DNA from: an uncultured Flavobacteriaceae bacterium
GTDB lineage: Bacteria; Bacteroidota; Bacteroidia; Flavobacteriales; Flavobacteriaceae
DNA: 64,000 nt
Assembly (NCBI GenBank): GCA_947500445.1
Contig: CANMSB010000017.1
Span: 1-64,000, forward strand
Reading direction: 5' to 3'
The notes beneath the pieces were generated by a model. It did no database searches. It saw only the letters and a program-made list of their open reading frames with translations, and had not been told where the DNA came from. This document shows, piece by piece, positions 1-64,000 of the stretch. Position numbers and translations under genes: made by a program. Every line of letters starts with the position of its first letter. Within the stretch, counting starts at the first letter, position 1.

Positions 1-37
1 AGCTGATCGTTTCAAATTGGGTATCCGTCAATTCCAT
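1..37 (-). CDS. N-terminal fragment of an unknown protein (cut by window edge)
   Basis: An ATG at 37-35 on the minus strand opens a frame (MELTDTQFETIS) that is still open when it leaves the window. The TATCTTTG box ends only 4 nt upstream, which fits a leaderless start and is the main reason for calling a gene. Twelve residues are too few to assign a family. It could be a chance frame. Confidence 0.35.
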   Translation of the reverse strand, partial: MELTDTQFETIS

Positions 38-41
38 TTAA

Positions 42-49
42 CAAAGATA
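42..49 (-). promoter_or_regulatory. Bacteroidota -7 promoter box (TATCTTTG)
   Basis: Reads TATCTTTG on the minus strand and matches the TAnnTTTG consensus of the primary sigma factor of Bacteroidota. It faces the partial leftward gene whose ATG lies 4 nt further on. No clear -33 element was identified. Confidence 0.5.
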
Positions 50-119
50 CCTATTTTGTGTTAACACGCCCTAGTTTTACCCTAGGAATCTTAATGAACA
101 AGTTGATACATAAACCCAT

Positions 120-1076
120 TTAATTCGGCCTACTAAAGGCTATTTCTGGGTTTTCAGCTTTTTGCTTCCTAAACAGTCGCTGTTGTTGTTTGACCGTCAT
201 GGTACTACCATCATGGCTCCACCCCGGAGGACCAAAAATATACATGAACTTATGGGACCATTTTGGAGATTTTTTGGTGTCGTTCCAAATATCCTTGAAT
301 TCGTGTGTCAAAATCACTAGGGGATTGTAGGAATCCGGAGCGTGGATTACCCCAAACTTAACTTCCACGTCATCATCCAATTCTTTCCAGGTACCGAACA
401 ACTTGTCGAAGATGTTCAAAAAACCCCCATGATTTTTATCCAAATACTCCACATTTTGCGAATGGTGCACCTGGTGCATGGTATGCGTGTTAAATATTTT
501 TTCGATCCATCCCATTTTTGGGACGTATTTGGAATGTAGCTGAAACTGCCAAAACGATTCTATGGCCAAACAGAAAATCACCACTTCCACAGGGAAACCT
601 ACGGCCGGCATCCACATATAAAAAAACGGTTTGTACAACAACGTAAACCAACCGTTTCGAATAGCCGTACCCAAGTTAAAGTGATCGGAAGAATGGTGCA
701 CAATATGCGCCGCCCATAACAGGCGTATTTCATGGTTTGCACGATGAAACCAGTAATAGGTAAAATCATCCGCCAATTGACAAATAAGAAAGATATACCA
801 AGCATAACCAAAGGATTCATATCCCATAATGTTCATACGAACACCGTTAACCATTGGGTTGAACAGTTCGTAGGTGAAGTTGAAGACAACGATCAATACG
901 GTAACCTTGACCAACGGACCCAAAATGGCCGAGCCGATACCCATGGCCCCACTGGCCATTAGATCTTTCCAAACGTACAGGTCTTCGTTATCGTGTGTTT
1001 TACTATACGTCAGTTCCAATAAAATAAAAGCTATAAAACAGGGTACTCCGTAAATGAGGGGGTTTGTTAAATCCAT
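120..1076 (-). CDS. Sterol desaturase / fatty acid hydroxylase family membrane protein
   Basis: Integral membrane di-iron oxygenase family, 318 aa. Hydrophobic segments (about 7-23, 48-68, 88-103, 150-172) surround three histidine clusters: HRANH near 111-115, HIVHH at 124-128 and HTMHQVHH at 198-205, with NHGG near 215. These are the ligands expected of the fatty acid hydroxylase superfamily, which uses O2 to hydroxylate or desaturate lipids at the inner membrane. The substrate cannot be told from sequence; related flavobacterial proteins may act on sterol-like, carotenoid or ether-lipid substrates. The gene lies alone downstream of mscL with a gap of about 110 bp. Confidence 0.85.
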   Translation of the reverse strand: MDLTNPLIYGVPCFIAFILLELTYSKTHDNEDLYVWKDLMASGAMGIGSAILGPLVKVTVLIVVFNFTYELFNPMVNGVRMNIMGYESFGYAWYIFLICQLADDFTYYWFHRANHEIRLLWAAHIVHHSSDHFNLGTAIRNGWFTLLYKPFFYMWMPAVGFPVEVVIFCLAIESFWQFQLHSKYVPKMGWIEKIFNTHTMHQVHHSQNVEYLDKNHGGFLNIFDKLFGTWKELDDDVEVKFGVIHAPDSYNPLVILTHEFKDIWNDTKKSPKWSHKFMYIFGPPGWSHDGSTMTVKQQQRLFRKQKAENPEIAFSRPN

Positions 1077-1184
1077 CCGGTAATTTAAATTTTGCTAAAT
1101 ATAGAGATTCTCCATTCAAAAAGAAGTAGTTGTTGAACAGTTAGGCGTGGAACTGCATAAAACAAAGACAAAACCATCAACAAA

Positions 1185-1616
1185 CTAGGATTTCAATTTC
1201 TTTAAAAGTGCGTTTTGCTCCTTCATAAGCTGTTCCATGCTTGCGAGCAATTCAATATTTTTTGGTGTTTTCACTTTTTTGTCCTTAGGGTCGTCGGCCT
1301 GATCTCTAAACCGGTTGATTCCCTTTAAAACGATAAAAATGGTCATGGCGATTACGCCAAAATCCACCAGCACTTCTAAGAGTTCCCCATAGCCTATGGC
1401 AATTTCGTCCGCACTTTCCGATGCCGTCCGAAGTACCCATTTTCTATTGGAAAAGGATACCCCGTCCGTAATAAAGGCCAAGGGTGGCATTACGATCTGT
1501 TTTACGATCACGTTCACCACATTATTAAAGGCCGTACCGATAATGATACCGATGGCCATATCGATCATATTGCCCTTAACAGCAAAGTTTTTAAACTCGT
1601 TTATAATTTTTTTCAT
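1185..1616 (-). CDS. mscL: Large-conductance mechanosensitive channel MscL
   Basis: 143 aa, close to the usual MscL length of about 130-150. The N-terminus (FKNFAVKGNMIDMAIGIIIG) carries the MscL amphipathic helix and the glycine-rich first transmembrane pore helix. A second transmembrane segment lies near 85-102 and a charged C-terminal helix near 120-143 forms the cytoplasmic bundle. It releases solutes during hypo-osmotic shock. The ATG lies 4 bp after the parC stop, so it is probably the last gene of a parE-parC-mscL operon. Confidence 0.95.
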   Translation of the reverse strand: MKKIINEFKNFAVKGNMIDMAIGIIIGTAFNNVVNVIVKQIVMPPLAFITDGVSFSNRKWVLRTASESADEIAIGYGELLEVLVDFGVIAMTIFIVLKGINRFRDQADDPKDKKVKTPKNIELLASMEQLMKEQNALLKKLKS

Positions 1617-1620
1617 CTCC

Positions 1621-4362
1621 TTAGAATAACGTCAATGGGTTATCGTCATCATCCGATGCCTTGGATGCATCGTTACTTCCGGTATTGTCGGTTTTCGAAT
1701 CCGGAGTCGCCCCATTTGGGGAATCGGCGACATTTTCTTCATCGACCACTTCTATTTCGGTAGGGGTCGGTAGTTCCGGAACAGTGTAAGGCAAAGGGTC
1801 CAAAGTATTAATTTCCAAAACTTTGTCCTTGGTCAACTGATTTCCCATGGCCGAAATTCCTTTTACGGCAATAAAATCGGCGACATCGATAACGAGATTT
1901 TCTTTTCGTTCTTGTCCTCGTTTCTTCGCAAAGACCACTTCAGCTTGGGGCCGATAATCGGTAAAAATCGTTTCCAAGTGGGATTTTGGATGGTCCGTAA
2001 TAATCGATTCCTCCTTATCCGGATGTTCGATAAGAAACCTTTTCAGGTAAAACAGTTCCTTTTCCCCTTCCCAATGTATGGCGGAAAGCGGTTTTTTAGG
2101 GTCCCACTTTTCCAGGACTACCATGGTATCGCCAAAACGAAGTGTCAGTTCCGGTATTACGGTCTTTACCGCTCCGTTCTGATGTACGATGAGCAACCGG
2201 TCGTCCCCGGTAAATTCTCCCAAATACTCTCCTCTTTCATCGGCATTCAAGCGCTGTACCGTTTCATCGAACCAGAGCTTTCTAGGTTTGAGGGTAGAAA
2301 TACCCTTCTCCTTTAATTCGATTCGTTTTACGCTGTATTTGGTAACGATATTTCCCTTGGAACCACGTCCTTTGATCAGTACATCGGCAAAATCGATATC
2401 CCATTTCAATTTTTTCACACTGCCCACTTGTCTGAGCAATACGGTAACCACCTCGGCCTCACCGTTGGGGTTTGCCGAAAAATAGAGCACATCGGTACCG
2501 GCCTTTCCCGTTCCCAACTCATAGGCCTTGTCCCTTGTAATACTGGTAACCGCAAAGCGCTTAATGTAGGTGGCACCACCCCTACCATCTTTATAGATCA
2601 TATTATAAATGGTGCGTTTGTCCTTCTTTTTAAAGACCGCTACATGCAAAATGTTCTTGCCTACAAACGTTTTTGCCCCTACCCGGGTCACCATCATCTT
2701 CCCGTCCTTGGTAAACACGATAATATCGTCGATATCACTGCAATCGGTCACGTATTCGTCCCTACGTAATGATGTTCCTATAAACCCTTCTTCCCGGTTT
2801 ACATACAGTTTTGTATTCCGGATCACCACTTTTGTAGCTTCGATATCATCGAAAATCCTTATTTCCGATTTTCGGTCCCGTTCTTTACCAAAAGTGTCCT
2901 TCAAACGGGTAAAGTAATCGATGGCAAAAGCGATCAAATGCTCCAGGTGGTGTTTTACCTCGGCAATTTTTTCGGCAAGGGTATCCAACTGTTGTTGCGC
3001 CTTGTCCAGGTCAAATTTTGAGATTCGTTTAATCCGGATTTCGGTCAACCGCACGATGTCGTCCCTTGTTACGGCTCGTTTCAAGTCCTTTACAAAAGGT
3101 TTTAATCCGGTGTCTATCGCGTTTAAAACACCTTCCCAAGTCTCTTCTTCCTCGATATCACGGTAAATACGGTTCTCTATAAATATCCGTTCCAACGAAA
3201 GGTAGTGCCATTGTTCTTCCAGTTCGTTCAACTGAATTTCCAATTCTTGGCGCAACAGTTCTACCGTGGCATCGGTCGAGCGCTTTAGCATTTCGGACAC
3301 CCCAATGAACAGCGGCTTATTGTCCTCGATAATACAGGCCAAAGGCGAAATGGACGACTCACAGGAAGTGAACGCATACAGGGCATCTATTGTTTTATCT
3401 GGCGAAATACCGGATGGCAAATGCACCAGAATCTCCACATCGGCAGCCGTATTGTCCTCTATTTTTTTGATTTTTATCTTCCCTTTATCGTTCGCCTTTA
3501 GTATGGAATCGATTAAAGAAGAAGTATTGGTTCCGTACGGTATTTCATTGATAACCAACGTGTTTTTATCACGCTGTTCCATCTTGGCCCGCACTCTTAC
3601 CTTTCCGCCGCGAAGTCCGTCGTTGTAGTTACTGACATCGATGATGCCCGAAGTCGGAAAATCGGGATACAGTTTAAAACGCTGCCCCTTCAGATGCTTG
3701 ATGGAGGCATCGATCAACTCATTGAAATTGTGTGGAAGCACTTTGGTGGAAAGTCCGACCGCGATTCCCTCCGCACCTTGCGCCAACAATAACGGAAACT
3801 TCACGGGAAGGTTCACGGGCTCTTTTTTACGACCGTCGTAAGAGAGCTGCCATTCCGTTATTTTTGGACTAAAGACGACCTCAAGGGCAAATTTGGAAAG
3901 CCGCGCCTCGATATACCGACTTGCCGCGGCACCATCGCCGGTAAGGATATTCCCCCAGTTCCCCTGGGTATCGATCAACAGATCCTTTTGACCGATTTGC
4001 ACCATAGCATCGGCGATACTCGCATCACCATGCGGGTGGTATTGCATGGTGTGGCCGACTACGTTCGCCACTTTATTGTACCGGCCGTCGTCCAATTCTT
4101 TTAAGGCATGCATGATACGCCTTTGCACCGGTTTAAAACCATCTTCAATGGCAGGTACCGCCCTTTCTAAAATAACATAGGAGGCATAATCCAAAAACCA
4201 ATCCTTGTACATGCCGGAAACCCTGGTAAGGGCATCCTCTTGATCGGTCTGTTCGGTATCGGTTTCGTTTTCGCCGTCTACGGAACGTTCGGCAGATTCC
4301 TCATGCTCAGCGGAATTCCCGGTATCTTCAGGAGGTACGCCCATATCTTCATTGTCTTCCAT
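1621..4362 (-). CDS. parC: DNA topoisomerase IV subunit A
   Basis: 913-aa type IIA topoisomerase breakage-reunion subunit that decatenates chromosomes together with ParE. After an acidic N-terminal tail of about 43 residues comes the winged-helix region, then HPHGD at 109-113 and the active-site tyrosine Y150 in AASRY. The body contains the tower and coiled-coil regions and a C-terminal part rich in beta strands, ending in a very acidic tail. The residue after HPHGD is Ala114, where the E. coli GyrA/ParC quinolone-binding serine would sit. parE lies 24 bp upstream in the same orientation, which supports topo IV rather than gyrase. Confidence 0.93.
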   Translation of the reverse strand: MEDNEDMGVPPEDTGNSAEHEESAERSVDGENETDTEQTDQEDALTRVSGMYKDWFLDYASYVILERAVPAIEDGFKPVQRRIMHALKELDDGRYNKVANVVGHTMQYHPHGDASIADAMVQIGQKDLLIDTQGNWGNILTGDGAAASRYIEARLSKFALEVVFSPKITEWQLSYDGRKKEPVNLPVKFPLLLAQGAEGIAVGLSTKVLPHNFNELIDASIKHLKGQRFKLYPDFPTSGIIDVSNYNDGLRGGKVRVRAKMEQRDKNTLVINEIPYGTNTSSLIDSILKANDKGKIKIKKIEDNTAADVEILVHLPSGISPDKTIDALYAFTSCESSISPLACIIEDNKPLFIGVSEMLKRSTDATVELLRQELEIQLNELEEQWHYLSLERIFIENRIYRDIEEEETWEGVLNAIDTGLKPFVKDLKRAVTRDDIVRLTEIRIKRISKFDLDKAQQQLDTLAEKIAEVKHHLEHLIAFAIDYFTRLKDTFGKERDRKSEIRIFDDIEATKVVIRNTKLYVNREEGFIGTSLRRDEYVTDCSDIDDIIVFTKDGKMMVTRVGAKTFVGKNILHVAVFKKKDKRTIYNMIYKDGRGGATYIKRFAVTSITRDKAYELGTGKAGTDVLYFSANPNGEAEVVTVLLRQVGSVKKLKWDIDFADVLIKGRGSKGNIVTKYSVKRIELKEKGISTLKPRKLWFDETVQRLNADERGEYLGEFTGDDRLLIVHQNGAVKTVIPELTLRFGDTMVVLEKWDPKKPLSAIHWEGEKELFYLKRFLIEHPDKEESIITDHPKSHLETIFTDYRPQAEVVFAKKRGQERKENLVIDVADFIAVKGISAMGNQLTKDKVLEINTLDPLPYTVPELPTPTEIEVVDEENVADSPNGATPDSKTDNTGSNDASKASDDDDNPLTLF

Positions 4363-4386
4363 TCGGAAAAGTCCGTATTAGTTTGG

Positions 4387-6249
4387 TTAGTATTGGTTTT
4401 CTTCGACTAGGTCTATTTCTACTTTAAGGTTTTCGATGATAAATTCCTGTCTGCTCGGGGTGTTTTTGCCCATATAAAAACGCAAGAGCTCCTCAATGGA
4501 CATCGCCTTGTCGAGCATCACGGGCTCCAAACGGATATCGTCCCCGATAAAATGCTGAAACTCATCGGGAGAAATTTCCCCTAATCCCTTAAAACGGGTA
4601 ATTTCCGGCTTGCCCTTTAATTTTTGGATGGCGTTACGGCGTTCTTCATCGCTATAGCAATAAATGGTCTCTTTTTTGTTACGGACCCGAAACAAGGGGG
4701 TCTGTAAAATGTACAGGTGGCCTTCTTTGATGAGTTCGGGAAAAAACTGTAGAAAAAAGGTGATCAGCAACAAGCGGATATGCATCCCGTCGACGTCGGC
4801 ATCAGTGGCGATTACAATGTTGTTGTACCGAAGATCTTCCAAAGACTCTTCAATGTTCAATGCCGCTTGCAACAAATTGAACTCCTCGTTCTCGTAAACG
4901 ATTTTTTTGGACATTCCGTAGGAGTTCAACGGTTTTCCCCGCAAACTGAATACCGCTTGGGTATTTACGTCCCTCGATTTGGTAATGGATCCGGAAGCCG
5001 AATCCCCTTCCGTTATAAATAGGGTGCTGTCCAACCTATTGTCTTTTTTCATATCGCCCAAATGCACACGACAATCCCGTAATTTCTTGTTGTGCAGGTT
5101 GGATTTTTTGGCGCGGTCCCTGGCCAACTTTCGTATTCCGGAAAGTTCTTTACGCTCCTTTTCGGCCATCATGATCTTGCGCTGTAACTTTTCGGCGGTT
5201 TCCGGATTCTTGTGAAGGTAATTGTCCAGATACTTCCCGACAAAATCGTTGATATAACTGCGTACCGTGGGGAAATTGCCACCCATTTCCGTGGAGCCCA
5301 GTTTGGTTTTGGTCTGGCTCTCAAAAACCGGCTCCATCACCTTTATGGAAACGGCACTGATGATCGATTTGCGAATATCGGAGGCATCGTAGCTTTTTCC
5401 ATAAAAATCCCGGACAGTCTTTACGATGGCCTCCCGAAAAGCGGCTTGATGCGTACCGCCCTGAGTGGTGTGCTGCCCGTTTACAAAAGAATGGTATTCC
5501 TCGCTATACTGGGTCTTACTATGGGTAATGGCCACCTCGATGTCGTCCCCCTTTAAATGGATGACCGGGTACAACATATCCTCTACATTGTTGTTGTTCT
5601 CCAACAGATCTTTCAATCCGTTCTCGGAATAAAACTTTTCACCGTTAAAAACAATGGTCAGCCCCGGATTCAGGTACACATAGTTCCAGAGCATACGCTC
5701 CACATATTCGTTACGGTATTTGAATTTTTTAAAAATGGCTTCGTCGGGAACGAAGGTTACTTTGGTCCCTTTGCGCTTGGACGTTTCCATGGGGCCCTCT
5801 TCCAAGGTCAGGTCCCCTTTTTGAAATTGGGCCGTTTTTACTTTGTTCTCCCGGGAAGACTGTACTTCAAAAAAACTGGAAAGTGCGTTAACGGCTTTGG
5901 TACCGACCCCGTTAAGTCCAACGGACTTTTTAAATGCCCGGCTGTCGTATTTCCCTCCCGTATTCATTTTGGAGACCACATCGACCACTTTTCCCAAGGG
6001 AATTCCCCTACCATAGTCACGCACCTTTACCCTTTGGTCCTTGATGCTGATCTCTATTGTTTTTCCCGACCCCATCACAAATTCATCGATACAGTTATCG
6101 ATTACTTCTTTTAATAGGATGTAGATGCCGTCGTCGGCCGAAGAACCGTCCCCAAGTTTCCCGATGTACATACCCGGACGCAAACGTATGTGCTCTTTCC
6201 AATCGAGCGAACGTATATTGTCTTCGGTATATTGGTTCTTTTCTGACAT
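4387..6249 (-). CDS. parE: DNA topoisomerase IV subunit B
   Basis: 620-aa ATPase subunit of topoisomerase IV. The GHKL fold is visible as VIDNCIDE (near 49-56), DYGRGIP and the Walker-like [14 protein letters not shown] (near 111-124). The transducer domain follows, then the TOPRIM motifs EGDSASGS (near 415) and [12 protein letters not shown] (near 485). Length matches ParE rather than the longer GyrB of many bacteria. It is the first gene of parE-parC-mscL. A weak -7-like TATCTTTA is present upstream at 6275-6282. Confidence 0.95.
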
Positions 6250-6433
6250 GCGAGGGGTTTTTCGAAAGTGTCGTTAAAGATAGTACGGCTTTCAAAAAGA
6301 TAAAACCCCTTCACGTTAAAGTAATTAACAAACCGTGCGAAAAGATTGTTGATAGCGGTTGCTACACAACGTCTCGTATTTTAAGATTAATAATACCGCT
6401 TTTTGTGGTTTTTAACCTTTAAAAAAGGGAGCG

Positions 6434-7528
6434 CTATACGTTGAATCGAAAATGCATGACATCACCGTCCTGCACCACATAGTCTTTTCCCTCCACGCGC
6501 ATTTTACCTGCCTCCTTCACCTTGGTTTCACTACCGTAGTTCTCGTAATCGTGATACGAAATGACCTCGGCACGGATAAACCCTTTTTCAAAATCGGTAT
6601 GGATTACCCCTGCCGCCTGGGGAGCTGTAGCACCCACGGGGATGGTCCACGCTCGCACCTCCTTTTCCCCTGCGGTAAAATAGGTCTCCAGTTGCAACAG
6701 TGCGTATGCGCCTCGGATCAGTTTTGCGGAACCGGGTTCCGAAAGGCCAAGGTCTTCCAGAAACAGCTGTCGTTCCTCATAGGTGTCCAGCTCCGTAATA
6801 TCGGCCTCCGTACCAACGGCAAGCACGACCACTTCGGCATTTTCGCCGGCAACCGCCTTCTTTACCGTATCAACATAGACGTTCCCATCAACAGCGGCAC
6901 CCTCGTCCACATTGCAGACATACATTACCGGTTTGTCGGTGATGAACTGTAAAGGACGCACATATTCGGCCCTGGCATCTTCATCGACAGCAATGGCGCG
7001 TACCGAAGTTCCGGCTTCCAGCCCTTCTTTAAGCCGCAACAATATCGTTTCTTCCTTTTGGGCGTCCTTGTTCCCGGTTTTTGCCGCACGCTTTACCTTA
7101 TCCAATTTTTTTTCTACCGTTTCCAGGTCCTTCAACTGCAGTTCCATATCAATGGTTTCCTTGTCCCGAATAGGATCTACGGAACCATCGACGTGTACGA
7201 TATTATCATTGTCAAAACACCGGAGTACATGCAGTATGGCATCGGTTTCGCGAATGTTTCCCAGAAATTGATTGCCCAACCCCTCTCCTTTGCTGGCACC
7301 TTTGACCAATCCGGCAATATCTACGATTTCGACCGTGGCAGGAATTACCTTTTCCGGATTTACAAGACCTTCCAATTTTTGCAATCGCGCATCCGGCACG
7401 TTTACGACACCAATGTTGGGTTCTATGGTACAAAAAGGAAAATTAGCACTTTGTGCCTTTGCATTGGAAAGACAATTGAACAATGTGGATTTCCCTACGT
7501 TGGGCAATCCTACGATACCTGCTTTCAT
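6434..7528 (-). CDS. ychF: Redox-regulated ATPase YchF (Obg-family GTPase fold)
   Basis: 364 aa, the full YchF length. The P-loop GLPNVGKST is at 7-15 and [20 protein letters not shown]-type switch II lies near 69-90. The NVDE motif at about 205 replaces NKxD, which is the reason YchF/OLA1 proteins prefer ATP. The C-terminal TGS domain ends in [10 protein letters not shown]. YchF binds ribosomes and takes part in stress and redox regulation. It is transcribed alone between parE and the ferredoxin gene. Confidence 0.95.
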
Positions 7529-7729
7529 CGAATTGTATTATAAATTGAACGGTTGTGTAACTACTATGTGTAAAAAAAATGCGAAGATAAGAAACAACAC
7601 CTCTAATGCCGCATAAAAATAGCATTGAGCCGTTTTGAAAGGTTTTTTAATACGTTCAAGCATGGTGGTGTAAACTGAGGATAAAAACAAACTAATGCTC
7701 ATCACCAAAAACAATCGCTAAAATGAAGA

Positions 7730-8083
7730 TTACCCCTCCGGATGCATAAATTTCTGCTTCCCTAAGAGGGTTTCTTCGGATTCTACCCGATCTTCATCGG
7801 GTACACAGCAATCAACAGGGCATACCGCTGCACATTGTGGCTCCTCATGAAAGCCCATGCACTCGGTACACTTATCCGGGGAGATATAATAAATTTCATC
7901 GCTGATGGGCTCCTGTACCTCGTCCGCATCGACCGCTTTGCCGTCCGGAAGCACTACCGAGCCTTCCAATGACGTTCCGTCGCTGTAACGCCATTCGTCG
8001 GCGCCCTCATAAATGGCCGTGTTCGGACATTCGGGCTCGCAAGCCCCACAATTGATACATTCGTCTGTTATGATAATAGCCAT
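7730..8083 (-). CDS. 4Fe-4S dicluster ferredoxin
   Basis: Small electron carrier, 117 aa from the ATG chosen here ([13 protein letters not shown]). A longer in-frame start at 8122 would add an N-terminus that does not fit the family. CxxCxxC-P motifs for the first cluster lie near residues 9-19 ([12 protein letters not shown]). The second set (CTECMGFH...[10 protein letters not shown]) is near 72-92 and has the spacing of the Alvin-type 2[4Fe-4S] ferredoxins. An insert of about 50 residues separates the two. The divergent neighbour is an acyl-CoA reductase, and the two promoters overlap at 8204-8221. Confidence 0.93.
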
Positions 8084-8203
8084 AATCGTCTTTTTCTGTA
8101 AACCGATATCGAACCCGGGCATCCCTTGTCGAATATCTTTTAGTTTGTACGCTGTTCAAGAACAACCTTACGCTTTACCTTAAAAATATCGCGCCGTAAT
8201 CCT

Positions 8204-8221
8204 TACTTTTGAACAAAGGTA
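8204..8221. promoter_or_regulatory. Overlapping divergent promoters (palindromic -7 boxes)
   Basis: TACTTTTG at 8204-8211 faces right (acyl-CoA reductase, ATG 8249). TACCTTTG at 8221-8214 on the minus strand faces left (ferredoxin, ATG 8083). Both fit TAnnTTTG and together form an imperfect palindrome. A TTG on the minus strand at 8244-8242 lies about 20 nt from the leftward box and is a possible -33 element. The rightward -33 element is weak. Only one polymerase could occupy the site at a time. Confidence 0.6.
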
Positions 8222-8248
8222 ACCCCTAAAACATTTTTGCACAAGTAT

Positions 8249-9298
8249 ATGATCGACCAACAACCGACATTTAAGGCATTTGTAACACTTGGTTCATTTT
8301 TACGGGATTTTTGCAACGATCCCGCGGAAACATCGCAGTGGAAATCGCGATTGCAGGATGGAATACGTTTGGCGCGACAGCAAAACAAATGGTTTACCGA
8401 GGAAAATGTACATTTTGCCCTTCAAAATTGGGGTGACCTATTGACCGAAACGAAACTGACCGCTTGGCTGCAGGCTTATGACGCTAAGGCACCCTCGTTA
8501 GGAACGCCTAAAACCGTGGCCTTGATCATGGCCGGGAACATTCCGTTGGTGGGCCTACACGACTTCCTATGCATTTTACTTACAGGAAACAAAGCCCTTT
8601 GCAAACTTTCTTCGAATGACAGCGCACTGATCACTTTTATAGCGGATTACCTTATCCATGTAGAACCTTCACTTGAATCCAAAATCGAGTTTAAGGAAGG
8701 CACCATCAACGGCTTCGAAGCGGTTATCGCTACGGGAAGCAACAACACCGCTCGATACTTTGAGCATTACTTCGGCAAGGTGCCCCATATTATCCGGAAA
8801 AACCGGAATTCCGTAGCCGTACTTAGCGGTAAGGAAAGTACAGCGCAATTGAAAGGGCTCGGACAGGATGTTTTTCGCTATTTTGGTTTGGGGTGCAGAA
8901 GTGTATCCAAGTTATTTGTGCCAAAGTCCTATGATTTTGACCTCTTTTTTAAGGCGATCTACGCGTTTCACCCCATTGTCAACGAATTGAAATACGGGAA
9001 CAATTACGACTATAACAAGGCGGTATACCTCATGTCCGAGTACCTTTTAAAGGACAATGGTTTTCTGTTGTTGAAAGAAGATACCGGCTATGCCTCTCCG
9101 ATTGCCTGCCTGTTTTACGAGTATTATGAAAACACCTCAGATTTGGAGACCCGGCTTTCCCAAGACAGGGAACAACTACAATGTATCGTATCCGACGGCT
9201 TTCCAATGGAGTCGGTCGGTTTTGGCGAAACCCAAAAACCTTCGCTGGACGACTATGCAGATGGTGTGGACACTGTTGATTTCCTGTTGAAAATATAA
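8249..9298 (+). CDS. Acyl-CoA reductase (LuxC-like)
   Basis: 349 aa from ATG 8249; an in-frame TTG at 8237 is less likely. It belongs to the LuxC acyl-CoA reductase family, which makes acyl-enzyme thioesters and reduces them with NADPH to aldehydes. Visible features are the nucleotide-binding-type stretch near 90-105 (TVALIMAGNIPLVG), ATGSNNTARYFE near 165, and FGLGCRSVSKLFVP, where the Cys is the likely nucleophile. The gene heads a rightward stretch with serC and serA, but about 490 bp holding two palindromic elements separate it from serC. The physiological acyl substrate is unknown. Confidence 0.85.
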   Translation: MIDQQPTFKAFVTLGSFLRDFCNDPAETSQWKSRLQDGIRLARQQNKWFTEENVHFALQNWGDLLTETKLTAWLQAYDAKAPSLGTPKTVALIMAGNIPLVGLHDFLCILLTGNKALCKLSSNDSALITFIADYLIHVEPSLESKIEFKEGTINGFEAVIATGSNNTARYFEHYFGKVPHIIRKNRNSVAVLSGKESTAQLKGLGQDVFRYFGLGCRSVSKLFVPKSYDFDLFFKAIYAFHPIVNELKYGNNYDYNKAVYLMSEYLLKDNGFLLLKEDTGYASPIACLFYEYYENTSDLETRLSQDREQLQCIVSDGFPMESVGFGETQKPSLDDYADGVDTVDFLLKI

Positions 9299-9420
9299 TG
9301 GAATTAGCGGCCGATTTCCGCAATACTTCCTTAGAAAATTAGCATCTTTAGCCTTTAAAAAATGAAACACCGCGCAAGACGCAACATGATTGGTTTTTTT
9401 GGCGACCGCGGTTTTTCTTT

Positions 9421-9575
9421 GAACTTGTTTCAATGTTGTTTGGGACCTAGAAAACCGGCTTTTGTGCCGTTGTGAAGTCATCTTTAGTGCTTATAACCGG
9501 GCTATGGTTTCTAAAAACGGCAAAACAAGTGCGTAAAATGGTATTGGTAGGGAAAAGAAAAGTTTAAACGAGTTC
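9421..9575. repeat. Long imperfect palindrome, copy 1 (tandem pair)
   Basis: The left arm starting GAACTTGTTTCAA is complementary, with mismatches, to the right arm ending TTTAAACGAGTTC. An inner pair (GTGCCGTT near 9464 against AACGGCAAAAC near 9518) also matches. The apex ATAACCGGGCTAT at 9493-9505 lies at the midpoint of the 155-bp unit. GGGCTATGG is shared with copy 2. It is more degenerate than the other copies. Confidence 0.55.
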
Positions 9576-9578
9576 AAT

Positions 9579-9749
9579 GAAGTGATTTAAACTTTTTGGA
9601 TTGAAGCGATCCCGATGCTTCGGGACATGATTTTTTGCTCTTTTGAAGCCTTTTTTGAGTTGCATAGCAGGGCTATGGAAGGAAAAAAAGTCGAAAAAAG
9701 TGTGAAAAAGCATCATTTTTTAGCCAATTGAAAAAGTTTAAACCACTTC
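9579..9749. repeat. Long imperfect palindrome, copy 2 (tandem pair)
   Basis: Terminal arms 9579-9603 and 9725-9749 are inverted repeats matching at 22 of 25 positions. The interior continues as an imperfect palindrome up to the apex CATAGC-AGG-GCTATG at 9663-9677. It shares with the copy at 26277-26435 the block ATTTTTTGCT (9630-9639) followed after 22 nt by GCATAGCAG. A hairpin TCCCGA/TCGGGA (9610-9625) is inserted in the left arm. Three bases separate it from copy 1. Confidence 0.65.
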
Positions 9750-9785
9750 CGATACATAAATTTATAGGATAAACAATCGTTCGAC

Positions 9786-10850
9786 ATGAAAAAACACAAT
9801 TTTAGCGCAGGACCTTGCATTTTACCCCAAGAAGTACTTTTAAAAGCTTCGCAAGCGGTTATGGATTTTAACGAGTCTGGCCTTTCCCTTATCGAGATAT
9901 CACATAGGAGCCCCGACTTTGTCGCCGTTATGGAAAATGCCCGTGCTTTGGCGCTAGAACTGTTGGGGCTGGAAAACAAAGGCTACAAGGCGCTCTTTTT
10001 GCAGGGCGGTGCCAGCATGGAGTTTTTAATGGTCGCCTACAATCTTTTGGAAAACAAGGCAGGATATCTGAATACGGGAACTTGGAGCGATAAGGCCATT
10101 AAAGAGGCCAAACTGTTCGGAGATGTTGTAGAAGTGGGATCTTCAAAAGACGAAAATTTCAATTACATCCCAAAAGGGTATGCAGTTCCCGAGGGACTCG
10201 ATTACCTTCATTTGACCTCCAATAACACCATTTTTGGCACCCAGATCAAAAAATTTCCGAAAACCGACGCCCCATTGGTGTGCGATATGAGTTCCGATAT
10301 TTTCTCTAGGGAGCTCGATTTTTCAATGTTCGACATCATTTATGCGGGGGCACAAAAGAATATGGGACCGGCGGGCGCCACATTGGTTGTTATTAAAGAG
10401 GACGTTTTGGGCAAGGTATCGCGCAAAATCCCATCCATGATGGATTATCAGGTGCATATTTCAAAGGATAGCATGTTCAATACCCCATCGGTTTTTGCAG
10501 TATATACCTCAATGCTGACCTTGGAATGGCTGAAAAATCTGGGAGGTGTGGCCGCCATCGAAGAAACCAATGAAAAAAAGGCACAACTGCTTTATTCGGA
10601 AATTGACCTCAATCCCATGTTTAATGGGTATGCCAACAAAGAGGACCGTTCGAACATGAACGCCACCTTTACCATTGCCGACGAACGCTTAAAGGATACG
10701 TTCGACAAGCTTTTGAAAGAAGCGGGTATCAATGGACTGAACGGACATCGCTCCGTGGGCGGCTATCGGGCATCCATGTACAATGCCCTCCCCTTGGAGA
10801 GTGTCGGTATTTTGGTAGATGTGATGAGCGATATTGAACGAAAAGCCTAA
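9786..10850 (+). CDS. serC: 3-phosphoserine/phosphohydroxythreonine aminotransferase
   Basis: 354-aa PLP aminotransferase of fold type I, the second step of serine synthesis (3-phosphohydroxypyruvate plus glutamate to phosphoserine), also used in pyridoxal phosphate synthesis. FSAGPCILP at 6-14, the phosphate/PLP-binding LQGGASMEF near 72-80, STNNTI-like TSNNTIFGTQ near 144-153, and the Schiff-base lysine K191 in GAQKN are all visible. The C-terminal GLNGHRSVGGYRASMYNA is typical. serA follows after 66 bp, so the two probably form an operon. Confidence 0.97.
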   Translation: MKKHNFSAGPCILPQEVLLKASQAVMDFNESGLSLIEISHRSPDFVAVMENARALALELLGLENKGYKALFLQGGASMEFLMVAYNLLENKAGYLNTGTWSDKAIKEAKLFGDVVEVGSSKDENFNYIPKGYAVPEGLDYLHLTSNNTIFGTQIKKFPKTDAPLVCDMSSDIFSRELDFSMFDIIYAGAQKNMGPAGATLVVIKEDVLGKVSRKIPSMMDYQVHISKDSMFNTPSVFAVYTSMLTLEWLKNLGGVAAIEETNEKKAQLLYSEIDLNPMFNGYANKEDRSNMNATFTIADERLKDTFDKLLKEAGINGLNGHRSVGGYRASMYNALPLESVGILVDVMSDIERKA

Positions 10851-10916
10851 ACAAACGTACAACAGTGCCTATTGATGAACGGAAACATTTTTTGGGTTAC
10901 TTTTTAGAACTACAAT

Positions 10917-11867
10917 ATGAAAATATTAGCAAATGACGGCATTTCCCAAAGCGGTGTCGACGCCTTGGAGGCGGCGGGTTTTACGGTAATCCTTACAAAA
11001 GTCGCCCAAGAACAATTACAGGCCTATCTTATAGAAAATGGCATTGTTGGGCTTTTGGTGCGCAGCGCCACCCAGGTTCGAAAAGAACTCATCGATTCGT
11101 GCCCCGACCTCAAACTTATTGGCCGTGGCGGAGTGGGAATGGACAACATTGACGTTGCCTATGCCAAAGAAAAAGGACTTGCCGTAATCAATACCCCGGC
11201 GGCATCTTCGGAATCGGTGGCCGAATTGGTATTTGCCCATTTGTACGGGGGCGTACGGTTTTTGTACGATGCCAACCGCGCTATGCCGTTAGAGGGAGAT
11301 TCGAAGTTTAAAGCACTTAAAAAAGCCTACGCCAAAGGGAGCGAACTAAGGGGAAAGACCCTTGGGATCATCGGATTTGGCAGAATCGGCCAGGCTACTG
11401 CCAGAATAGCGCTCGGGGTAGGCATGAAGGTAGTTTATGCAGATCCGTTTTTAGCGCAAGTAACCGTTACCGTTCCCTTTTTTGATGGGCAGCAGCTGGA
11501 ATTTAAGCTTAAGGCTACGGAGAAGGACAGGCTTTTGCAACAATCGGATTTCATAAGCGTACACGTTCCGGCACAAAAGGAATATGTTATCGGGAAAAAG
11601 GAGTTCGCACAAATGAAAAAGGGCGTTGGTATCGTCAATGCCGCGAGAGGTGGGGTACTGGATGAAGTAGCTTTGATAGATGCCATAGCGGACGGCACCG
11701 TTCGCTTTGCGGGACTCGATGTTTTCGAATCGGAGCCCAAACCGGAAATCCCTATTTTGATGCATCCCAGCATTTCGTTATCACCACATATCGGGGCGGC
11801 AACAGAAGAGGCGCAGGACCGGATCGGCCTAGAACTTGCCGCTCAAATTATTACGATATTGGGATAG
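10917..11867 (+). CDS. serA: D-3-phosphoglycerate dehydrogenase (short form)
   Basis: 316-aa D-isomer-specific 2-hydroxyacid dehydrogenase. NAD-binding GFGRIGQ lies at 153-159. Catalytic residues can be recognised as Arg in the NAARGG motif, Glu in the ESEPKPE region and His in SPHIGAATEEAQ. The protein lacks the C-terminal ACT regulatory domain of E. coli SerA, so serine feedback of that kind is not expected. Assignment to phosphoglycerate rests mainly on serC directly upstream; on its own it could be another 2-hydroxyacid dehydrogenase. Confidence 0.9.
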   Translation: MKILANDGISQSGVDALEAAGFTVILTKVAQEQLQAYLIENGIVGLLVRSATQVRKELIDSCPDLKLIGRGGVGMDNIDVAYAKEKGLAVINTPAASSESVAELVFAHLYGGVRFLYDANRAMPLEGDSKFKALKKAYAKGSELRGKTLGIIGFGRIGQATARIALGVGMKVVYADPFLAQVTVTVPFFDGQQLEFKLKATEKDRLLQQSDFISVHVPAQKEYVIGKKEFAQMKKGVGIVNAARGGVLDEVALIDAIADGTVRFAGLDVFESEPKPEIPILMHPSISLSPHIGAATEEAQDRIGLELAAQIITILG

Positions 11868-11945
11868 TTCCAAGAATTTAAAGACCACTTTTTTTCCACT
11901 GTTCTTTTTTGTACATTACTCTAAATTAATAAACACTAAACTATT

Positions 11946-12587
11946 ATGGCAGGATTATTAGACTTATTGGACAGCCCAATGGGAAAACAACTCATTAGCG
12001 GCGTGGCGGGACAAACCGGACAATCGCCCGAAAAGGCGGGAAGCGTTTTGACCATGGCCTTACCCGTGCTCATGGGCGCTATGAAAAGAAATGCATCGAC
12101 CCCTGAAGGTGCGCAAGGACTTATGAACGCATTGTCCAATAAACACGACGGAAGTATCATGGATAACCTCAGTGGTCTTTTTGGAGGTGGTGTAGACGAT
12201 TCCGTAATGAACGACGGTGCCGGTATACTGGGCCATGTGCTTGGAGAAAAACAACCGCAGGTACAAAATGCACTTAGCCAAAAATCAGGTTTGGACGCCG
12301 GTTCGATCGGTACCATCCTAAAAGTGGCGGCACCCATTTTAATGGGCTTTTTAGGAAAGCAGGCAAGCCAACAGAACGTTTCGAACGCAAACGGTATCGG
12401 CGACCTTCTCGGAGGTTTAATGGGTGGTGGCGACACTGCTGTTAAACAACAATCGCTGATCGAAAGCTTTTTGGATTCCGATGGCGATGGTAGCGTTTTG
12501 GACGATGTTGCAGGTATGGTACTCGGTAGTGGAAAAAGTAGCGGCGGTGGACTTGGAAGTCTTCTTGGCGGACTTTTTGGAAAGTAA
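11946..12587 (+). CDS. DUF937 domain protein
   Basis: 213 aa, glycine-, serine- and alanine-rich, with two related DUF937-type helical repeats: GMAGQTGQSPEKAG-like near 20-45 (LISGVAGQTGQS, ALPVLMGAMKRNA) and the second near 100-145 (SQKSGLDAGSIGTILKVA, PILMGFLGKQ). An acidic DSDGDGSVLDD segment and a Gly-rich tail follow. Distant relatives include YidB-like proteins. No signal peptide is apparent. Function is unknown. A strong terminator follows the stop. Confidence 0.8.
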   Translation: MAGLLDLLDSPMGKQLISGVAGQTGQSPEKAGSVLTMALPVLMGAMKRNASTPEGAQGLMNALSNKHDGSIMDNLSGLFGGGVDDSVMNDGAGILGHVLGEKQPQVQNALSQKSGLDAGSIGTILKVAAPILMGFLGKQASQQNVSNANGIGDLLGGLMGGGDTAVKQQSLIESFLDSDGDGSVLDDVAGMVLGSGKSSGGGLGSLLGGLFGK

Positions 12588-12610
12588 TACCATTTTAACT
12601 TTGAAATAGG

Positions 12611-12641
12611 AAGCCGTTCTTTTTTGGAACGGCTTTTTTTT
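12611..12641 (+). terminator. Rho-independent terminator after DUF937 gene
   Basis: A 9-bp perfect stem AAGCCGTTC/GAACGGCTT with a 7-nt loop, followed by a run of T up to about 12641. It ends the DUF937 transcript 24 bp after its stop. Confidence 0.9.
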
Positions 12642-12753
12642 GTACTTTAAAAAAGGAGAATGGGTATAATACCATCCTATTTATTTTTTTAATCGTTAAA
12701 GGCAAAAGCGAAGGAAAACAAGGCCTTATCACAACAAAACAACTTCCGTTAAT

Positions 12754-13215
12754 ATGAAAATTGCCCTTGGTTTTTCGTTAGTATTTCTTTTGGTCGCTAT
12801 ATTTCCCGGGTGTTCCGCTACCAAAAATACCGCTTTGAACATATCCGAGGAAGAAAAAACCGCCTTCACCCAAAGCGACGGCCAACAAGACACCGTGCTG
12901 CTAAGCAGCGACGCTACCGAATATGAACTCATTATAATCGAACCCGGTTTTAATACTTGGTTACAGGGCGTAGCTAGGCCAAAAGGCTTTTATTCACAAT
13001 CCTTCTTGGAGCGACGCAACCTATTTTACGTGAATGCCTGGAACCAACGGACCTTGTCGCCGCAACGCTATGATCCGATGTTGTATCAAATGCAAATCGA
13101 TTATGATTCCCGGATCGACTATGGCTATGATCTCAACTTTAAGCTATATAACTACTTTATCTATTTTCAGCGAAAATATAGACAACGTTTGGGGCCCTTT
13201 ACCCCAAGAATCTAA
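12754..13215 (+). CDS. DUF6146 family lipoprotein
   Basis: 153 aa. The N-terminal hydrophobic stretch ends in IFPGC at about residue 20, a lipobox-like signal for lipidation. The remainder is mostly mature protein with a WLQGVARPKGFYSQSFLE motif and a Tyr-rich C-terminus (YDLNFKLYNYFIYFQRKYRQR), the signature of the DUF6146 family restricted to Bacteroidota. Function is unknown. It sits just upstream of a DUF6787 gene, as I recall for other Flavobacteriaceae. Confidence 0.8.
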   Translation: MKIALGFSLVFLLVAIFPGCSATKNTALNISEEEKTAFTQSDGQQDTVLLSSDATEYELIIIEPGFNTWLQGVARPKGFYSQSFLERRNLFYVNAWNQRTLSPQRYDPMLYQMQIDYDSRIDYGYDLNFKLYNYFIYFQRKYRQRLGPFTPRI

Positions 13216-13223
13216 TATCTTTG
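13216..13223 (+). promoter_or_regulatory. -7 promoter box (TATCTTTG) before DUF6787 gene
   Basis: TATCTTTG directly after the TAA of the DUF6146 gene and 16 nt before the DUF6787 ATG. It suggests that the DUF6787 gene can be transcribed from its own promoter. Confidence 0.5.
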
Positions 13224-13239
13224 CAGGCGAAATCGAACC

Positions 13240-13557
13240 ATGGAAAAATTAAAGCAACGTTGGGGAATAGATTCCAACTTTCAAATCATCGTTATCTGTA
13301 TCGTTTTTGCAATTACCGGATCATCCTCCGTATATGTGGCCAAGCCTTTCCTGCAATGGATAGGTCTTTCTAAAGCGGCCTTTCCCGATGGTATTTTAGG
13401 TGGATTTTTATATTGGACACTCCGTATTTTGTTGATATTCCCCTTTTATCAAGTACTGCTCGTCGTATATGGGTGGCTTTTCGGTCAGTTCAAATTCTTT
13501 TGGAATTTTGAAAAAAAAATGCTTTCCCGAATGGGACTTGGGTTCCTATTTAAATGA
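13240..13557 (+). CDS. DUF6787 family membrane protein
   Basis: 105 aa. A short cytoplasmic lead (MEKLKQRWGIDSNFQ) is followed by a transmembrane helix near 16-38, a PFLQWIGL segment and a second helix near 57-80, then a Phe/Lys-rich tail. The WGI-x-SN(F) opening and this layout match DUF6787, a family of small two-helix membrane proteins of Flavobacteriia with no known function. Confidence 0.8.
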   Translation: MEKLKQRWGIDSNFQIIVICIVFAITGSSSVYVAKPFLQWIGLSKAAFPDGILGGFLYWTLRILLIFPFYQVLLVVYGWLFGQFKFFWNFEKKMLSRMGLGFLFK

Positions 13558-13597
13558 AATTGGGTTTTATTTAACATGGACCGCAAAACGGAATAGC

Positions 13598-13605
13598 TAT
13601 TTTTG
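13598..13605 (+). promoter_or_regulatory. -7 promoter box (TATTTTTG), possible leaderless start
   Basis: TATTTTTG matches TAnnTTTG and ends 4 nt before the GTG at 13610. A start site a few bases downstream would give an mRNA with almost no 5' leader. Confidence 0.5.
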
Positions 13606-13609
13606 CCGC

Positions 13610-13912
13610 GTGAAACGTAATCGTTATTACATACAGATTTCATTTTTACTTCTTACCCTTTTACTGGTAAAGGTAACTTCCTTGCATGTTTACACACATG
13701 CGGAAGATTGCGATGCTTCCATAGAACAGTGCGCCATTTGTGATGTTGCCTTGGAAAACCAGCAGCCCCATCAACTAAGCGATAGCGTTTATGAATTCCG
13801 ATTTGTGGATATTCCTATCGTCACTACAGTAAACTATGGCTATTGTAGTTTAAGTGAGTCACCCTTATCGCGTTTTTCCCTTTTTGGAAGACCTCCTCCG
13901 TTTTTAGGATAA
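13610..13912 (+). CDS. Small Cys/His-rich membrane-anchored or exported protein
   Basis: 100 aa from GTG 13610. The frame stays open upstream to 13469, but that part overlaps the DUF6787 gene and precedes the promoter box. A basic lead and one hydrophobic segment (about 7-22) are followed by HVYTHAEDCDASIEQCAICD, with three Cys including a CxxC and two His, suggesting metal or redox function outside the cytoplasm. It ends in GRPPPFLG. I do not recognise a family with a known role. The TonB-dependent receptor gene starts 60 bp downstream, so it may be an accessory of metal uptake; that is inference. Confidence 0.65.
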   Translation: MKRNRYYIQISFLLLTLLLVKVTSLHVYTHAEDCDASIEQCAICDVALENQQPHQLSDSVYEFRFVDIPIVTTVNYGYCSLSESPLSRFSLFGRPPPFLG

Positions 13913-13972
13913 CTCCGTCTAAAGGAGTCCTTGTTTTGGGTACTCCGGATTTGTCATCCTAATTTTTCATGA

Positions 13973-16372
13973 ATGAAACCCTTTTTTTTGTTCCTCCTGG
14001 CCCTATGGTCGGTGACACCTATTTTCGCGCAGGAATGCGATTATAGTATTCGCGGTGAGGTCATTGATTTTCACGATAAAACCCCGCTTTCGGAAGCGCT
14101 GGTATCCATAACCGGCACCGACAAATATGTTACGACCGATGCAAACGGTACGTTTCGTATCGGTATGTTGTGTCCGGGACCGCTGGAGCTGGAAATTTCC
14201 CATGCCGAGTGTACCTCGAAGTTTGTGTTCGTGCCAGCGGACCAAAAAAAACCGCTTAAATTATCGCTGGAACATCATCTAGAAGAATTGGAAGAGGTTC
14301 AGGTCACCGGGGACACCCAAAGAAAACAAACCGCTTCTTCCATTGAAAAAACGGTGCGTACGGAAACTATGGACCGTATGGCCGGGAGCAACTTGGGCGA
14401 TGTACTGAAACAGCTTAGCGGGGTAGCTTCCCTGAACACCGGAGCGAACATAGTAAAACCGGTCGTACAAGGGCTTAGCGGAAGTAGAATTTTAATACTG
14501 AACAACGGGGTGCGCATGCAGGATATGGAATGGGGCGATGAACATGCCCCAAATATCGATATCAATGCCGCCGATCGGCTAACGCTGATAAAAGGCGCCG
14601 GCGCGTTGCAGTATGGTGGGGATGCCATTGGTGGCGTCATCATGGTCGCTCCGGAAAGGATTTTCGCAAAGGACAGCCTGTATGGTACTTTTTTGGCCAG
14701 CGGGGCCACCAACGGTAGGGGCGGCACAACTTCTTTGGAATTGATAAAGTCTTTTGATAATGGGCTCTTTTTTAAAGTTCAGGGATCGTACAAACGTCTC
14801 GGCGATTTGGAAGCACCCGACTATCTTTTATCGAACACAGGCGTTTCGCAGTTAGGAACGTCCTTGCAAATCGGAAAAAATGCCTTTCGGGAAGGATGGG
14901 AATTGTTCTATTCCTATTTCGATTCCGACATCGCCATATTAAGGGCATCCCATATCGGAAACGTGGACGATTTGATCACCGCCATCAACAGTCGGCAACC
15001 CAATGTCATCGACCCTTTCAGTTATACCATCGACAACCCCCGCCAAGAGGTAAGCCACCATTTGGTAAAAGGAAAGTATTATCGGCGTTTTGAGGGCTTG
15101 GGGAGATTGACGCTTCAATACGATTTTCAGAGCAACCAACGCTTTGAATACGATTTGAGAAGAGGGGACAGAAGAAACATTCCGGCCATTGACCTAAAAT
15201 TAAATACCCATACGTTCAATGCCGATTTTAAAGCGGACGCCAATTCAAAATGGGAAAGCCGCTTTGGAATAATGGGGCGCTATCAGCAGAATATTGCCGA
15301 TCCCTCCACCGGGGTACGCCGATTGATTCCCGACTATGAAAAATACGATATGGGCCTTTTTGGCACTACTTTGTATACCCTTTCGGATGCACTGGTACTG
15401 GATGCGGGATTTCGGTATGACTTTACCCGCATCGACGCTAAAAAATTCTATCGTCTTTCGCGTTGGGAAGCACAGGGGTACAATAGCGACTTTGAAGACA
15501 TTATCATAGAAGATTTCGGGTCTCAACTACTCACCAACCCGGTACTCGATTATCATAATTTTTCGGGCACCCTTGGCGCGGGATATCAACTCGGAAACGA
15601 GAACGAACTTCGGGTGAATTATGCTTTTTCGCAACGTGCACCGAACCCATCGGAACTCTTCAGTGAAGGGCTTCACCATTCGGCCGCCCGCATTGAACTG
15701 GGCGATTTACGGATCAAAAGCGAAACCTCCCATAAACTAGGGATTTCCTTAGAGAAAAGTGTCGCCGACTGGGGCTACACGCTGGTGCCCTACATCAATC
15801 AAATCAATGATTTTATGCTTATAGAGCCAACAGGGGCCGAATTTACCATACGGGGCGCATTCCCGGTCTGGAGCTATCGTCAAACAGATGTTGTAATGGC
15901 AGGGGTCGATGCTTCCATATACCGACAATGGTTGCCCAAATGGAGGAGCGAGCACCAATTTTCCTTTATTAAAGGTAGAGACGAGACCTTGGATGGACCA
16001 ATCATTAATATGCCTCCGGTCCAAATTCAAAACCAACTGGTGTACCGAAATCCCGAATGGCAGCACCTGCGCGTTGCGCTCGATAGCAAGTATGTGTTTC
16101 GGCAAAATGAGTTTCCGTCCAATATTAGCGTATTCTCGCCGCAAAGTAATGAAAACGTGGTTTTGGACATTAACACGCCCCCACCCGCCTACCATCTTTT
16201 AAACCTGGATATTGAAACGCGATTTGACCTGTTTAAAAAGAAGGATTTGACCGTAGGCCTGAGTATATCCAATGTAATGAATACCGATTATAGAGATTAC
16301 CTGAACCGCTTGCGTTTTTTTGCCGACGACCTTGGCAGAAATTGGGCACTGCGGTTCATATGGAGCATTTGA
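13973..16372 (+). CDS. TonB-dependent receptor with carboxypeptidase-like domain
   Basis: 799-aa outer-membrane receptor. Signal peptide 1-20, a CarboxypepD_reg-like beta domain (about 25-100), plug domain (about 105-230; GSNLGDVLKQLSGVASLNTG, PVVQGLSGSRILILNNGVRMQD) and a 22-strand-type barrel ending in an aromatic residue pattern (WALRFIWSI). The plug sequence with GDEHAP and GALQYGGDAIGG resembles ZnuD-type metal receptors, but specificity cannot be fixed from sequence. Neighbours are a Cys/His small protein upstream and a lipoprotein 40 bp downstream, which fits a metal or metallophore uptake unit. Confidence 0.92.
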   Translation: MKPFFLFLLALWSVTPIFAQECDYSIRGEVIDFHDKTPLSEALVSITGTDKYVTTDANGTFRIGMLCPGPLELEISHAECTSKFVFVPADQKKPLKLSLEHHLEELEEVQVTGDTQRKQTASSIEKTVRTETMDRMAGSNLGDVLKQLSGVASLNTGANIVKPVVQGLSGSRILILNNGVRMQDMEWGDEHAPNIDINAADRLTLIKGAGALQYGGDAIGGVIMVAPERIFAKDSLYGTFLASGATNGRGGTTSLELIKSFDNGLFFKVQGSYKRLGDLEAPDYLLSNTGVSQLGTSLQIGKNAFREGWELFYSYFDSDIAILRASHIGNVDDLITAINSRQPNVIDPFSYTIDNPRQEVSHHLVKGKYYRRFEGLGRLTLQYDFQSNQRFEYDLRRGDRRNIPAIDLKLNTHTFNADFKADANSKWESRFGIMGRYQQNIADPSTGVRRLIPDYEKYDMGLFGTTLYTLSDALVLDAGFRYDFTRIDAKKFYRLSRWEAQGYNSDFEDIIIEDFGSQLLTNPVLDYHNFSGTLGAGYQLGNENELRVNYAFSQRAPNPSELFSEGLHHSAARIELGDLRIKSETSHKLGISLEKSVADWGYTLVPYINQINDFMLIEPTGAEFTIRGAFPVWSYRQTDVVMAGVDASIYRQWLPKWRSEHQFSFIKGRDETLDGPIINMPPVQIQNQLVYRNPEWQHLRVALDSKYVFRQNEFPSNISVFSPQSNENVVLDINTPPPAYHLLNLDIETRFDLFKKKDLTVGLSISNVMNTDYRDYLNRLRFFADDLGRNWALRFIWSI

Positions 16373-16412
16373 ATTTTAATTTGTTAATATAAACCCTTTT
16401 AAAACAACACCT

Positions 16413-16967
16413 ATGAAAAAAGTACCCTTTTACGCAATTATGACATCCTTGGCATTTATGGCAGTAAGCTGTAGCAGCGATGACAACGACCCGGAAGAAG
16501 TGCTGGAACAAGAAGTGATTACCACAATGACGATCACTTTAACACCTTCCGAAGGCGCAGCTGTTACCCTTCAGTCCCGAGACTTGGACGGTGATGGCCC
16601 CAACGTTCCTGAAATCAATGTTTCTGGGCCACTCACGCCAGGGGAAACCTACACTGGTACAATTGTGTTACTGAACGAAACGGAATCTCCCGCAGAGGAC
16701 ATTACTTTGGAAGTAACGGAAAAAGCTGACGAACACCAATTTTTCTATGGCGTTTCCGGAGGCTTGGACGTAACCACCGAATACACCTCTTTCGACAGTG
16801 ACCAAAACCCTTTGGGAACAGCGTTCAGCATTACTACGGGAGAAGTGAGCTCAGGATCGGTTTTATTTACGTTACGACATGAGCCCAAAAAACCGAATGA
16901 CGGGAGCTTGGCCGATGCCGGAGGAGAAACCGATATCGCGGTAAGTTTCGATCTAAGTATCGAATAA
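16413..16967 (+). CDS. Lipoprotein partner of the TonB-dependent receptor
   Basis: 184 aa. Signal peptide with lipobox VSCSSD (Cys near 20) and an acidic spacer DDNDPEEV. The mature part (TMTITLTPSEGAAVTLQSRDLDGDGP, GETYTGTIVLLNE, EKADEHQFFY) belongs to a group often labelled type 1 periplasmic binding fold protein in Flavobacteriia, although the sequence looks all-beta and that label should be treated with care. Position 40 bp after the receptor implies a joint surface function, perhaps ligand capture. Confidence 0.8.
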   Translation: MKKVPFYAIMTSLAFMAVSCSSDDNDPEEVLEQEVITTMTITLTPSEGAAVTLQSRDLDGDGPNVPEINVSGPLTPGETYTGTIVLLNETESPAEDITLEVTEKADEHQFFYGVSGGLDVTTEYTSFDSDQNPLGTAFSITTGEVSSGSVLFTLRHEPKKPNDGSLADAGGETDIAVSFDLSIE

Positions 16968-17043
16968 CGATATCGAAAAACACATTAAGCATTACAGTGC
17001 TTTAAAAATGCGATTTATGTGCTATAGGGGAGTCAAAAAAAGA

Positions 17044-17352
17044 CTAGGATCTGTCCGCTGTGACAATCGGTTTTTGCTTGGCTCCCTTATATAAATACGT
17101 ATAACACCACATAATCGTAAAGGTGGGAACGATGTCCAATCCCGGAACAATCTCTTCGATAAAGGTTACAAAACCTGCTATCTGCCCCATTTTTCCTTTA
17201 TACATCCTGGTCATTAACCATCCGGCAACCGGCGCCCAAATGACGTCTGCAAAATCACCTATGAACGGTAGTGCGAAGGATAAGGTTCCAATGGCATCAA
17301 AACAGAGGCCCAGGAATAAGTGTTTGTATTTGTTTGAATTTGTGTTACTCAT
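17044..17352 (-). CDS. DUF4112 family membrane protein
   Basis: 102 aa with two hydrophobic segments (about 13-33 and 62-85). The pattern DAIGTLSFALPFIGDFADVIWAPVAGWLMTRMY and the second FIEEIVPGLDIVPTFTIMW are those of DUF4112, a short inner-membrane family of unknown function. It is flanked convergently by the lipoprotein gene and upstream by folE. Confidence 0.8.
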   Translation of the reverse strand: MSNTNSNKYKHLFLGLCFDAIGTLSFALPFIGDFADVIWAPVAGWLMTRMYKGKMGQIAGFVTFIEEIVPGLDIVPTFTIMWCYTYLYKGAKQKPIVTADRS

Positions 17353-17476
17353 AAAACGTACTATTTATGTCGATATATAGTACAATAAAGATGCCAAAAC
17401 CAAATATAGCCCCTTCCTTACTACTTCACAGAAGAACGGTCCATGGGTTTAAAACGCGCGATACGAGCTAACGGCG

Positions 17477-18076
17477 TTACGAAAGGTTGGAACCCAAAAG
17501 TTTAAGGAACTCGTTTCTGGTTTCTATTTTTTCAAATTGTCCTCGAAATCCCGAAGTGGTGGTTACCGAATTTTGTTTTTGCACCCCGCGCATCATCATG
17601 CACATATGAGAGGCCTCGATTACTACGGCTACACCCTTGGGTTTCAAGGTATCGTTGATACACTCTAAAATATCATGGGTCAGCCGTTCTTGTACCTGCA
17701 AACGTCTTGCAAAAACATCGACCACTCTTGGAATCTTGCTCAACCCTACAATATGTCCGTTTGGAATATAGGCGATGTGGGCCTTCCCAAAAAACGGGAG
17801 CATATGGTGCTCACAAAGGGAATACAGCTCAATATCCTTGATTATGACCATATCGTCATATTCTTCCTTGAACATCGCCCCTTTAAGAATATCCACGGCA
17901 TCCTGTTTGTACCCTTGCGTTAAAAAAAGCATTGCCTTTGCCGCACGTTCCGGGGTCTTTAGCAACCCCTCCCGCGAAACATCTTCACCGATTTCATCAA
18001 TGATTCCAGCAAAACGGTCTTTAACATCATTGGTAATTTCAAGATTGTATTCTTCTAAATTTCGGTACGGGGACAT
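17477..18076 (-). CDS. folE: GTP cyclohydrolase I
   Basis: 199 aa. Converts GTP to 7,8-dihydroneopterin triphosphate for folate. Zinc-site residues are in [18 protein letters not shown] (near 86-103) and CMMMRGV (near 158-164). [23 protein letters not shown] and the [16 protein letters not shown] segment are hallmark FolE sequences. It is a single gene with a candidate minus-strand promoter at 18149-18156. Confidence 0.96.
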
Positions 18077-18148
18077 AGTTGTTTTTAATTTTGTTTATCT
18101 ATTTAAAGTAAAGATTAAACAAAAAGTTTGATCTTCCACTTTTCACGG

Positions 18149-18156
18149 CAAATTTA
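18149..18156 (-). promoter_or_regulatory. -7 promoter box (TAAATTTG) for folE
   Basis: Reads TAAATTTG on the minus strand, matching TAnnTTTG, about 70 nt before the folE ATG. A TTG on the same strand at 18181-18179 is at a spacing usual for a -33 element. Confidence 0.45.
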
Positions 18157-18314
18157 ACCTTTTATTATGATGTGGTCACAAGCCAGTAAAATTGTGTTTC
18201 CATGCTCTTGGCCCGTTCTATTCCTTGGAACATTCATTAATGACCGAAACTGCCACAAAAGCATCCCTTTCATAGTGTTTTGAGTTTTAGCGGAGCATCG
18301 GGACCATGCCCAAA

Positions 18315-18339
18315 CCAAAAAAACATCCTGTTTTTATGG
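18315..18339. repeat. AT-rich hairpin upstream of LolD-like gene
   Basis: Arms of 11 nt (CCAAAAAAACA and TGTTTTTATGG) pair at 10 positions around a TCC loop. It may be a terminator or a structural site, and it lies upstream of the gene's -7 box, so it is not in the leader. Confidence 0.45.
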
Positions 18340-18391
18340 CATTTTTCAACTCTCCCGACAAAGTTCTAATGCGTAAACCGGGTTAAAAAGG

Positions 18392-18399
18392 TATTTTTG
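18392..18399 (+). promoter_or_regulatory. -7 promoter box (TATTTTTG) for LolD-like gene
   Basis: TATTTTTG ends 46 nt before the ATG at 18446 and matches TAnnTTTG. No clear -33 TTTG was seen. Confidence 0.5.
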
Positions 18400-18445
18400 T
18401 ATCGTCTTTCCACAAAAAACCATATCAAAGTAGTTTAGCCATCTT

Positions 18446-19171
18446 ATGATTAGAGCGAGTAATATTCAAAAGTTTTATAATGATTTAAAGGTACTAAAGG
18501 GTGTTGATCTGCATATTGAAAAGGGTACCATCGTTTCTATTGTGGGAGCCTCGGGTGCCGGAAAGACCACTTTGCTACAAATATTGGGCACATTGGATGT
18601 ACAGTCCAACAAAAAGGATAGTGCGTTAAGCATAAACGGAATCGATGTCACCCATCTCAACGATAAGGAACTCGCTAAATTTAGAAACGAACATATTGGA
18701 TTTATTTTCCAATTTCATCAATTATTGCCGGAGTTCACCGCTTTGGAAAATGTGTGCATACCCGCTTTTATAAAAAAGACACCGAAAGATAAAGCCGAGA
18801 AAAGGGCCATGGAACTTCTTGACTTTTTGGGCCTATCGGAACGCTATCATCACAAACCCAGCGAGCTTTCCGGAGGTGAACAACAACGAGTGGCCGTTGC
18901 CCGGGCACTGATCAATGGCCCCTCGGTCATTTTTGCGGACGAACCGAGCGGTAACCTGGACACGGAAAGTGCCGACAACCTGCATCAACTCTTTTTTAAA
19001 TTGCGCGACGAGTTTGGGCAAACCTTCGTTATCGTCACCCATAACGAACATCTTGCAAATATGGCCGATCGTAAATTTACAATGACCGATGGCCACATCA
19101 GCAGCACCACCAAGGTTGTCGCCCCTGAGGTTACTTCAGGGCAAAACGGGCCGCAACCCTTGAACCAATAG
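18446..19171 (+). CDS. ABC transporter ATP-binding protein, LolD/MacB-like
   Basis: 241-aa ABC ATPase. Walker A GASGAGKT (near 34-41), Q-loop [18 protein letters not shown], signature [15 protein letters not shown], Walker [13 protein letters not shown] and the switch His in VTHNE are all intact. The sequence most resembles LolD, which powers release of lipoproteins from the inner membrane with a LolC/LolE permease. No permease gene is adjacent, so the partner must be elsewhere and assignment to LolD is by similarity. The next gene starts 1 bp after the stop. Confidence 0.88.
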
Positions 19172-19172
19172 T

Positions 19173-19730
19173 ATGCTAGGTACATTTTTGGCTTTTCTCA
19201 AAAAACCTGTCTATGAGGAGGATCCCAATCGCGATTTTTCTTATCGGATTACGGTTTTTTGGCGCTTGTTGGTGCTTGCCCTGCTATTCAGTTTTGTATT
19301 CGGTATATTAAACGCCGGTTTGAAACAAACGATGGGGCTCGATCTCGGAAAACATGCCATAGACGATTTCATGGAACGTTATTCCCCCTGGTTGCTGCTG
19401 CTTGCCGCCGTAGTATTGGCTCCGGTATTGGAAGAGTTGGTCTTTCGCGGACCGATGGCCTTTTTTAAAAACAGCCGTTTTTTTGGCGTTCTTTTTTACG
19501 TACTTACATTGGTCTTCGGGTTTTATCATATTACCAATTTCGAATGGAGCAGGGAAGTTTTTCTTTGGTCGCCCCTACTGGTAGCCCCCCAGCTAAGCGT
19601 AGGTCTTTTTTTGGGATTCCTGAGGGTGCGGTTCGGACTCAAATGGGCCATCGCACTTCATGCGGCTTACAATCTGGTATTGATAGGCCCGTTGGTACTC
19701 CTACAACTTTTTGATATTGAACTCGGATAA
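19173..19730 (+). CDS. CPBP family intramembrane metalloprotease
   Basis: 185 aa with several transmembrane helices. The CPBP (Abi/Rce1-like) motifs are present: EELVFRGP near 84-91 (EExxxR), FGFYHITNF near 112-120 and ALHAAYNLVLIG near 162-173 (HxxxN). These place glutamate and histidines for an intramembrane active site. The substrate is unknown. It lies between the LolD-like ATPase (1 bp gap) and the TIGR02757 gene (8 bp gap), so the three are probably co-transcribed. Confidence 0.88.
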   Translation: MLGTFLAFLKKPVYEEDPNRDFSYRITVFWRLLVLALLFSFVFGILNAGLKQTMGLDLGKHAIDDFMERYSPWLLLLAAVVLAPVLEELVFRGPMAFFKNSRFFGVLFYVLTLVFGFYHITNFEWSREVFLWSPLLVAPQLSVGLFLGFLRVRFGLKWAIALHAAYNLVLIGPLVLLQLFDIELG

Positions 19731-19738
19731 ACCTGAAT

Positions 19739-20503
19739 ATGAACAAAAAGGAACTAAAGGCGTTTTTGGACCTAAAAGTAGCCCAATACAACCATCCGAA
19801 ATTTTTAGAAAGCGACCCGATACAGATTCCCCATCGGTTCACGCTGAAGGAAGACATTGAAATAAGCGCATTCCTTACCGCGACCATTGCATGGGGCAAT
19901 CGAAAAAGTATTATCACCAATGCCCTTAGGCTTATGGAGCATTTGGGACAGGCGCCGACCGATTTTGTAATGAACCACACCAATAAGGATCTTGAGGGGT
20001 TACGACCGTTCGTGCACCGTACGTTCAACGGTGACGATCTTATTTATTTTATGGGCAGTCTACAAAACATCTATAACAACCATGATGGTCTGGAAGGGAT
20101 ATTCTCCAAAAATCCTCAAAAAGGTACCCTGCAACCGGCCATTGCCGAATTCAAGAAGGTTTTTTTTGAACTTCCCCATGCGCAACGCACCACTAAACAC
20201 GTTAGCGACCCGGAAAAAGGATCGGCAGCCAAACGCATCAATATGTTTTTGCGATGGATGGTGAGGGACGCCAACACCGGGGTCGATTTTGGGCTCTGGA
20301 AAAAAATTGAGCCCTCCCGATTATCCTGTCCTTTGGACGTCCATTCCGGAAATGTCGCCCGAAAGTTAAAACTCTTAAAGCGCAAACAAAACGATGCCAA
20401 GGCCGTTCGGGAACTTGATGACAACCTTAGGGAACTAGACCCCATTGATCCGGTAAAGTATGATTTTGCGCTCTTTGGACTTGGCGTTTTTGAAAAATTT
20501 TAG
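19739..20503 (+). CDS. TIGR02757 family protein
   Basis: 254 aa. The order LDLKVAQYNHPKFLESDPIQIPHRF, AFLTATIAWGNRKSIITNA, KRINMFLRWMVR and PLDVHSGNVARKL is that of TIGR02757, a family found mainly in Bacteroidota. The MFLRWMVR and DVH-G motifs recall the helix-hairpin-helix DNA glycosylase fold, so a nucleic-acid role is possible but unproven. Last gene of the LolD-CPBP-TIGR02757 group; its stop lies 3 bp from the stop of the convergent FAS1 gene. Confidence 0.8.
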   Translation: MNKKELKAFLDLKVAQYNHPKFLESDPIQIPHRFTLKEDIEISAFLTATIAWGNRKSIITNALRLMEHLGQAPTDFVMNHTNKDLEGLRPFVHRTFNGDDLIYFMGSLQNIYNNHDGLEGIFSKNPQKGTLQPAIAEFKKVFFELPHAQRTTKHVSDPEKGSAAKRINMFLRWMVRDANTGVDFGLWKKIEPSRLSCPLDVHSGNVARKLKLLKRKQNDAKAVRELDDNLRELDPIDPVKYDFALFGLGVFEKF

Positions 20504-20506
20504 GCC

Positions 20507-21061
20507 CTACAATAAATCGACCGGAAGTAGTACACGGTCAACAATATGTATGGTTCCCCGTCCTATATTTATATCGCCCTTAATTGTTTTTGATGTTTGA
20601 CCGGTTTCGTCGATCAGACTAACGAACGTTTCTACCGATACGCTTAACCTTCCCCCTTGTTTCATTGTCAACGACTGTTCCCGTGATAGGGAAGCAACTG
20701 TTTTTCTTTGTCCAACGATACAATGGTATTTTAAAATTTCCGCTAAAAGTAAAACCTCATCACCTGTTCTAAAATCCCGTAAACCGGAATATCCGTCCAT
20801 GTTTTCCAACAAAAAGGATACCGCTTCGTTCGATGGAAGAAAAAGGGTAAACTCCTTTTCCCAGATGTCCCTCAAGTGACTTCCCAATAGGGTGGTTATG
20901 GTGAGTGCTTCCCGAAGCTCCAAATCCATATCGGACATTAGGTTCAGTATTTGTTGTTGGGTTCCATTCCCCATTTCCTGAACTACCGATAATGGTATCA
21001 AAAGTCTATCGACCAGGTGTACATAACCGTTATCTGCCTTGATATCGGTGGTTGAAATCAT
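20507..21061 (-). pseudogene. C-terminal part of interrupted FAS1 (fasciclin) protein
   Basis: 184 codons from an in-frame ATG at 21061. The start (MISTTDIKADNGYVHLVDRL) is not a protein N-terminus but the last third of a FAS1 domain whose first part closes the upstream frame. A complete fourth FAS1 domain follows (about 35-183; FTLFLPSNEAVSFL and GTIHIVDRVLLP). There is no signal peptide, so if it were made alone it would stay in the cytoplasm. One TAA at 21067-21065, with ACA after it, separates it from the upstream part in the same frame. Confidence 0.8.
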
Positions 21062-21064
21062 TGT

Positions 21065-22504
21065 TTACAAACCCGTGGCATCGATCACTACGTATCCATT
21101 GGGTTTCCCCAAAAGCTGCAAACTATCGGCCTCGGAAAGGGTCGCATGGGCTGTAGTGCTAAATTCAGCTGCAGGCAGGGACTGTGGTAGGATATGATAC
21201 ATGAGTATTTTTCGCAACAATGCTATTTCGCTTTCCGTATCAATATCCTCCAAATTAGAAATGGCCTCCCCAAGAAAGGGGAATAATGCTGTCAACACGT
21301 TGTTCTCCGGAGCAAAAAGGGTATACGTTCCGTCCTGTCTAAGCAAGTTTTCCAAACCCGTCAGTTCCAAGGCTTTTTGCAACAAGGAGAACTCTGGTTT
21401 TTTGGTCATCAGTTCCCCTATGGTTCCCCTATTGGTATCCGAAGGATTTCGGACAAGATCGACCAATTCTTGTGGAATCAAAATTTTATCGACAATGTGT
21501 AAACTGCCGTTTGCAGCTTTGCGGTCGACCGCTACGAAATTCGCGTTAGTGTCACTGGCATCAACAATGACGGTTTTGCCATCAACCCGTGCTGTTGCCA
21601 AAGCGTTCCCTTCCAAAAGCGTGGGCAAATCGCCGTTAGGGATATTGTTTAGGGAATATTCCGTGCCAACCACATGGTACAATAGTAGTTTCTCCAATAA
21701 TTGAACCTCCAGAAAATTATCAAAGTCATCAAAATCCTCATATCCTTCCCCCAATGTTTCGAATAATTGCTCAATGGCCCTATTGGATGGTGCAAAAACG
21801 GTGTAGGGCCCCTCAGTGTTGAACCGATCTCTTAAACCCGCTTTGACCAAAGCATCGTTGAACCCGGAGAGTTCTTCCGAAGTTTCGATCAAACTGGCCA
21901 AGGTTTCTTGGGGAAACAACGCTTCCGCTACCCTTTCCGGAATCAAAACTTTGTCGACGATATGCAATATGCCGTTTGAAGCCAATATATCTAAATCCGT
22001 AAGTTTCCCGAGTTCATTGCTTTCGTCAACCAAATAAATAGCCTCGCTTACCGCAACCTTAAGGGTATCCGATAACGCCGTTTTTAATATCGCCCCGTCC
22101 GTAAGTGCTTCGCTTTCTTTTTGGGCCGCCGTTACCACATGATACCGTAAAATTTCAGAAAGTAACCTTTTCTCATTTTCCGTATCAAAATCTTGCAATC
22201 CGCCAAAGGCTTCCAGGCGTTCAAACAAATTTGTCCATGCCCGATCGGAAGGGGCAAAAACCGTTTGTGATTTGGTATTTCCAATGACCTCCGTAAGGGA
22301 AGGATCGTTAGCCAATGCAGCTGAAAAAACCTCGATTTCCGGAAGTGAAGCGACTACCGATATGATATCCCGCAACGACTCCCCATCCGGTTCTGGAACG
22401 CTAGGTGCGGAATCATCATTTTTGGAACAACCATTAGAAAAAATGAACAAAAGCGACAAGGCTACGGCTTTTGTAATCGTTAAATAAGTATGCTTTCTTT
22501 TCAT
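21065..22504 (-). CDS. FAS1 (fasciclin) domain lipoprotein, truncated by in-frame stop
   Basis: 479 aa. Signal peptide with lipobox SNGCSK (Cys near 26), then FAS1 domains at about 43-192 and 197-345, each with the YTVFAPS-type H1 motif and the LHIVDKVLIP-type H2 motif. A third domain starts near 356 and stops at VVIDATGL before its H2 motif. The missing H2 (VHLVDRLLIP) is encoded in frame just after the stop. FAS1 domains mediate adhesion at surfaces. The ATG overlaps the stop of the di-haem peroxidase by 4 bp (ATGA), indicating coupled translation. Confidence 0.88.
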   Translation of the reverse strand: MKRKHTYLTITKAVALSLLFIFSNGCSKNDDSAPSVPEPDGESLRDIISVVASLPEIEVFSAALANDPSLTEVIGNTKSQTVFAPSDRAWTNLFERLEAFGGLQDFDTENEKRLLSEILRYHVVTAAQKESEALTDGAILKTALSDTLKVAVSEAIYLVDESNELGKLTDLDILASNGILHIVDKVLIPERVAEALFPQETLASLIETSEELSGFNDALVKAGLRDRFNTEGPYTVFAPSNRAIEQLFETLGEGYEDFDDFDNFLEVQLLEKLLLYHVVGTEYSLNNIPNGDLPTLLEGNALATARVDGKTVIVDASDTNANFVAVDRKAANGSLHIVDKILIPQELVDLVRNPSDTNRGTIGELMTKKPEFSLLQKALELTGLENLLRQDGTYTLFAPENNVLTALFPFLGEAISNLEDIDTESEIALLRKILMYHILPQSLPAAEFSTTAHATLSEADSLQLLGKPNGYVVIDATGL

Positions 22505-24378
22505 GGTAAAGGTGCTTTTTTAATGTTATCTGTCCGTTCAATACTGGTTGTCACCAGTTGCGGTAGTGGCTCATCTACCTTGGTATCCGAGAGCGTCTTC
22601 ACGAATGCGACCAGGGCATCCACTTCATTGTCGGTAAGCTGTAGTTCATCGAAGGGTAAGGTTTGGTGGGGCAGGTCGAAGCCCAATCCCGCTCCTCCCC
22701 CTTTATTGTAAAAATCCATCACCTCATGTAAGGTGGCATACGCACCATTGTGCATGTATGGAGCGGTAAGGGCACTATTACGAACCGTTGGGGTCTTGAA
22801 CATTCCCATATGCAGCTCTTCCTGATATTGCGAAAAGAAGCCAACATCGGTATCGAGTTTGTTATTTTTGGCCGTTTGAGCCACGCCGATCACCTCTTTC
22901 TCCGTTTCGTTATAAAAAGGGGGCACCGTACCATTGGTCAAGGGCATAAAGTGGCAGGTAGCGCAAAGTGCCTTGCCCATAAAAAGATTCATCCCCTGTT
23001 GTTCCTCGGCCGTAAAGGTATCTTCTTCGCCACGCATGTTACGGTCAAATTTGGAGTTAAAACCGTTCAACGTGGCCACGTAGGCGGAGATGGCCCGTAC
23101 CACTTCCCTATTTTTTTGGGGGATTTTGCCATATGCCTTTTTAAACTGTTCCGTATACGTGCTGTCGCTCAAAATGGCATCTGAAAACTGATGGATCTTG
23201 GTATTGAACTCTTTTTCGTTTTCAAAGACCGCACTGATCTGATTTTCCAAGGTCGGGGACCGACCGTCCCAAAAAAAACTTCTTTGAAAAATGGAGTTCA
23301 ACAATGTCGGTGTATTCCTCGATAGCGGCCTTCCCTCATTATCGACATTTACGGCAAGTCCGTCAGCGTATGCCTTTTCGGGCCGGTGACAGCTAGCACA
23401 GGCCATCGTACCATTGGACGATAACTTAGGGTCAAAAAAAAGCTTTTTCCCTAAAGCGATCTGGGTGTCTGAAGGATTTCTATGGGTCGGCGGAACAAAG
23501 TAATCGGTATTCCAGGTATCCGTCTCAAAGAACGTAACGGCATCAAAATTGAACGGTTTGTTGTTTACCCCTTCCCAAAGTCCGCTAGCCTTTCGAATGG
23601 CCACCCAATCCCTTGTGATCGGATTCATGTGTTCCCTTATAAAAGTATACCGATCAAACGTTTCAAACGCTGTATTGCGCTCGATAAAACGAACCGCCCG
23701 AGCAATATGGTCTTTAAACTGGCGGTCCAATTCCGGTCTGCGTTCCTGTATAATGGACGCAATGCTTTTTTCATATACTTCTTTTAGTGCATCCAACGAA
23801 ACGGCACTCTCGGCAATTCCCAAATGACTTACAGGGGTATCGAAGCCGGATATGCCAAAACTGATGATCCGCAACAACTGTTGGTGGCTCGCAATAAAAA
23901 AACGTTGTGTATTCAATGGTTTCTCGCGGACAGTGGTGGCAAGGTTTACCAGAAGTCCCCTTGTAAGCGATACCTCCTTTTCGAAATCCTGTTGGGAAAC
24001 CCCTCCATCAAAAATACTTTCGGCTATTTTTTGAAGCCCAAAAGGTTCCAACACCTTGCCAGTATCCTCCAAATATACCGGAAGTGCCGGTCCATTTGCA
24101 CGATGCCCGATGGGCGGGTTCAAATAGGAAGCATAGGGTTCCGCTTTTTTAAAGGCAATTCGCAGTGCTGCAAAGGTTTTTTTGGTATCCGGATGGGTAA
24201 CGGGTTTTTGTAACAGCAGATCGATCAATCGCAAACACTCGTCCATGTGTACTTTGTAATACGTATGCGCCGCACTCCAATCAACGACTTGCCCGCTGAG
24301 GAGCGTAGTTACTTTTTCCTCTTTGCAAGCGGTTAAAACTGTACAGATGCACAGGACCAAAACATATGTTTTTTTCAT
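22501..24378 (-). CDS. Di-haem cytochrome c peroxidase-like lipoprotein with N-terminal helical domain
   Basis: 625 aa. Signal peptide with lipobox LTACKE (Cys 18). Two CxxCH haem sites, CASCH at 327-331 and CATCH at 472-476, sit in a CCP/MauG-type C-terminal region (about 300-615; GKKLFFDPKLSSNGTMAC, FKTPTVRNSALTAPYMHNG). The N-terminal 280 residues are helical; FKKAEPYASYLNP and NGPALP recall imelysin-like domains, which is tentative. CCP enzymes reduce peroxide; MauG relatives oxidise protein partners. A FAS1 lipoprotein gene overlaps the stop, so the two products are made together in the envelope. Confidence 0.9.
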   Translation of the reverse strand: MKKTYVLVLCICTVLTACKEEKVTTLLSGQVVDWSAAHTYYKVHMDECLRLIDLLLQKPVTHPDTKKTFAALRIAFKKAEPYASYLNPPIGHRANGPALPVYLEDTGKVLEPFGLQKIAESIFDGGVSQQDFEKEVSLTRGLLVNLATTVREKPLNTQRFFIASHQQLLRIISFGISGFDTPVSHLGIAESAVSLDALKEVYEKSIASIIQERRPELDRQFKDHIARAVRFIERNTAFETFDRYTFIREHMNPITRDWVAIRKASGLWEGVNNKPFNFDAVTFFETDTWNTDYFVPPTHRNPSDTQIALGKKLFFDPKLSSNGTMACASCHRPEKAYADGLAVNVDNEGRPLSRNTPTLLNSIFQRSFFWDGRSPTLENQISAVFENEKEFNTKIHQFSDAILSDSTYTEQFKKAYGKIPQKNREVVRAISAYVATLNGFNSKFDRNMRGEEDTFTAEEQQGMNLFMGKALCATCHFMPLTNGTVPPFYNETEKEVIGVAQTAKNNKLDTDVGFFSQYQEELHMGMFKTPTVRNSALTAPYMHNGAYATLHEVMDFYNKGGGAGLGFDLPHQTLPFDELQLTDNEVDALVAFVKTLSDTKVDEPLPQLVTTSIERTDNIKKAPLP

Positions 24379-24502
24379 CTGTTTTAAATTTTATAGTTTG
24401 CTGAAAATGAATAAACTAAAAGTTAATGCTCATTCCACAGCGTTTTGTATGTGGGATAAGGTATCAGCAACAGCTGGTTCCCCCGGTTTTAAAAAAGTTC
24501 AA

Positions 24503-24530
24503 AAGCCCCCATCATATCGACAGGGGCCTT
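24503..24530 (-). terminator. Possible terminator after PhoX-like lipoprotein gene
   Basis: GCCCC at 24505-24509 pairs with GGGGC at 24523-24527; on the minus strand the stem is followed by a T-rich stretch. It lies 18 bp after the stop of the gene at 24549. It is short and only moderately convincing, and reading through to the peroxidase gene remains possible. Confidence 0.45.
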
Positions 24531-24548
24531 AAACAAACACTTGAAGCA

Positions 24549-26063
24549 CTATCTCGGCAGTCCTCTTAAAAGCACGATCTGACCACCTTGATCGTCTTCC
24601 CTAGCTCCGTTGGCAATGGCATCGGGGCGGGTTTCCATATCATGGCCGTCTACATTTTTAAAGTCATCGCTTTCCCAATAATGCGGTTGTAGGTTCAGTA
24701 TGAAAGTATCCGGTTCCCCGACCTTGTCGGAAATATCGATCAAAGCGCCATATTCACCACTAAGACCCGTACTTCCTGTAGGATCTAAGTCTTGACGGAC
24801 GACCATTTCCAAGACGACCTTATTGTTCTGTCCGTTTAGGTCGGATTGATAGATAAAGGCCGAATGCCCCCTATCAAAAGAATTTGGATCTTCTTGATAG
24901 TATACAAAGTTTTCGGTCACACAAATGTTATCGGGACTTTGAAGACTGGCCACATTACCATCGGCATTGTTGGTATCCGTATTCCCGCTTACAATTTGGG
25001 TGAGCTTTCCAGTGAACGGACTATGGTCATCCAAACTTAGTCGATATACCGTTCCCCAGTCGTTATAGGTACCTCTTCCCGGTCCCCTTCCGGTAACCGC
25101 AAAAAACACGTTTCGGGCATTGGCATCGGTTCCTTTTTGATAATCTACATCTTCAACCCGCATAAAGGCAGAGGCTCCTACAGCTACACAGGCATCTTCC
25201 ATTTCACTCTTGGTAAGCTGTTTTCCGTCTTCTATTTCTACAAACTCCACGTCGTAGGTAACTCCATAATCCAAGTTGCTTTCGTTATAAATGGTGCCGG
25301 GGACAACTTCGGCAACCCCACCTTGGCCATCGGATACCTGTTTGAACTTGAGTACATAAATTTTTCCACCGTACAGGTCGGCATCCCCATTTTCGGAATA
25401 GTATAGCGTAACCTGTCCTTCAGAACCGCTGGAATCATCGTCGCCACCGATAATAACGGTTCGTCCGTTGTAGGCGCCTTCAGGTAAGGGCACGGCGTTT
25501 TCCCATGCAAATTCTCCCAAGGCATCCAGTCCAAAGTCTGCGGTGGGGGTCGGCGTGTCCACGTAGGGGTCAATTCCCTTGACATCGTAGTTAAAACTTT
25601 CGGAAGCGGATAGAAAAAGGTCTCTAGAGCCACCATGTATGGCCGCTTCCCACATGGTTCCGGAGCACTGTCGTGCAAAATCGGCCACGCCTGAATTCAG
25701 CAACCAATCGCCACCAATGGGATTGAAATTTTTATCCAACTTAATGCGCGACACCGCGTAATCGTCCTCGGCGTTGGTTACATAAATATAGCCATCCCCA
25801 TCCTTTAACAGGCCCGCACCGTCTTGGGCGCCCACCAATCGAAAACCATCTTCCAATACGTCGCTAGAACTCAAAATGGAATACGCATCCACATAGTTAA
25901 ATTGAGGGGTCAGGGCGACCAAGGGATCTAAATTCGATTTGTTTTCAAAAATTGTCCCGGACTCATCCTCTCCGGGACCATCACCGATGAAATCATCAAC
26001 GAACTCGCAAGAACTAAAGAGTACCACCCCTGCGCCGAGTAGTATTTTTTGTACTGTTTTCAT
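24549..26063 (-). CDS. PhoX-like (DUF839) lipoprotein
   Basis: 504 aa. Signal peptide with lipobox LFSSCEF (Cys near 19) and an acidic Gly/Asp spacer. The body is repetitive in GDGYIYVTNAEDDYAVSRI, GRTVIIGGDDDSSG, ADLYGGKIYVLKF and SPDNICVTENFVYYQED, the layout of DUF839/PhoX-type beta propellers. PhoX proteins are calcium- and iron-dependent phosphatases, but I could not confirm the catalytic ligands here, so phosphatase activity is not claimed. It heads a minus-strand group with the di-haem peroxidase and the FAS1 lipoprotein. Confidence 0.75.
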   Translation of the reverse strand: MKTVQKILLGAGVVLFSSCEFVDDFIGDGPGEDESGTIFENKSNLDPLVALTPQFNYVDAYSILSSSDVLEDGFRLVGAQDGAGLLKDGDGYIYVTNAEDDYAVSRIKLDKNFNPIGGDWLLNSGVADFARQCSGTMWEAAIHGGSRDLFLSASESFNYDVKGIDPYVDTPTPTADFGLDALGEFAWENAVPLPEGAYNGRTVIIGGDDDSSGSEGQVTLYYSENGDADLYGGKIYVLKFKQVSDGQGGVAEVVPGTIYNESNLDYGVTYDVEFVEIEDGKQLTKSEMEDACVAVGASAFMRVEDVDYQKGTDANARNVFFAVTGRGPGRGTYNDWGTVYRLSLDDHSPFTGKLTQIVSGNTDTNNADGNVASLQSPDNICVTENFVYYQEDPNSFDRGHSAFIYQSDLNGQNNKVVLEMVVRQDLDPTGSTGLSGEYGALIDISDKVGEPDTFILNLQPHYWESDDFKNVDGHDMETRPDAIANGAREDDQGGQIVLLRGLPR

Positions 26064-26661
26064 AAAAGCGTTTTTAGGTTTTAATATGATCCCAAAACTA
26101 CCGTAGCACTTTTATGAAGAGGTTAGTGTAACATTTTTAAACATTTAGCGCGGCTTTACCAAATGGTTACTACGTAAATTCTGTGTAAAACCAATGAACC
26201 CTTTTATTTAAATTAAAGTTAAAACAATGAAAATCAACGCTTTAAAATTTAAGCTTGCTACAGTAAGCCCATCTTATACCATTTTTGCTTTGAAATTACC
26301 CAAATAAAAAGCCGCCATTTTTTGCTTGGACGAAAAAGAAAAATCAAGCATAGCAGTAGCTACGGTTGTTTTTTATTTTGAAGGATTAGTGGAAAAGGGC
26401 AATTTTTAATGGGTAATTTCAAGGTAGAAATGGTATTATCTTCGTTTGGGTCCCGCAAATCCTGCGATTTCCCTACTGTACGGGTATCGGTTTCTATAAA
26501 AATTATCGACTTCGAAATCTTTTGCGACAAAAACCTTAATTTCGTGGAAACCGTGAATATCCCAGTCGACCATATCCAAACCTTAGGCCCAGATCGTTTT
26601 TGTGATATTGGTGTTCATCTCCCTATGTTGTATTAAATGTTTACCGCAATACCATAACACT
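26064..26661. other. Long divergent intergenic region with one palindromic element
   Basis: About 600 bp between the leftward lipoprotein gene and a rightward membrane protein gene. It contains the 159-bp palindrome at 26277-26435. A 75-codon frame at 26409-26636 begins inside the right arm of that palindrome and shows no protein-like features, so it was not called. No clear TAnnTTTG box was found. Confidence 0.6.
26277..26435. repeat. Long imperfect palindrome with 26-bp terminal inverted repeats
   Basis: Arms 26277-26302 and 26410-26435 are inverted repeats matching at 23 of 26 positions. The interior is also imperfectly self-complementary up to the apex TAGC-AGTA-GCTA at 26351-26362, the midpoint of the unit. 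TTA flanks both ends, a possible 3-bp target duplication. It shares ATTTTTTGCT (26317-26326), then 21 nt, then GCATAGCAG with the copy at 9579-9749, although the arms are unrelated. It has no coding capacity. Confidence 0.7.
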
Positions 26662-27114
26662 ATGCCCTTAAAAAACGTTTTGAACACTTTGCGAATCATT
26701 CATGGCGCACTGACCATGGGGCTTATAGTATTTACCCTTTTCGTCTTTTACCGAGCAAACAGTTTTATTGCCAGAATGGATAACGAGGACTTTTTCACAT
26801 ATTTGGTTCCCTTGGGCGGGGCAATAGGTTATTTTTTAGGCAAATGGCTGTTCACAAAGCAGGTTTCCGTTATAGCAAAAAACGAGCCCTTGAATACGAA
26901 ACTTGCTAGGTACCAGTCGGCATCGTTGATCAAATTTGCCCTTTTGGAAGCACCGGCATTTTTGGCCCTTTTTGCCTATTATCAGAACGGTAACGCACTG
27001 CATTTGACCATAGCCCTGTTTTTGATTACTTATTTGGTTTTTCAGCATCCTACATTAAAGCGGGTCATATCCCATTTGGACTTGGCCAAGGACGAAATAC
27101 AACAATTACAATAA
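26662..27114 (+). CDS. Four-helix membrane protein of unknown function
   Basis: 150 aa from ATG 26662 (MPLKNVLNTLRI); the frame is open to 26602 but the upstream part is not membrane-like or conserved in look. Four hydrophobic segments at about 14-32, 47-65, 92-108 and 112-128 and a basic C-terminal tail. I do not recognise a named family. It is followed after 51 bp by a secreted SGNH hydrolase. Confidence 0.75.
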   Translation: MPLKNVLNTLRIIHGALTMGLIVFTLFVFYRANSFIARMDNEDFFTYLVPLGGAIGYFLGKWLFTKQVSVIAKNEPLNTKLARYQSASLIKFALLEAPAFLALFAYYQNGNALHLTIALFLITYLVFQHPTLKRVISHLDLAKDEIQQLQ

Positions 27115-27165
27115 AAATAATTTGTAGCGCCGACGAATTATAGGATAACATCTAGTAGAGACAAC

Positions 27166-27852
27166 ATGAGAAGACTTAAAATTTTACTGCTTTCGGCCAT
27201 GTTCGGAAGTACTTTGGCCACTAATTTAATGGGGCAGGACTGGCCCAACCTGAAAGCGTTCGAAGCGGACAATGCGGCCATAGGCCCGCCCAAAGAGGGT
27301 GAGAACCGTGTTGTTTTTATGGGGAATTCCATCACCATAGGTTGGTTGGAGGCCCGACCGGACTTTTTTAAGGGCAAGCCCTATATCAACCGTGGTATCA
27401 GTGGGCAAACCACGCCACAGATGCTTGTACGCTTTCGGCAAGATGTACTGGACCTCTCCCCAAAAGTAGTGGTACTACTGGCAGGCACCAATGATATCGC
27501 CGGAAATACGGGTCCCTCATCCCTAAAGATGATCATGGACAACATCCGATCGATGGCCGAACTGGCAAAGACGAACGGCATTAAGGTCGTCCTTTGCTCC
27601 GTATTACCGGTGTACGACTATCCTTGGAAACCCGGTCTGGAACCTGCCGAAAAAATTATACGTTTAAACAAGATGATCAAGGAATATGCCCTTGCGAACG
27701 ACTGCCAGTATCTGGACTATTTTTCCGCTCTGGTCGACGATCGCAATGGACTGCCCAAGAAGTATGCGGAGGACGGTGTGCACCCTAACGGGGAGGGTTA
27801 CCGTGTGATGGAACCCTTGGTGACCGAGGCCATTACCACCGCTTTGGAATAG
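27166..27852 (+). CDS. Secreted SGNH/GDSL hydrolase
   Basis: 228 aa with a signal peptide (1-22, LATNLMGQ). Block I FMGNSITIGW holds the nucleophile Ser55, block II has the oxyanion Gly in RGISGQTTPQML, block III is LLAGTNDIAGN with Asn, and block V DGVHPNGEGY gives the catalytic Asp and His. Such enzymes are esterases or acetylhydrolases acting in the periplasm or outside. The substrate is not evident. The gene ends 47 bp before the FAD oxidoreductase. Confidence 0.9.
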   Translation: MRRLKILLLSAMFGSTLATNLMGQDWPNLKAFEADNAAIGPPKEGENRVVFMGNSITIGWLEARPDFFKGKPYINRGISGQTTPQMLVRFRQDVLDLSPKVVVLLAGTNDIAGNTGPSSLKMIMDNIRSMAELAKTNGIKVVLCSVLPVYDYPWKPGLEPAEKIIRLNKMIKEYALANDCQYLDYFSALVDDRNGLPKKYAEDGVHPNGEGYRVMEPLVTEAITTALE

Positions 27853-27898
27853 GAGAACGGAATGAGTAACTTCACCCTATCATTAAGGACTAATTTTC

Positions 27899-29602
27899 AT
27901 GGCAACGATCGAAGATTCCGAAAAACGATATGATACCATCATTGTAGGTTCCGGTGCGGGCGGTTTGGCGACGGCCATTTGCTTGGCACGTGCGGGACAA
28001 CGGGTTCTCGTATTGGAACAGCACGACGTTCCAGGCGGATGGTGCCATAGTTTTTACCTCGATGGCCATCGTTTTACCCCCGGTGTCCACTATGTAGGGC
28101 TTTTGGGCGAAGGACAGGCGACCAATAACCTTTATCGAGGTTTGGGCATTGCCAATGACCTCGTTTTTTTTAGAATGAATCCGGATGCCTATGAACATGT
28201 ATGGGTCGGGGAAGAACGCTTTCATTTTCCCGCTAATTTTGATGGTTTGATCGCCCGGCTCTCCAAACGTTTTCCCAAAGAGAAAAAACGCATCTCAAAA
28301 TACTTGAACCTCACCCGAAAAGTAAGTGAGGAACTTTACTCCCTCCCCTATATCAAAGGTTTTTGGCAAAAGCTCACACTGCCCTACCGTACCCGCCATT
28401 TTGGCAAATACGGTCTTTTTACCTTGCGCCGTGTTATCAACTGGCATATAAAGGACCCCTTATTGAAAAACATACTGAACATCCAATGCGGGGATCATGG
28501 GGTACAGCCCCGAAAAGCCGCTTTTGTATTACACTGCGCGCTAATGTACCATTATTTCCAAGGAGGCTATTATCCCATGGGCGGCGGTGGGGCATTGATC
28601 AAAGCGATGACCAATGCCATTAAAAAACATGGTGGGGAATTGCGAACGAGTACATCGGTGTCAAAAATTTTATTGGAAACCAACGGTAAGCTTAAAAGAG
28701 CTGTAGGGGTGCAGCTAAAAAATGGCCAACAGTTGTTTGCCGACCGCATCGTATCCAATGCAGATGTCGGCATTACCTATAACGACTTGATCGGAACCGA
28801 GCATTTGAGCAAAAAATTGCAGAAAAAACTGGCCAAGACCAAGTATTCCTGTACTTCTTTAATGCTCTTCCTTACAGTAACCATGGACGTACGGGCGGCC
28901 GGACTCGATTCCGGAAACATTTGGATGATGCCAAACCGGGATGCCGACGATTTTTATGATGAAATGCTACAGGCCGATATTCGCAAAGGAAAAGCTTTTG
29001 AAGGCATGTTCATCAGCTGTACCACGCTGAAAGACCCAGCTTCTTTTGATGGAAAACACCATACCTTGGAAGCGATTACCTTTATCGATTATACCACTTT
29101 TGAGCAGTTTAAAAACGAAAAAGAACAACGGTCGCAAGCGTATTTAGAACTGAAGGCCCGTCTTACCGAAAAAATGCTTTGCGGCCTTGAAAAAGTTCTT
29201 CCAGGGGTGCGTGGGCACATTGTACAACAAGAGTTGGGCACTCCCGTAACCAATGAATATTATGTGAACACCACAAGAGGAAACGTTTATGGTACCGAAA
29301 AGAGCTTAAAACACATCGGTCCGTTTTCCTACCGATCTAAAAGTGAAATCGAAGACCTTTACCTCTGCGGTGCAAGTATTCTATCCCATGGCGTGGCGGG
29401 TGCCTCCCATTCCGGTGTGGAAACCGCAGCCATCATCCTCGGGTGTGATGCCGATTCGCTAAAAGCGCCTCAGGAAGATCAACACCTGCGAATATACGAG
29501 GCGGAGGACGCCACGGCATATCCGGAATGGATGCTCAAAAAAATGGCCGTGAAAAAAGCAAGGGCCCTTGCCAAAAATCCCGATAACACCGTAGTCCGCT
29601 AA
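27899..29602 (+). CDS. FAD-dependent oxidoreductase, carotenoid isomerase (CrtISO)-like
   Basis: 567 aa. N-terminal Rossmann FAD site IIVGSGAGGLATAICLARAGQRVLVLE near 14-41 followed by VPGGWCHSF. C-terminal FAD motif EDLYLCGASILSHGVAGASHSGVE, which is the pattern of phytoene desaturase/CrtISO enzymes. It has YPMGGGGALIKAMTNAIKKHGGE, typical of that family, and no signal peptide. The reaction may be cis-trans isomerisation or saturation of a polyene; retinol saturase-like activity cannot be excluded. No other carotenoid gene is adjacent. Confidence 0.85.
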   Translation: MATIEDSEKRYDTIIVGSGAGGLATAICLARAGQRVLVLEQHDVPGGWCHSFYLDGHRFTPGVHYVGLLGEGQATNNLYRGLGIANDLVFFRMNPDAYEHVWVGEERFHFPANFDGLIARLSKRFPKEKKRISKYLNLTRKVSEELYSLPYIKGFWQKLTLPYRTRHFGKYGLFTLRRVINWHIKDPLLKNILNIQCGDHGVQPRKAAFVLHCALMYHYFQGGYYPMGGGGALIKAMTNAIKKHGGELRTSTSVSKILLETNGKLKRAVGVQLKNGQQLFADRIVSNADVGITYNDLIGTEHLSKKLQKKLAKTKYSCTSLMLFLTVTMDVRAAGLDSGNIWMMPNRDADDFYDEMLQADIRKGKAFEGMFISCTTLKDPASFDGKHHTLEAITFIDYTTFEQFKNEKEQRSQAYLELKARLTEKMLCGLEKVLPGVRGHIVQQELGTPVTNEYYVNTTRGNVYGTEKSLKHIGPFSYRSKSEIEDLYLCGASILSHGVAGASHSGVETAAIILGCDADSLKAPQEDQHLRIYEAEDATAYPEWMLKKMAVKKARALAKNPDNTVVR

Positions 29603-30007
29603 GTTTGAGGAGCACACCGGACGAATGCATAAAACATCCGTTGTTTGAAAACACTTTGGTGTACTACTGTATTTGCACTTCAAAAGTATCATAACCGCGC
29701 TTTTTTATCTTTTTGCTTTTTAAATACAAGCAATAAAGTGGTTTTTCCGAAATAGCCGATCTGATCGCGTTCTTATAAAACGAAAAATACCTCTTCATTT
29801 TGGCCGCGGATGGCAACAAACCAGTGATTTAGCACTATAGGATTTAGGAGATTCACTGCGATGTGATTTCATGCGTTGTTATGAATCTTCGCCCTATCAA
29901 GTATTAAGTTCAGGATAACAAAAACAGGTATGGATACACCATAGAAAACGATTTATAAAATAAACCTTTCTCTTTTATCGGGGTCTAATGAGGAAACAAT
30001 CCTTACC
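29603..30007. other. Intergenic region with a possible small leftward gene
   Basis: About 400 bp between two rightward genes. The only coding candidate is a 44-codon minus-strand frame at 29664-29798, listed separately. No TAnnTTTG box and no terminator were recognised with confidence. Confidence 0.5.
29664..29798 (-). CDS. Possible 44-residue basic small protein
   Basis: ATG at 29798 and TAG at 29666-29664 delimit 44 codons. The product opens MKRYFSFYKNAIRSAISEKP and ends GYDTFEVQIQ. It is basic (many Lys and Arg), with Tyr-rich middle and no signal peptide or membrane helix. The composition looks protein-like and the start context is A-rich, but there is no promoter box upstream. It may be a remnant. 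I do not recognise a family. Confidence 0.35.
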   Translation of the reverse strand: MKRYFSFYKNAIRSAISEKPLYCLYLKSKKIKKRGYDTFEVQIQ

Positions 30008-32227
30008 ATGAAAAAAATCTTCTTGTCCTGTTATACGATTTTGAACTGTATTTTTGGCTTTTGCCAAACGCCACAAGAGGTCGTGGACGCTGCCAAGGTA
30101 TTTCCGCCAATGCCGACAGGTACTGCGGAATTGGTCCCTTTTATTCAAGGTCCACCCACGTTTGCCTCCGGTGCGCCTTTTAACGATCTTGATTTTACGA
30201 TTTTAGATACCGACTATATGGATGGGGAAAACAGCGGCGGTGATGTTTTTATGCCGGTAGACCCATCGAACACCTTTCCCGGTGCTGATAAAGTGAAATA
30301 TATCCGATGCGTAACAAATACCGATTTAAACGAAGTATACAACAGCGCAAATGCCGATAGGATTATCTTGGGTACCCATGAAATGGACACTCCCTTTTTT
30401 ATGAAGGGAAGCGATGGTATCGATAACGACTATGTAGTAATACAACACTTTGATTTTGAGGCTGGGCGCATTCAACTTAAAGGCGCCCCAACCGATTATA
30501 GCCTTGTTTATTGCACGGTGGCAGAGGGATGCCAGACCGAGGGTTGGTATCTTTTTTACACTGCCGGGGATCATTTGGATTTGATTGCCTTTATCTTTCC
30601 TTGCGATGCCATAGCACCACCATTGAGCGGCAATCCGCCCAACAACCCCAACCCCCTCTGCAACGCCAGTACGCTTTTGAGCCTTGACAATCCTGTTCAA
30701 TTCAAGTATGCGGAACCTATCGACACTACCATCGCAATTTCCGATGGTATTGCACAAGTAGGGTCCGATGGAAAGGAAATTATAGGCGGTTTGGCCGTGG
30801 ATCCCTTCGGGAACTCCTATTTGTTCGGATGTACGGATGGGAATCTCGATGGTAAAACGACTGCGGACAACGAAATTTTTATTGTTAAGATAAACTTGGA
30901 TGGTGAGCAGGAATGGGCGACCGAACTCCCCATGACCGAAGGAAGCATATTAAAGGGAGGCACCGCCGATGATCAATTTCTATACGTTTGTGGACGAACA
31001 TTGGGAAGCTTGCCCGGATTCACCAATGCCGGACTATGGGACGGTATCCTTTTAAAACTAAATTTGAGCGACGGACAAATCGTAGCAATGGACCAATGGG
31101 GAAATGCCGGAATTGACGGGTATGGAAACATTGTTCAAGACGATAACGGGAATATTTTTGTCTCGGCACAGGGTTCGCCTTCGGGTCCGGCCGATTTTGA
31201 TGACGTTTACTTGGTGGCAAAACATCGTAAATCCGATTTAAGCAACCTATGGCGACAACTCAATGTTCCGAACACCACGAATTTTGTGTCCTCTGCCGAA
31301 GCTTGGGGAGGACTGACTTACGTACCGGGAATACTGCCGGGAGACGGAAGATTGATCGCTGGTGGATGGTACTTTTCCAATATGGGTGCCGATGCTTTTG
31401 TTTCGGTCTACGAAAATTTGAATACTGCCGCCCCTACCCGTCCCCATTCCGTAGTAATCGCCTCCCAAGGCGCAAGGGCCGACTGGGTTTTGGACAATAC
31501 CGTGGACAGCAATGGTAATATTTATGTCGCGGGTTTTACGACGGGAAACCTGGGTGCGGCCGCAATGGGCCAAGGCGATGCCTATGTCACGAAATACACC
31601 CCACAGCTGACCGACCCGATTTCCGTACAATTCGGAACTTCAAAATCCGACCTTGTTCGAAAATTGGAGATCAAGGATGATATGTTGTTCGCCGTGGGCT
31701 ATACCTACGGCAATTATATTGGGGCAAATGCCGATCCAAATCAAGAAAGTGGGGATGTTTTTGTACAGAAATTGGATACCGACCTTACGCTTGCGAACGG
31801 CATCCAATTTGGCACACCGCACGAAGACCGCGCCTTTTCCTATATATTGGACGATTCACTGTTTTTGGGCGGAATGACCGAAGGTTATATGTCGGGCAAC
31901 AACCTGGGCACCTTCGATGGTTTTGTAACTACCGTAGACACCAACGACCTCGCATTTACAACGCCAATTGTCGATGCGGATGAAGTGGTTTTGGCACCAA
32001 GGGTGACCATCTATCCAAATCCCGCCGAAAACGTGTTGAATATCGATATGGGTTCGATAGCTTCCGACAAGGCGACCATGTCCGTTGCAAATGTGATGGG
32101 GCAGACCATAAAACGGTATACCACTTACGAGCCGAGCATAAACCTAGAAAACTTTGCGAGTGGAGTCTACTTTTTAACGGTTACCTCAGACAGCCATACC
32201 ACGACCAAAAAAATTATAAAGCGGTAA
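30008..32227 (+). CDS. T9SS-exported beta-propeller protein
   Basis: 739 aa. Signal peptide 1-20 and an N-terminal part (about 22-240) that I do not recognise, with several Cys (YCTVAEGCQTEGW, FPCDA, NPLCNAS). From about 255 to 655 follow SBBP-like repeats (GLAVDPFGNSYLFG, DDNGNIFVSAQG, DSNGNIYVAGFTTG, FIVKINLDGEQEWAT), which form a beta propeller. The C-terminus (about 665-739; IYPNPAENVLNIDM and GVYFLTVTSD) is a type A sorting domain, so it is exported by the type IX system and attached to the surface. Confidence 0.88.
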   Translation: MKKIFLSCYTILNCIFGFCQTPQEVVDAAKVFPPMPTGTAELVPFIQGPPTFASGAPFNDLDFTILDTDYMDGENSGGDVFMPVDPSNTFPGADKVKYIRCVTNTDLNEVYNSANADRIILGTHEMDTPFFMKGSDGIDNDYVVIQHFDFEAGRIQLKGAPTDYSLVYCTVAEGCQTEGWYLFYTAGDHLDLIAFIFPCDAIAPPLSGNPPNNPNPLCNASTLLSLDNPVQFKYAEPIDTTIAISDGIAQVGSDGKEIIGGLAVDPFGNSYLFGCTDGNLDGKTTADNEIFIVKINLDGEQEWATELPMTEGSILKGGTADDQFLYVCGRTLGSLPGFTNAGLWDGILLKLNLSDGQIVAMDQWGNAGIDGYGNIVQDDNGNIFVSAQGSPSGPADFDDVYLVAKHRKSDLSNLWRQLNVPNTTNFVSSAEAWGGLTYVPGILPGDGRLIAGGWYFSNMGADAFVSVYENLNTAAPTRPHSVVIASQGARADWVLDNTVDSNGNIYVAGFTTGNLGAAAMGQGDAYVTKYTPQLTDPISVQFGTSKSDLVRKLEIKDDMLFAVGYTYGNYIGANADPNQESGDVFVQKLDTDLTLANGIQFGTPHEDRAFSYILDDSLFLGGMTEGYMSGNNLGTFDGFVTTVDTNDLAFTTPIVDADEVVLAPRVTIYPNPAENVLNIDMGSIASDKATMSVANVMGQTIKRYTTYEPSINLENFASGVYFLTVTSDSHTTTKKIIKR

Positions 32228-32496
32228 TTCCAATGTTCCAAACAGCGTTTACGGATAAAACGGAAGCACTCTATTTATTATAAGGTTGAATTGGTTTAGT
32301 CGAACTTCTATGCGCTTTTTGTTTGGAACCCTGGCCATCCTCTTGGTTTCCTTATCCCGATACGTTTTTTAGTTACTCTAAAAAGAGCACTAAAGTCGAC
32401 GACCGAAGACAAAGAACTTCCTCCCTAGTGGAACCAATAAAGGAATATCGCAAAAATAATGTAACTTCCTTTGTCATTTTTTACAAGACGAGTGCA

Positions 32497-33486
32497 ATGA
32501 TAACATCCTACCTGCTTTATAAGCTAAAGAAAACACTCATAAATAAAACGTTAGGATTTAGCAGTTTGTTTTTTTTTGTGTTGGTAAGTTGTACCGGCCA
32601 ACGATCAGAGGCATTCCAACTTCAATTTGAACAGGACCTGATTCCTGAAGGAATTGCTGTTGACGGGAATACCGATCGGGTATATCTGAACAGTTTGAAA
32701 AGGGAAAAAATTGTTTTTAGCAAAGTGAACGGTCAAAACCCGGCTACATTTATCGACACTAGGGAACACGGATATTTATCCGGCTTTGGTATGACCATAA
32801 AGGGCGACACCCTATATGCCCTAGGAAATAGCCTTACCAAAAAACGCAACAGCTCCGTACTGTTGCTCCTACAGCTAACTACCGGAAATCTTATCGACTC
32901 CTATAGCTTAAAGGATGGAGGGTTCCATTACTTGAACGATTTGGCCATAAGTCCCAAAAACAATATTTTCATGACCGATTCCGAAAGCAATCGTATCTAC
33001 CAAATACAACGTCCTTTCAAAAACATCGAACTTTTTATGGATTCCGAAGAAGTTTCCAATTCCAACGGTATCGCTATTTCCGACGATGGTGACCACCTGT
33101 ATTTGGCTTCGACCAAGGGAATACGGATCGTTGCCATGGATAGCAAAGAAATAGTAAACCGACCCAACGAAAAATACACCGGAATAGATGGTTTGAAGTT
33201 TTATGGGAACAATCTCTATGGAATCGTGAACATGTTTTCGAATGAAAACGGTAGAAACGGACTTTATAAGTACACCCTAAACACAGCGGGAACCAAAATC
33301 ATAAATACCGAAAAGCTTGTCACCTTTGAAAAAGACGATATCATCCCCACCACCTTTGCCATAGCAAACGGCGCATTTTATTTTGTTGCAAATACCCAAT
33401 TGGATAATTTTGATGAGGACAAAAAAGCGATCGTAGATCCCAAAAGACTACAACCGTACCGTTTGCGAAAGGTCCCCGTAGAGTAA
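32497..33486 (+). CDS. SMP-30/gluconolactonase-like beta-propeller lipoprotein
   Basis: 329 aa from ATG 32497; the frame extends to 32323 but only this start gives a signal peptide with lipobox FVLVSCTG (Cys near 32). The mature part has propeller repeats (LIPEGIAVDGNTDRVYLNSLK, HYLNDLAISPKNNIFMTDSESNRIYQ, SNGIAISDDGDHLYLAS) like SMP-30 family and NHL proteins. Metal ligand positions were not traced, so lactonase activity is not asserted. Its 3' end lies about 95 bp before the N-acetyltransferase start. Confidence 0.8.
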   Translation: MITSYLLYKLKKTLINKTLGFSSLFFFVLVSCTGQRSEAFQLQFEQDLIPEGIAVDGNTDRVYLNSLKREKIVFSKVNGQNPATFIDTREHGYLSGFGMTIKGDTLYALGNSLTKKRNSSVLLLLQLTTGNLIDSYSLKDGGFHYLNDLAISPKNNIFMTDSESNRIYQIQRPFKNIELFMDSEEVSNSNGIAISDDGDHLYLASTKGIRIVAMDSKEIVNRPNEKYTGIDGLKFYGNNLYGIVNMFSNENGRNGLYKYTLNTAGTKIINTEKLVTFEKDDIIPTTFAIANGAFYFVANTQLDNFDEDKKAIVDPKRLQPYRLRKVPVE

Positions 33487-33580
33487 TTTCGTTTGAAACG
33501 TTTTGACCGCCGGGCCGCATATCCCATGGATAGGATGTTTTGCCTTTCAAAATGCATACGGTCTGAATAAGCAAACTAAA

Positions 33581-34339
33581 ATGGACGCCAAGGCCTATTT
33601 AAAGCGGATAAAGTTTTCGGGGATCCCCGGTGTTGATGTCGACACCCTAATAAAATTACACCAACACCACGTTTGGAACGTTCCATTTGAAAACCTGGAT
33701 GTACAACACGGGATTAAAATCAGGTTGGAACCATCGGCGCTGTTCGAAAAAATAGTAACCCGCAATCGGGGCGGGTTTTGTTACGAACTCAATTATCTTT
33801 TTCACGACTTTTTAGTACACCTAGGATTTACCGCAAAGCTCATTTCGGCACGGATATTCAACGGAAAAGAACTAGGCCCAAAATTCGACCATATGGCAGT
33901 TTTGGTAACCATAGCAAAAGAACATTGGTTAGCGGATGTCGGTTTTGGCGACCTGTTTGTAAGCCCCCTTCGCATCGGGACAGCTGATGTGCAATACGAT
34001 GGAAGAGCGTACTTTAAGATCGTGCGCACCCATAGGAAAAAACTGTCGCTACAAATGCGCTCCAAGGATTCCAAATTTGAAAACAAGTACCTGTTCGATA
34101 CCGATAGCCATGACATTACAGCGTTTGCGTCGCAGTGCGAATACAAACAACATTCCCCCGATTCCCATTTCGTCAAAAACAAGATTGTTACCCTGCCCTA
34201 TAAAGAAGGTAGAAAAACCATTTTCAATTCCAAATATATCTGCAGGAGCGGGGCCGACAAAACGGAGTATATCATCACTTCTGAAAAGGAAGAAGTCCGT
34301 ATTCTCAAGGAAGCATTTCAAATCGACCTTGGGTTTTAA
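33581..34339 (+). CDS. Arylamine N-acetyltransferase
   Basis: 252 aa from ATG 33581 (MDAKAYLKRI); an earlier in-frame ATG at 33503 adds an unlikely lead. The Cys-His-Asp triad is in place: C67 in RNRGGFCYELN, H104 in FDHMAVLV and D119 in LADVGFGD. These enzymes move acetyl from acetyl-CoA to aromatic amines and hydrazines in the cytoplasm. The early stretch HHVWNVPFENLDVQHG is a family hallmark. Confidence 0.92.
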   Translation: MDAKAYLKRIKFSGIPGVDVDTLIKLHQHHVWNVPFENLDVQHGIKIRLEPSALFEKIVTRNRGGFCYELNYLFHDFLVHLGFTAKLISARIFNGKELGPKFDHMAVLVTIAKEHWLADVGFGDLFVSPLRIGTADVQYDGRAYFKIVRTHRKKLSLQMRSKDSKFENKYLFDTDSHDITAFASQCEYKQHSPDSHFVKNKIVTLPYKEGRKTIFNSKYICRSGADKTEYIITSEKEEVRILKEAFQIDLGF

Positions 34340-34474
34340 AAAAGGGGAACCTTAGATCCAGGAAACCTATAAACGTATTGTTACGGCACTGAAGCGTTTC
34401 TCAAGACCCTTGCATACCCAAATCCCTATTACCCTAATCCCTTTTCGATACCGCGCAACCGGAAAAGCTTGCGA

Positions 34475-35299
34475 CTATCCCACGGTATTGGTCAACGTAC
34501 CGATATGGTCAATAGTAATATCGACTTCATCCCCGATGTTCAAGCTAAAATCATCGGGCGGTACAATACCGGTTCCCGTCATTAAAAAGCAGCCTTGCGG
34601 AAAACTACACTCCCTAAAAAGGTACCTGGCCAGGTCAGCTGGGTTTCGTTTCATTTGTGCCAAGGTCGTCTCTCCCTCAAAAACGGTACTTCCGTTTCTA
34701 CGGATGACCATTTTTATCGATGTTGTTGCCGCAATGGGACGCTCCGGAACATAAATACATGGCCCTAGTGCTGCGCAGCCGTCATAGGTTTTTGCCTGCG
34801 GGAGGTACAATGGGTTTTCACCTTCGATACTTCGGGAGCTCATATCATTCCCTACGGTATACCCTTCTATGGTTCCGGATACGCTTAGGAACAAGGTCAG
34901 TTCCGGTTCCGGAACATTCCAATGGGAGTCTTTTCGAATGCGTACGGTTCCAAGTTGCCCCACCGTTCGCCGAGGCGTGGCCTTAAAAAAAAGTTCCGGT
35001 CGATCGGCATCATACACCAAATCGTAAAAACTACCGCCACCCGCTTTTTTCGATTCTTCCATCCTCGCCTGTTTGCTTCGAAAATAGGTGACCCCGGAAG
35101 CCCATACTTCTTGGCTCCCGATGGGCGCTAGGACATTTTGAGGGATGTCCGCCGTTTTGGGAAGTGTTGCGATATCCGTCAGCAAGTTCCCGTAAAGGCC
35201 TACCCTATTGATAAAAACGTCCCAATCGTCAATTGCTTTCAAATAGCAATGCCCCTCATGGGCAATGACCGCCCCTTTTTCTGTTTTGTAAATTTGCAT
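34475..35299 (-). CDS. FAH-fold hydrolase/dehydratase, KdaD-like
   Basis: 274 aa of the fumarylacetoacetase superfamily. Metal-binding acidic residues lie in PEPELTLFL and the motif GNDMSSRSIEGENPLYLPQAKTYDGC. This long motif resembles the archaeal 2-keto-3-deoxy-D-arabinonate dehydratase (KdaD) group, which forms 2-oxoglutarate semialdehyde. The start of the chain has no signal peptide. It follows a D-amino-acid dehydrogenase and a semialdehyde dehydrogenase on the same strand, so its product may feed the latter. Exact substrate is inference. Confidence 0.8.
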   Translation of the reverse strand: MQIYKTEKGAVIAHEGHCYLKAIDDWDVFINRVGLYGNLLTDIATLPKTADIPQNVLAPIGSQEVWASGVTYFRSKQARMEESKKAGGGSFYDLVYDADRPELFFKATPRRTVGQLGTVRIRKDSHWNVPEPELTLFLSVSGTIEGYTVGNDMSSRSIEGENPLYLPQAKTYDGCAALGPCIYVPERPIAATTSIKMVIRRNGSTVFEGETTLAQMKRNPADLARYLFRECSFPQGCFLMTGTGIVPPDDFSLNIGDEVDITIDHIGTLTNTVG

Positions 35300-35371
35300 C
35301 CTAGACCAATTTAAATATCCTTCTTAAAAATACCGATTTAAAGTGTTTTGCTCCAAGAGTCGGTATACCAG

Positions 35372-36619
35372 TTAGAACCGACGGTCCGGATGAAAAGCGG
35401 TAATATCCATTTCCGGAGGTGTATCGGTAACCAGTTGTGCTATTATTTTTCCGGTAGCGGGGCCAAGGCTCCACCCCATCATCGCATGCCCGGTAGCAAT
35501 TACCAAGTTGTCATATGTACCGGTTTTTCCGATATATGGAAGTCCATCTGGCGATACCGGTCGCATTCCCGTTTGGGCATCCTCCCTTTCCTCGGGAAGC
35601 ACCTGTAATTGTGGATAAAATCGGTTCGTCCCTTTTGCCAGGGCCATGACCCGTTCCTTTCTGATTTTTGTGTTGATTCCCGAAAATTCCATTGTTCCGG
35701 CGAAGCGGGTAAATCCCGCCATGGGCGTAACCGCCATTTTTGCTTCCATTAAAATTGCCGGAAACCGAATTCCGGTCGGTCTTTTCACATTGATCCGGTA
35801 GCCTTTCCCAGCTTGTAAAGGCAGTTTCAAACGCAATTGTTTTGCGAGCAGTCCGCTCCATGAACCCGCTGCAAGCACTACCGCCTCCGGAGCAAATACA
35901 CCTTTGTTCGTAAGAACCGATGTTATTTTTTTGTTGGAGAATCCAAAATGTTCCACTTCCTCCTTCGTGCGAATGCTTACCCCTACACGTTTTAGATAAG
36001 CGATCAGTTTGGGCATGATTTCACCTGGGGTGGTATGACCGTCACATTTATAATGTATCGCGCCCTTGGCATTGATTTCGATATCGGGTTCCAATGCAGC
36101 AAGTGCGGCACGGTCCAAATTATTGACCTCCAGTCCTAAAAAAGCCGCTTTTCGGGCCACTTCCATTTCATGTTCGAAAGATGCTTCTTTTTGATAAAGC
36201 ATCAACAACCCTTTTTGCTCTAATTGAAAATCGCCCAGATCCCCAGAGTCCCTAATTTCGTGGTACAAACGTTGGCTGAGGATATTGATATCCTTGATAA
36301 CGGGAATGGCTTTGGCCACCTTTTGTTCGGTGGACGACCTATGGAAGTACCGTGCCCATTTAAAAAAGTCAATGTCCCAGCGCGGCTTCATATAAAAAGG
36401 GCTTGCAGCGTTGAACATCATTCGGAGTCCCATGGAAATCATTCCCGGTGCGGCAAGCGGAATAATATGGCTTGGCGTAAGATAACCGGCATTAACGAAC
36501 GAGGCACCGGAATTCATTGCCGATTTATCGACCACGGTTACCTTACAACCCTGTTTGTGCAGGAAATAGGCCGAACTAAGCCCAACAATACCACCGCCAA
36601 TGACCAAAACCTCTTTCAC
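35372..36619 (-). CDS. FAD-dependent D-amino acid dehydrogenase (DadA-like)
   Basis: 415 aa from GTG 36619, chosen because VKEVLVIGGGIVGLSSAYF then begins directly at the dinucleotide fold; the frame is open to 36697. It has SGASFVNAGYLTPSHIIPLA, typical of DadA-type D-amino-acid dehydrogenases, and the C-terminal GLPYIGKTGTYDNLVIATGHAMMGWSLGPATG. In Bacteroidota this type often oxidises D-hydroxyproline, with a semialdehyde dehydrogenase nearby. Here the epimerase and the DapA-type deaminase of that pathway are not found in the window. Confidence 0.87.
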   Translation of the reverse strand: MKEVLVIGGGIVGLSSAYFLHKQGCKVTVVDKSAMNSGASFVNAGYLTPSHIIPLAAPGMISMGLRMMFNAASPFYMKPRWDIDFFKWARYFHRSSTEQKVAKAIPVIKDINILSQRLYHEIRDSGDLGDFQLEQKGLLMLYQKEASFEHEMEVARKAAFLGLEVNNLDRAALAALEPDIEINAKGAIHYKCDGHTTPGEIMPKLIAYLKRVGVSIRTKEEVEHFGFSNKKITSVLTNKGVFAPEAVVLAAGSWSGLLAKQLRLKLPLQAGKGYRINVKRPTGIRFPAILMEAKMAVTPMAGFTRFAGTMEFSGINTKIRKERVMALAKGTNRFYPQLQVLPEEREDAQTGMRPVSPDGLPYIGKTGTYDNLVIATGHAMMGWSLGPATGKIIAQLVTDTPPEMDITAFHPDRRF

Positions 36620-36807
36620 ATCAGTTTTTAATTTGCTCTTACCCAAAAGGAGTACCTTTATCGCACACGGAACGCCTGACAAGCAACACCTTCGCAAAAG
36701 GTAATCCCCTATTTAGGCCATGCTTATCCTCACTTTTATGGGGAACCAAAAGTTTTTCCCCTATACCAGAACTCATAGCAATTGCTAATTAAAATGCGCA
36801 ATTGGTA

Positions 36808-38415
36808 TTATATTTCGCTAGTTTCCAACAGCAATGGTTCGGTCGTCCAATTTCCATCTACCAATCTGTTGAGCTTTAAGGGGTTTGTGTTTTGAAGGGC
36901 TTCCGGTAAGGTGGCATCGGGCCAATCTTGAAAACTAAAAGGGCGTACCCATCGTCTAATGGAATATACACCCACTGCCGTAAACCTGCTATCCGTAGAG
37001 GCCGGGTAGGGACCTCCGTGTAACATGGCCGGACATACTTCCACACCGGTAGGCACTCCATTGAAAATGATGCGCCCTACCCTATCGCCCAAGGCCGCAA
37101 CCACATCCTTGTATGCTTCCAACTCCGACTTCCTGCCCAAGACCGTACCGGTCAGTTGTCCTTCCAATTGGGCGATAATCGTTCTCAACTCTTCCTTGTC
37201 CGAACAACTGACGACAATTGAAAACGGACCGAAAACCTCTTTATGCAATATGGGGTTCTTTAAAAAATCACTTCCGGAAACGGTCAAAACCGTATTGGTA
37301 GTGGTATTTGGGGCCTTAAGGGTATTGTAACTCCCCACGACCGACACCCCGGCTTGTGCGGACAACTCGGCCCTCCCATTTTCAAAATTTTGATGAATGT
37401 TGGGATGCAACATATGATGGGAGGTCATTTTTTTGATTTCAGTATCCAACGACGCAATAAATCCATCCAAAGCGGTTCCCTTTAAGCCCAGTAACAATCC
37501 TGGGTTCGTACAAAACTGTCCACCGCCCAAGGTAATGGAGGATGCGTATTTAGCGGCCCAGTCATCCAAAGCACTGTCCTCCACGGCCGATGGCAGGACG
37601 ACCACCGGGTTTATGCTTCCCATTTCGGCAAAAACGGGTATGGGTTCATCTCGTTGCGCGGCCAAATCGAAGAGGGCGCGCCCGCCTTTTATACTTCCCG
37701 TGAAACCGACCGCTTTAACACCGGAATGGCTTACAAGCTGGGTTCCCACTTCGATGCCTTTACTATTCAGATTGGAAAATACACCGTTCGGCATCCCGGT
37801 ATCCTTTGCTGCTTTTATTACCGCGGAGGCTACTAACTCCCCGGTGCCCGCATGCATCGGATGGCTTTTTACCAGTACCGGGCAACCGGCCGCCAATGCG
37901 GCCGCAGTATCTCCACCCGCGGTAGAATACGCCAAGGGAAAGTTACTGGCACCGAATACCGCCACGGGACCTAAAGGAATCGATATTTTTCGAAGATCGG
38001 GTTTTGGTATCGGTTGCCGTTCCGGTTTTCCAGTATCGATGATGGCCTCTACCCATGAACCTTCTGCAACCAATTCGGCAAAGGCCCGCAGTTGTCCGAC
38101 CGTCCGTCCTCGTTCGCCCTTTGCCCTTCCTTCCGGCAATCCACTTTCCAAACAATACCTTTGGATCAATTCCTCGTCCAAGGCCATGATTTCATCCGCA
38201 ATCGCATTTAAAAAAGCTGCCTTCCTTTGGCCGCTCATATTTCGATACGTAGCAAATGCCGACACGGCAAGTTGAACCGCTTTGTCCACCTCTTCGCTAG
38301 TGGCCGCTACGAACAGATTTTCATTTTCCCGGTTCGCTATTGGGTCAAAGGTCCTGTACGTAACGGTACCCGAAGCCATTTGATCAAATCCGATATAGTT
38401 TTTTCCCGTTATCAT
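36808..38415 (-). CDS. 2-oxoglutarate semialdehyde dehydrogenase (NADP+), ALDH family
   Basis: 535 aa aldehyde dehydrogenase. VFGASNFPLAYSTAGGDTAAALAAG forms the cofactor-binding turn. The catalytic Cys is in GGGQFCTNPG (near 300) and the general-base Glu in FAEMGSINPVVV (near 267). The sequence belongs to the KGSADH group (class III, pentose and hydroxyproline catabolism) that oxidises 2-oxoglutarate semialdehyde to 2-oxoglutarate. Gaps of about 190 and 70 bp to the two genes below suggest one transcription unit. Confidence 0.9.
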   Translation of the reverse strand: MITGKNYIGFDQMASGTVTYRTFDPIANRENENLFVAATSEEVDKAVQLAVSAFATYRNMSGQRKAAFLNAIADEIMALDEELIQRYCLESGLPEGRAKGERGRTVGQLRAFAELVAEGSWVEAIIDTGKPERQPIPKPDLRKISIPLGPVAVFGASNFPLAYSTAGGDTAAALAAGCPVLVKSHPMHAGTGELVASAVIKAAKDTGMPNGVFSNLNSKGIEVGTQLVSHSGVKAVGFTGSIKGGRALFDLAAQRDEPIPVFAEMGSINPVVVLPSAVEDSALDDWAAKYASSITLGGGQFCTNPGLLLGLKGTALDGFIASLDTEIKKMTSHHMLHPNIHQNFENGRAELSAQAGVSVVGSYNTLKAPNTTTNTVLTVSGSDFLKNPILHKEVFGPFSIVVSCSDKEELRTIIAQLEGQLTGTVLGRKSELEAYKDVVAALGDRVGRIIFNGVPTGVEVCPAMLHGGPYPASTDSRFTAVGVYSIRRWVRPFSFQDWPDATLPEALQNTNPLKLNRLVDGNWTTEPLLLETSEI

Positions 38416-38820
38416 TTTCGTTTGTTTAGTAATAAGGTGATTTTACCAGAGGGGGCGACCATCACCCGTGCTGTTCTTTTAAAGGGAGTTGCCCAAATCC
38501 ATTCTCCGGAACATTGAAACAAAGTTCCATTTTCCCAAAAATCTACAAATAAAAGCACTAGGCAACACCTACACTCAAATTTACAATAAAATTATGCGCA
38601 TATCGTCGTTACGAACAAAGTAACATAACGCACTTTTATTATGTGCTTACATGAGCAGCATTCATTTGTGTATCGATGGTAATCGCACCGAAACGCTCCT
38701 CCTTAAAAATCTTTTCCCGAGTAGCTGTCCGACCATCCCGATCAGCAATTATTAAAAAACGGGCCTATAGTCCAATTTTCACTATTTTTGCACGAAATTA
38801 AACACTACAATTCTTTAGAA
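38416..38820. other. Divergent intergenic region KGSADH / M28 peptidase
   Basis: Contains a rightward -7 box at 38783-38790 for the peptidase. An inverted repeat GTTAC-N7-GTAAC at 38608-38624 is a possible operator, about 200 bp from the leftward start, so its role is uncertain. No further gene was seen. Confidence 0.5.
38783..38790 (+). promoter_or_regulatory. -7 promoter box (TATTTTTG) for M28 peptidase
   Basis: TATTTTTG matches TAnnTTTG and ends 30 nt before the ATG at 38821. This agrees with the downstream ATG as start, since an earlier in-frame start at 38788 would fall inside the box. Confidence 0.55.
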
Positions 38821-40380
38821 ATGAAAAATATAGCCCTGGTCTTGATCGGTTTGGCATTAGGATGCAACTCATCACAAAAACCGGTAAAAGACGGCAGTTC
38901 CAACGCGAAAAAAGATAACGCCCCGGTATATGCCAGCACGATTACCGAAGCGGAATTAAAAACGCATTTGTACACCTATGCCTCAGATGATTTTGAAGGA
39001 AGGGAAACGGGAAAACCAGGACAGAAAAAGGCGGTCGCCTATTTGAAGGCCGAATACGAAAAAATGGGAATTGCAGCTGCAAAGGGAGGTGACGACTATT
39101 TTCAAAAAGTACCTTTGGAAATCGTGAAATTACCAACCGGAACAATGTCCGTTGCCGACAGCGAATACGTTTTGGGCACCGACTTTTTAACTTTTACCCC
39201 CACCAAAAAGAACTTTGCGGATATCGTGTATGTGGGCTATGGTATCGAGGATGAAAAGTATTCGGATTATAAAGATATCGACGTAAAGGGCAAATTGGTC
39301 TTGATCAAAGCGGGGGAACCCAAAAATGAAGACGGCAGCTATGTGCTATCGGGAAGTTCGGAACCTTCCATCTGGAGCAATATGTCGCAAGCAATAGACA
39401 AACGTACGGCCTTGGCAAAAGACAAAGGTGCTGTGGGAATGTTGTACTTCGACGCTCAAAACTTCTCGCGATTCAAACGTTACTTTGAGTATATGAAATT
39501 GAACAATAGCGGTCAAATGTCCATACAGGAAAATACGGCAGACGATTTTTTTCAAATGTACATTACCGAAACAATGGCCAAGGCCCTATTGACGACCATT
39601 ACCAGTGACGATATGCCGTCGGTGCTTGCAACACCCGTAAGTATCGACCTTAGGGCAACGGATGAGCAGATAGATTCGGAAAATGTGGTGGCCCTGTTGA
39701 AAGGGAGCACCAAACCTGACGAATACGTGGTAATCTCCTCACATTTAGATCACATCGGTATTACGGCCGATGGCCAAATCAACAATGGCGCCGACGATGA
39801 CGGTTCGGGTACGGTTGCCCTATTGGAAATTGCCCAAGCCTTTAAGAAGGCAGCGGACCAAGGAAACGGACCGGCACGTTCCATTGTGTTCCTGCACGTT
39901 ACCGGAGAAGAAAAAGGGCTGCTTGGCTCCCAATATTATACGGACATCGACCCAATAGTACCCTTGGAAAAAACCGTAGCCAACCTCAACATCGATATGA
40001 TCGGAAGAATCGACCCAAAAAGAACGGGCGATCGCAATTATGTTTATCTGATCGGTTCGGACAAGCTCAGTACGGAACTGCACGAACTTTCGGAAAAGGT
40101 AAATGAAAAGTATACCAACATTGCATTGGATTACACCTATAACGATGAAAATGACCCCAATCGCTTTTATTACCGTAGCGACCACTACAATTTTGCAAAA
40201 AACAATATTCCCATCATTTTTTATTTTAACGGCACCCATGACGATTACCACCGTCCGGGGGATACTCCCGATAAAATCAACTATGACCTTTTGGAAAATA
40301 GAACACGACTCGTATTCCATACGGCTTGGGAAGTGGCCAACCGAGCTGAAAAGCTGGTGGTCGACAAGGCTAGCAAGTAA
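38821..40380 (+). CDS. M28 family metallopeptidase lipoprotein
   Basis: 519 aa. Signal peptide with lipobox LALGCNS (Cys near 15). A PA-like inserted region (about 120-250) precedes the M28 zinc peptidase core. Metal ligands: His and Asp in SSHLDHIG, Asp in NGADDDGSGTVALLE, the catalytic Glu pair in HVTGEEKGLLGSQYY, Asp in NLNIDMIGR, and the final His in DDYHRPGDTPDK. Such enzymes are aminopeptidases or carboxypeptidases; here they act in the envelope. A very strong terminator follows. Confidence 0.92.
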   Translation: MKNIALVLIGLALGCNSSQKPVKDGSSNAKKDNAPVYASTITEAELKTHLYTYASDDFEGRETGKPGQKKAVAYLKAEYEKMGIAAAKGGDDYFQKVPLEIVKLPTGTMSVADSEYVLGTDFLTFTPTKKNFADIVYVGYGIEDEKYSDYKDIDVKGKLVLIKAGEPKNEDGSYVLSGSSEPSIWSNMSQAIDKRTALAKDKGAVGMLYFDAQNFSRFKRYFEYMKLNNSGQMSIQENTADDFFQMYITETMAKALLTTITSDDMPSVLATPVSIDLRATDEQIDSENVVALLKGSTKPDEYVVISSHLDHIGITADGQINNGADDDGSGTVALLEIAQAFKKAADQGNGPARSIVFLHVTGEEKGLLGSQYYTDIDPIVPLEKTVANLNIDMIGRIDPKRTGDRNYVYLIGSDKLSTELHELSEKVNEKYTNIALDYTYNDENDPNRFYYRSDHYNFAKNNIPIIFYFNGTHDDYHRPGDTPDKINYDLLENRTRLVFHTAWEVANRAEKLVVDKASK

Positions 40381-40398
40381 TCAACAAGAACAACAACA

Positions 40399-40449
40399 AA
40401 AACGAAAACGACCGCTACGGGACCATCCCGTAGCGGTCGTTTTCGTTTT
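40399..40449. terminator. Bidirectional terminator with 24-bp perfect stem
   Basis: Arms 40399-40422 and 40426-40449 are perfectly complementary over 24 bp around a 3-nt CCA loop. Each arm ends in A4/T4 runs, so it can work in both directions. It closes the M28 peptidase transcript. Confidence 0.9.
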
Positions 40450-40487
40450 CAACCTTTTCGCTTAGCAGCAGATCGGAAACAAAAAAA

Positions 40488-40509
40488 CCCCGTTCCAAAA
40501 AGAACGGGG
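40488..40509 (-). terminator. Rho-independent terminator of tRNA-His
   Basis: CCCCGTTC (40488-40495) and GAACGGGG (40502-40509) form an 8-bp stem with a 6-nt loop. On the minus strand it is followed by seven T (40487-40481). It lies 11 bp after the tRNA-His 3' end. Confidence 0.85.
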
Positions 40510-40520
40510 CATGTATTTTG

Positions 40521-40595
40521 GGTGGAAGACCGGTTTCGAACCGGCGACCTCTAGAACCACAATCTAGCGCTCTAACCAGCTGAGCTACAACCACC
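40521..40595 (-). tRNA. tRNA-His (anticodon GTG)
   Basis: Cloverleaf read on the minus strand with anticodon stem CTAGA/TCTAG around the loop TTGTGGT, giving anticodon GTG. The D-arm AGCTCAGCTGGTTAGAGC and T-loop GGTTCGAAACC are present. The extra 5' G(-1) characteristic of tRNA-His is encoded and faces C73. The acceptor stem has two U-U mismatches (positions 5-68 and 6-67). CCA is not encoded. Confidence 0.95.
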
Positions 40596-41152
40596 ATTTA
40601 TAAGCGATGGCAAAGGTACTTTTTTTTGTACGATCTTTCAAAATTATTAGGTGCATATTTTATCCGATTTTACGGTACTCCATACGCTGATGTAATACCC
40701 AACTTCATATTTGGGGAGGTTTTTATCGGTCGCGAAGCGCTCTAGCAATTGAACCACCTTAGGTAGGGGTTTCCGGGCAACTGCCCCGACCCTGGACACT
40801 GGGCGCCTCCCGTTCGGAGGGTTACCGTTCGATGTCAAAATTTTATCTTTAGCATCCGGGAGGTAGCAAAGTAATTTTTGATTTCCCTTTTTTTGGGTGT
40901 TTGCCATAATCGGTGGACCTACACTAGAAATCGGTCCGTACCGCTTCGTCGTTTTCAAAGGGAACATCGACCACCAGGAGAGCGATATCGGGAAATCATC
41001 GGCAAACTACATCTTTTGTTTGTTCAAACACACAAAAAATGCGCATACACAACATTTATTACGCTGCAGACCACGCATCGTATATTTTAGTCGCCAGAAT
41101 GAAACCTAGCATGGCCCAGGGAACTACGATAACCTACCCCTTCCACATACGG
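40596..41152. other. Region between tRNA-His and histidine kinase gene
   Basis: A minus-strand frame at 40647-40967 (likely start 40907, 86 codons) has no recognisable family and no promoter box; I do not call it as a gene. Positions 40760-40830 are unusually GC-rich, with short hairpins such as GGGCA/TGCCC and CCTCC/GGAGG. The upstream part of the kinase frame (41039-41152) is open but not signal-like. Confidence 0.45.
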
Positions 41153-43195
41153 ATGCGGGCGCTCATGCTATTATTTTGCTGTATTTTTTCCCTTACCCTG
41201 TTTTCACAACAGAAAGAACGGGATAGTTTGGAAGCGCTCGTAAAACAAAAACAGCGCGAAAAAGGTTTTTCGGTCAAAGACAGCACCTATATCGACCTTT
41301 TGAACAAGTTGGCGTATTCACAGCGGTTTTATAAACCGGAAAGGCTGTTAATCATTTCCAAAGAAGCAAAAATGTATAGTGCTTCCGCAGCATATGACGA
41401 AGGAAAGACCAAAGCACTGATCAATCTGGGCTACTATTATTCCGATAAGGGGAAATTTAAAGCGGCCATCTCAAAATTCAAAGCCGCACTGGATATCGCC
41501 AAATCGATAAATGATTCCGATTTAATGCTGTCCGCCCAAAACAATCTTGCCGGGGAGTATAGTTACAAAGGGGATTATTCCAATGCCTTGGAAGGGTATT
41601 TGGATGGCTTGGAAGTCGCGGAAAAAAATGAAAATGACCTAATGCGTTCCATCATAACGGAAAACATAGCCCATCTTTATGCATCGCAAAATGATTTTGA
41701 GCAAGCACTTTTCTTCTACAAGCAGGTCAAAAAAATAAACGAAGGGTTAAAAAAACCCATAAGTTCCGCTGAAACTTATGCCAATATGGGTTCCATATAC
41801 GCGGACATGGGCAAGCTTGAGTACGCCATGTACAACGTGAACAGTAGTATTTCGGTATTTGAAAAGCATAATATCACGGCTTGGTTGGCATACGCCTATG
41901 AAGTGAAAGGTAAAATCTATTTGAAGCAGAAAAAGTATGACTGGGCCCTGTTTTGGTATAATCAAAGTGAAATGCTCCACAAATCGTTGGAAGACGACCG
42001 GGCCGAAATAGACCTGTTGAACGGAATGGCGGAAACCTACCTTGGCATGGGCAAAGACAGTATTTCGGAACAGTACGCCATAAAGGCATTTGAAATATCC
42101 GGAAAGATCAACTTTAAGGAAGGGAAACAAAAATGCGCCAAAACGCTCTACCGAATCCATAAAAACAAGGAAGACTACGCCACTGCCCTGAACTATCATG
42201 AACTGTTCCAAGAACTATCGGATACCATATCGCGTACCGAAAACAAGAAAAGCCTTTCCCTGCTCAAGACCAAGTCGCAATACGAAAAACAAAAGGCCGA
42301 ACTGATTATCGAAAACGAGAAACAATTGGCCACCCAACGGAACTATGTAAATGCTGCCTTGGTCATTTTAATGATCTTTATCGTCGTTACCTTTTTGGTA
42401 CACCGAAGCGAAAAAATACAAAAAAACCTAAATGAGGAACTTCGGATAAAAACCGCGACGCTCGAGGAAAACGAGAAGGAGCTCAAAAATATCAATCTAA
42501 CAAAGGACAAACTATTCTCGATCGTGGCCCACGACCTTCGCGGACCGATCGGCGCATTCCAGGGATTATTGAACCTGTTTAAAAATGGGGAGATCCATAA
42601 GGATGAGTTTATGGGGTTCATACCGAAATTAGGGAACGATATCGACCATATTTCGTTTACGTTGAACAATCTACTCTCTTGGGGACAGGCACAAATGAAC
42701 GGCCTTATCACCAAGCCCACCGTTATTTCCTTGGATAATTTGGTCAAAGAAAACATCAACCTCTTGTCCGAAACCGCAACAACCAAATCCATTAAACTCA
42801 TCAGTACCATTCCGGAAAACACCATGGCATGGGGCGATGGGGACCAAACCGATATCGTTATCCGTAACCTAATCAGCAACGCGATAAAGTTTACACCGAA
42901 CAACGGCATGGTTACCATAGCCTCCCGCGAAAATGACGACCATTGGGAGGTTGCCATCCGCGATACCGGCATTGGTATGGATGAGGAGACCCAAGCGCGG
43001 ATCTTCGATCAAAATGCGAACATTACCACCTATGGCACCGCAAACGAAAAAGGTACGGGGCTAGGACTGTCGCTCTGCAAGGAAATGGTAGAGAAAAATA
43101 ACGGGATGATCTGGGTAGAAAGTGAACTAAAACAGGGTACTTGTTTCTTCTTCACGGTACCAAAAGCGCACAAACGCTACCAACAGGCCAGTTAA
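41153..43195 (+). CDS. TPR-containing sensor histidine kinase
   Basis: 680 aa from ATG 41153, chosen because it begins the signal peptide (MRALMLLFCCIFSLTLFSQ); earlier starts at 41039 and 41099 are possible. Tetratricopeptide repeats (about 60-345) form a periplasmic sensor. A short coiled region and a transmembrane helix (near 401-418) lead to the HisKA domain with phospho-acceptor H460 in VAHDLRGP. HATPase_c boxes N (NLISNAIKF), G1 (DTGIGM) and G2 (GTGLGLSL) are intact. No response regulator is adjacent. Confidence 0.92.
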   Translation: MRALMLLFCCIFSLTLFSQQKERDSLEALVKQKQREKGFSVKDSTYIDLLNKLAYSQRFYKPERLLIISKEAKMYSASAAYDEGKTKALINLGYYYSDKGKFKAAISKFKAALDIAKSINDSDLMLSAQNNLAGEYSYKGDYSNALEGYLDGLEVAEKNENDLMRSIITENIAHLYASQNDFEQALFFYKQVKKINEGLKKPISSAETYANMGSIYADMGKLEYAMYNVNSSISVFEKHNITAWLAYAYEVKGKIYLKQKKYDWALFWYNQSEMLHKSLEDDRAEIDLLNGMAETYLGMGKDSISEQYAIKAFEISGKINFKEGKQKCAKTLYRIHKNKEDYATALNYHELFQELSDTISRTENKKSLSLLKTKSQYEKQKAELIIENEKQLATQRNYVNAALVILMIFIVVTFLVHRSEKIQKNLNEELRIKTATLEENEKELKNINLTKDKLFSIVAHDLRGPIGAFQGLLNLFKNGEIHKDEFMGFIPKLGNDIDHISFTLNNLLSWGQAQMNGLITKPTVISLDNLVKENINLLSETATTKSIKLISTIPENTMAWGDGDQTDIVIRNLISNAIKFTPNNGMVTIASRENDDHWEVAIRDTGIGMDEETQARIFDQNANITTYGTANEKGTGLGLSLCKEMVEKNNGMIWVESELKQGTCFFFTVPKAHKRYQQAS

Positions 43196-43914
43196 ACCAA
43201 ATCGTCCAACGAATTTACCGCAACATAGCGTTCTACGGTAAAGCCTTCCGCATAGCGAACACCCACCAACCTACCGAGATCTCTGGCACGGTACACCACA
43301 CTATCGATAAAATTTTTGCTACTGATCGGCGTTTCCGGTTCGTCGCTCTTAGGATCGTAAAACTGGGACCCATAAGCCATTATCGCCTCTTTTTTCGTTT
43401 GTATGTACCCGCTTACGTCCACGACAAAATCGGGCTCCAAATTTTTCCATTGGATATAATGGTATACTTGTTTGGGACGCCAAGGCTCTTGAACATCCTG
43501 GCCATTTTCGGCAATGGTCTCTATTTTGACCAATCCGCTTAAAAAGCAGGCATCACTTACCAAACGACTGCCTTTACCGTGATCGATATGCCTATCGTCA
43601 ATGGCATTGCAAAGCACCCTTTCGGGGCGGTACTTCCGTATCATTTTGATAATTTCCAATTGGTGGGTCTTATCATTGATGAAAAAACCATCGGAGAACC
43701 CCATATTTTCACGTACTGTGGCGCCAAGGATATCCGCAGCGGCAGCGGCTTCCTTATCCCTTATTTCAGCTGTGCCCCGGGTTCCGAGCTCTCCACGGGT
43801 CAAATCGATGATGCCTACTTTTTTACCCTGTGCAATTTCTTTTGCCAATGTAGCACCGGCACCTAATTCAACATCGTCCGGATGTGCTCCGAAAGCCAAT
43901 ATATCCAACTTCAT
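43192..43914 (-). CDS. bshB1: Bacillithiol biosynthesis deacetylase BshB1
   Basis: 240 aa LmbE-like zinc deacetylase. The metal site motif AHPDDVELGAG lies near 10-20, with LTRGELGTRGT, VLCNAIDDRHIDHGKGSRLVSDAC and PIIRGVQ-type distal features in the usual order. It removes acetyl from GlcNAc-malate in bacillithiol synthesis. bshA and bshC are not in the window. Its stop codon overlaps that of the convergent kinase gene within TTAA at 43192-43195. Confidence 0.93.
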   Translation of the reverse strand: MKLDILAFGAHPDDVELGAGATLAKEIAQGKKVGIIDLTRGELGTRGTAEIRDKEAAAAADILGATVRENMGFSDGFFINDKTHQLEIIKMIRKYRPERVLCNAIDDRHIDHGKGSRLVSDACFLSGLVKIETIAENGQDVQEPWRPKQVYHYIQWKNLEPDFVVDVSGYIQTKKEAIMAYGSQFYDPKSDEPETPISSKNFIDSVVYRARDLGRLVGVRYAEGFTVERYVAVNSLDDLV

Positions 43915-44018
43915 AGGAAAGTAATTTTATCGATTTGATTGTTATGGTCCGCGAAAACTTTTTAACGCCCCTTGTTACAACGGTCCTTGGGAAACTTGTC
44001 CAAAGTGCATTCTCTATA

Positions 44019-45194
44019 TTAATATGCCGCAGTGATCGGAGTGGTTGCGATTTTTTTTAAAGCCTGTTCTATATCGGCTATCAAATCCTCAGGTTCTTCG
44101 ATTCCCACCGAAAAACGGATCAGTTCGTCCTTAATGCCCTGTTTCTGGCGTTCGGAGGCCGATAACAGCGAATGTGAGGTTTGGGTCGGCGACAATACGG
44201 TACTTTCCACTCCGGCCAAACTCATGGAAGATTTGATAAGTTGCAGGGCCTTTTGAAATGCAGCGGCATCGTATTGTGCATTCAGTTCAAAAGAAAGCAT
44301 GCCGCCAAAACCGTGCATCTGTTTTTTGGCAAGTTCATGATCGGGATGCTCCGGCAGTCCCGGATAGTACACTTTGGCTATGGCCTCATGTCCGTTCAAA
44401 TACTCCGCCATGTATTGGGCGTTTCCATTTTGGGCCTTTACCCGTAATCCCATGGTTTTTAAGCTACGTTCCAACAGCCACACCGTTTGATCGCTCAAAC
44501 TCCCACCAAAATTTTTGGCCAATTGAAAAATACGATCCATATGTTCCTTGGTCGATGCCACGGCACCCGCACAAATATCGGAATGGCCACCCATATATTT
44601 TGTTGCGCTGTGGATGACCACATCGATACCAAAATCGATCGGATTTTGGTTAACGGGACTCGCAAAGGTATTATCGATCATGGATACCATCCCATGCTTT
44701 TTACACAAGGTACCGATTGCTTCCAAATCGGTTATGGTCAATAACGGATTGGAAGGGGTTTCAATATAGACTACCTTGGTATTTTCCCGCACCTGGGCCT
44801 CAAAATCGGCAGGCCGTAACCCTTCCGTAAAGGAATAGGAGATTCCGAATTTCTCCAATTCTTCCGTAACGAAATTGTAGGTTCCCCCATACAGCGTTTT
44901 TTGTAGCACAATGTGATCTCCGGCCCGTAAAAATGCCAGTACCGCAGTACTTACGGCGGCCATACCGCTTCCAAAGATCAAAGCGGCCTCGGCGTGTTCC
45001 AAAGCGGCTATTTTTTTGCATAGCCCTTCTTGGTTGGGCGTATTAAAATACCTTGGATACCGTTTCACATCCACATCATCAAAAGCATAGGAAGTACTCA
45101 TATACAAGGGTGAAATGGCACCTTTATATTTTTCATCGACAACCTCCCCTACATGGGTACAAATAGTATTCAATCCTTTTTTATGCAGCTTCAT
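44019..45194 (-). CDS. Trans-sulfuration family PLP enzyme (cystathionine gamma-synthase/lyase or methionine gamma-lyase type)
   Basis: 391 aa Cys/Met-metabolism PLP enzyme. Schiff-base K199 in SATKYMGGHSD, with YSRYGNPT-type equivalent YFNTPNQEG, TLYGGTYNF near 100-108 and ETPSNPLL near 145-152. The family includes MetB, MetC, MGL and cystathionine gamma-lyase, and these are hard to separate by sequence alone. A candidate promoter lies 31 nt upstream at 45225-45232. No SAM riboswitch is visible in the 41-bp gap. Confidence 0.85.
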   Translation of the reverse strand: MKLHKKGLNTICTHVGEVVDEKYKGAISPLYMSTSYAFDDVDVKRYPRYFNTPNQEGLCKKIAALEHAEAALIFGSGMAAVSTAVLAFLRAGDHIVLQKTLYGGTYNFVTEELEKFGISYSFTEGLRPADFEAQVRENTKVVYIETPSNPLLTITDLEAIGTLCKKHGMVSMIDNTFASPVNQNPIDFGIDVVIHSATKYMGGHSDICAGAVASTKEHMDRIFQLAKNFGGSLSDQTVWLLERSLKTMGLRVKAQNGNAQYMAEYLNGHEAIAKVYYPGLPEHPDHELAKKQMHGFGGMLSFELNAQYDAAAFQKALQLIKSSMSLAGVESTVLSPTQTSHSLLSASERQKQGIKDELIRFSVGIEEPEDLIADIEQALKKIATTPITAAY

Positions 45195-45224
45195 GCTATT
45201 CCAAATTTTTGATGGATAAAGTTA

Positions 45225-45232
45225 CAAAATTA
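45225..45232 (-). promoter_or_regulatory. -7 promoter box (TAATTTTG) for trans-sulfuration gene
   Basis: Reads TAATTTTG on the minus strand and ends about 30 nt before the start codon at 45194. It fits TAnnTTTG and would separate this gene from the MATE gene upstream. Confidence 0.4.
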
Positions 45233-45235
45233 GGG

Positions 45236-46642
45236 TCATACCCGCACCTGCTTCCAACGCCCCTTTTTAAACCAGTAAAGGGAAATCACCGCCAACAACA
45301 CCTCCGCCGAGGTAATGGCCATAAAAACGCCCAAAGGGCCTAAATCCCAGTAGAAGGAAGCGAGGTATGCCAATGGCAATTGGAACAACCAGAAGGCCAA
45401 CAGATTAATTTTGGTCGGTGTACCGGTATCCCCGGCACCGTTGAACGCCTGGGTAACCACCATGCCATAGGCATAAAAAATATAGCCCATGGCAATGACA
45501 CGTAGGCATAGCGCCCCATTGGTAACGACTATCGGATCAGTATGGAACCAGCCTACCATCGTTTTTGCAAATAACAAATAGATAAGGGAAACACCGCCCA
45601 TAAAAAAAGCATTGTACTTTCCCGTTTTCCATACGGAGGCCTCTGCCCTTTGGGGTTTATTTGCCCCCAAGTTTTGCCCTACCATGGTCGCGGCGGCATT
45701 GCTCATGCCCCAAGAGGGCATCAATGAAAAGAGCATAATACGAATGGCTATGGTATACCCGGCCAGGACCTCACTACCAAATTCGGACATGATCCGCATT
45801 AAAAACACCCAGGAGGAAGTGCCGATCAAAAATTGGGCAATACCGCCTGCGGATACCTGGATCAAGTTCCACATGACCTTTATGCGGAATACCAGATCGG
45901 AAAGGCCAATTTTTATTTTGCTCCATCCGAAAAACAATACCGCTAGCTGAAACAAAACAGCTGTACCCCTACCGATAGTAGTGGCGATCGCCGCTCCGGT
46001 AACACCAAATTCGGGAACCGGACCCCAACCAAAAATAAATATGGGATCTAAAATAATGTTCAACGTATTGGAAAGCACCAACGCCCACATGGCAATGGCC
46101 GCGTCGCCCGCTCCCCTAAAAATAGCGTTGATCAAAAACAATAATAAAATGGTGATGTTCCCACCCAAAAGAAGGCGGGTATACCCTACCCCTTCCGAAA
46201 TGAGATCGGGCGCCGCGCCCATCAGGGCCAGAATATCCTCTGCATAATGATAGCCGAATATTCCAATGATTAGGGCGACCACAACACCAAGTGCAATGGC
46301 CTGGACCGCTGCTTCTTTTGCTCCTTGAATATTCTTTTCCCCGATCCTCCGCGCCACGATCGCCGTTGCGGCCATACTCAGGCCTATGGCGATGGCATAT
46401 ACCAAGGTAACTACCGACTCGGTAAGCCCGATGGTGGCTACGGCATTGATACTTACTTGGGAAACATAGGCGATATCGACGATGGCAAAAATGGATTCCA
46501 TCATCATTTCCAAAATCATCGGCACCGATAACATAAAAATGGCTTTTCGTATGCTCCCAGAGGTAAAATCGGATGTTTTGCCTAAAACGGCATTTCTAAA
46601 ATGTGTAAAAAAATTGCGTATATTACTATTTGAGGTCGTCAT
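45236..46642 (-). CDS. MATE family efflux transporter
   Basis: 468 aa with about 12 transmembrane segments in two related halves. Features typical of MATE/DinF transporters are VPMILEMMMESIFAIVDIAYVS near the N-terminus, EGVGYTRLLLGGN in the loop of the first half, and FNGAGDTGTPTKINLLAFW near the C-terminus. Uses an ion gradient to export drugs or metabolites. Transcription of this gene is followed by the trans-sulfuration gene after 41 bp. Confidence 0.93.
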   Translation of the reverse strand: MTTSNSNIRNFFTHFRNAVLGKTSDFTSGSIRKAIFMLSVPMILEMMMESIFAIVDIAYVSQVSINAVATIGLTESVVTLVYAIAIGLSMAATAIVARRIGEKNIQGAKEAAVQAIALGVVVALIIGIFGYHYAEDILALMGAAPDLISEGVGYTRLLLGGNITILLLFLINAIFRGAGDAAIAMWALVLSNTLNIILDPIFIFGWGPVPEFGVTGAAIATTIGRGTAVLFQLAVLFFGWSKIKIGLSDLVFRIKVMWNLIQVSAGGIAQFLIGTSSWVFLMRIMSEFGSEVLAGYTIAIRIMLFSLMPSWGMSNAAATMVGQNLGANKPQRAEASVWKTGKYNAFFMGGVSLIYLLFAKTMVGWFHTDPIVVTNGALCLRVIAMGYIFYAYGMVVTQAFNGAGDTGTPTKINLLAFWLFQLPLAYLASFYWDLGPLGVFMAITSAEVLLAVISLYWFKKGRWKQVRV

Positions 46643-46707
46643 GCGCCATAAGAATTAAAATGAAAAAATTACAGTAGGGACGCCACCGGTAATGGAAGAA
46701 AAATGGA

Positions 46708-46736
46708 AAGAAACCTAGCTGTAAAATCGGTTTCTT
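46708..46736 (-). terminator. Hairpin after ccsBA gene, likely terminator
   Basis: AAGAAACC (46708-46715) pairs with GGTTTCTT (46729-46736), and an outer GACGCC (46679-46684)/GGCGTC (46738-46743) pair encloses it. On the minus strand a T-rich tail follows. It separates the cytochrome c synthetase gene from the MATE gene. Confidence 0.6.
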
Positions 46737-46802
46737 AGGCGTCGATGTAAGGATTCTTATAACTTCATGATGGTACAAAAGTGCAACATTTTGTTGAACC
46801 TT

Positions 46803-49800
46803 CTACTTTTCGTTCGCAGATTTAACATAATTGGCCCGGTATCGCCACAGACTGACGCCTCCCAAAAGAAGCACGACCAATATGATATACCAGATGTAAT
46901 CCGGGGTTATGGCGGCAGCACCACTTTGCCCATAACTGTGCAACCCTACGAGGTAATAATTTACGCCAAAATAGGTCATCATAATGCTTCCATAGGCAGC
47001 GACACTCAAAAAATTGAACGTCCATTTACCCCGTAATCCCGGTATTAGTCGGGTATGGATGGCAAAGGCGTAAACCATAATGGAAATTAAGGCCCAGGTC
47101 TCCTTAGGGTCCCAACCCCAATAGCGGCCCCAACTTTCATTGGCCCACTGCCCGCCAAGAAAATTTCCTATGGTAAGCATAATGAGCCCTACGGTAAGGG
47201 TAACCTCATTGATAATGGTCAGTTCCTTTAAATTGAGCTCCATGCGCTTTTTATTCTTTTTGGTCGTGAGCATGATCAAGATCAGCGCTACCAAGCCCAA
47301 TATCATACCAACCGTTAATGGGCCGTAGCTCCCGACAATGACCGCTACATGTATCATTAACCAATAACTGTCCAATACCGGTACCAAGTTCCCTATGGAA
47401 GGATCTACCCAATTTTGATGCGCGATCCACAGGAGCATCCCGGCTACAAAGGCCGATGAGGCAATGGTCATATCGCTTTTTTTGCCCAAAGCGAACCCCA
47501 TCCCCATAGTCGCCCACGCGACGTATAGGATACTTTCATAGGCATTGCTCCAAGGGGCGTGTCCGGAAATGTACCAACGCAATGCCAGGCCAGCGGTATG
47601 CCAAAGAAAAAGAATGATAATGGTCCCTTTTAATGCATAGACCCCGATACGCCATATCCCGCGATCTTTAAAGATTTGAAGGACCAATATGATGAACATG
47701 AGCAAGCCCGCTACGGGATACAAGCGCCAAAGCTCCTGAAAAATACCCAATTTGTTGTAGACCACCTCGGTCTTTATTTTCGCATCGGAGGGCAATACTT
47801 CCTTACCATGGTTCAGCTGGTTTTGTTTGAAAGCTTCCAATAACTTGTCCGCTTCCGTGTAGTCCCCACTCTGTTGTGCCTTTTTTAAGGACATCAGATA
47901 GTACGGAAGGGCATTCTTAACAAAATTGGCATATAAGGTATCGCCGATCTGATACTGTCCGCCCCGAAATTCCAGGGCCGATATCCATTTGTTGTTCTCA
48001 TCGTTCAACAATGGGAATATTTTTACGATACTGCCCTGAAGGGCTTGGTCCAACAAACTCAATCGGATGTTTGCATCCTTATAATCCTGATCGAACATAT
48101 TGGGAATATTGGTGGTCGTAGCCTCCCTTAAAAAAGGTTCCAGCTTGTACCTGCCCTTTTCGTCAAAAAAATCAACGGCCCGAACGTATTTCTGCCCTTT
48201 TGGTATCCCGATTACTTTTCGGATACTGTCGTTCTTTCCTTTTTTATCGACCGCTATAAATTGTGCGTTGTACCATAACGCCGGGTTGCCCATCATGGAA
48301 AGGAATACCTGATCGGAATTCATTTCCTTGAATTTGTCTTTCAAACTCAATTTGCGCAACAGTTCGGAAGAAAACGTATTAATGGGTTTCATACGGCCCG
48401 CATCGTCCTGAATGACGAGCTTCCCAAATTTTTCGGCATGCGCTTCGGAAACGATGGTCGCCCGAATTAGCGAATCTACTTGTTCCGCGGTCGGTGCGTC
48501 CTTGCTATGATCGTGGCCATCGTCCGGAGTGTGTTCCTGTGCCGTGGCCCATAGTGCACTTCCCAGTAGAAAGAGTGTGGTCAGCGTCCTTTTTTTATCG
48601 TTCAATTTTTTCAGCGATCGCGACAGATCCTTGAACCTGGTCTTGCCAAAAAACATAATGCCCAACAAACCGATGTACAACAAAAAATAACCGACATAGG
48701 TTATCCCCGTTCCCCACTGATCATGGTTTACCGAAAGAACGGTACCCTTTTCGTCAGGGCTAAAACTGGATTGGAAAAACCGGTAGCCCTTATGGTCGAG
48801 AATGTTGTTCATATACACATCATAGTCGAACGGTCGGTCGTCCTCTACCGAAATTTTACTCATAAAGGAAGCATAGCCTTTTTCGGTTCCAGGATATTTT
48901 TCAGCGATAAAATCGTTCAATTTAATACTGAACGGAAGCTCATGTACCTTAGATCCATAGCTGAGCATAAAATCGAGTCCGCCCACTTTAAACTTTTTGG
49001 TGAATTCCGCCGACCCTTTGCCCCCCAATATCTTTTTTTCAACCCTTTCTCCATTGGCCGTTACCGCAACGACCAAAGCATCGAGTGTTGCTTTCGTTTG
49101 TTCCGTTTTGGGCACTTTTACGATTCCATAGGACCCTTTTACCACGGGCTCGGGAAATACGAACTGCATGCCCGCCATGTTATAGAGCGAACGCAACTGT
49201 AGTTCTTGAACACTGTCCTTCACCACCTGTCCTTGAAACTGATCGGCCATTCGCATAAAATCTCCCTCAAAAGGCGTTTGAAGTAAATAGGTACTGTCGG
49301 TAACGATGATATTAATGGCCCCATCGGTACGTTTGTTGAGGGAGAAAAGCACGTTGTGAATGCTAGAGACCTGACCGTCCTCCAAAAAATGCTCATGTCG
49401 CTGACCATCGCCCGCCTCCACTATCTTCAGAAATGCCTTCCCGTTGGGATCGGGAACCATTCCTTCCTTGACACCATCAATAAAATCGACATAGGAAATC
49501 GTAAATGGCGCACCTCCATAGTCCGATGACCATGGCAGGTTCGTTTTTTTTGCCTCTGGAGTCACGATAAGGTCCTCCTGCAATATTTTACGCTGGCCTA
49601 CACCGTCGATCGTACCGTCTACATAAACGGTCAAATAGGTCTTATCGGAATAAAATACCTTTTCCGAAGCGCCTTCACGTATGGGCATCATGCCCTCGAA
49701 ACTAATATACCGGGTAACAAAAGCCCCTACAATAATCAATATCCAAGACAGGTGCAGCAGCAAAACCGGCCATTTTTCCCACCGTAACAGCCGATAACGA

Positions 49801-50000
49801 TAAATATTTCCCGAAAAATTGATCACAAAAAACACCATGATCGCTTCGAACCAAGTAGCATTGTAAATCCAAATACGTGCGGTTTCCGTGCTGTACTTAG
49901 TCTCGACAAAAGTGCCGATTCCCATGGCAATGGCAAAAACGATAAAAAGCAAGGCCATTAAACGGGTGGAAAACAGGATGTTCTTTAGCGATTCCTTCAT
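46803..50000 (-). CDS. Fused cytochrome c synthetase CcsBA (ResB-CcsA)
   Basis: 1065 aa. The N-terminal part is ResB-like with transmembrane helices (about 13-30, 50-62, 77-95 and near 420-440) and a large periplasmic region. A long linker (about 480-760) contains HTPDDGHDHS and is probably periplasmic. The C-terminal CcsA part has eight or so helices and the WWD motif WGRYWGWDPKETWALIS near 965. Histidines expected of CcsA flank it. It covalently attaches haem to CxxCH sites; the two-haem peroxidase in this window needs such a system. A -7 box is at 50026-50033. Confidence 0.93.
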   Translation of the reverse strand: MKESLKNILFSTRLMALLFIVFAIAMGIGTFVETKYSTETARIWIYNATWFEAIMVFFVINFSGNIYRYRLLRWEKWPVLLLHLSWILIIVGAFVTRYISFEGMMPIREGASEKVFYSDKTYLTVYVDGTIDGVGQRKILQEDLIVTPEAKKTNLPWSSDYGGAPFTISYVDFIDGVKEGMVPDPNGKAFLKIVEAGDGQRHEHFLEDGQVSSIHNVLFSLNKRTDGAINIIVTDSTYLLQTPFEGDFMRMADQFQGQVVKDSVQELQLRSLYNMAGMQFVFPEPVVKGSYGIVKVPKTEQTKATLDALVVAVTANGERVEKKILGGKGSAEFTKKFKVGGLDFMLSYGSKVHELPFSIKLNDFIAEKYPGTEKGYASFMSKISVEDDRPFDYDVYMNNILDHKGYRFFQSSFSPDEKGTVLSVNHDQWGTGITYVGYFLLYIGLLGIMFFGKTRFKDLSRSLKKLNDKKRTLTTLFLLGSALWATAQEHTPDDGHDHSKDAPTAEQVDSLIRATIVSEAHAEKFGKLVIQDDAGRMKPINTFSSELLRKLSLKDKFKEMNSDQVFLSMMGNPALWYNAQFIAVDKKGKNDSIRKVIGIPKGQKYVRAVDFFDEKGRYKLEPFLREATTTNIPNMFDQDYKDANIRLSLLDQALQGSIVKIFPLLNDENNKWISALEFRGGQYQIGDTLYANFVKNALPYYLMSLKKAQQSGDYTEADKLLEAFKQNQLNHGKEVLPSDAKIKTEVVYNKLGIFQELWRLYPVAGLLMFIILVLQIFKDRGIWRIGVYALKGTIIILFLWHTAGLALRWYISGHAPWSNAYESILYVAWATMGMGFALGKKSDMTIASSAFVAGMLLWIAHQNWVDPSIGNLVPVLDSYWLMIHVAVIVGSYGPLTVGMILGLVALILIMLTTKKNKKRMELNLKELTIINEVTLTVGLIMLTIGNFLGGQWANESWGRYWGWDPKETWALISIMVYAFAIHTRLIPGLRGKWTFNFLSVAAYGSIMMTYFGVNYYLVGLHSYGQSGAAAITPDYIWYIILVVLLLGGVSLWRYRANYVKSANEK

Positions 50001-50025
50001 CGGAGGTAGGGTTGAAATTTGATGG

Positions 50026-50033
50026 CAAAAATA
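50026..50033 (-). promoter_or_regulatory. -7 promoter box (TATTTTTG) for ccsBA
   Basis: Reads TATTTTTG on the minus strand, about 25 nt before the ATG at 50000. It matches TAnnTTTG. Confidence 0.55.
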
Positions 50034-50277
50034 CTACCTTTTTGCCGTAACGACCGTCTTTAAAAAGGAAATAAGGTTGAACAAAACTGTTAATTATTTC
50101 CATATTTTGAAGTGGCGGCCTATTTACCCTCCAAAGCTATTTTTTAAAGATGGAATCGGTATCGGAGATATACCGGTACCATTGCTCCCAACCTTTGGTT
50201 TGCACTGTTTTTGGGCCCTTGTTCAAAACAATAAGCGGATACGGGTTCATCATAGAAAATAAGGGCCGTTTTTATCG

Positions 50278-50285
50278 TATTTTTG
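50278..50285 (+). promoter_or_regulatory. -7 promoter box (TATTTTTG), leaderless start
   Basis: TATTTTTG ends 4 nt before the ATG at 50290. A transcript starting 4-6 nt after the box would begin at or next to the start codon. Confidence 0.6.
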
Positions 50286-50289
50286 GACC

Positions 50290-51048
50290 ATGTTGAATAT
50301 TGTAATCGTTGGAACGGGAAATGTTGCGAAACAGCTGCAAGATCATTTGTTGGAGTGCCCTATCATCCGAAAGTTACAGGTATTGGCCAGAAACGAGGAG
50401 GCTCGCGACCATTTTGATGAAGGGGTGCTCGTTTTTGGAACGGAATCCGTCATGCCGGATGTGGACATCTTTTTGATAGCAGTATCCGATGGTCAAATTT
50501 CGGCGGTTTCCGACAGACTGAAGGGCAAAAAGGGTCTGATTGCGCACACGGCGGGCAGCGTACCAATGGAGGTATTGAAAGCCCATCCGAACCATGGTGT
50601 CTTTTATCCCTTGCAAACGTTCAGTAAAGCCCGTAAGGTAGCCTTTGATAACATTCCGATCTGTATTGAAGCGAATACCCCAGAAAATCAACGCCTATTG
50701 GGCAACCTGGCTTCGGGCCTCACCAAAGAGATACACCCTATTGACACGCAACAACGAAAAGGGCTACATCTGGCGGCCGTATTCGCCAATAATTTCACCA
50801 ACCATATGTACCATTTGGCGAATGAAATCTGTAAGGAACGGGGGGTTTCCTTCGACCTTTTAAAACCATTGATTTTGGAGACCGCACAAAAAATTGAAGA
50901 CGGGCTTCCTTTGGACATGCAGACCGGACCTGCACGGCGAAACGATACCGCCATATTGAACGGGCATCTGGGAGCATTGCAAAATTTAGAACTAAAAGAA
51001 ACATATCGAATAATAAGTAAATCTATTTCAAATACTTATAATCGATAA
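50290..51048 (+). CDS. Rossmann-like and DUF2520 domain protein
   Basis: 252 aa. The N-terminal NAD(P)-binding fold opens IVIVGTGNVAKQLQDHL; the second half matches DUF2520, including HPNHGVFYPLQTFSK and AAVFANNFTNHMYHLA. The fold resembles ketopantoate or pyrroline-5-carboxylate reductases, but the reaction is unknown. It is followed by a KdsC-like phosphatase and Maf, a gene order I recall in other Flavobacteriia. The start codon sits 4 nt after a -7 box. Confidence 0.85.
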   Translation: MLNIVIVGTGNVAKQLQDHLLECPIIRKLQVLARNEEARDHFDEGVLVFGTESVMPDVDIFLIAVSDGQISAVSDRLKGKKGLIAHTAGSVPMEVLKAHPNHGVFYPLQTFSKARKVAFDNIPICIEANTPENQRLLGNLASGLTKEIHPIDTQQRKGLHLAAVFANNFTNHMYHLANEICKERGVSFDLLKPLILETAQKIEDGLPLDMQTGPARRNDTAILNGHLGALQNLELKETYRIISKSISNTYNR

Positions 51049-51123
51049 CCGTAATTTTTAATTGAACTATAAAATTGTATACGACCGGACTACAAATCAC
51101 CTAGTCACCCAAAAATAAAATGT

Positions 51124-51651
51124 GTGGAAAAGAGCTATAAAAAAATTTTAAAGGACATTACTACCTTTGTTTTCGATGTGGACGGGGTGTTTACGGACGG
51201 TTCGCTTTTAATTACCTCAGAGGGCGAAATGCTCCGAAAAATGAGCGTTAAAGATGGGTATGCCTTAAAAACGGCACTGGACAAGGGTTACAACGTCTGT
51301 ATCATTTCCGGAGGCACCAACGAAGGGGTTCGCAATCGCCTGAAGGGGCTTGGTGTAAGCGATATCTTTTTGGGCGCTCATCAAAAAACGGTTCCGTTAA
51401 AGGCCTATATGAAAGAAAACAATATCACGGCAAAAGAAATACTTTATATGGGTGACGATATTCCCGACATCCCTCCCTTGCAAATGGTAGCCCTAGCTAC
51501 TTGCCCGCAAGATGCGGTGCCAGAAGTAAAGGACGTCTGCAATTACATCTCGCATAAAAATGGTGGAGATTCCTGTGTGCGCGACGTTATCACCCAAGTG
51601 TTAAAAGTTCGGGGGGATTGGCTCGATAATTTTGACGCGCAAAATGCTTGA
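51124..51651 (+). CDS. KdsC-like HAD phosphatase
   Basis: 175 aa from GTG 51124. The HAD motif I FDVDGVFTDGS near 15-25 has both Asp residues; motif II is IISGG and motif IV MGDDIPDIPPL, as in 3-deoxy-D-manno-octulosonate 8-phosphate phosphatase (KdsC), which acts in LPS core synthesis without a cap domain. An ATG at 51120 is out of frame. Maf follows 3 bp after the stop, so the two are co-transcribed. Confidence 0.9.
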   Translation: MEKSYKKILKDITTFVFDVDGVFTDGSLLITSEGEMLRKMSVKDGYALKTALDKGYNVCIISGGTNEGVRNRLKGLGVSDIFLGAHQKTVPLKAYMKENNITAKEILYMGDDIPDIPPLQMVALATCPQDAVPEVKDVCNYISHKNGGDSCVRDVITQVLKVRGDWLDNFDAQNA

Positions 51652-51654
51652 ACC

Positions 51655-52257
51655 ATGCTTCAAAAATCATTAGAAAACATTACCGTCATACTCGCTTCGG
51701 GATCACCAAGGCGCCACCAGTTTTTTAAGGACCTGGAAATACCGTTCGAGATACGGCTGAATCCGGTGGACGAAGTTTATCCCGACACCTTAAAGGGAGC
51801 AGAAATTTCGGATTATCTGGCCGAGCTTAAAGCCGCTCCTTTTGAGGGGAATATCGCGCCCAACGAAATTGTGATCACCTCGGATACCGTGGTTTGGCAC
51901 AAAGGGGTATCGCTCGCCAAAGCTGCCGATGCCCAAGAAGCGGCTCAAATGCTACGGACCCTTTCCGGTGATTGGCATCAGGTAATTACATCGATCTGTT
52001 TTACCACGGCTACGGCACAGCGCACGGTCCATGAAACGACAGCGGTTAAATTTAGGGCGTTGACCGAAACGGAAATAGCCCATTACATCAATAATTATAG
52101 TCCTTTTGACAAGGCCGGTGCCTATGGCATTCAAGAATGGCTCGGTCATATTGGCATCGAACAGATCAAGGGTACCCATAACAATGTAATGGGACTGCCG
52201 ACACAGCTGCTGTATAAAACGCTGACGCAAATGACCGCATCGGTCCCGACCCTTTGA
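51655..52257 (+). CDS. maf: Maf family nucleotide pyrophosphatase
   Basis: 200 aa. The N-terminal ASGSPRRHQFFKDL (near 14-27) is the Maf nucleotide-binding motif; SDTVVWHKG and the later FDKAGAYGIQEW complete the active-site set. Maf proteins hydrolyse non-canonical or modified nucleoside triphosphates, for example dTTP/UTP or 7-methyl-GTP types. It overlaps closely with the lipoprotein gene downstream. Confidence 0.93.
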   Translation: MLQKSLENITVILASGSPRRHQFFKDLEIPFEIRLNPVDEVYPDTLKGAEISDYLAELKAAPFEGNIAPNEIVITSDTVVWHKGVSLAKAADAQEAAQMLRTLSGDWHQVITSICFTTATAQRTVHETTAVKFRALTETEIAHYINNYSPFDKAGAYGIQEWLGHIGIEQIKGTHNNVMGLPTQLLYKTLTQMTASVPTL

Positions 52258-52289
52258 ACAATAAATACGAAAACAAAAAAATAGCACCT

Positions 52290-53246
52290 ATGAACAATAT
52301 CCGACACCGAAACATCGCACGCGTAACAATTTTCGCATTCCTGCTTTTGTTGACCGCATGCCAAACCAAAAAAACAGGGGAACAAAACGTAGCGATGGCC
52401 GAAACACCGTTATCGGAAAGCCAGAACAACAGCCCCCGGCACGAAATAAGCAACGATTTTAAAAAATATTGGTATTCGGGCACTGCCGAAATCACCTCAT
52501 ACAAGCTAGAACAGGCCCGTTACGGGGAAATGAGGACCGGCAGCTCGGTGCTCATTTACGTTACCGAACCATTTTTGGCCGACAAACAGGTAAAGGCGGA
52601 CGGTTCCAACCCCGATAACATACCCGTACTAAAACTCAACAGTACAAAAAACTACCTTACGGGAATATACCCCTACTCCATTATGAGCAGCAGTTTTTAT
52701 CCCGTACATGATAACACCCATGCCCTAAAATTATCCTTTTCATCGCAGGAATGGTGCGGTCAGGTTTACGCACAACTCAACAACCGTGAACAATTTGAAA
52801 TAAGCTCGCACAGTTATTTTGAGACCGAAGCGGACGAACGCTTAACTTTGGAGAAAGCCGTGCTTGAAAATGAATTATGGAACAAAATAAGGATCAGCCC
52901 CGAAAAGCTTCCTTTGGGCAGTATTACCGCCGTACCTTCTTTGGAGTATATTCGACTGTCCCACAAACCTTTAAAAAGCTATGAGGCAACTACCACTTTA
53001 ACAACTTCGGAAGGCATCTCCAGTTATTCGATTACCTACCCGGAATTGAAGCGCAGCCTGAAAATCAACTTTACCGAAGCCTTTCCCCACACCATTGAAA
53101 GCTGGTCGGAAACGTTTATCAGCGGCTATGGGGCCAATGCCAAGGAACTGACATCCAAAGGCACAAAAATCGAACGCATCAAAAGCCCCTATTGGCAAAA
53201 AAACAGCAACCGTTTTGTTTCGTTGCGCGATAGTTTAGGACTCTAG
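52290..53246 (+). CDS. Lipoprotein of unknown function downstream of maf
   Basis: 318 aa from ATG 52290; an in-frame TTG at 52254 would overlap maf but gives a poor signal. Lipobox LLTACQTK (Cys near 24). The mature part has YWYSGTAEITSYKLEQARYGE, MSSSFYPVHDNTHALKLSFSSQEWCGQVY and LSHKPLKSYEATT. I recall it as a Flavobacteriia lipoprotein often mislabelled as a septum inhibitor because it follows Maf. Function is unknown. The MscS gene starts 3 bp after its stop. Confidence 0.75.
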   Translation: MNNIRHRNIARVTIFAFLLLLTACQTKKTGEQNVAMAETPLSESQNNSPRHEISNDFKKYWYSGTAEITSYKLEQARYGEMRTGSSVLIYVTEPFLADKQVKADGSNPDNIPVLKLNSTKNYLTGIYPYSIMSSSFYPVHDNTHALKLSFSSQEWCGQVYAQLNNREQFEISSHSYFETEADERLTLEKAVLENELWNKIRISPEKLPLGSITAVPSLEYIRLSHKPLKSYEATTTLTTSEGISSYSITYPELKRSLKINFTEAFPHTIESWSETFISGYGANAKELTSKGTKIERIKSPYWQKNSNRFVSLRDSLGL

Positions 53247-53249
53247 CGT

Positions 53250-53801
53250 ATGGAGCATTTTTTTCAAGGGCATCAAGGGGAAATCCTTTGGTCGGTCATT
53301 ATTCTAGTGTTGCTGACGGTAATACGGTTCGTTGGCTCCCAAACGGTACGTAAAATCGGGCGTGTCGGAAATATCGAACAGGTACGGGTACTCCGGATAT
53401 CCAAGTACCTGTCGTTGTTGTATACCTTTTTGGCCGTTGTCGCCCTCTCTTTGGTATGGGGCATCAATTTTAAGGAACTGGGGCTGCTGTTTTCTTCTGT
53501 TTTTGCCGTAATCGGTGTAGCGCTTTTTGCGCAATGGTCCATATTGAGCAACGTTACCGCAGGGGTCATCCTATTTTTTGCCTTTCCCTTTAAAATCGGG
53601 GACCGCATCCAAATTATGGACAAGGACCTGCAAACCGAGGGTTCGGGCGCTCAGGAAAGTTTCCGTATCGAGGACATTAAGGCATATCATGTGCGGCTTC
53701 GAAGCGATTCCGGGCAACTGATCACCTATCCCAATAATATGATGCTTCAAAAAGCCGTTACCCTCCTTTGCGACGACACTACCGATACCAACATGCCGTA
53801 G
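53250..53801 (+). CDS. Small MscS-family mechanosensitive channel
   Basis: 183 aa, shorter than E. coli MscS (286 aa). Transmembrane segments lie at about 11-28, 51-68 and 75-95, and the pore-lining Ala/Gly-rich helix plus MscS beta-domain start (SILSNVTAGVILFFAFPFKIGDRIQIM, YPNNMMLQKAVTLL) are recognisable. The C-terminal alpha/beta domain of full-length MscS is missing, as in the shortest family members. It may act as an osmotic channel. It is preceded tightly by the lipoprotein gene. Confidence 0.82.
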   Translation: MEHFFQGHQGEILWSVIILVLLTVIRFVGSQTVRKIGRVGNIEQVRVLRISKYLSLLYTFLAVVALSLVWGINFKELGLLFSSVFAVIGVALFAQWSILSNVTAGVILFFAFPFKIGDRIQIMDKDLQTEGSGAQESFRIEDIKAYHVRLRSDSGQLITYPNNMMLQKAVTLLCDDTTDTNMP

Positions 53802-53845
53802 TGTTAAAGAAAATTTAAAAGGACATCCTCCGCTTTTTATCTTTC

Positions 53846-53853
53846 TATCTTTG
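53846..53853 (+). promoter_or_regulatory. -7 promoter box (TATCTTTG) for PIG-L operon
   Basis: TATCTTTG ends 21 nt before the ATG at 53875 and matches TAnnTTTG. It supports the downstream start and a transcript covering PIG-L, microprotein and symporter. Confidence 0.6.
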
Positions 53854-53874
53854 ATTTTCAACCAAATACAACTT

Positions 53875-56406
53875 ATGCGTCTCACGTTTTTATTTCTTTT
53901 TCACCTCATTTTCGGGCAATTACAAACTATTGCCCAAGAGGATCACAAAACGAACCCCTCCGATATTTATCATGCGCTTCAAAAACTCAACTTTTTGGGC
54001 TCCGCGCTATACGTAGCTGCACATCCCGATGATGAAAATACCCGGCTGATCTCCTATCTGTCCAATCACGACAAGGCGAGAACGGCCTATTTGTCGATGA
54101 CCAGAGGCGATGGCGGGCAAAACCTCATCGGTCCCGAACTTCGGGAACTGTTGGGCGTATTGCGTACCCAAGAGCTTTTGGCGGCTCGAAGGGTGGATGG
54201 CGGACAGCAGTTTTTTACCCGGGCAAACGATTTTGGATACTCCAAACACCCCGACGAAACATTGCGCATCTGGAACAAGAAAGAGGTGTTGCGCGATGTG
54301 GTGCAACTGATCCGACAATTTAAGCCCGATGTTATTATCAATAGATTCGACCATCGCTCCCCCGGAAGCACCCATGGACACCATACCGCTTCCGCCATGT
54401 TGAGCATGGAAGCGTTTGATCTGGTCGGCGATGCAACTGCCTATCCCGAACAACTGGACCGTATGGATACTTGGAAGCCCGAACGGCTCTTTTTCAACAC
54501 CTCTTGGTGGTTTTATGGCAGTGAAGAAAAGTTTGCGGCAGCGGACAAAAGTAAGATGCTATCCTTTGATATCGGCACCTACTACCCCACATTGGGGATG
54601 TCGAACAACGAAATTGCCTCCTTGGCGAGCAGTCAGCACTTATGCCAAGGGTTTGGCCGGCGGCTCAGAAGGGGCTCCCAAAAAGAATATGTAGAACTGC
54701 TAAAAGGATCGTTACCGGAAGACAAGACCGATCTTTTTGATGGTATCGATACCTCTTGGTCGCGGTTGGCCAATGGAAAGGCCATCGGGGATTTACTGTA
54801 TCCCGTTGAGGAAAGCTTTAATTTTAAGGACCCCAGTGTTCACTTGCCCCAACTTTTGGAAGCATATTCCCTTTTGTCCGATATTGACGACGACCATTGG
54901 AAAACCATTAAACTACAGGAGCTACAAAACATTATTGTTGCCATATCCGGGCTTTATCTGGAGGCCTCTGCAACGGATGGCCATAGCTACCCCGGAGGAA
55001 CGGTAACGGTAAATGTGGAAGCCATCAACAGGAGCGACTATCCCATTGCCCTGCAATCGGTAAGCATTGGTGACACCATTGTTACAAATGGACCGAACCA
55101 GCTGGCCAACAATGTAAAAATCAATGTAGAGGCCAATTTTATGGTCCCCAAGACTACGGGGTACACCAGTCCGTATTGGCTGAACGAAACGGGCAGTTTG
55201 GGCATGTACACCGTCCAAAATCGTCAATTGATCGGAAAACCGGAGACCCCTAGAAAGTTTTATGCGGCATTCGATCTTGATTTTAATGGAAAAACGATCA
55301 AGATCGTTAAACCGGTGGTTTACCGGTTCGCCCGTCCCGACAAGGGGGAATTGACGCAACCTTTTGAAATTGTTCCCGCGGCCACTGTTGGGTTTGAGGA
55401 CAAGGTGATGATTTTTGCCGATGGACGTTCCAAAACCATACCTGTCATCGTTCAGGCGCACAAGGACAACGCCAAGGGTACCGTTAGGCTAATCCATTCC
55501 GATGGTTGGCAATCGGATGCGGAAAGCAAACCGTTCCAAATCGAAAAAAAGGGCGATAAACAAATTATCATGTTTCAACTGACACCGCCTTCCGATGAAA
55601 ACGAGGATTATTTGGTTCCCATATTGGAAATAGCGGGAGCGCAAATATCCAAGGAATTGGTAGAAATTGCTTATGACCACGTGCCCAAACAATCCGTACT
55701 GTTGCCGGCCCAAGCTAAAATCGTACGATTAAACATTCAAAAAATCGGAAAACGGATCGGGTATATCGTCGGGGCGGGAGACGCCGTACCGAAGAGCTTG
55801 GAACAGATCGGTTACGATGTACAAGTGATCGCACCGGAAGATATCGTGGCCGGTAGCTTGGACGGGTTTGATGCGATCGTTACCGGAATTCGCGCGTACA
55901 ACGTGGTTCCGGAGCTGCAGTTCAAACAACGGTATTTATTGGAGTATGTAAACAAGGGCGGTAACCTGATCGTACAATACAACACGGCAGGCCGCTGGAA
56001 CAAACAGTTCGAGAACATCGCCCCCTATCCCTTGACCTTATCGAGGGACCGGGTAACCGATGAGCTTTCAGAAGTGCGCATTCTGGACAAAAAACATCCC
56101 ATGCTCCAGTTTCCCAATACCATCGCCGAGACCGATTTTGATGGCTGGGTCCAGGAACGCGGCCTTTATTTCCCCAACGAGTGGGATTCGGCGTTCACCC
56201 CATTATTTTCAATGAAAGACTCCGGCGAAACCGCTAAAAATGGGAGTTTGCTAGTAGCGCCTTACGGTAAGGGCAACTACATTTACACCGGGCTGAGTTT
56301 CTTTAGAGAACTTCCGGCCGGCGTACCCGGCGCATATAAATTGTTCGCCAATATGCTTTCCTTGGGCAAGACCAATGTTTCCAAACCAAAGAACGTAAAA
56401 GGATAA
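53875..56406 (+). CDS. Secreted PIG-L family deacetylase with C-terminal domains
   Basis: 843 aa from ATG 53875 (MRLTFLFLFHLIFG), a signal peptide. The zinc-binding AAHPDDEN is near 44-51; the distal HGHHTASAML helps form the site. The deacetylase domain is about 35-290. The remaining 550 residues contain beta-rich and glutamine-amidotransferase-like parts (DAIVTGIRAYNVVPELQFKQRYLLEYV). Likely removes acetyl from amino sugars outside the cytoplasm. It ends 1 bp before a 33-codon membrane microprotein. Confidence 0.88.
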   Translation: MRLTFLFLFHLIFGQLQTIAQEDHKTNPSDIYHALQKLNFLGSALYVAAHPDDENTRLISYLSNHDKARTAYLSMTRGDGGQNLIGPELRELLGVLRTQELLAARRVDGGQQFFTRANDFGYSKHPDETLRIWNKKEVLRDVVQLIRQFKPDVIINRFDHRSPGSTHGHHTASAMLSMEAFDLVGDATAYPEQLDRMDTWKPERLFFNTSWWFYGSEEKFAAADKSKMLSFDIGTYYPTLGMSNNEIASLASSQHLCQGFGRRLRRGSQKEYVELLKGSLPEDKTDLFDGIDTSWSRLANGKAIGDLLYPVEESFNFKDPSVHLPQLLEAYSLLSDIDDDHWKTIKLQELQNIIVAISGLYLEASATDGHSYPGGTVTVNVEAINRSDYPIALQSVSIGDTIVTNGPNQLANNVKINVEANFMVPKTTGYTSPYWLNETGSLGMYTVQNRQLIGKPETPRKFYAAFDLDFNGKTIKIVKPVVYRFARPDKGELTQPFEIVPAATVGFEDKVMIFADGRSKTIPVIVQAHKDNAKGTVRLIHSDGWQSDAESKPFQIEKKGDKQIIMFQLTPPSDENEDYLVPILEIAGAQISKELVEIAYDHVPKQSVLLPAQAKIVRLNIQKIGKRIGYIVGAGDAVPKSLEQIGYDVQVIAPEDIVAGSLDGFDAIVTGIRAYNVVPELQFKQRYLLEYVNKGGNLIVQYNTAGRWNKQFENIAPYPLTLSRDRVTDELSEVRILDKKHPMLQFPNTIAETDFDGWVQERGLYFPNEWDSAFTPLFSMKDSGETAKNGSLLVAPYGKGNYIYTGLSFFRELPAGVPGAYKLFANMLSLGKTNVSKPKNVKG

Positions 56407-56407
56407 C

Positions 56408-56509
56408 ATGCACGACAAGTTTGTTTGGAAAAAGGAGTATACCTTGGTATTGGCGCTAAATGTTATATACCTATTGATTTTCAATTACTTAATGACCAGT
56501 TTTAGCTAA
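56408..56509 (+). CDS. 33-residue single-pass membrane microprotein
   Basis: ATG at 56408, stop TAA at 56507-56509. A charged lead MHDKFVWKKEY is followed by a single helix (TLVLALNVIYLLIFNYLM) and a short TSFS tail. It starts 1 bp after the PIG-L stop, and its stop directly abuts the symporter ATG at 56510. Such packing argues for a real coupled gene and not intergenic noise. By analogy with small subunits of other SSS transporters it could assist the symporter, which is inference. Confidence 0.7.
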   Translation: MHDKFVWKKEYTLVLALNVIYLLIFNYLMTSFS

Positions 56510-58246
56510 ATGGAAACATTAGATTGGTATGTACTCTCCGGAACCCTCCTTTTCATCGTAGTCTACGGAGTATGGAAAACTAGGGGACGCCAAAGTGTCG
56601 CGGACTATGTCGGCGGTGGAAAGGACGCCAAATGGTGGACCATCGGTCTTTCCGTTATGGCGACCCAAGCCAGTGCCATTACCTTTTTATCGACACCGGG
56701 TCAGGCATTCCATGACGGTATGGGCTTTGTACAGTTCTACTTTGGACTGCCCTTGGCCATGATTGTCATATGCCTCGTATTCATCCCCATCTATCATAAA
56801 CTAAAGGTGTACACCGCCTATGAGTTTTTGGAAAATCGTTTCGACCTAAAGACCCGGTCCCTGGCGGCCGTTCTTTTTTTGATTCAAAGGGGATTGGGTG
56901 CCGGTATCACCATTTTTGCGCCCTCGATCATTCTTTCTGCTATTTTGGGCTGGGACCTGCGAACCTTGAACGTTATCCTTGGCCTCTTGGTCATCATCTA
57001 CACCGTATCGGGGGGAACCAAAGCGGTAAGCGTTACGCAAAAACAGCAGATGTTCGTTATTATGTTCGGGATGTTCGTAACCTTCTTTTTTATCTTGGGG
57101 TACCTTCCAAACGATATTACCTTTACCAAGGCCTTAAAAATAGCCGGAGCCAACGACAAACTGAACATTCTCGATTTTAAGTTTGATTTTACGAACCGTT
57201 ATAATTTTTGGAACGGTGTTACGGGCGGGTTCTTTTTAATGCTGGCCTATTTTGGTACCGATCAAAGCCAGGTACAACGTTATTTGTCCGGAAAATCGAT
57301 ACGGGAAAGCCAACTAGGGCTCATTTTTAACGGTATCCTTAAAATACCGATGCAGTTTTTTATTTTACTCGTAGGGGTGATGGTCTTCGTTTTTTATCAA
57401 TATAATGCCTCTCCCTTAAACTTTAATCCTTCCGCCACCGAGGCCATATTACAATCCCCTTTTGCGGAAGACTATAAAAACCTGGAAGAAGCGCACCTGG
57501 AACTGGAAGTCCAAAAGAAAATTGCCCAGAACAATTTTTCAAAAGCCTTGGAACTAAAAGAATATAGCGCCATATCGGAGGCAAAGACCAAAATAATCGC
57601 CATCAATACGAAGGATCAGGCCAACCGGGCGACCGCGCGCAACCTGATCAAACAAGCCGATGCGTCCGTAGAGACCAACGACAAGGATTACGTATTCATT
57701 CACTTTATACTAACCAACCTGCCCCGGGGCTTGATCGGGTTGTTGTTGGCGGTTATCCTATCGGCCGCGATGTCCTCCACCGCCTCGGAATTAAATGCCT
57801 TGGGCACCATTACTGCGCTGGACCTTTACAAGCGAAACAAAACGGGCAACTTTTCCGAACGGCATTATGTAAACGCATCCAAAGTTTTTACTCTGGTATG
57901 GGGCGTTATCGCTATTTTGGTGGCCTGTGTGGCCAATCTGTTCGACAACCTCATCCAACTGGTCAATATTATCGGCTCCATTTTTTACGGCAATGTTTTA
58001 GGTATTTTTCTATTGGCTTTCTTTCTAAAGTTTGTAAAAGGAAATGCCGTGTTTTTTGCCGCTGTGTTGACGCAAATCATCGTTATCGTATGTTATTACT
58101 ACCTCATTCACATTTATCCCCCCGGACAGGAAAAACTAAGCTATCTCCTGTTAAACTTCGTGGGAGCATTATTGGTAATGTTTTTGGCCGTTGTTTTTGA
58201 ATTGTTCGATCGCTTATTGAAAAATTCTTCGGTGCACAACGCTTGA
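56510..58246 (+). CDS. Sodium:solute symporter (SSS family)
   Basis: 578 aa with about 13 transmembrane helices. ATQASAITFLSTPGQAFHDG near 49-70 is the conserved SSS region; AYEFLENRFDLKTR and SAAMSSTASELNALGTITALDLYKR near 418-445 are typical. A coiled-coil-like insert (about 325-385; EEAHLELEVQKKIAQNN) lies in a loop before the AMSST segment. Specificity is unknown; a sugar or amino-sugar substrate fits the PIG-L neighbour. Translation is coupled to the upstream microprotein. Confidence 0.93.
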   Translation: METLDWYVLSGTLLFIVVYGVWKTRGRQSVADYVGGGKDAKWWTIGLSVMATQASAITFLSTPGQAFHDGMGFVQFYFGLPLAMIVICLVFIPIYHKLKVYTAYEFLENRFDLKTRSLAAVLFLIQRGLGAGITIFAPSIILSAILGWDLRTLNVILGLLVIIYTVSGGTKAVSVTQKQQMFVIMFGMFVTFFFILGYLPNDITFTKALKIAGANDKLNILDFKFDFTNRYNFWNGVTGGFFLMLAYFGTDQSQVQRYLSGKSIRESQLGLIFNGILKIPMQFFILLVGVMVFVFYQYNASPLNFNPSATEAILQSPFAEDYKNLEEAHLELEVQKKIAQNNFSKALELKEYSAISEAKTKIIAINTKDQANRATARNLIKQADASVETNDKDYVFIHFILTNLPRGLIGLLLAVILSAAMSSTASELNALGTITALDLYKRNKTGNFSERHYVNASKVFTLVWGVIAILVACVANLFDNLIQLVNIIGSIFYGNVLGIFLLAFFLKFVKGNAVFFAAVLTQIIVIVCYYYLIHIYPPGQEKLSYLLLNFVGALLVMFLAVVFELFDRLLKNSSVHNA

Positions 58247-58360
58247 TGATGTTTTCATCAAAAATGTGTCCGATAGTGTATCGAGATCTTTTATCCTGGC
58301 AGTCCGGGTTTCGTTGGAATGGTTATTTTTAACCAGCAATTGGTAATACACCTACAAAAA

Positions 58361-58390
58361 AGGGAGCAACTTTTATTGAAGTCGCTCCCT
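58361..58390 (-). terminator. Terminator of the secreted lyase-like gene
   Basis: AGGGAGC (58361-58367) pairs with GCTCCCT (58384-58390), with extra ACTT/AAGT pairs inside. A run of A on the plus side gives a T-run in the minus direction. It lies 44 bp after the stop of the minus-strand gene at 58434. Confidence 0.7.
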
Positions 58391-58433
58391 GTACTTTTCG
58401 AGTTAAAAAAAGTGTATGCCCACGGATACCATG

Positions 58434-61400
58434 CTACCAAAAAACCAGCTTTTGGGATCGCGAACCGCTACTGTTCCGTACCGATAGCAAATACACGCCC
58501 TTTTCAAGGGATATGCCAGGTCTTACCCTCAAGGTGCCCGGCGTCTCTTTGGTCACCGAAACGGGTATGCTACGCCCCAGCAAATCCGTTAACAACAGTG
58601 TGGTGGCCGCGTCGTCATCATCGACCTGTACGTAAAAGATGTTTTCGGTTACAGGATTCGGATATGCCCAGGCCCCGTCATTTTGGGACTCCGGCATTCC
58701 TATATCGGATTTCAAGCTAGCTTCGCTCCGATAAGTAACCACTAATTGCGGAGTTTTCTCACTTTCCCTTGAAAAGATATTGGCACGCATGTCCCATGGC
58801 GACTGCCATATCATGTTTATGTACAAATAAAGGGAAACCGCACCATCTCCATTGGCTTCTTGAATTACAAAATCGGTTACATCGAACTCCGTATAGCCAC
58901 CAATGGCCTCCCCGGCAACATCCAGATCGACACCGGAGGCCGACGGCCTGTTGGTCCAATGGAGTCCTTCCTCCGTCCAAGAATCATCGTTCATCCCTTG
59001 TACCGCCATTGAAACGTTGGTAACACTGGCATTCCATTCGGTATTAAAAACCCGTAAAACAGCATTCTCTACTGTGCCCGGAACATCGGAAACATCGAAT
59101 TTGAGAAAAGCGGCGCGATTCTCCGACCGTTTTGGTTGTATGGTAAAATCGGTAATGGCCCCATAGTTGGTACCGGGCGATTTGCTATTGGTGAATGCAT
59201 CGGCGATTGGCACTAAGGTCGCTGTGTCGGTATCGGCATTTCCTACCCCCTGATGGTCCAAAGTGGTAACATTGATAGCGACGCTATTTTCGGAAAAGTT
59301 TCCGGCCGCATCGGCGGCCTTGACGTAAATGAGATAGGTGGTGCCGGGATCTAAGCCATCTATAACGGTAATCGTTGTCGGTGGATCGCCCAATACCGCC
59401 TTATTGAATTGGGTATCCACCAATACTTCGTACTTATCGATCCCGACATCGTCGACCGAAGCGTTCCAACATAGGGTAACACTATTTTCCTTTATACTGA
59501 TAGCGGTAAGTTCACGGGGCTTGCTGGGCGGGGTCAGATCGACCCCTTCGGCATCAGTGGTTACCAGCAGTTGTGGCTTGTTCACATCGCTTTCCCTGGA
59601 AAAAATATTGGCCCGCATATCATAAGGGGGTGCCCAAGGCATATTGATATAGAGGTAAAAAGAGACTTCGCCATCACCATTGATTTCTTGGGCAACAACA
59701 TCGGTAACATCCAGTTCGGTATAACCGCCATTGGCCTCGGCAGCCAAGGCCAAATCGCTACCGGAAGCATCCGGTCTGTTGGACCATGTTAGGGTATCCT
59801 CGGACCAGGCATCGGAATTTACCGCCTGCACCGCTATGGAAACATCCGTAACGCTATTGTTCCATTCGGTATTATAGATGCGCAATGTGGCTTCTTCCAC
59901 ATTACCCGAAATATCGGACAGGTCGAATTTCAGGTACCCCACCCTATTTTCCGATTGTTTGGGTTGTATTACAAACTCCGTTTCTTCCCCATAGTTCGTA
60001 TCTGCCGATTTACTGTTGGCAAAGGCATCGGCCACCGGTAATAAAGTGGTCGTACCATTACCCAAGGGGTTACCGGAATTTGGGGTTGACGATCGGGTGA
60101 TTCCAAAATTGCTGGTTACAATGGGGACATCCTCAGTATTGATTACCAAACGGTTGAGCAATGCAACAGAGGCCTGATCCGAGCGAAAATCAAAATTCGA
60201 ACCGATAGTAACCTTGTTCCCGTTCGGCGGGGTCACGAACACGCTGTACTTTTTGGTATTGATGTCTACCTCCATTTCAACCGCATAGCTGGCCCCGCCG
60301 CTATAGGAAAGCACTGTATCGGCAGCATAATCGTTTCCATTTCTGGCATCGATGGTTCCATCACTGTTGCACCTGACGATACAGGCCAATTCACTATACG
60401 AATCGGCATCGCCGGCAGCCAATGCGGTTACACCATCCATGTTATCGCTATCGGGTATCATATCCCATTTTGCCGTAAATGTACCGGACTCATCGTTAAA
60501 GGGTACGTTGCACCACACCACACCTTGAAACACCGGACTAGGTGGGACGGGTGTTCCAGGTGGGTTTGCAGGAACTGGAAGATTTATTTGTTTGTTCTTC
60601 CACAGCTCCAAATCGTCCCAATAATACTCCAACCGTTCCCCTACCGCGGTAGCCTTGTCGATAGTAAGATAATCCAGCGTATATAGTTTTAGCGGATTGA
60701 AAAATTTGATTCCATCGGGATCTGGGTCACTGGAATGGTGCGTCCACCCGGTAACATCGAAAACCAGTTCCCGCGCACCTCCTTCCGGAGTGACGGCCAT
60801 TCGAAAACGTCCGTCGGTAGCGTTTCCTTCCTTGATATATACCTCAATATCCAACCACTTATCAAAGGGTACTATAAAATCGGATTCATAGGACCATTTC
60901 TGATCCGGACCTTCCCCCCAGCAACAGGCCCTACTCTGCTCTTCCCCGGTAGCGGTCAGCCGAAGTGCCTCACCGCTCCCCTCTTGTTTGGTAATATTGA
61001 CTTTCATTCGAAAGGGATAGGTATTGGGGGTACCAAAGGGAGGGTCAAAATTATTATCGTTCCAGATTTCCAAAATGGTCAAAAAGTCGAACCCTCCGGC
61101 ATCGGCACGCAATGGTTCAAAAGAGGCCGATGGAAGATACAGTTTCACCCGCTGATAATACTCGAAAATACCGTTTTCCGAACCATAGCAGTTTGCCTGT
61201 ACCCGGGCGCGGCTCTCCGAAGCATTGTCACCGGTCGCCCAAAAGTTCAACACTTTTCCCTGTCCCCTGCCCGTTGGGTCGTTTATAATCTCCGCACGCC
61301 GTTTTTCCTGTTGGTTCGCATCCTTATCTTGATATTGTAAGTTAAACTTGCCAATGTTCGGATGGTCCTCCAAATCGGTGGTCCAAATATTGGGCGAAGC

Positions 61401-61553
61401 GACCGAAGTATCGGTCCCTATGATATCGGCACCTGCCGAAGTTTGATCAACAACCGTCGTACCAGGTTCAAACCCGGACCTAAAAATCAATTCTTGTGCC
61501 TGTACCACGCTGGAAAATAGCAGTACCAGCCCTATTATGTAATTCCTTTTCAT
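58434..61553 (-). CDS. Secreted multidomain polysaccharide lyase-like protein, T9SS sorted
   Basis: 1039 aa. Signal peptide 1-19; jelly-roll polysaccharide lyase-like domain (about 20-318); a second beta domain (about 340-485); CBM96/DNRLRE domain 1 (about 500-665); FN3 domain (about 675-765); CBM96/DNRLRE domain 2 (about 778-942) with strong similarity to domain 1; T9SS type A sorting domain (about 960-1039; YPNPVTENIFYV). CBM96-type modules are known to bind alginate. The enzyme's substrate is not proven. It is downstream of GH88 and SusD genes in the same direction, as in polysaccharide utilisation loci. Confidence 0.85.
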   Translation of the reverse strand: MKRNYIIGLVLLFSSVVQAQELIFRSGFEPGTTVVDQTSAGADIIGTDTSVASPNIWTTDLEDHPNIGKFNLQYQDKDANQQEKRRAEIINDPTGRGQGKVLNFWATGDNASESRARVQANCYGSENGIFEYYQRVKLYLPSASFEPLRADAGGFDFLTILEIWNDNNFDPPFGTPNTYPFRMKVNITKQEGSGEALRLTATGEEQSRACCWGEGPDQKWSYESDFIVPFDKWLDIEVYIKEGNATDGRFRMAVTPEGGARELVFDVTGWTHHSSDPDPDGIKFFNPLKLYTLDYLTIDKATAVGERLEYYWDDLELWKNKQINLPVPANPPGTPVPPSPVFQGVVWCNVPFNDESGTFTAKWDMIPDSDNMDGVTALAAGDADSYSELACIVRCNSDGTIDARNGNDYAADTVLSYSGGASYAVEMEVDINTKKYSVFVTPPNGNKVTIGSNFDFRSDQASVALLNRLVINTEDVPIVTSNFGITRSSTPNSGNPLGNGTTTLLPVADAFANSKSADTNYGEETEFVIQPKQSENRVGYLKFDLSDISGNVEEATLRIYNTEWNNSVTDVSIAVQAVNSDAWSEDTLTWSNRPDASGSDLALAAEANGGYTELDVTDVVAQEINGDGEVSFYLYINMPWAPPYDMRANIFSRESDVNKPQLLVTTDAEGVDLTPPSKPRELTAISIKENSVTLCWNASVDDVGIDKYEVLVDTQFNKAVLGDPPTTITVIDGLDPGTTYLIYVKAADAAGNFSENSVAINVTTLDHQGVGNADTDTATLVPIADAFTNSKSPGTNYGAITDFTIQPKRSENRAAFLKFDVSDVPGTVENAVLRVFNTEWNASVTNVSMAVQGMNDDSWTEEGLHWTNRPSASGVDLDVAGEAIGGYTEFDVTDFVIQEANGDGAVSLYLYINMIWQSPWDMRANIFSRESEKTPQLVVTYRSEASLKSDIGMPESQNDGAWAYPNPVTENIFYVQVDDDDAATTLLLTDLLGRSIPVSVTKETPGTLRVRPGISLEKGVYLLSVRNSSGSRSQKLVFW

Positions 61554-61899
61554 GTTTAAAATTTTTAATTTCCCTTAAGGTAATTATACATTATGGCAAC
61601 TACCGATTACGAAATGTCCTGCAAATCGATACCGCCCCCTTTTTCAAAAGAGCAGCGTTACGCTCAGTGAATCCGATCCGTAGCTACGGAAAGGTCAAAA
61701 ATCAGAATCGGTCATAGACATAGGTGCACCTACCCCATCCGATATGTAAATACGTCGTAAACAACGTTGGCGTTCGGTGGACGATCGGATGTCAAAAGAA
61801 CATCCAATGTCCACAAACATATCATGGTAGTTGGTTTGGCGGTAAGAAACACATACCTGACATCAAAGGGTATGTGCAAAATAATGTTCGATCAAAACA
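61554..61899. other. Intergenic region between GH88 and lyase-like gene
   Basis: Contains a perfect 12-bp palindrome CCGTAGCTACGG at 61678-61689 and an 8-bp inverted repeat ATAATGTT-N7-AACATTAT (61881-61903) overlapping the GH88 stop. No TAnnTTTG box with a fitting position was found and no gene was seen. Confidence 0.5.
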
Positions 61900-63093
61900 T
61901 TATGGTACAAGAAGCTTCCTTTTCTTTACAAGTGCCTCTAAAAAGTAATAATCAGCATAGACGATGGGTTCATCGATTTCGTCCGATTTCGGTTTGTTTC
62001 CTGTGCTATGGTCCAATAGGAAGGGGCTATTGTTTTCTTCTTGCAATAGATATTCTTCTTCAAGAACCGTTACCACTGCATCGGCATAATCGCTATAATC
62101 GTCCCTATCGGTATAGCGATGTAAGTCATAAAGTGCCGATGCCGTAATGGCCGCAGCGGAAACATCCCGTGGCGCATCCGGTATTTTTGGATCTTTAAAA
62201 TCCCAGTAGGGTACCCCGTCCGCAGGCAATTTCCCCGATGTTAAAAAATAGTCGGCCGCAGCCTTGGCCCTTTCCAAATAGGCTTTATTTTGAGTAAACC
62301 GATATGCCATGGTGTACCCGTATATCGCCCAAGACTGCCCTCTTGCCCAGGAAGACCCATCATCATGCCCCTGGTGGGTCTGCTTTTTTCGTACCGCTCC
62401 CGTAATCGTATCATAGTCCACTACATGATAGGTGCTAAAATCTGCCCTGAAGTGGTTGGCCATTGTTGTTCTGGCATGGGTATCCGCTATTTTATAATAC
62501 GTACTATCACCGCTCAAGGCCGTTGCCTTGAACAGGAGTTCTAGGTTCATCATATTATCGATAATCACCGGAAAATCCCATTCATCCGCATTAAAGTCCC
62601 ATGAACGTATACATCCTACGCGGTCCCTATATCGTGTTGACAGCGTTTTTGCGGTCTGCAAAACGACGGCTTCATATTCCTTTTTTTCGGCAAACTGCAA
62701 ACCGTTCCCAAAACTACAATTGATCATAAATCCCGTATCATGGGTGTTGTCGTTAAATTGTTCCTTTTGGATAAAGGCGGTCCATTTTTCCGCCCTCTCC
62801 AAATACGCACTATCTTGGGTCAACCGGTACAGCAGCCACAAGTTACCTGGAAAAAAACCGCTTGTCCAATCGGCAGATGTCACTTTTCGCGTTTTACCAA
62901 TTTCCTTTGTAAAACTTCTTGGAATGGCATTAGCATCCAATGGATATTCCAACAGTTTTGAAAACCGAGCTTGCAATAACGATACGTTTTCTTGGGTGCC
63001 TCCCCGCTCTTTTTTGGACGAACCTTCCCGACACGAATAGCAGATGCATACAAACCCGATTGCAAAAAAGACGTAACTGATTCTTATTCCCAT
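61900..63093 (-). CDS. GH88 unsaturated glucuronyl hydrolase, lipoprotein
   Basis: 397 aa. Signal with lipobox ICYSCRE (Cys near 21). An (alpha/alpha)6-type barrel with HDTGFM (D119) and IIDNMMNLELL (D179) matching the two catalytic Asp of GH88. QGHDDGSSWARGQSWAIYGY and ADYYFLEAL are family hallmarks. GH88 removes the unsaturated uronic acid left by polysaccharide lyases, which suits the adjacent lyase-like protein. It lies between SusD (upstream) and the lyase-like gene. Confidence 0.93.
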   Translation of the reverse strand: MGIRISYVFFAIGFVCICYSCREGSSKKERGGTQENVSLLQARFSKLLEYPLDANAIPRSFTKEIGKTRKVTSADWTSGFFPGNLWLLYRLTQDSAYLERAEKWTAFIQKEQFNDNTHDTGFMINCSFGNGLQFAEKKEYEAVVLQTAKTLSTRYRDRVGCIRSWDFNADEWDFPVIIDNMMNLELLFKATALSGDSTYYKIADTHARTTMANHFRADFSTYHVVDYDTITGAVRKKQTHQGHDDGSSWARGQSWAIYGYTMAYRFTQNKAYLERAKAAADYFLTSGKLPADGVPYWDFKDPKIPDAPRDVSAAAITASALYDLHRYTDRDDYSDYADAVVTVLEEEYLLQEENNSPFLLDHSTGNKPKSDEIDEPIVYADYYFLEALVKKRKLLVP

Positions 63094-63323
63094 TTCATTG
63101 TGTTTATTCCAATAGTGCTATAAAAACATTTCTTTATGCTTCCTACAGGTAAATAACCTCGGGGCAAGCCCAGGAGGCATTAGAAGGAAAATTAATATTG
63201 ATTTCGACGCAAGCGCCGGAGCATTTTAAATCTCGATTATCGAGTAAAATTAATGGTGTTTTCGCTTTTCCGAATACCCAATATAACATTGGCGAACGCT
63301 ATGTCACCAACCTACGGTTATTA

Positions 63324-64000
63324 TCAATAACCGGGGTTTTGACCCAACTCGGGATTGATATTCAATTGGGTTGTTGTCAACGGCATCAAATAATCCCGGC
63401 CGGCATCAAAATTAGCATGTGGTTCCAAACCTTGGGGACCAAAAACTTCGGGGCCCAACTGAAGTCTTTTGATATCGTACCAACGCTTCATTTCAAATGC
63501 CAGTTCCAACCGCCTTTCCTCTATAATGGAATCCCTCATTTGATCTTTGGAAAGGTTTGCGGGAAGATCTGGTGGGTAGTCCGATACCGTACCGCCAAAG
63601 TTACGTGCACGCTCCCTGATGCGATTGATATAATCCGTGGCCTCTTGTGCTCCCGGTGTAATCTCGTTCAGCGCTTCCGCCGCAATAAACAATACTTCGG
63701 CATACCGCATCATTACATAGTCGTTATCGGAAAAGCGGCCGCTTCCTGCAGCATTTATCTGTCTTGTATATTTTGCGATGTGCGGACGGTCTACAACGGC
63801 TCCGTTACCAGGGTCTGCGGCCTTAAATTCCGTAAAACGAACATTTTGTCCGGCAATGGTAGCCACCGTATCAAAACTAACCCTTTTTCGATAATCGCGA
63901 CCGTTCCACCTGTCATAAACATTGATGTTCGGTACCGCTACGCTCCAACCACCTCCCGCGCCGCGGCCCTCGGTCTGATCACCCGATATTCCCGTAAGTG
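63324..64000 (-). CDS. SusD/RagB family outer-membrane lipoprotein, C-terminal part
   Basis: The frame is open to the window edge (last full codon near 63998), so the N-terminus lies outside. The visible 220 or so residues include YVMMRYAEVLFIAAEALNE, AQEATDYINRIRERARNFGG and ELAFEMKRWYDIKRL, the SusD C-terminal helices, and end INPELGQNPGY. SusD proteins hold glycans at a SusC channel. A SusC gene is expected upstream, beyond the window. An in-frame GTG at 63866 is internal, not the start. Confidence 0.95.
   Translation of the reverse strand, partial: LTGISGDQTEGRGAGGGWSVAVPNINVYDRWNGRDYRKRVSFDTVATIAGQNVRFTEFKAADPGNGAVVDRPHIAKYTRQINAAGSGRFSDNDYVMMRYAEVLFIAAEALNEITPGAQEATDYINRIRERARNFGGTVSDYPPDLPANLSKDQMRDSIIEERRLELAFEMKRWYDIKRLQLGPEVFGPQGLEPHANFDAGRDYLMPLTTTQLNINPELGQNPGY

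Follow-up and report, generated by a model that had tools for sequence, protein, structure and literature searches.

Upstream of a SerC-like gene in an uncultured Flavobacteriaceae bacterium lie two long palindromes in tandem, which a first-pass annotation attributed to a structured RNA or a palindromic mobile element. The question raised by this locus is which of the two they represent. In the 64,000-nucleotide stretch of DNA that was analysed (the window) and in the genomes compared with it, both were supported at once, with action as RNA as the putative part. The annotation had proposed a search for genome copies, folding of these copies, a covariance model, and a test for covariation; all were run, and all came out in its favor.

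The two units and their locus

The features of the locus, and one further element of the window, are listed below; the plus strand of the units is the strand corresponding to GCATAGC..GCTACGG.

Ending at 9298: upstream open reading frame of 353 codons, after which the intergenic gap starts
9421 to 9575, plus strand: unit 1, 155 bp, a diverged family I copy of sub-family D; core model E 6e-15 (unit 1 belonged to the training set of this model)
9421 to 9438, plus strand: left terminal inverted repeat of unit 1, degenerate
9491 to 9507, plus strand: apex of unit 1, diverged, TTATAAC-CGG-GCTATGG
9558 to 9575, minus strand: right terminal inverted repeat of unit 1, GAACTCGTTTAAACTTTT on the minus strand with 0 mismatches
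9579 to 9749, plus strand: unit 2, 171 bp, family I, type A (GAAGTG ends); core model E 3e-20
9579 to 9597, plus strand: left terminal inverted repeat of unit 2, GAAGTGATTTAAACTTTTT, whose 19 bp exactly match the intact IS5-family element of genome G079 at its left end
9610 to 9625, plus strand: small hairpin TCCCGATGCTTCGGGA in the left arm of unit 2
9662 to 9678, plus strand: apex of unit 2, GCATAGC-AGG-GCTATGG
9731 to 9749, minus strand: right terminal inverted repeat of unit 2
9786 to 10850: SerC-like open reading frame (SerC is a tentative name), downstream of unit 2
26277 to 26435, plus strand: TACC-type element with the same apex and core, unrelated ends TACCATTTTTGCTTTG, and TTA on both sides; core model E 5.5e-7

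The first-pass annotation had placed the units correctly: they measure 155 and 171 bp and lie 3 bp apart (spacer AAT), and their arms differ between the units and are self-complementary inside each. The common apex is also real, though both window copies deviate from the family apex, GCATAGC-NNN(N)-GCTACGG. That each unit forms one imperfect hairpin over its whole length held for unit 2, which folds at -57.3 kcal/mol (shuffles -35.2 +/- 3.6; z -6.1; 0 of 200 shuffles as good) and reaches a z of -6.0 with DNA parameters. Unit 1 pairs end to end as well, but its fold is weak when taken alone (-38.1 kcal/mol, z -1.7, 10 of 200 shuffles as good; z -0.7 with DNA parameters). Unit 1 is a diverged copy whose structure is convincing only through comparison with its relatives. 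The left arm of unit 2 contains an 11-nt net insertion with the small hairpin TCCCGATGCTTCGGGA, and similar GC-rich mini-hairpins are present in the arms of other copies. The insert seen at mirrored arm positions in L128, L114, L113, L117, L122, and L029 is a GC-rich mini-hairpin around CCCCGGCTTGACCGGGG.

A search of named genomes with the downstream protein yielded 112 related stretches, 80 of which were kept, including SerC loci of Pelagihabitans, Maribacter, Zobellia, Arenibacter, Polaribacter, and others. The same upstream gene was found at all 80 loci, separated by gaps of 3 to 248 bp; the corresponding gap in the window is 487 bp. Every one of the 80 gaps is too short for both units, which occupy 329 bp together. 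Ten of them, longer than 200 bp, have space for a single unit, and an apex scan allowing up to two mismatches found none there. Because no relative has room for both units at the SerC locus, which is the site compared between species, we conclude that both units are insertions. On the reading favoured here, they represent two insertions of an approximately 160-bp non-autonomous palindromic transposon (MITE).

Family I copies and an IS5-family partner

The annotation had named a lack of further genome copies and of excess self-complementarity as the outcome that would speak against it. In the source genome, which spans 5.18 Mb in 177 contigs, BLAST with unit 2 instead returned many copies, many of the matches being complete or almost so. 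Of the 83 pieces at E <= 10, 39 reach E 1.3e-10 or better. With unit 1 as query, four places including unit 1 itself were found at E <= 1.1e-10, and the rest of the 50 pieces were weak. Matching ends bound 39 distinct places in the genome (41 rows, two of which are second readings); these terminal inverted repeats are of type A (GAAGTGRTTTAAACTTTT), B (GAACTCGTTTAAACTTTTT), or C (GAACTCATTTAGACTTTTT). A perfect 3-bp direct repeat, mostly ATT/AAT, flanks 25 of 35 distinct family I elements, against a chance of 1.8% (the share of window positions with a match at that spacing); the elements counted had been chosen beforehand for a length of about 130-200 bp in family I and 150-186 bp in the TACC type. 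Target site duplication is seen in the family; matching flanks are absent at units 1 and 2 of the window themselves. Of the 68 family I and TACC-type elements, 47 measure 157-161 bp; most others have inserts, and a few are deleted (149, 154, and 155 bp).

Several copies are rearranged. Internally deleted versions of family I that keep both ends occur at G000 C3:206991-207065 (75 bp) and C46:14940-15013 (74 bp). A 65-bp stretch substitutes part of the right arm in eight copies (G000 C55:7396-7460, C37:4827-4891, C10:143597-143661, and five more), and a ninth has 35 of the 65 bp (C12:77536-77570). This stretch has no other match in the genome at E <= 0.001; by eye, one of its frames reads like a protein tail (AGPKEKANDLAFDEEPAGASSEK), and it may be a captured gene fragment. 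One contig of the source genome terminates within a copy.

A transposase fragment in the source genome (L083) ends in the same repeat as family I. It scores above the Pfam cut-offs for DDE_Tnp_4 and DDE_Tnp_1, whereas its match to an IS5 NCBIfam model lies below the curated cut-off of that model. Relatives of the fragment in two related genomes, four open copies in G079 (73-74% identity) and one in G334, sit in complete, intact elements of about 928 bp. The ends of the insertion sequences in L201, L207, and L208 are GAAGTGATTTAAACTTTTT and GAACTCATTTAAACTTTTT. Inspection by eye revealed 3-bp flank matches in five of the nine both-ended elements (L192, L193, L194, L207, and L208) and none at L195, L196, L200, and L201. 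Family I elements carry no gene, and for this family alone an autonomous partner with the same ends was found (L192, L193, L201, L207, L208). Close to an end motif in L084 lies a gene of the IS1595 family, which was rejected as a candidate: that end motif was the single one seen there, and the target duplication of the IS1595 family is longer. An origin from a decayed insertion sequence interior was rejected as well, since blastn aligned the MITE copies to the copy in L207 over about 12-25 terminal bp alone and showed no similarity to its inside, except for a 13-bp match at chance level. Family I is like the IS5-family insertion sequences (NF033580, PF01609, PF13359) in its terminal 19-25 bp and 3-bp target duplication, and differs from them in having no gene and an interior dissimilar to the one copy compared (L207). 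The IS5-family transposase would move the family I MITE in trans. Terminal inverted repeats, 3-bp duplications, a matching IS5-family transposon, and relatives without the units all agree with the palindromic mobile element that had been proposed.

One core within unrelated ends

The pattern CATAGC-N(1-8)-GCTACGG has 100 exact matches in the source genome and 3 for the reversed control, so chance was rejected as the source of the apex pattern. By eye, 29 of 30 apex loci that were read looked palindromic at family size (the exception is L138), many of them with unrelated ends. A second set of elements has the unrelated ends TACCATTTT... and a TAA/TTA duplication; it shares with family I the usual length of 157-161 bp and the central motif GCATAGC-NNN(N)-GCTACGG. 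The TACC-type ends TACCATTTTAACTTTG... and TACCATTTTTGCTTTG... gave 337 matches with up to three mismatches, compared to 2 in the control, and a perfect 3-bp repeat (TTA/TAA) flanks 21 of 33 TACC-type elements (chance 0.018). The same apex is also found within a third end type of the source genome, AACCCGGATTATGC..., and, in other genomes, within the ends AGTGTTAAG..., GACTGCTTTG..., and ATATCAATTG..., with one or two copies each. Elements with AACCCGG ends measure about 170 bp. The loci examined yielded no transposase for the TACC-type ends; TACC-type and other-ended elements would be moved by other transposases. A lone TACC-type end at 12588-12607 of the window, with a short hairpin resembling a terminator after it, may be what truncation or recombination left of an element of the second type. 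In L217 (about 1500-1821), one TACC-type element lies within the apex of another with a TAA duplication, a nested transposition.

A covariance model (R1) was built from alignment A3, which comprises 18 of the 23 family I cores without their ends (five with inserts were left out), and was run on the window and 99 chosen loci. This end-free model matched 17 distinct TACC-type places in the source genome at E 2e-9 to 1e-4, on the apex-bearing strand and over all 117 model positions. Elements of G001, G163, G291, G039, G114, and G017 were matched at E 3e-9 to 2e-3, four of these matches covering positions 18-102 only. None of the 21 control loci, which are apex matches judged to be chance from their folds, matched the model at the apex, and the best background match was at E 0.23 (among 29 loci of SerC relatives). 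The model missed or weakly scored L132 and the TACC-type copies with GC-rich inserts (L113, L114, L117, L122, L128). The AACCCGG-ended elements matched at E 0.06-0.55 only, so their membership rests on the apex and layout.

Of 299 genomes of the family, 65, which represent 57 of 236 genera, contain core model matches at E <= 0.001; four of the 65 genomes (G000, G079, G163, G291) supplied training sequences, and copy numbers per genome are lower bounds, as at most 12 candidates were scored per genome under stricter filters. From the loci L354-L382, 25 of 29 were used (L355, L369, and L374 are mis-centred, and L367 is nearly identical to L362); the 25 elements, from 25 genomes, measure 158-161 bp in 24 cases and 162 bp in L370. 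The distribution is patchy. The exact apex has a match in 59 of 296 genomes of the order, most at control level; it is clearly above the control in the source genome (100 versus 3), G079 (22 versus 0), G001, which belongs to another family (18 versus 0), and G163 (7 versus 0), and G291 has 9 matches versus 4. Two genomes of the same genus have 1 and 0 apex matches, compared to 100 here for a similar pattern.

On these sequence comparisons, the core is joined to at least two, probably more, sets of transposon ends, and so it seems able to change its carrier. Carriage by phages was rejected, as each of two exact apex patterns had 0 matches in viral contigs. No Rfam family matched at or above its gathering score in the element (window and 12 loci), which speaks against membership in the families described there.

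Conserved pairing and its explanation

In alignment A4 (28 elements), whose collection with a structure-containing model favours paired cells (A1 and A2 were collected without one), 95.4% of cells are paired, versus 82.2% in shuffled alignments and at most 57.5% with slid structures. A4 contains 157 double-change cells versus 45.8 after shuffling, 29 of its 49 pairs have pair-keeping changes on both sides, and its covariation score is 0.395, versus 0.150 for shuffled and at most 0.101 for slid controls. In A2 (15 TACC-type elements), 33 of 55 pairs have double changes (30 of 53 via RNAalifold) and the score is 0.416 versus 0.148 shuffled; in A1 (23 family I elements), the count is 21 of 39 pairs. 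The tested structures derive from these same alignments. For A4 and A2, none of 500 shuffles reached any of five measures; relatedness inflates covariation counts, yet the slid controls, which keep the relatedness, stay far below. Compensatory changes are thus beyond chance. Private substitutions, an ambiguous measure given no weight here because old lineage differences are mixed in, kept 77 of 153 pairs versus 40.4 expected, 30 changing to G.U and 18 to A.C. Outside the helices, the apex is conserved, almost invariant across genera and across unrelated ends, as is, in family I, the loop UGAAG opposite G(G/A)CAAA. By eye, the TACC-type element L136 seems to have a family I-like loop with the sides exchanged (GAGGCAAAA / AACGAAG).

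The pairing is also one-sided. The 91 non-redundant apex sites (up to two mismatches) comprise 55 palindromic and 36 non-palindromic sites. In all 55 palindromic elements the GCATAGC strand gives the better fold, by a mean of 13.7 kcal/mol, and the arms contain 237 G.U and 57 A.C; the 36 non-palindromic sites are balanced in both strand preference (19 versus 17) and G.U versus A.C (14 versus 14). With structures predicted without G.U, the G.U:A.C cells number 60:26 in A1, 46:10 in A2, and 73:15 in A4, a 2.3- to 4.9-fold excess. Composition explains part of this: it accounts for -7.8 of the -13.7 kcal/mol, more than half, and predicts a G.U:A.C ratio of 1.5. The shuffle mean of the element itself was exceeded by 45 of 55 elements and not by the other 10. 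Newly extracted, properly centred elements agree on the better strand in 26 of 26 cases. Also counting against an RNA reading, 2 of 38 rows (L341, L352) fold slightly better on the minus strand, and the apex retains an A.C mismatch on the plus strand, whose counterpart on the minus strand would be G.U. A rough check with singleton substitutions, which include old lineage differences, counted C>T 19, G>A 23, T>C 22, and A>G 32 (C>T about 1.3 times G>A per base present) and makes a strong strand mutation bias an unlikely source of the G.U excess. One-sided pairing of this kind suggests that a single strand is selected in its folded form, RNA being the simplest case. Compensatory change and strand-specific G.U pairing bear out the conserved structure with changing sequence that the annotation had described.

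We judge it probable, and the best reading of these sequences, that the element is a MITE whose RNA hairpin is under selection at the level of the lineage. The element would be transcribed in the GCATAGC to GCTACGG direction, and the transcript would form a single long hairpin, its apex fixed and its stem interrupted by an internal loop (in family I, UGAAG opposite G(G/A)CAAA). Selection would keep the fold, not the sequence of the arms, and would act on the spreading lineage through mobilisation, maintenance, or tolerance of the element.

The main rival is an ordinary palindromic MITE without RNA function, in which arm-to-arm copying at replication keeps the arms matched and the apex is the point where they meet. 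Template switching in a quasi-palindrome copies one arm onto the other, and the copies contain possible records of this. The GC-rich insert at mirrored arm positions is on the left only in L113, L114, L117, and L122, on the right only in L029, and on both sides in L128; type A has GAAGTG on both sides and types B and C GAACTC on both sides, and the insertion sequence copies L195, L201, L207, and L208 have one of each. However, copying should erase G.T and A.C alike, and G.U is 2.3 to 4.9 times commoner against the expected 1.5, without a clear strand bias in singleton mutations; the near-invariance of the apex across genera and unrelated ends also argues against this reading. We therefore regard it as unlikely when standing alone. 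Arm-to-arm copying leaves the G.U excess unexplained and may hold together with the RNA reading; both could be true.

A regulatory RNA cassette useful to the host, such as an mRNA stabiliser, processing site, or terminator kept where it landed, is distinctly improbable. By eye, several copies start directly after a stop codon, and MITE hairpins in transcripts affect neighbouring genes in other bacteria, according to the available portions of PMC2229807 and PMC3049150. In contrast, no orientation bias to neighbours was found (upstream gene sense 32 and antisense 30, downstream 32 and 28, in 63 rows with crude open reading frame calls that include two elements of other genomes, the doubtful L219, and L229 twice), which also led us to reject a host 3'-UTR function. 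The patchy distribution within the genus and the 80 of 80 relatives in which the single site compared leaves no space for both units point the same way. Because single insertions have no orientation preference and are not conserved at that site, selection seems to act on the spreading lineage.

Slightly less probable still is a fold in single-stranded DNA, in which one strand would leave the duplex as a hairpin to be recognised, the way attC sites and the ends of IS200/IS605 elements are. Strand preference and a conserved apex would fit, G.T also disturbs DNA less than A.C does, and unit 2 folds well with DNA parameters. However, both the ends and the 3-bp duplications mark a DDE (IS5-family) element, DDE elements act on double strands, and G.U as the commonest pair at A4 columns 21-142, 47-116, and 48-115 favours RNA.

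We therefore favour a mobile element that would need its RNA hairpin for spread or persistence, with transcription and the RNA step as putative parts. A more tentative extension, possible though rather doubtful, is that the hairpin RNA is itself a selfish unit, widespread in Flavobacteriaceae, which would exploit available transposases by acquiring new terminal repeats, while its apex and loop would bind a conserved cellular or transposon-encoded partner that aids spread.

Among known systems, REP sequences with RAYT transposases are alike in being short imperfect oriented hairpins with conserved mismatches. REP units are about 20-40 nt and have no terminal inverted repeats or target duplications, and membership was rejected for an element of about 160 bp that has both. 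Integron attC sites have conserved ends and a variable centre; the present elements show the reverse, a conserved centre between varying ends, and membership was rejected as well. Bacterial MITEs with stem-loop transcripts and insertion sequence partners are described in the available portions of PMC10969869, PMC2229807, and PMC3049150. Correia/NEMIS, ERIC, RUP, and RPE, as presented in those portions of PMC2229807 and PMC10969869, are alike in size (about 100-200 bp), in being often AT-rich, in their terminal inverted repeats, and in predicted long stem-loop transcripts, with some linked to insertion sequences; their sequences and hosts are different. One core over several unrelated ends, dense compensatory change, and one-strand pairing are features of the Flavobacteriaceae element that the same portions do not report for them. 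The pneumococcal BOX, RUP, and SPRITE elements, in the corresponding part of PMC3049150, are likewise interspersed, have extensive secondary structure, and are thought to be parasitic, and the RUP ends resemble those of IS630-Spn1. That text describes BOX as modular (boxA, boxB, boxC), unlike the present element, and reports no shared core over different transposon ends for the three. No report of this element was found in the open-licence literature searched.

MITEs are usually viewed as decayed insertion sequences and their hairpins as by-products. In the present elements, a hairpin favoured on one strand outlasts changes of the ends and is found in 57 of 236 sampled genera, which suggests that selection bears on the fold. 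This raises a testable question, namely whether a bacterial MITE requires an RNA, and the covariance model from this analysis can be used to annotate these repeats.
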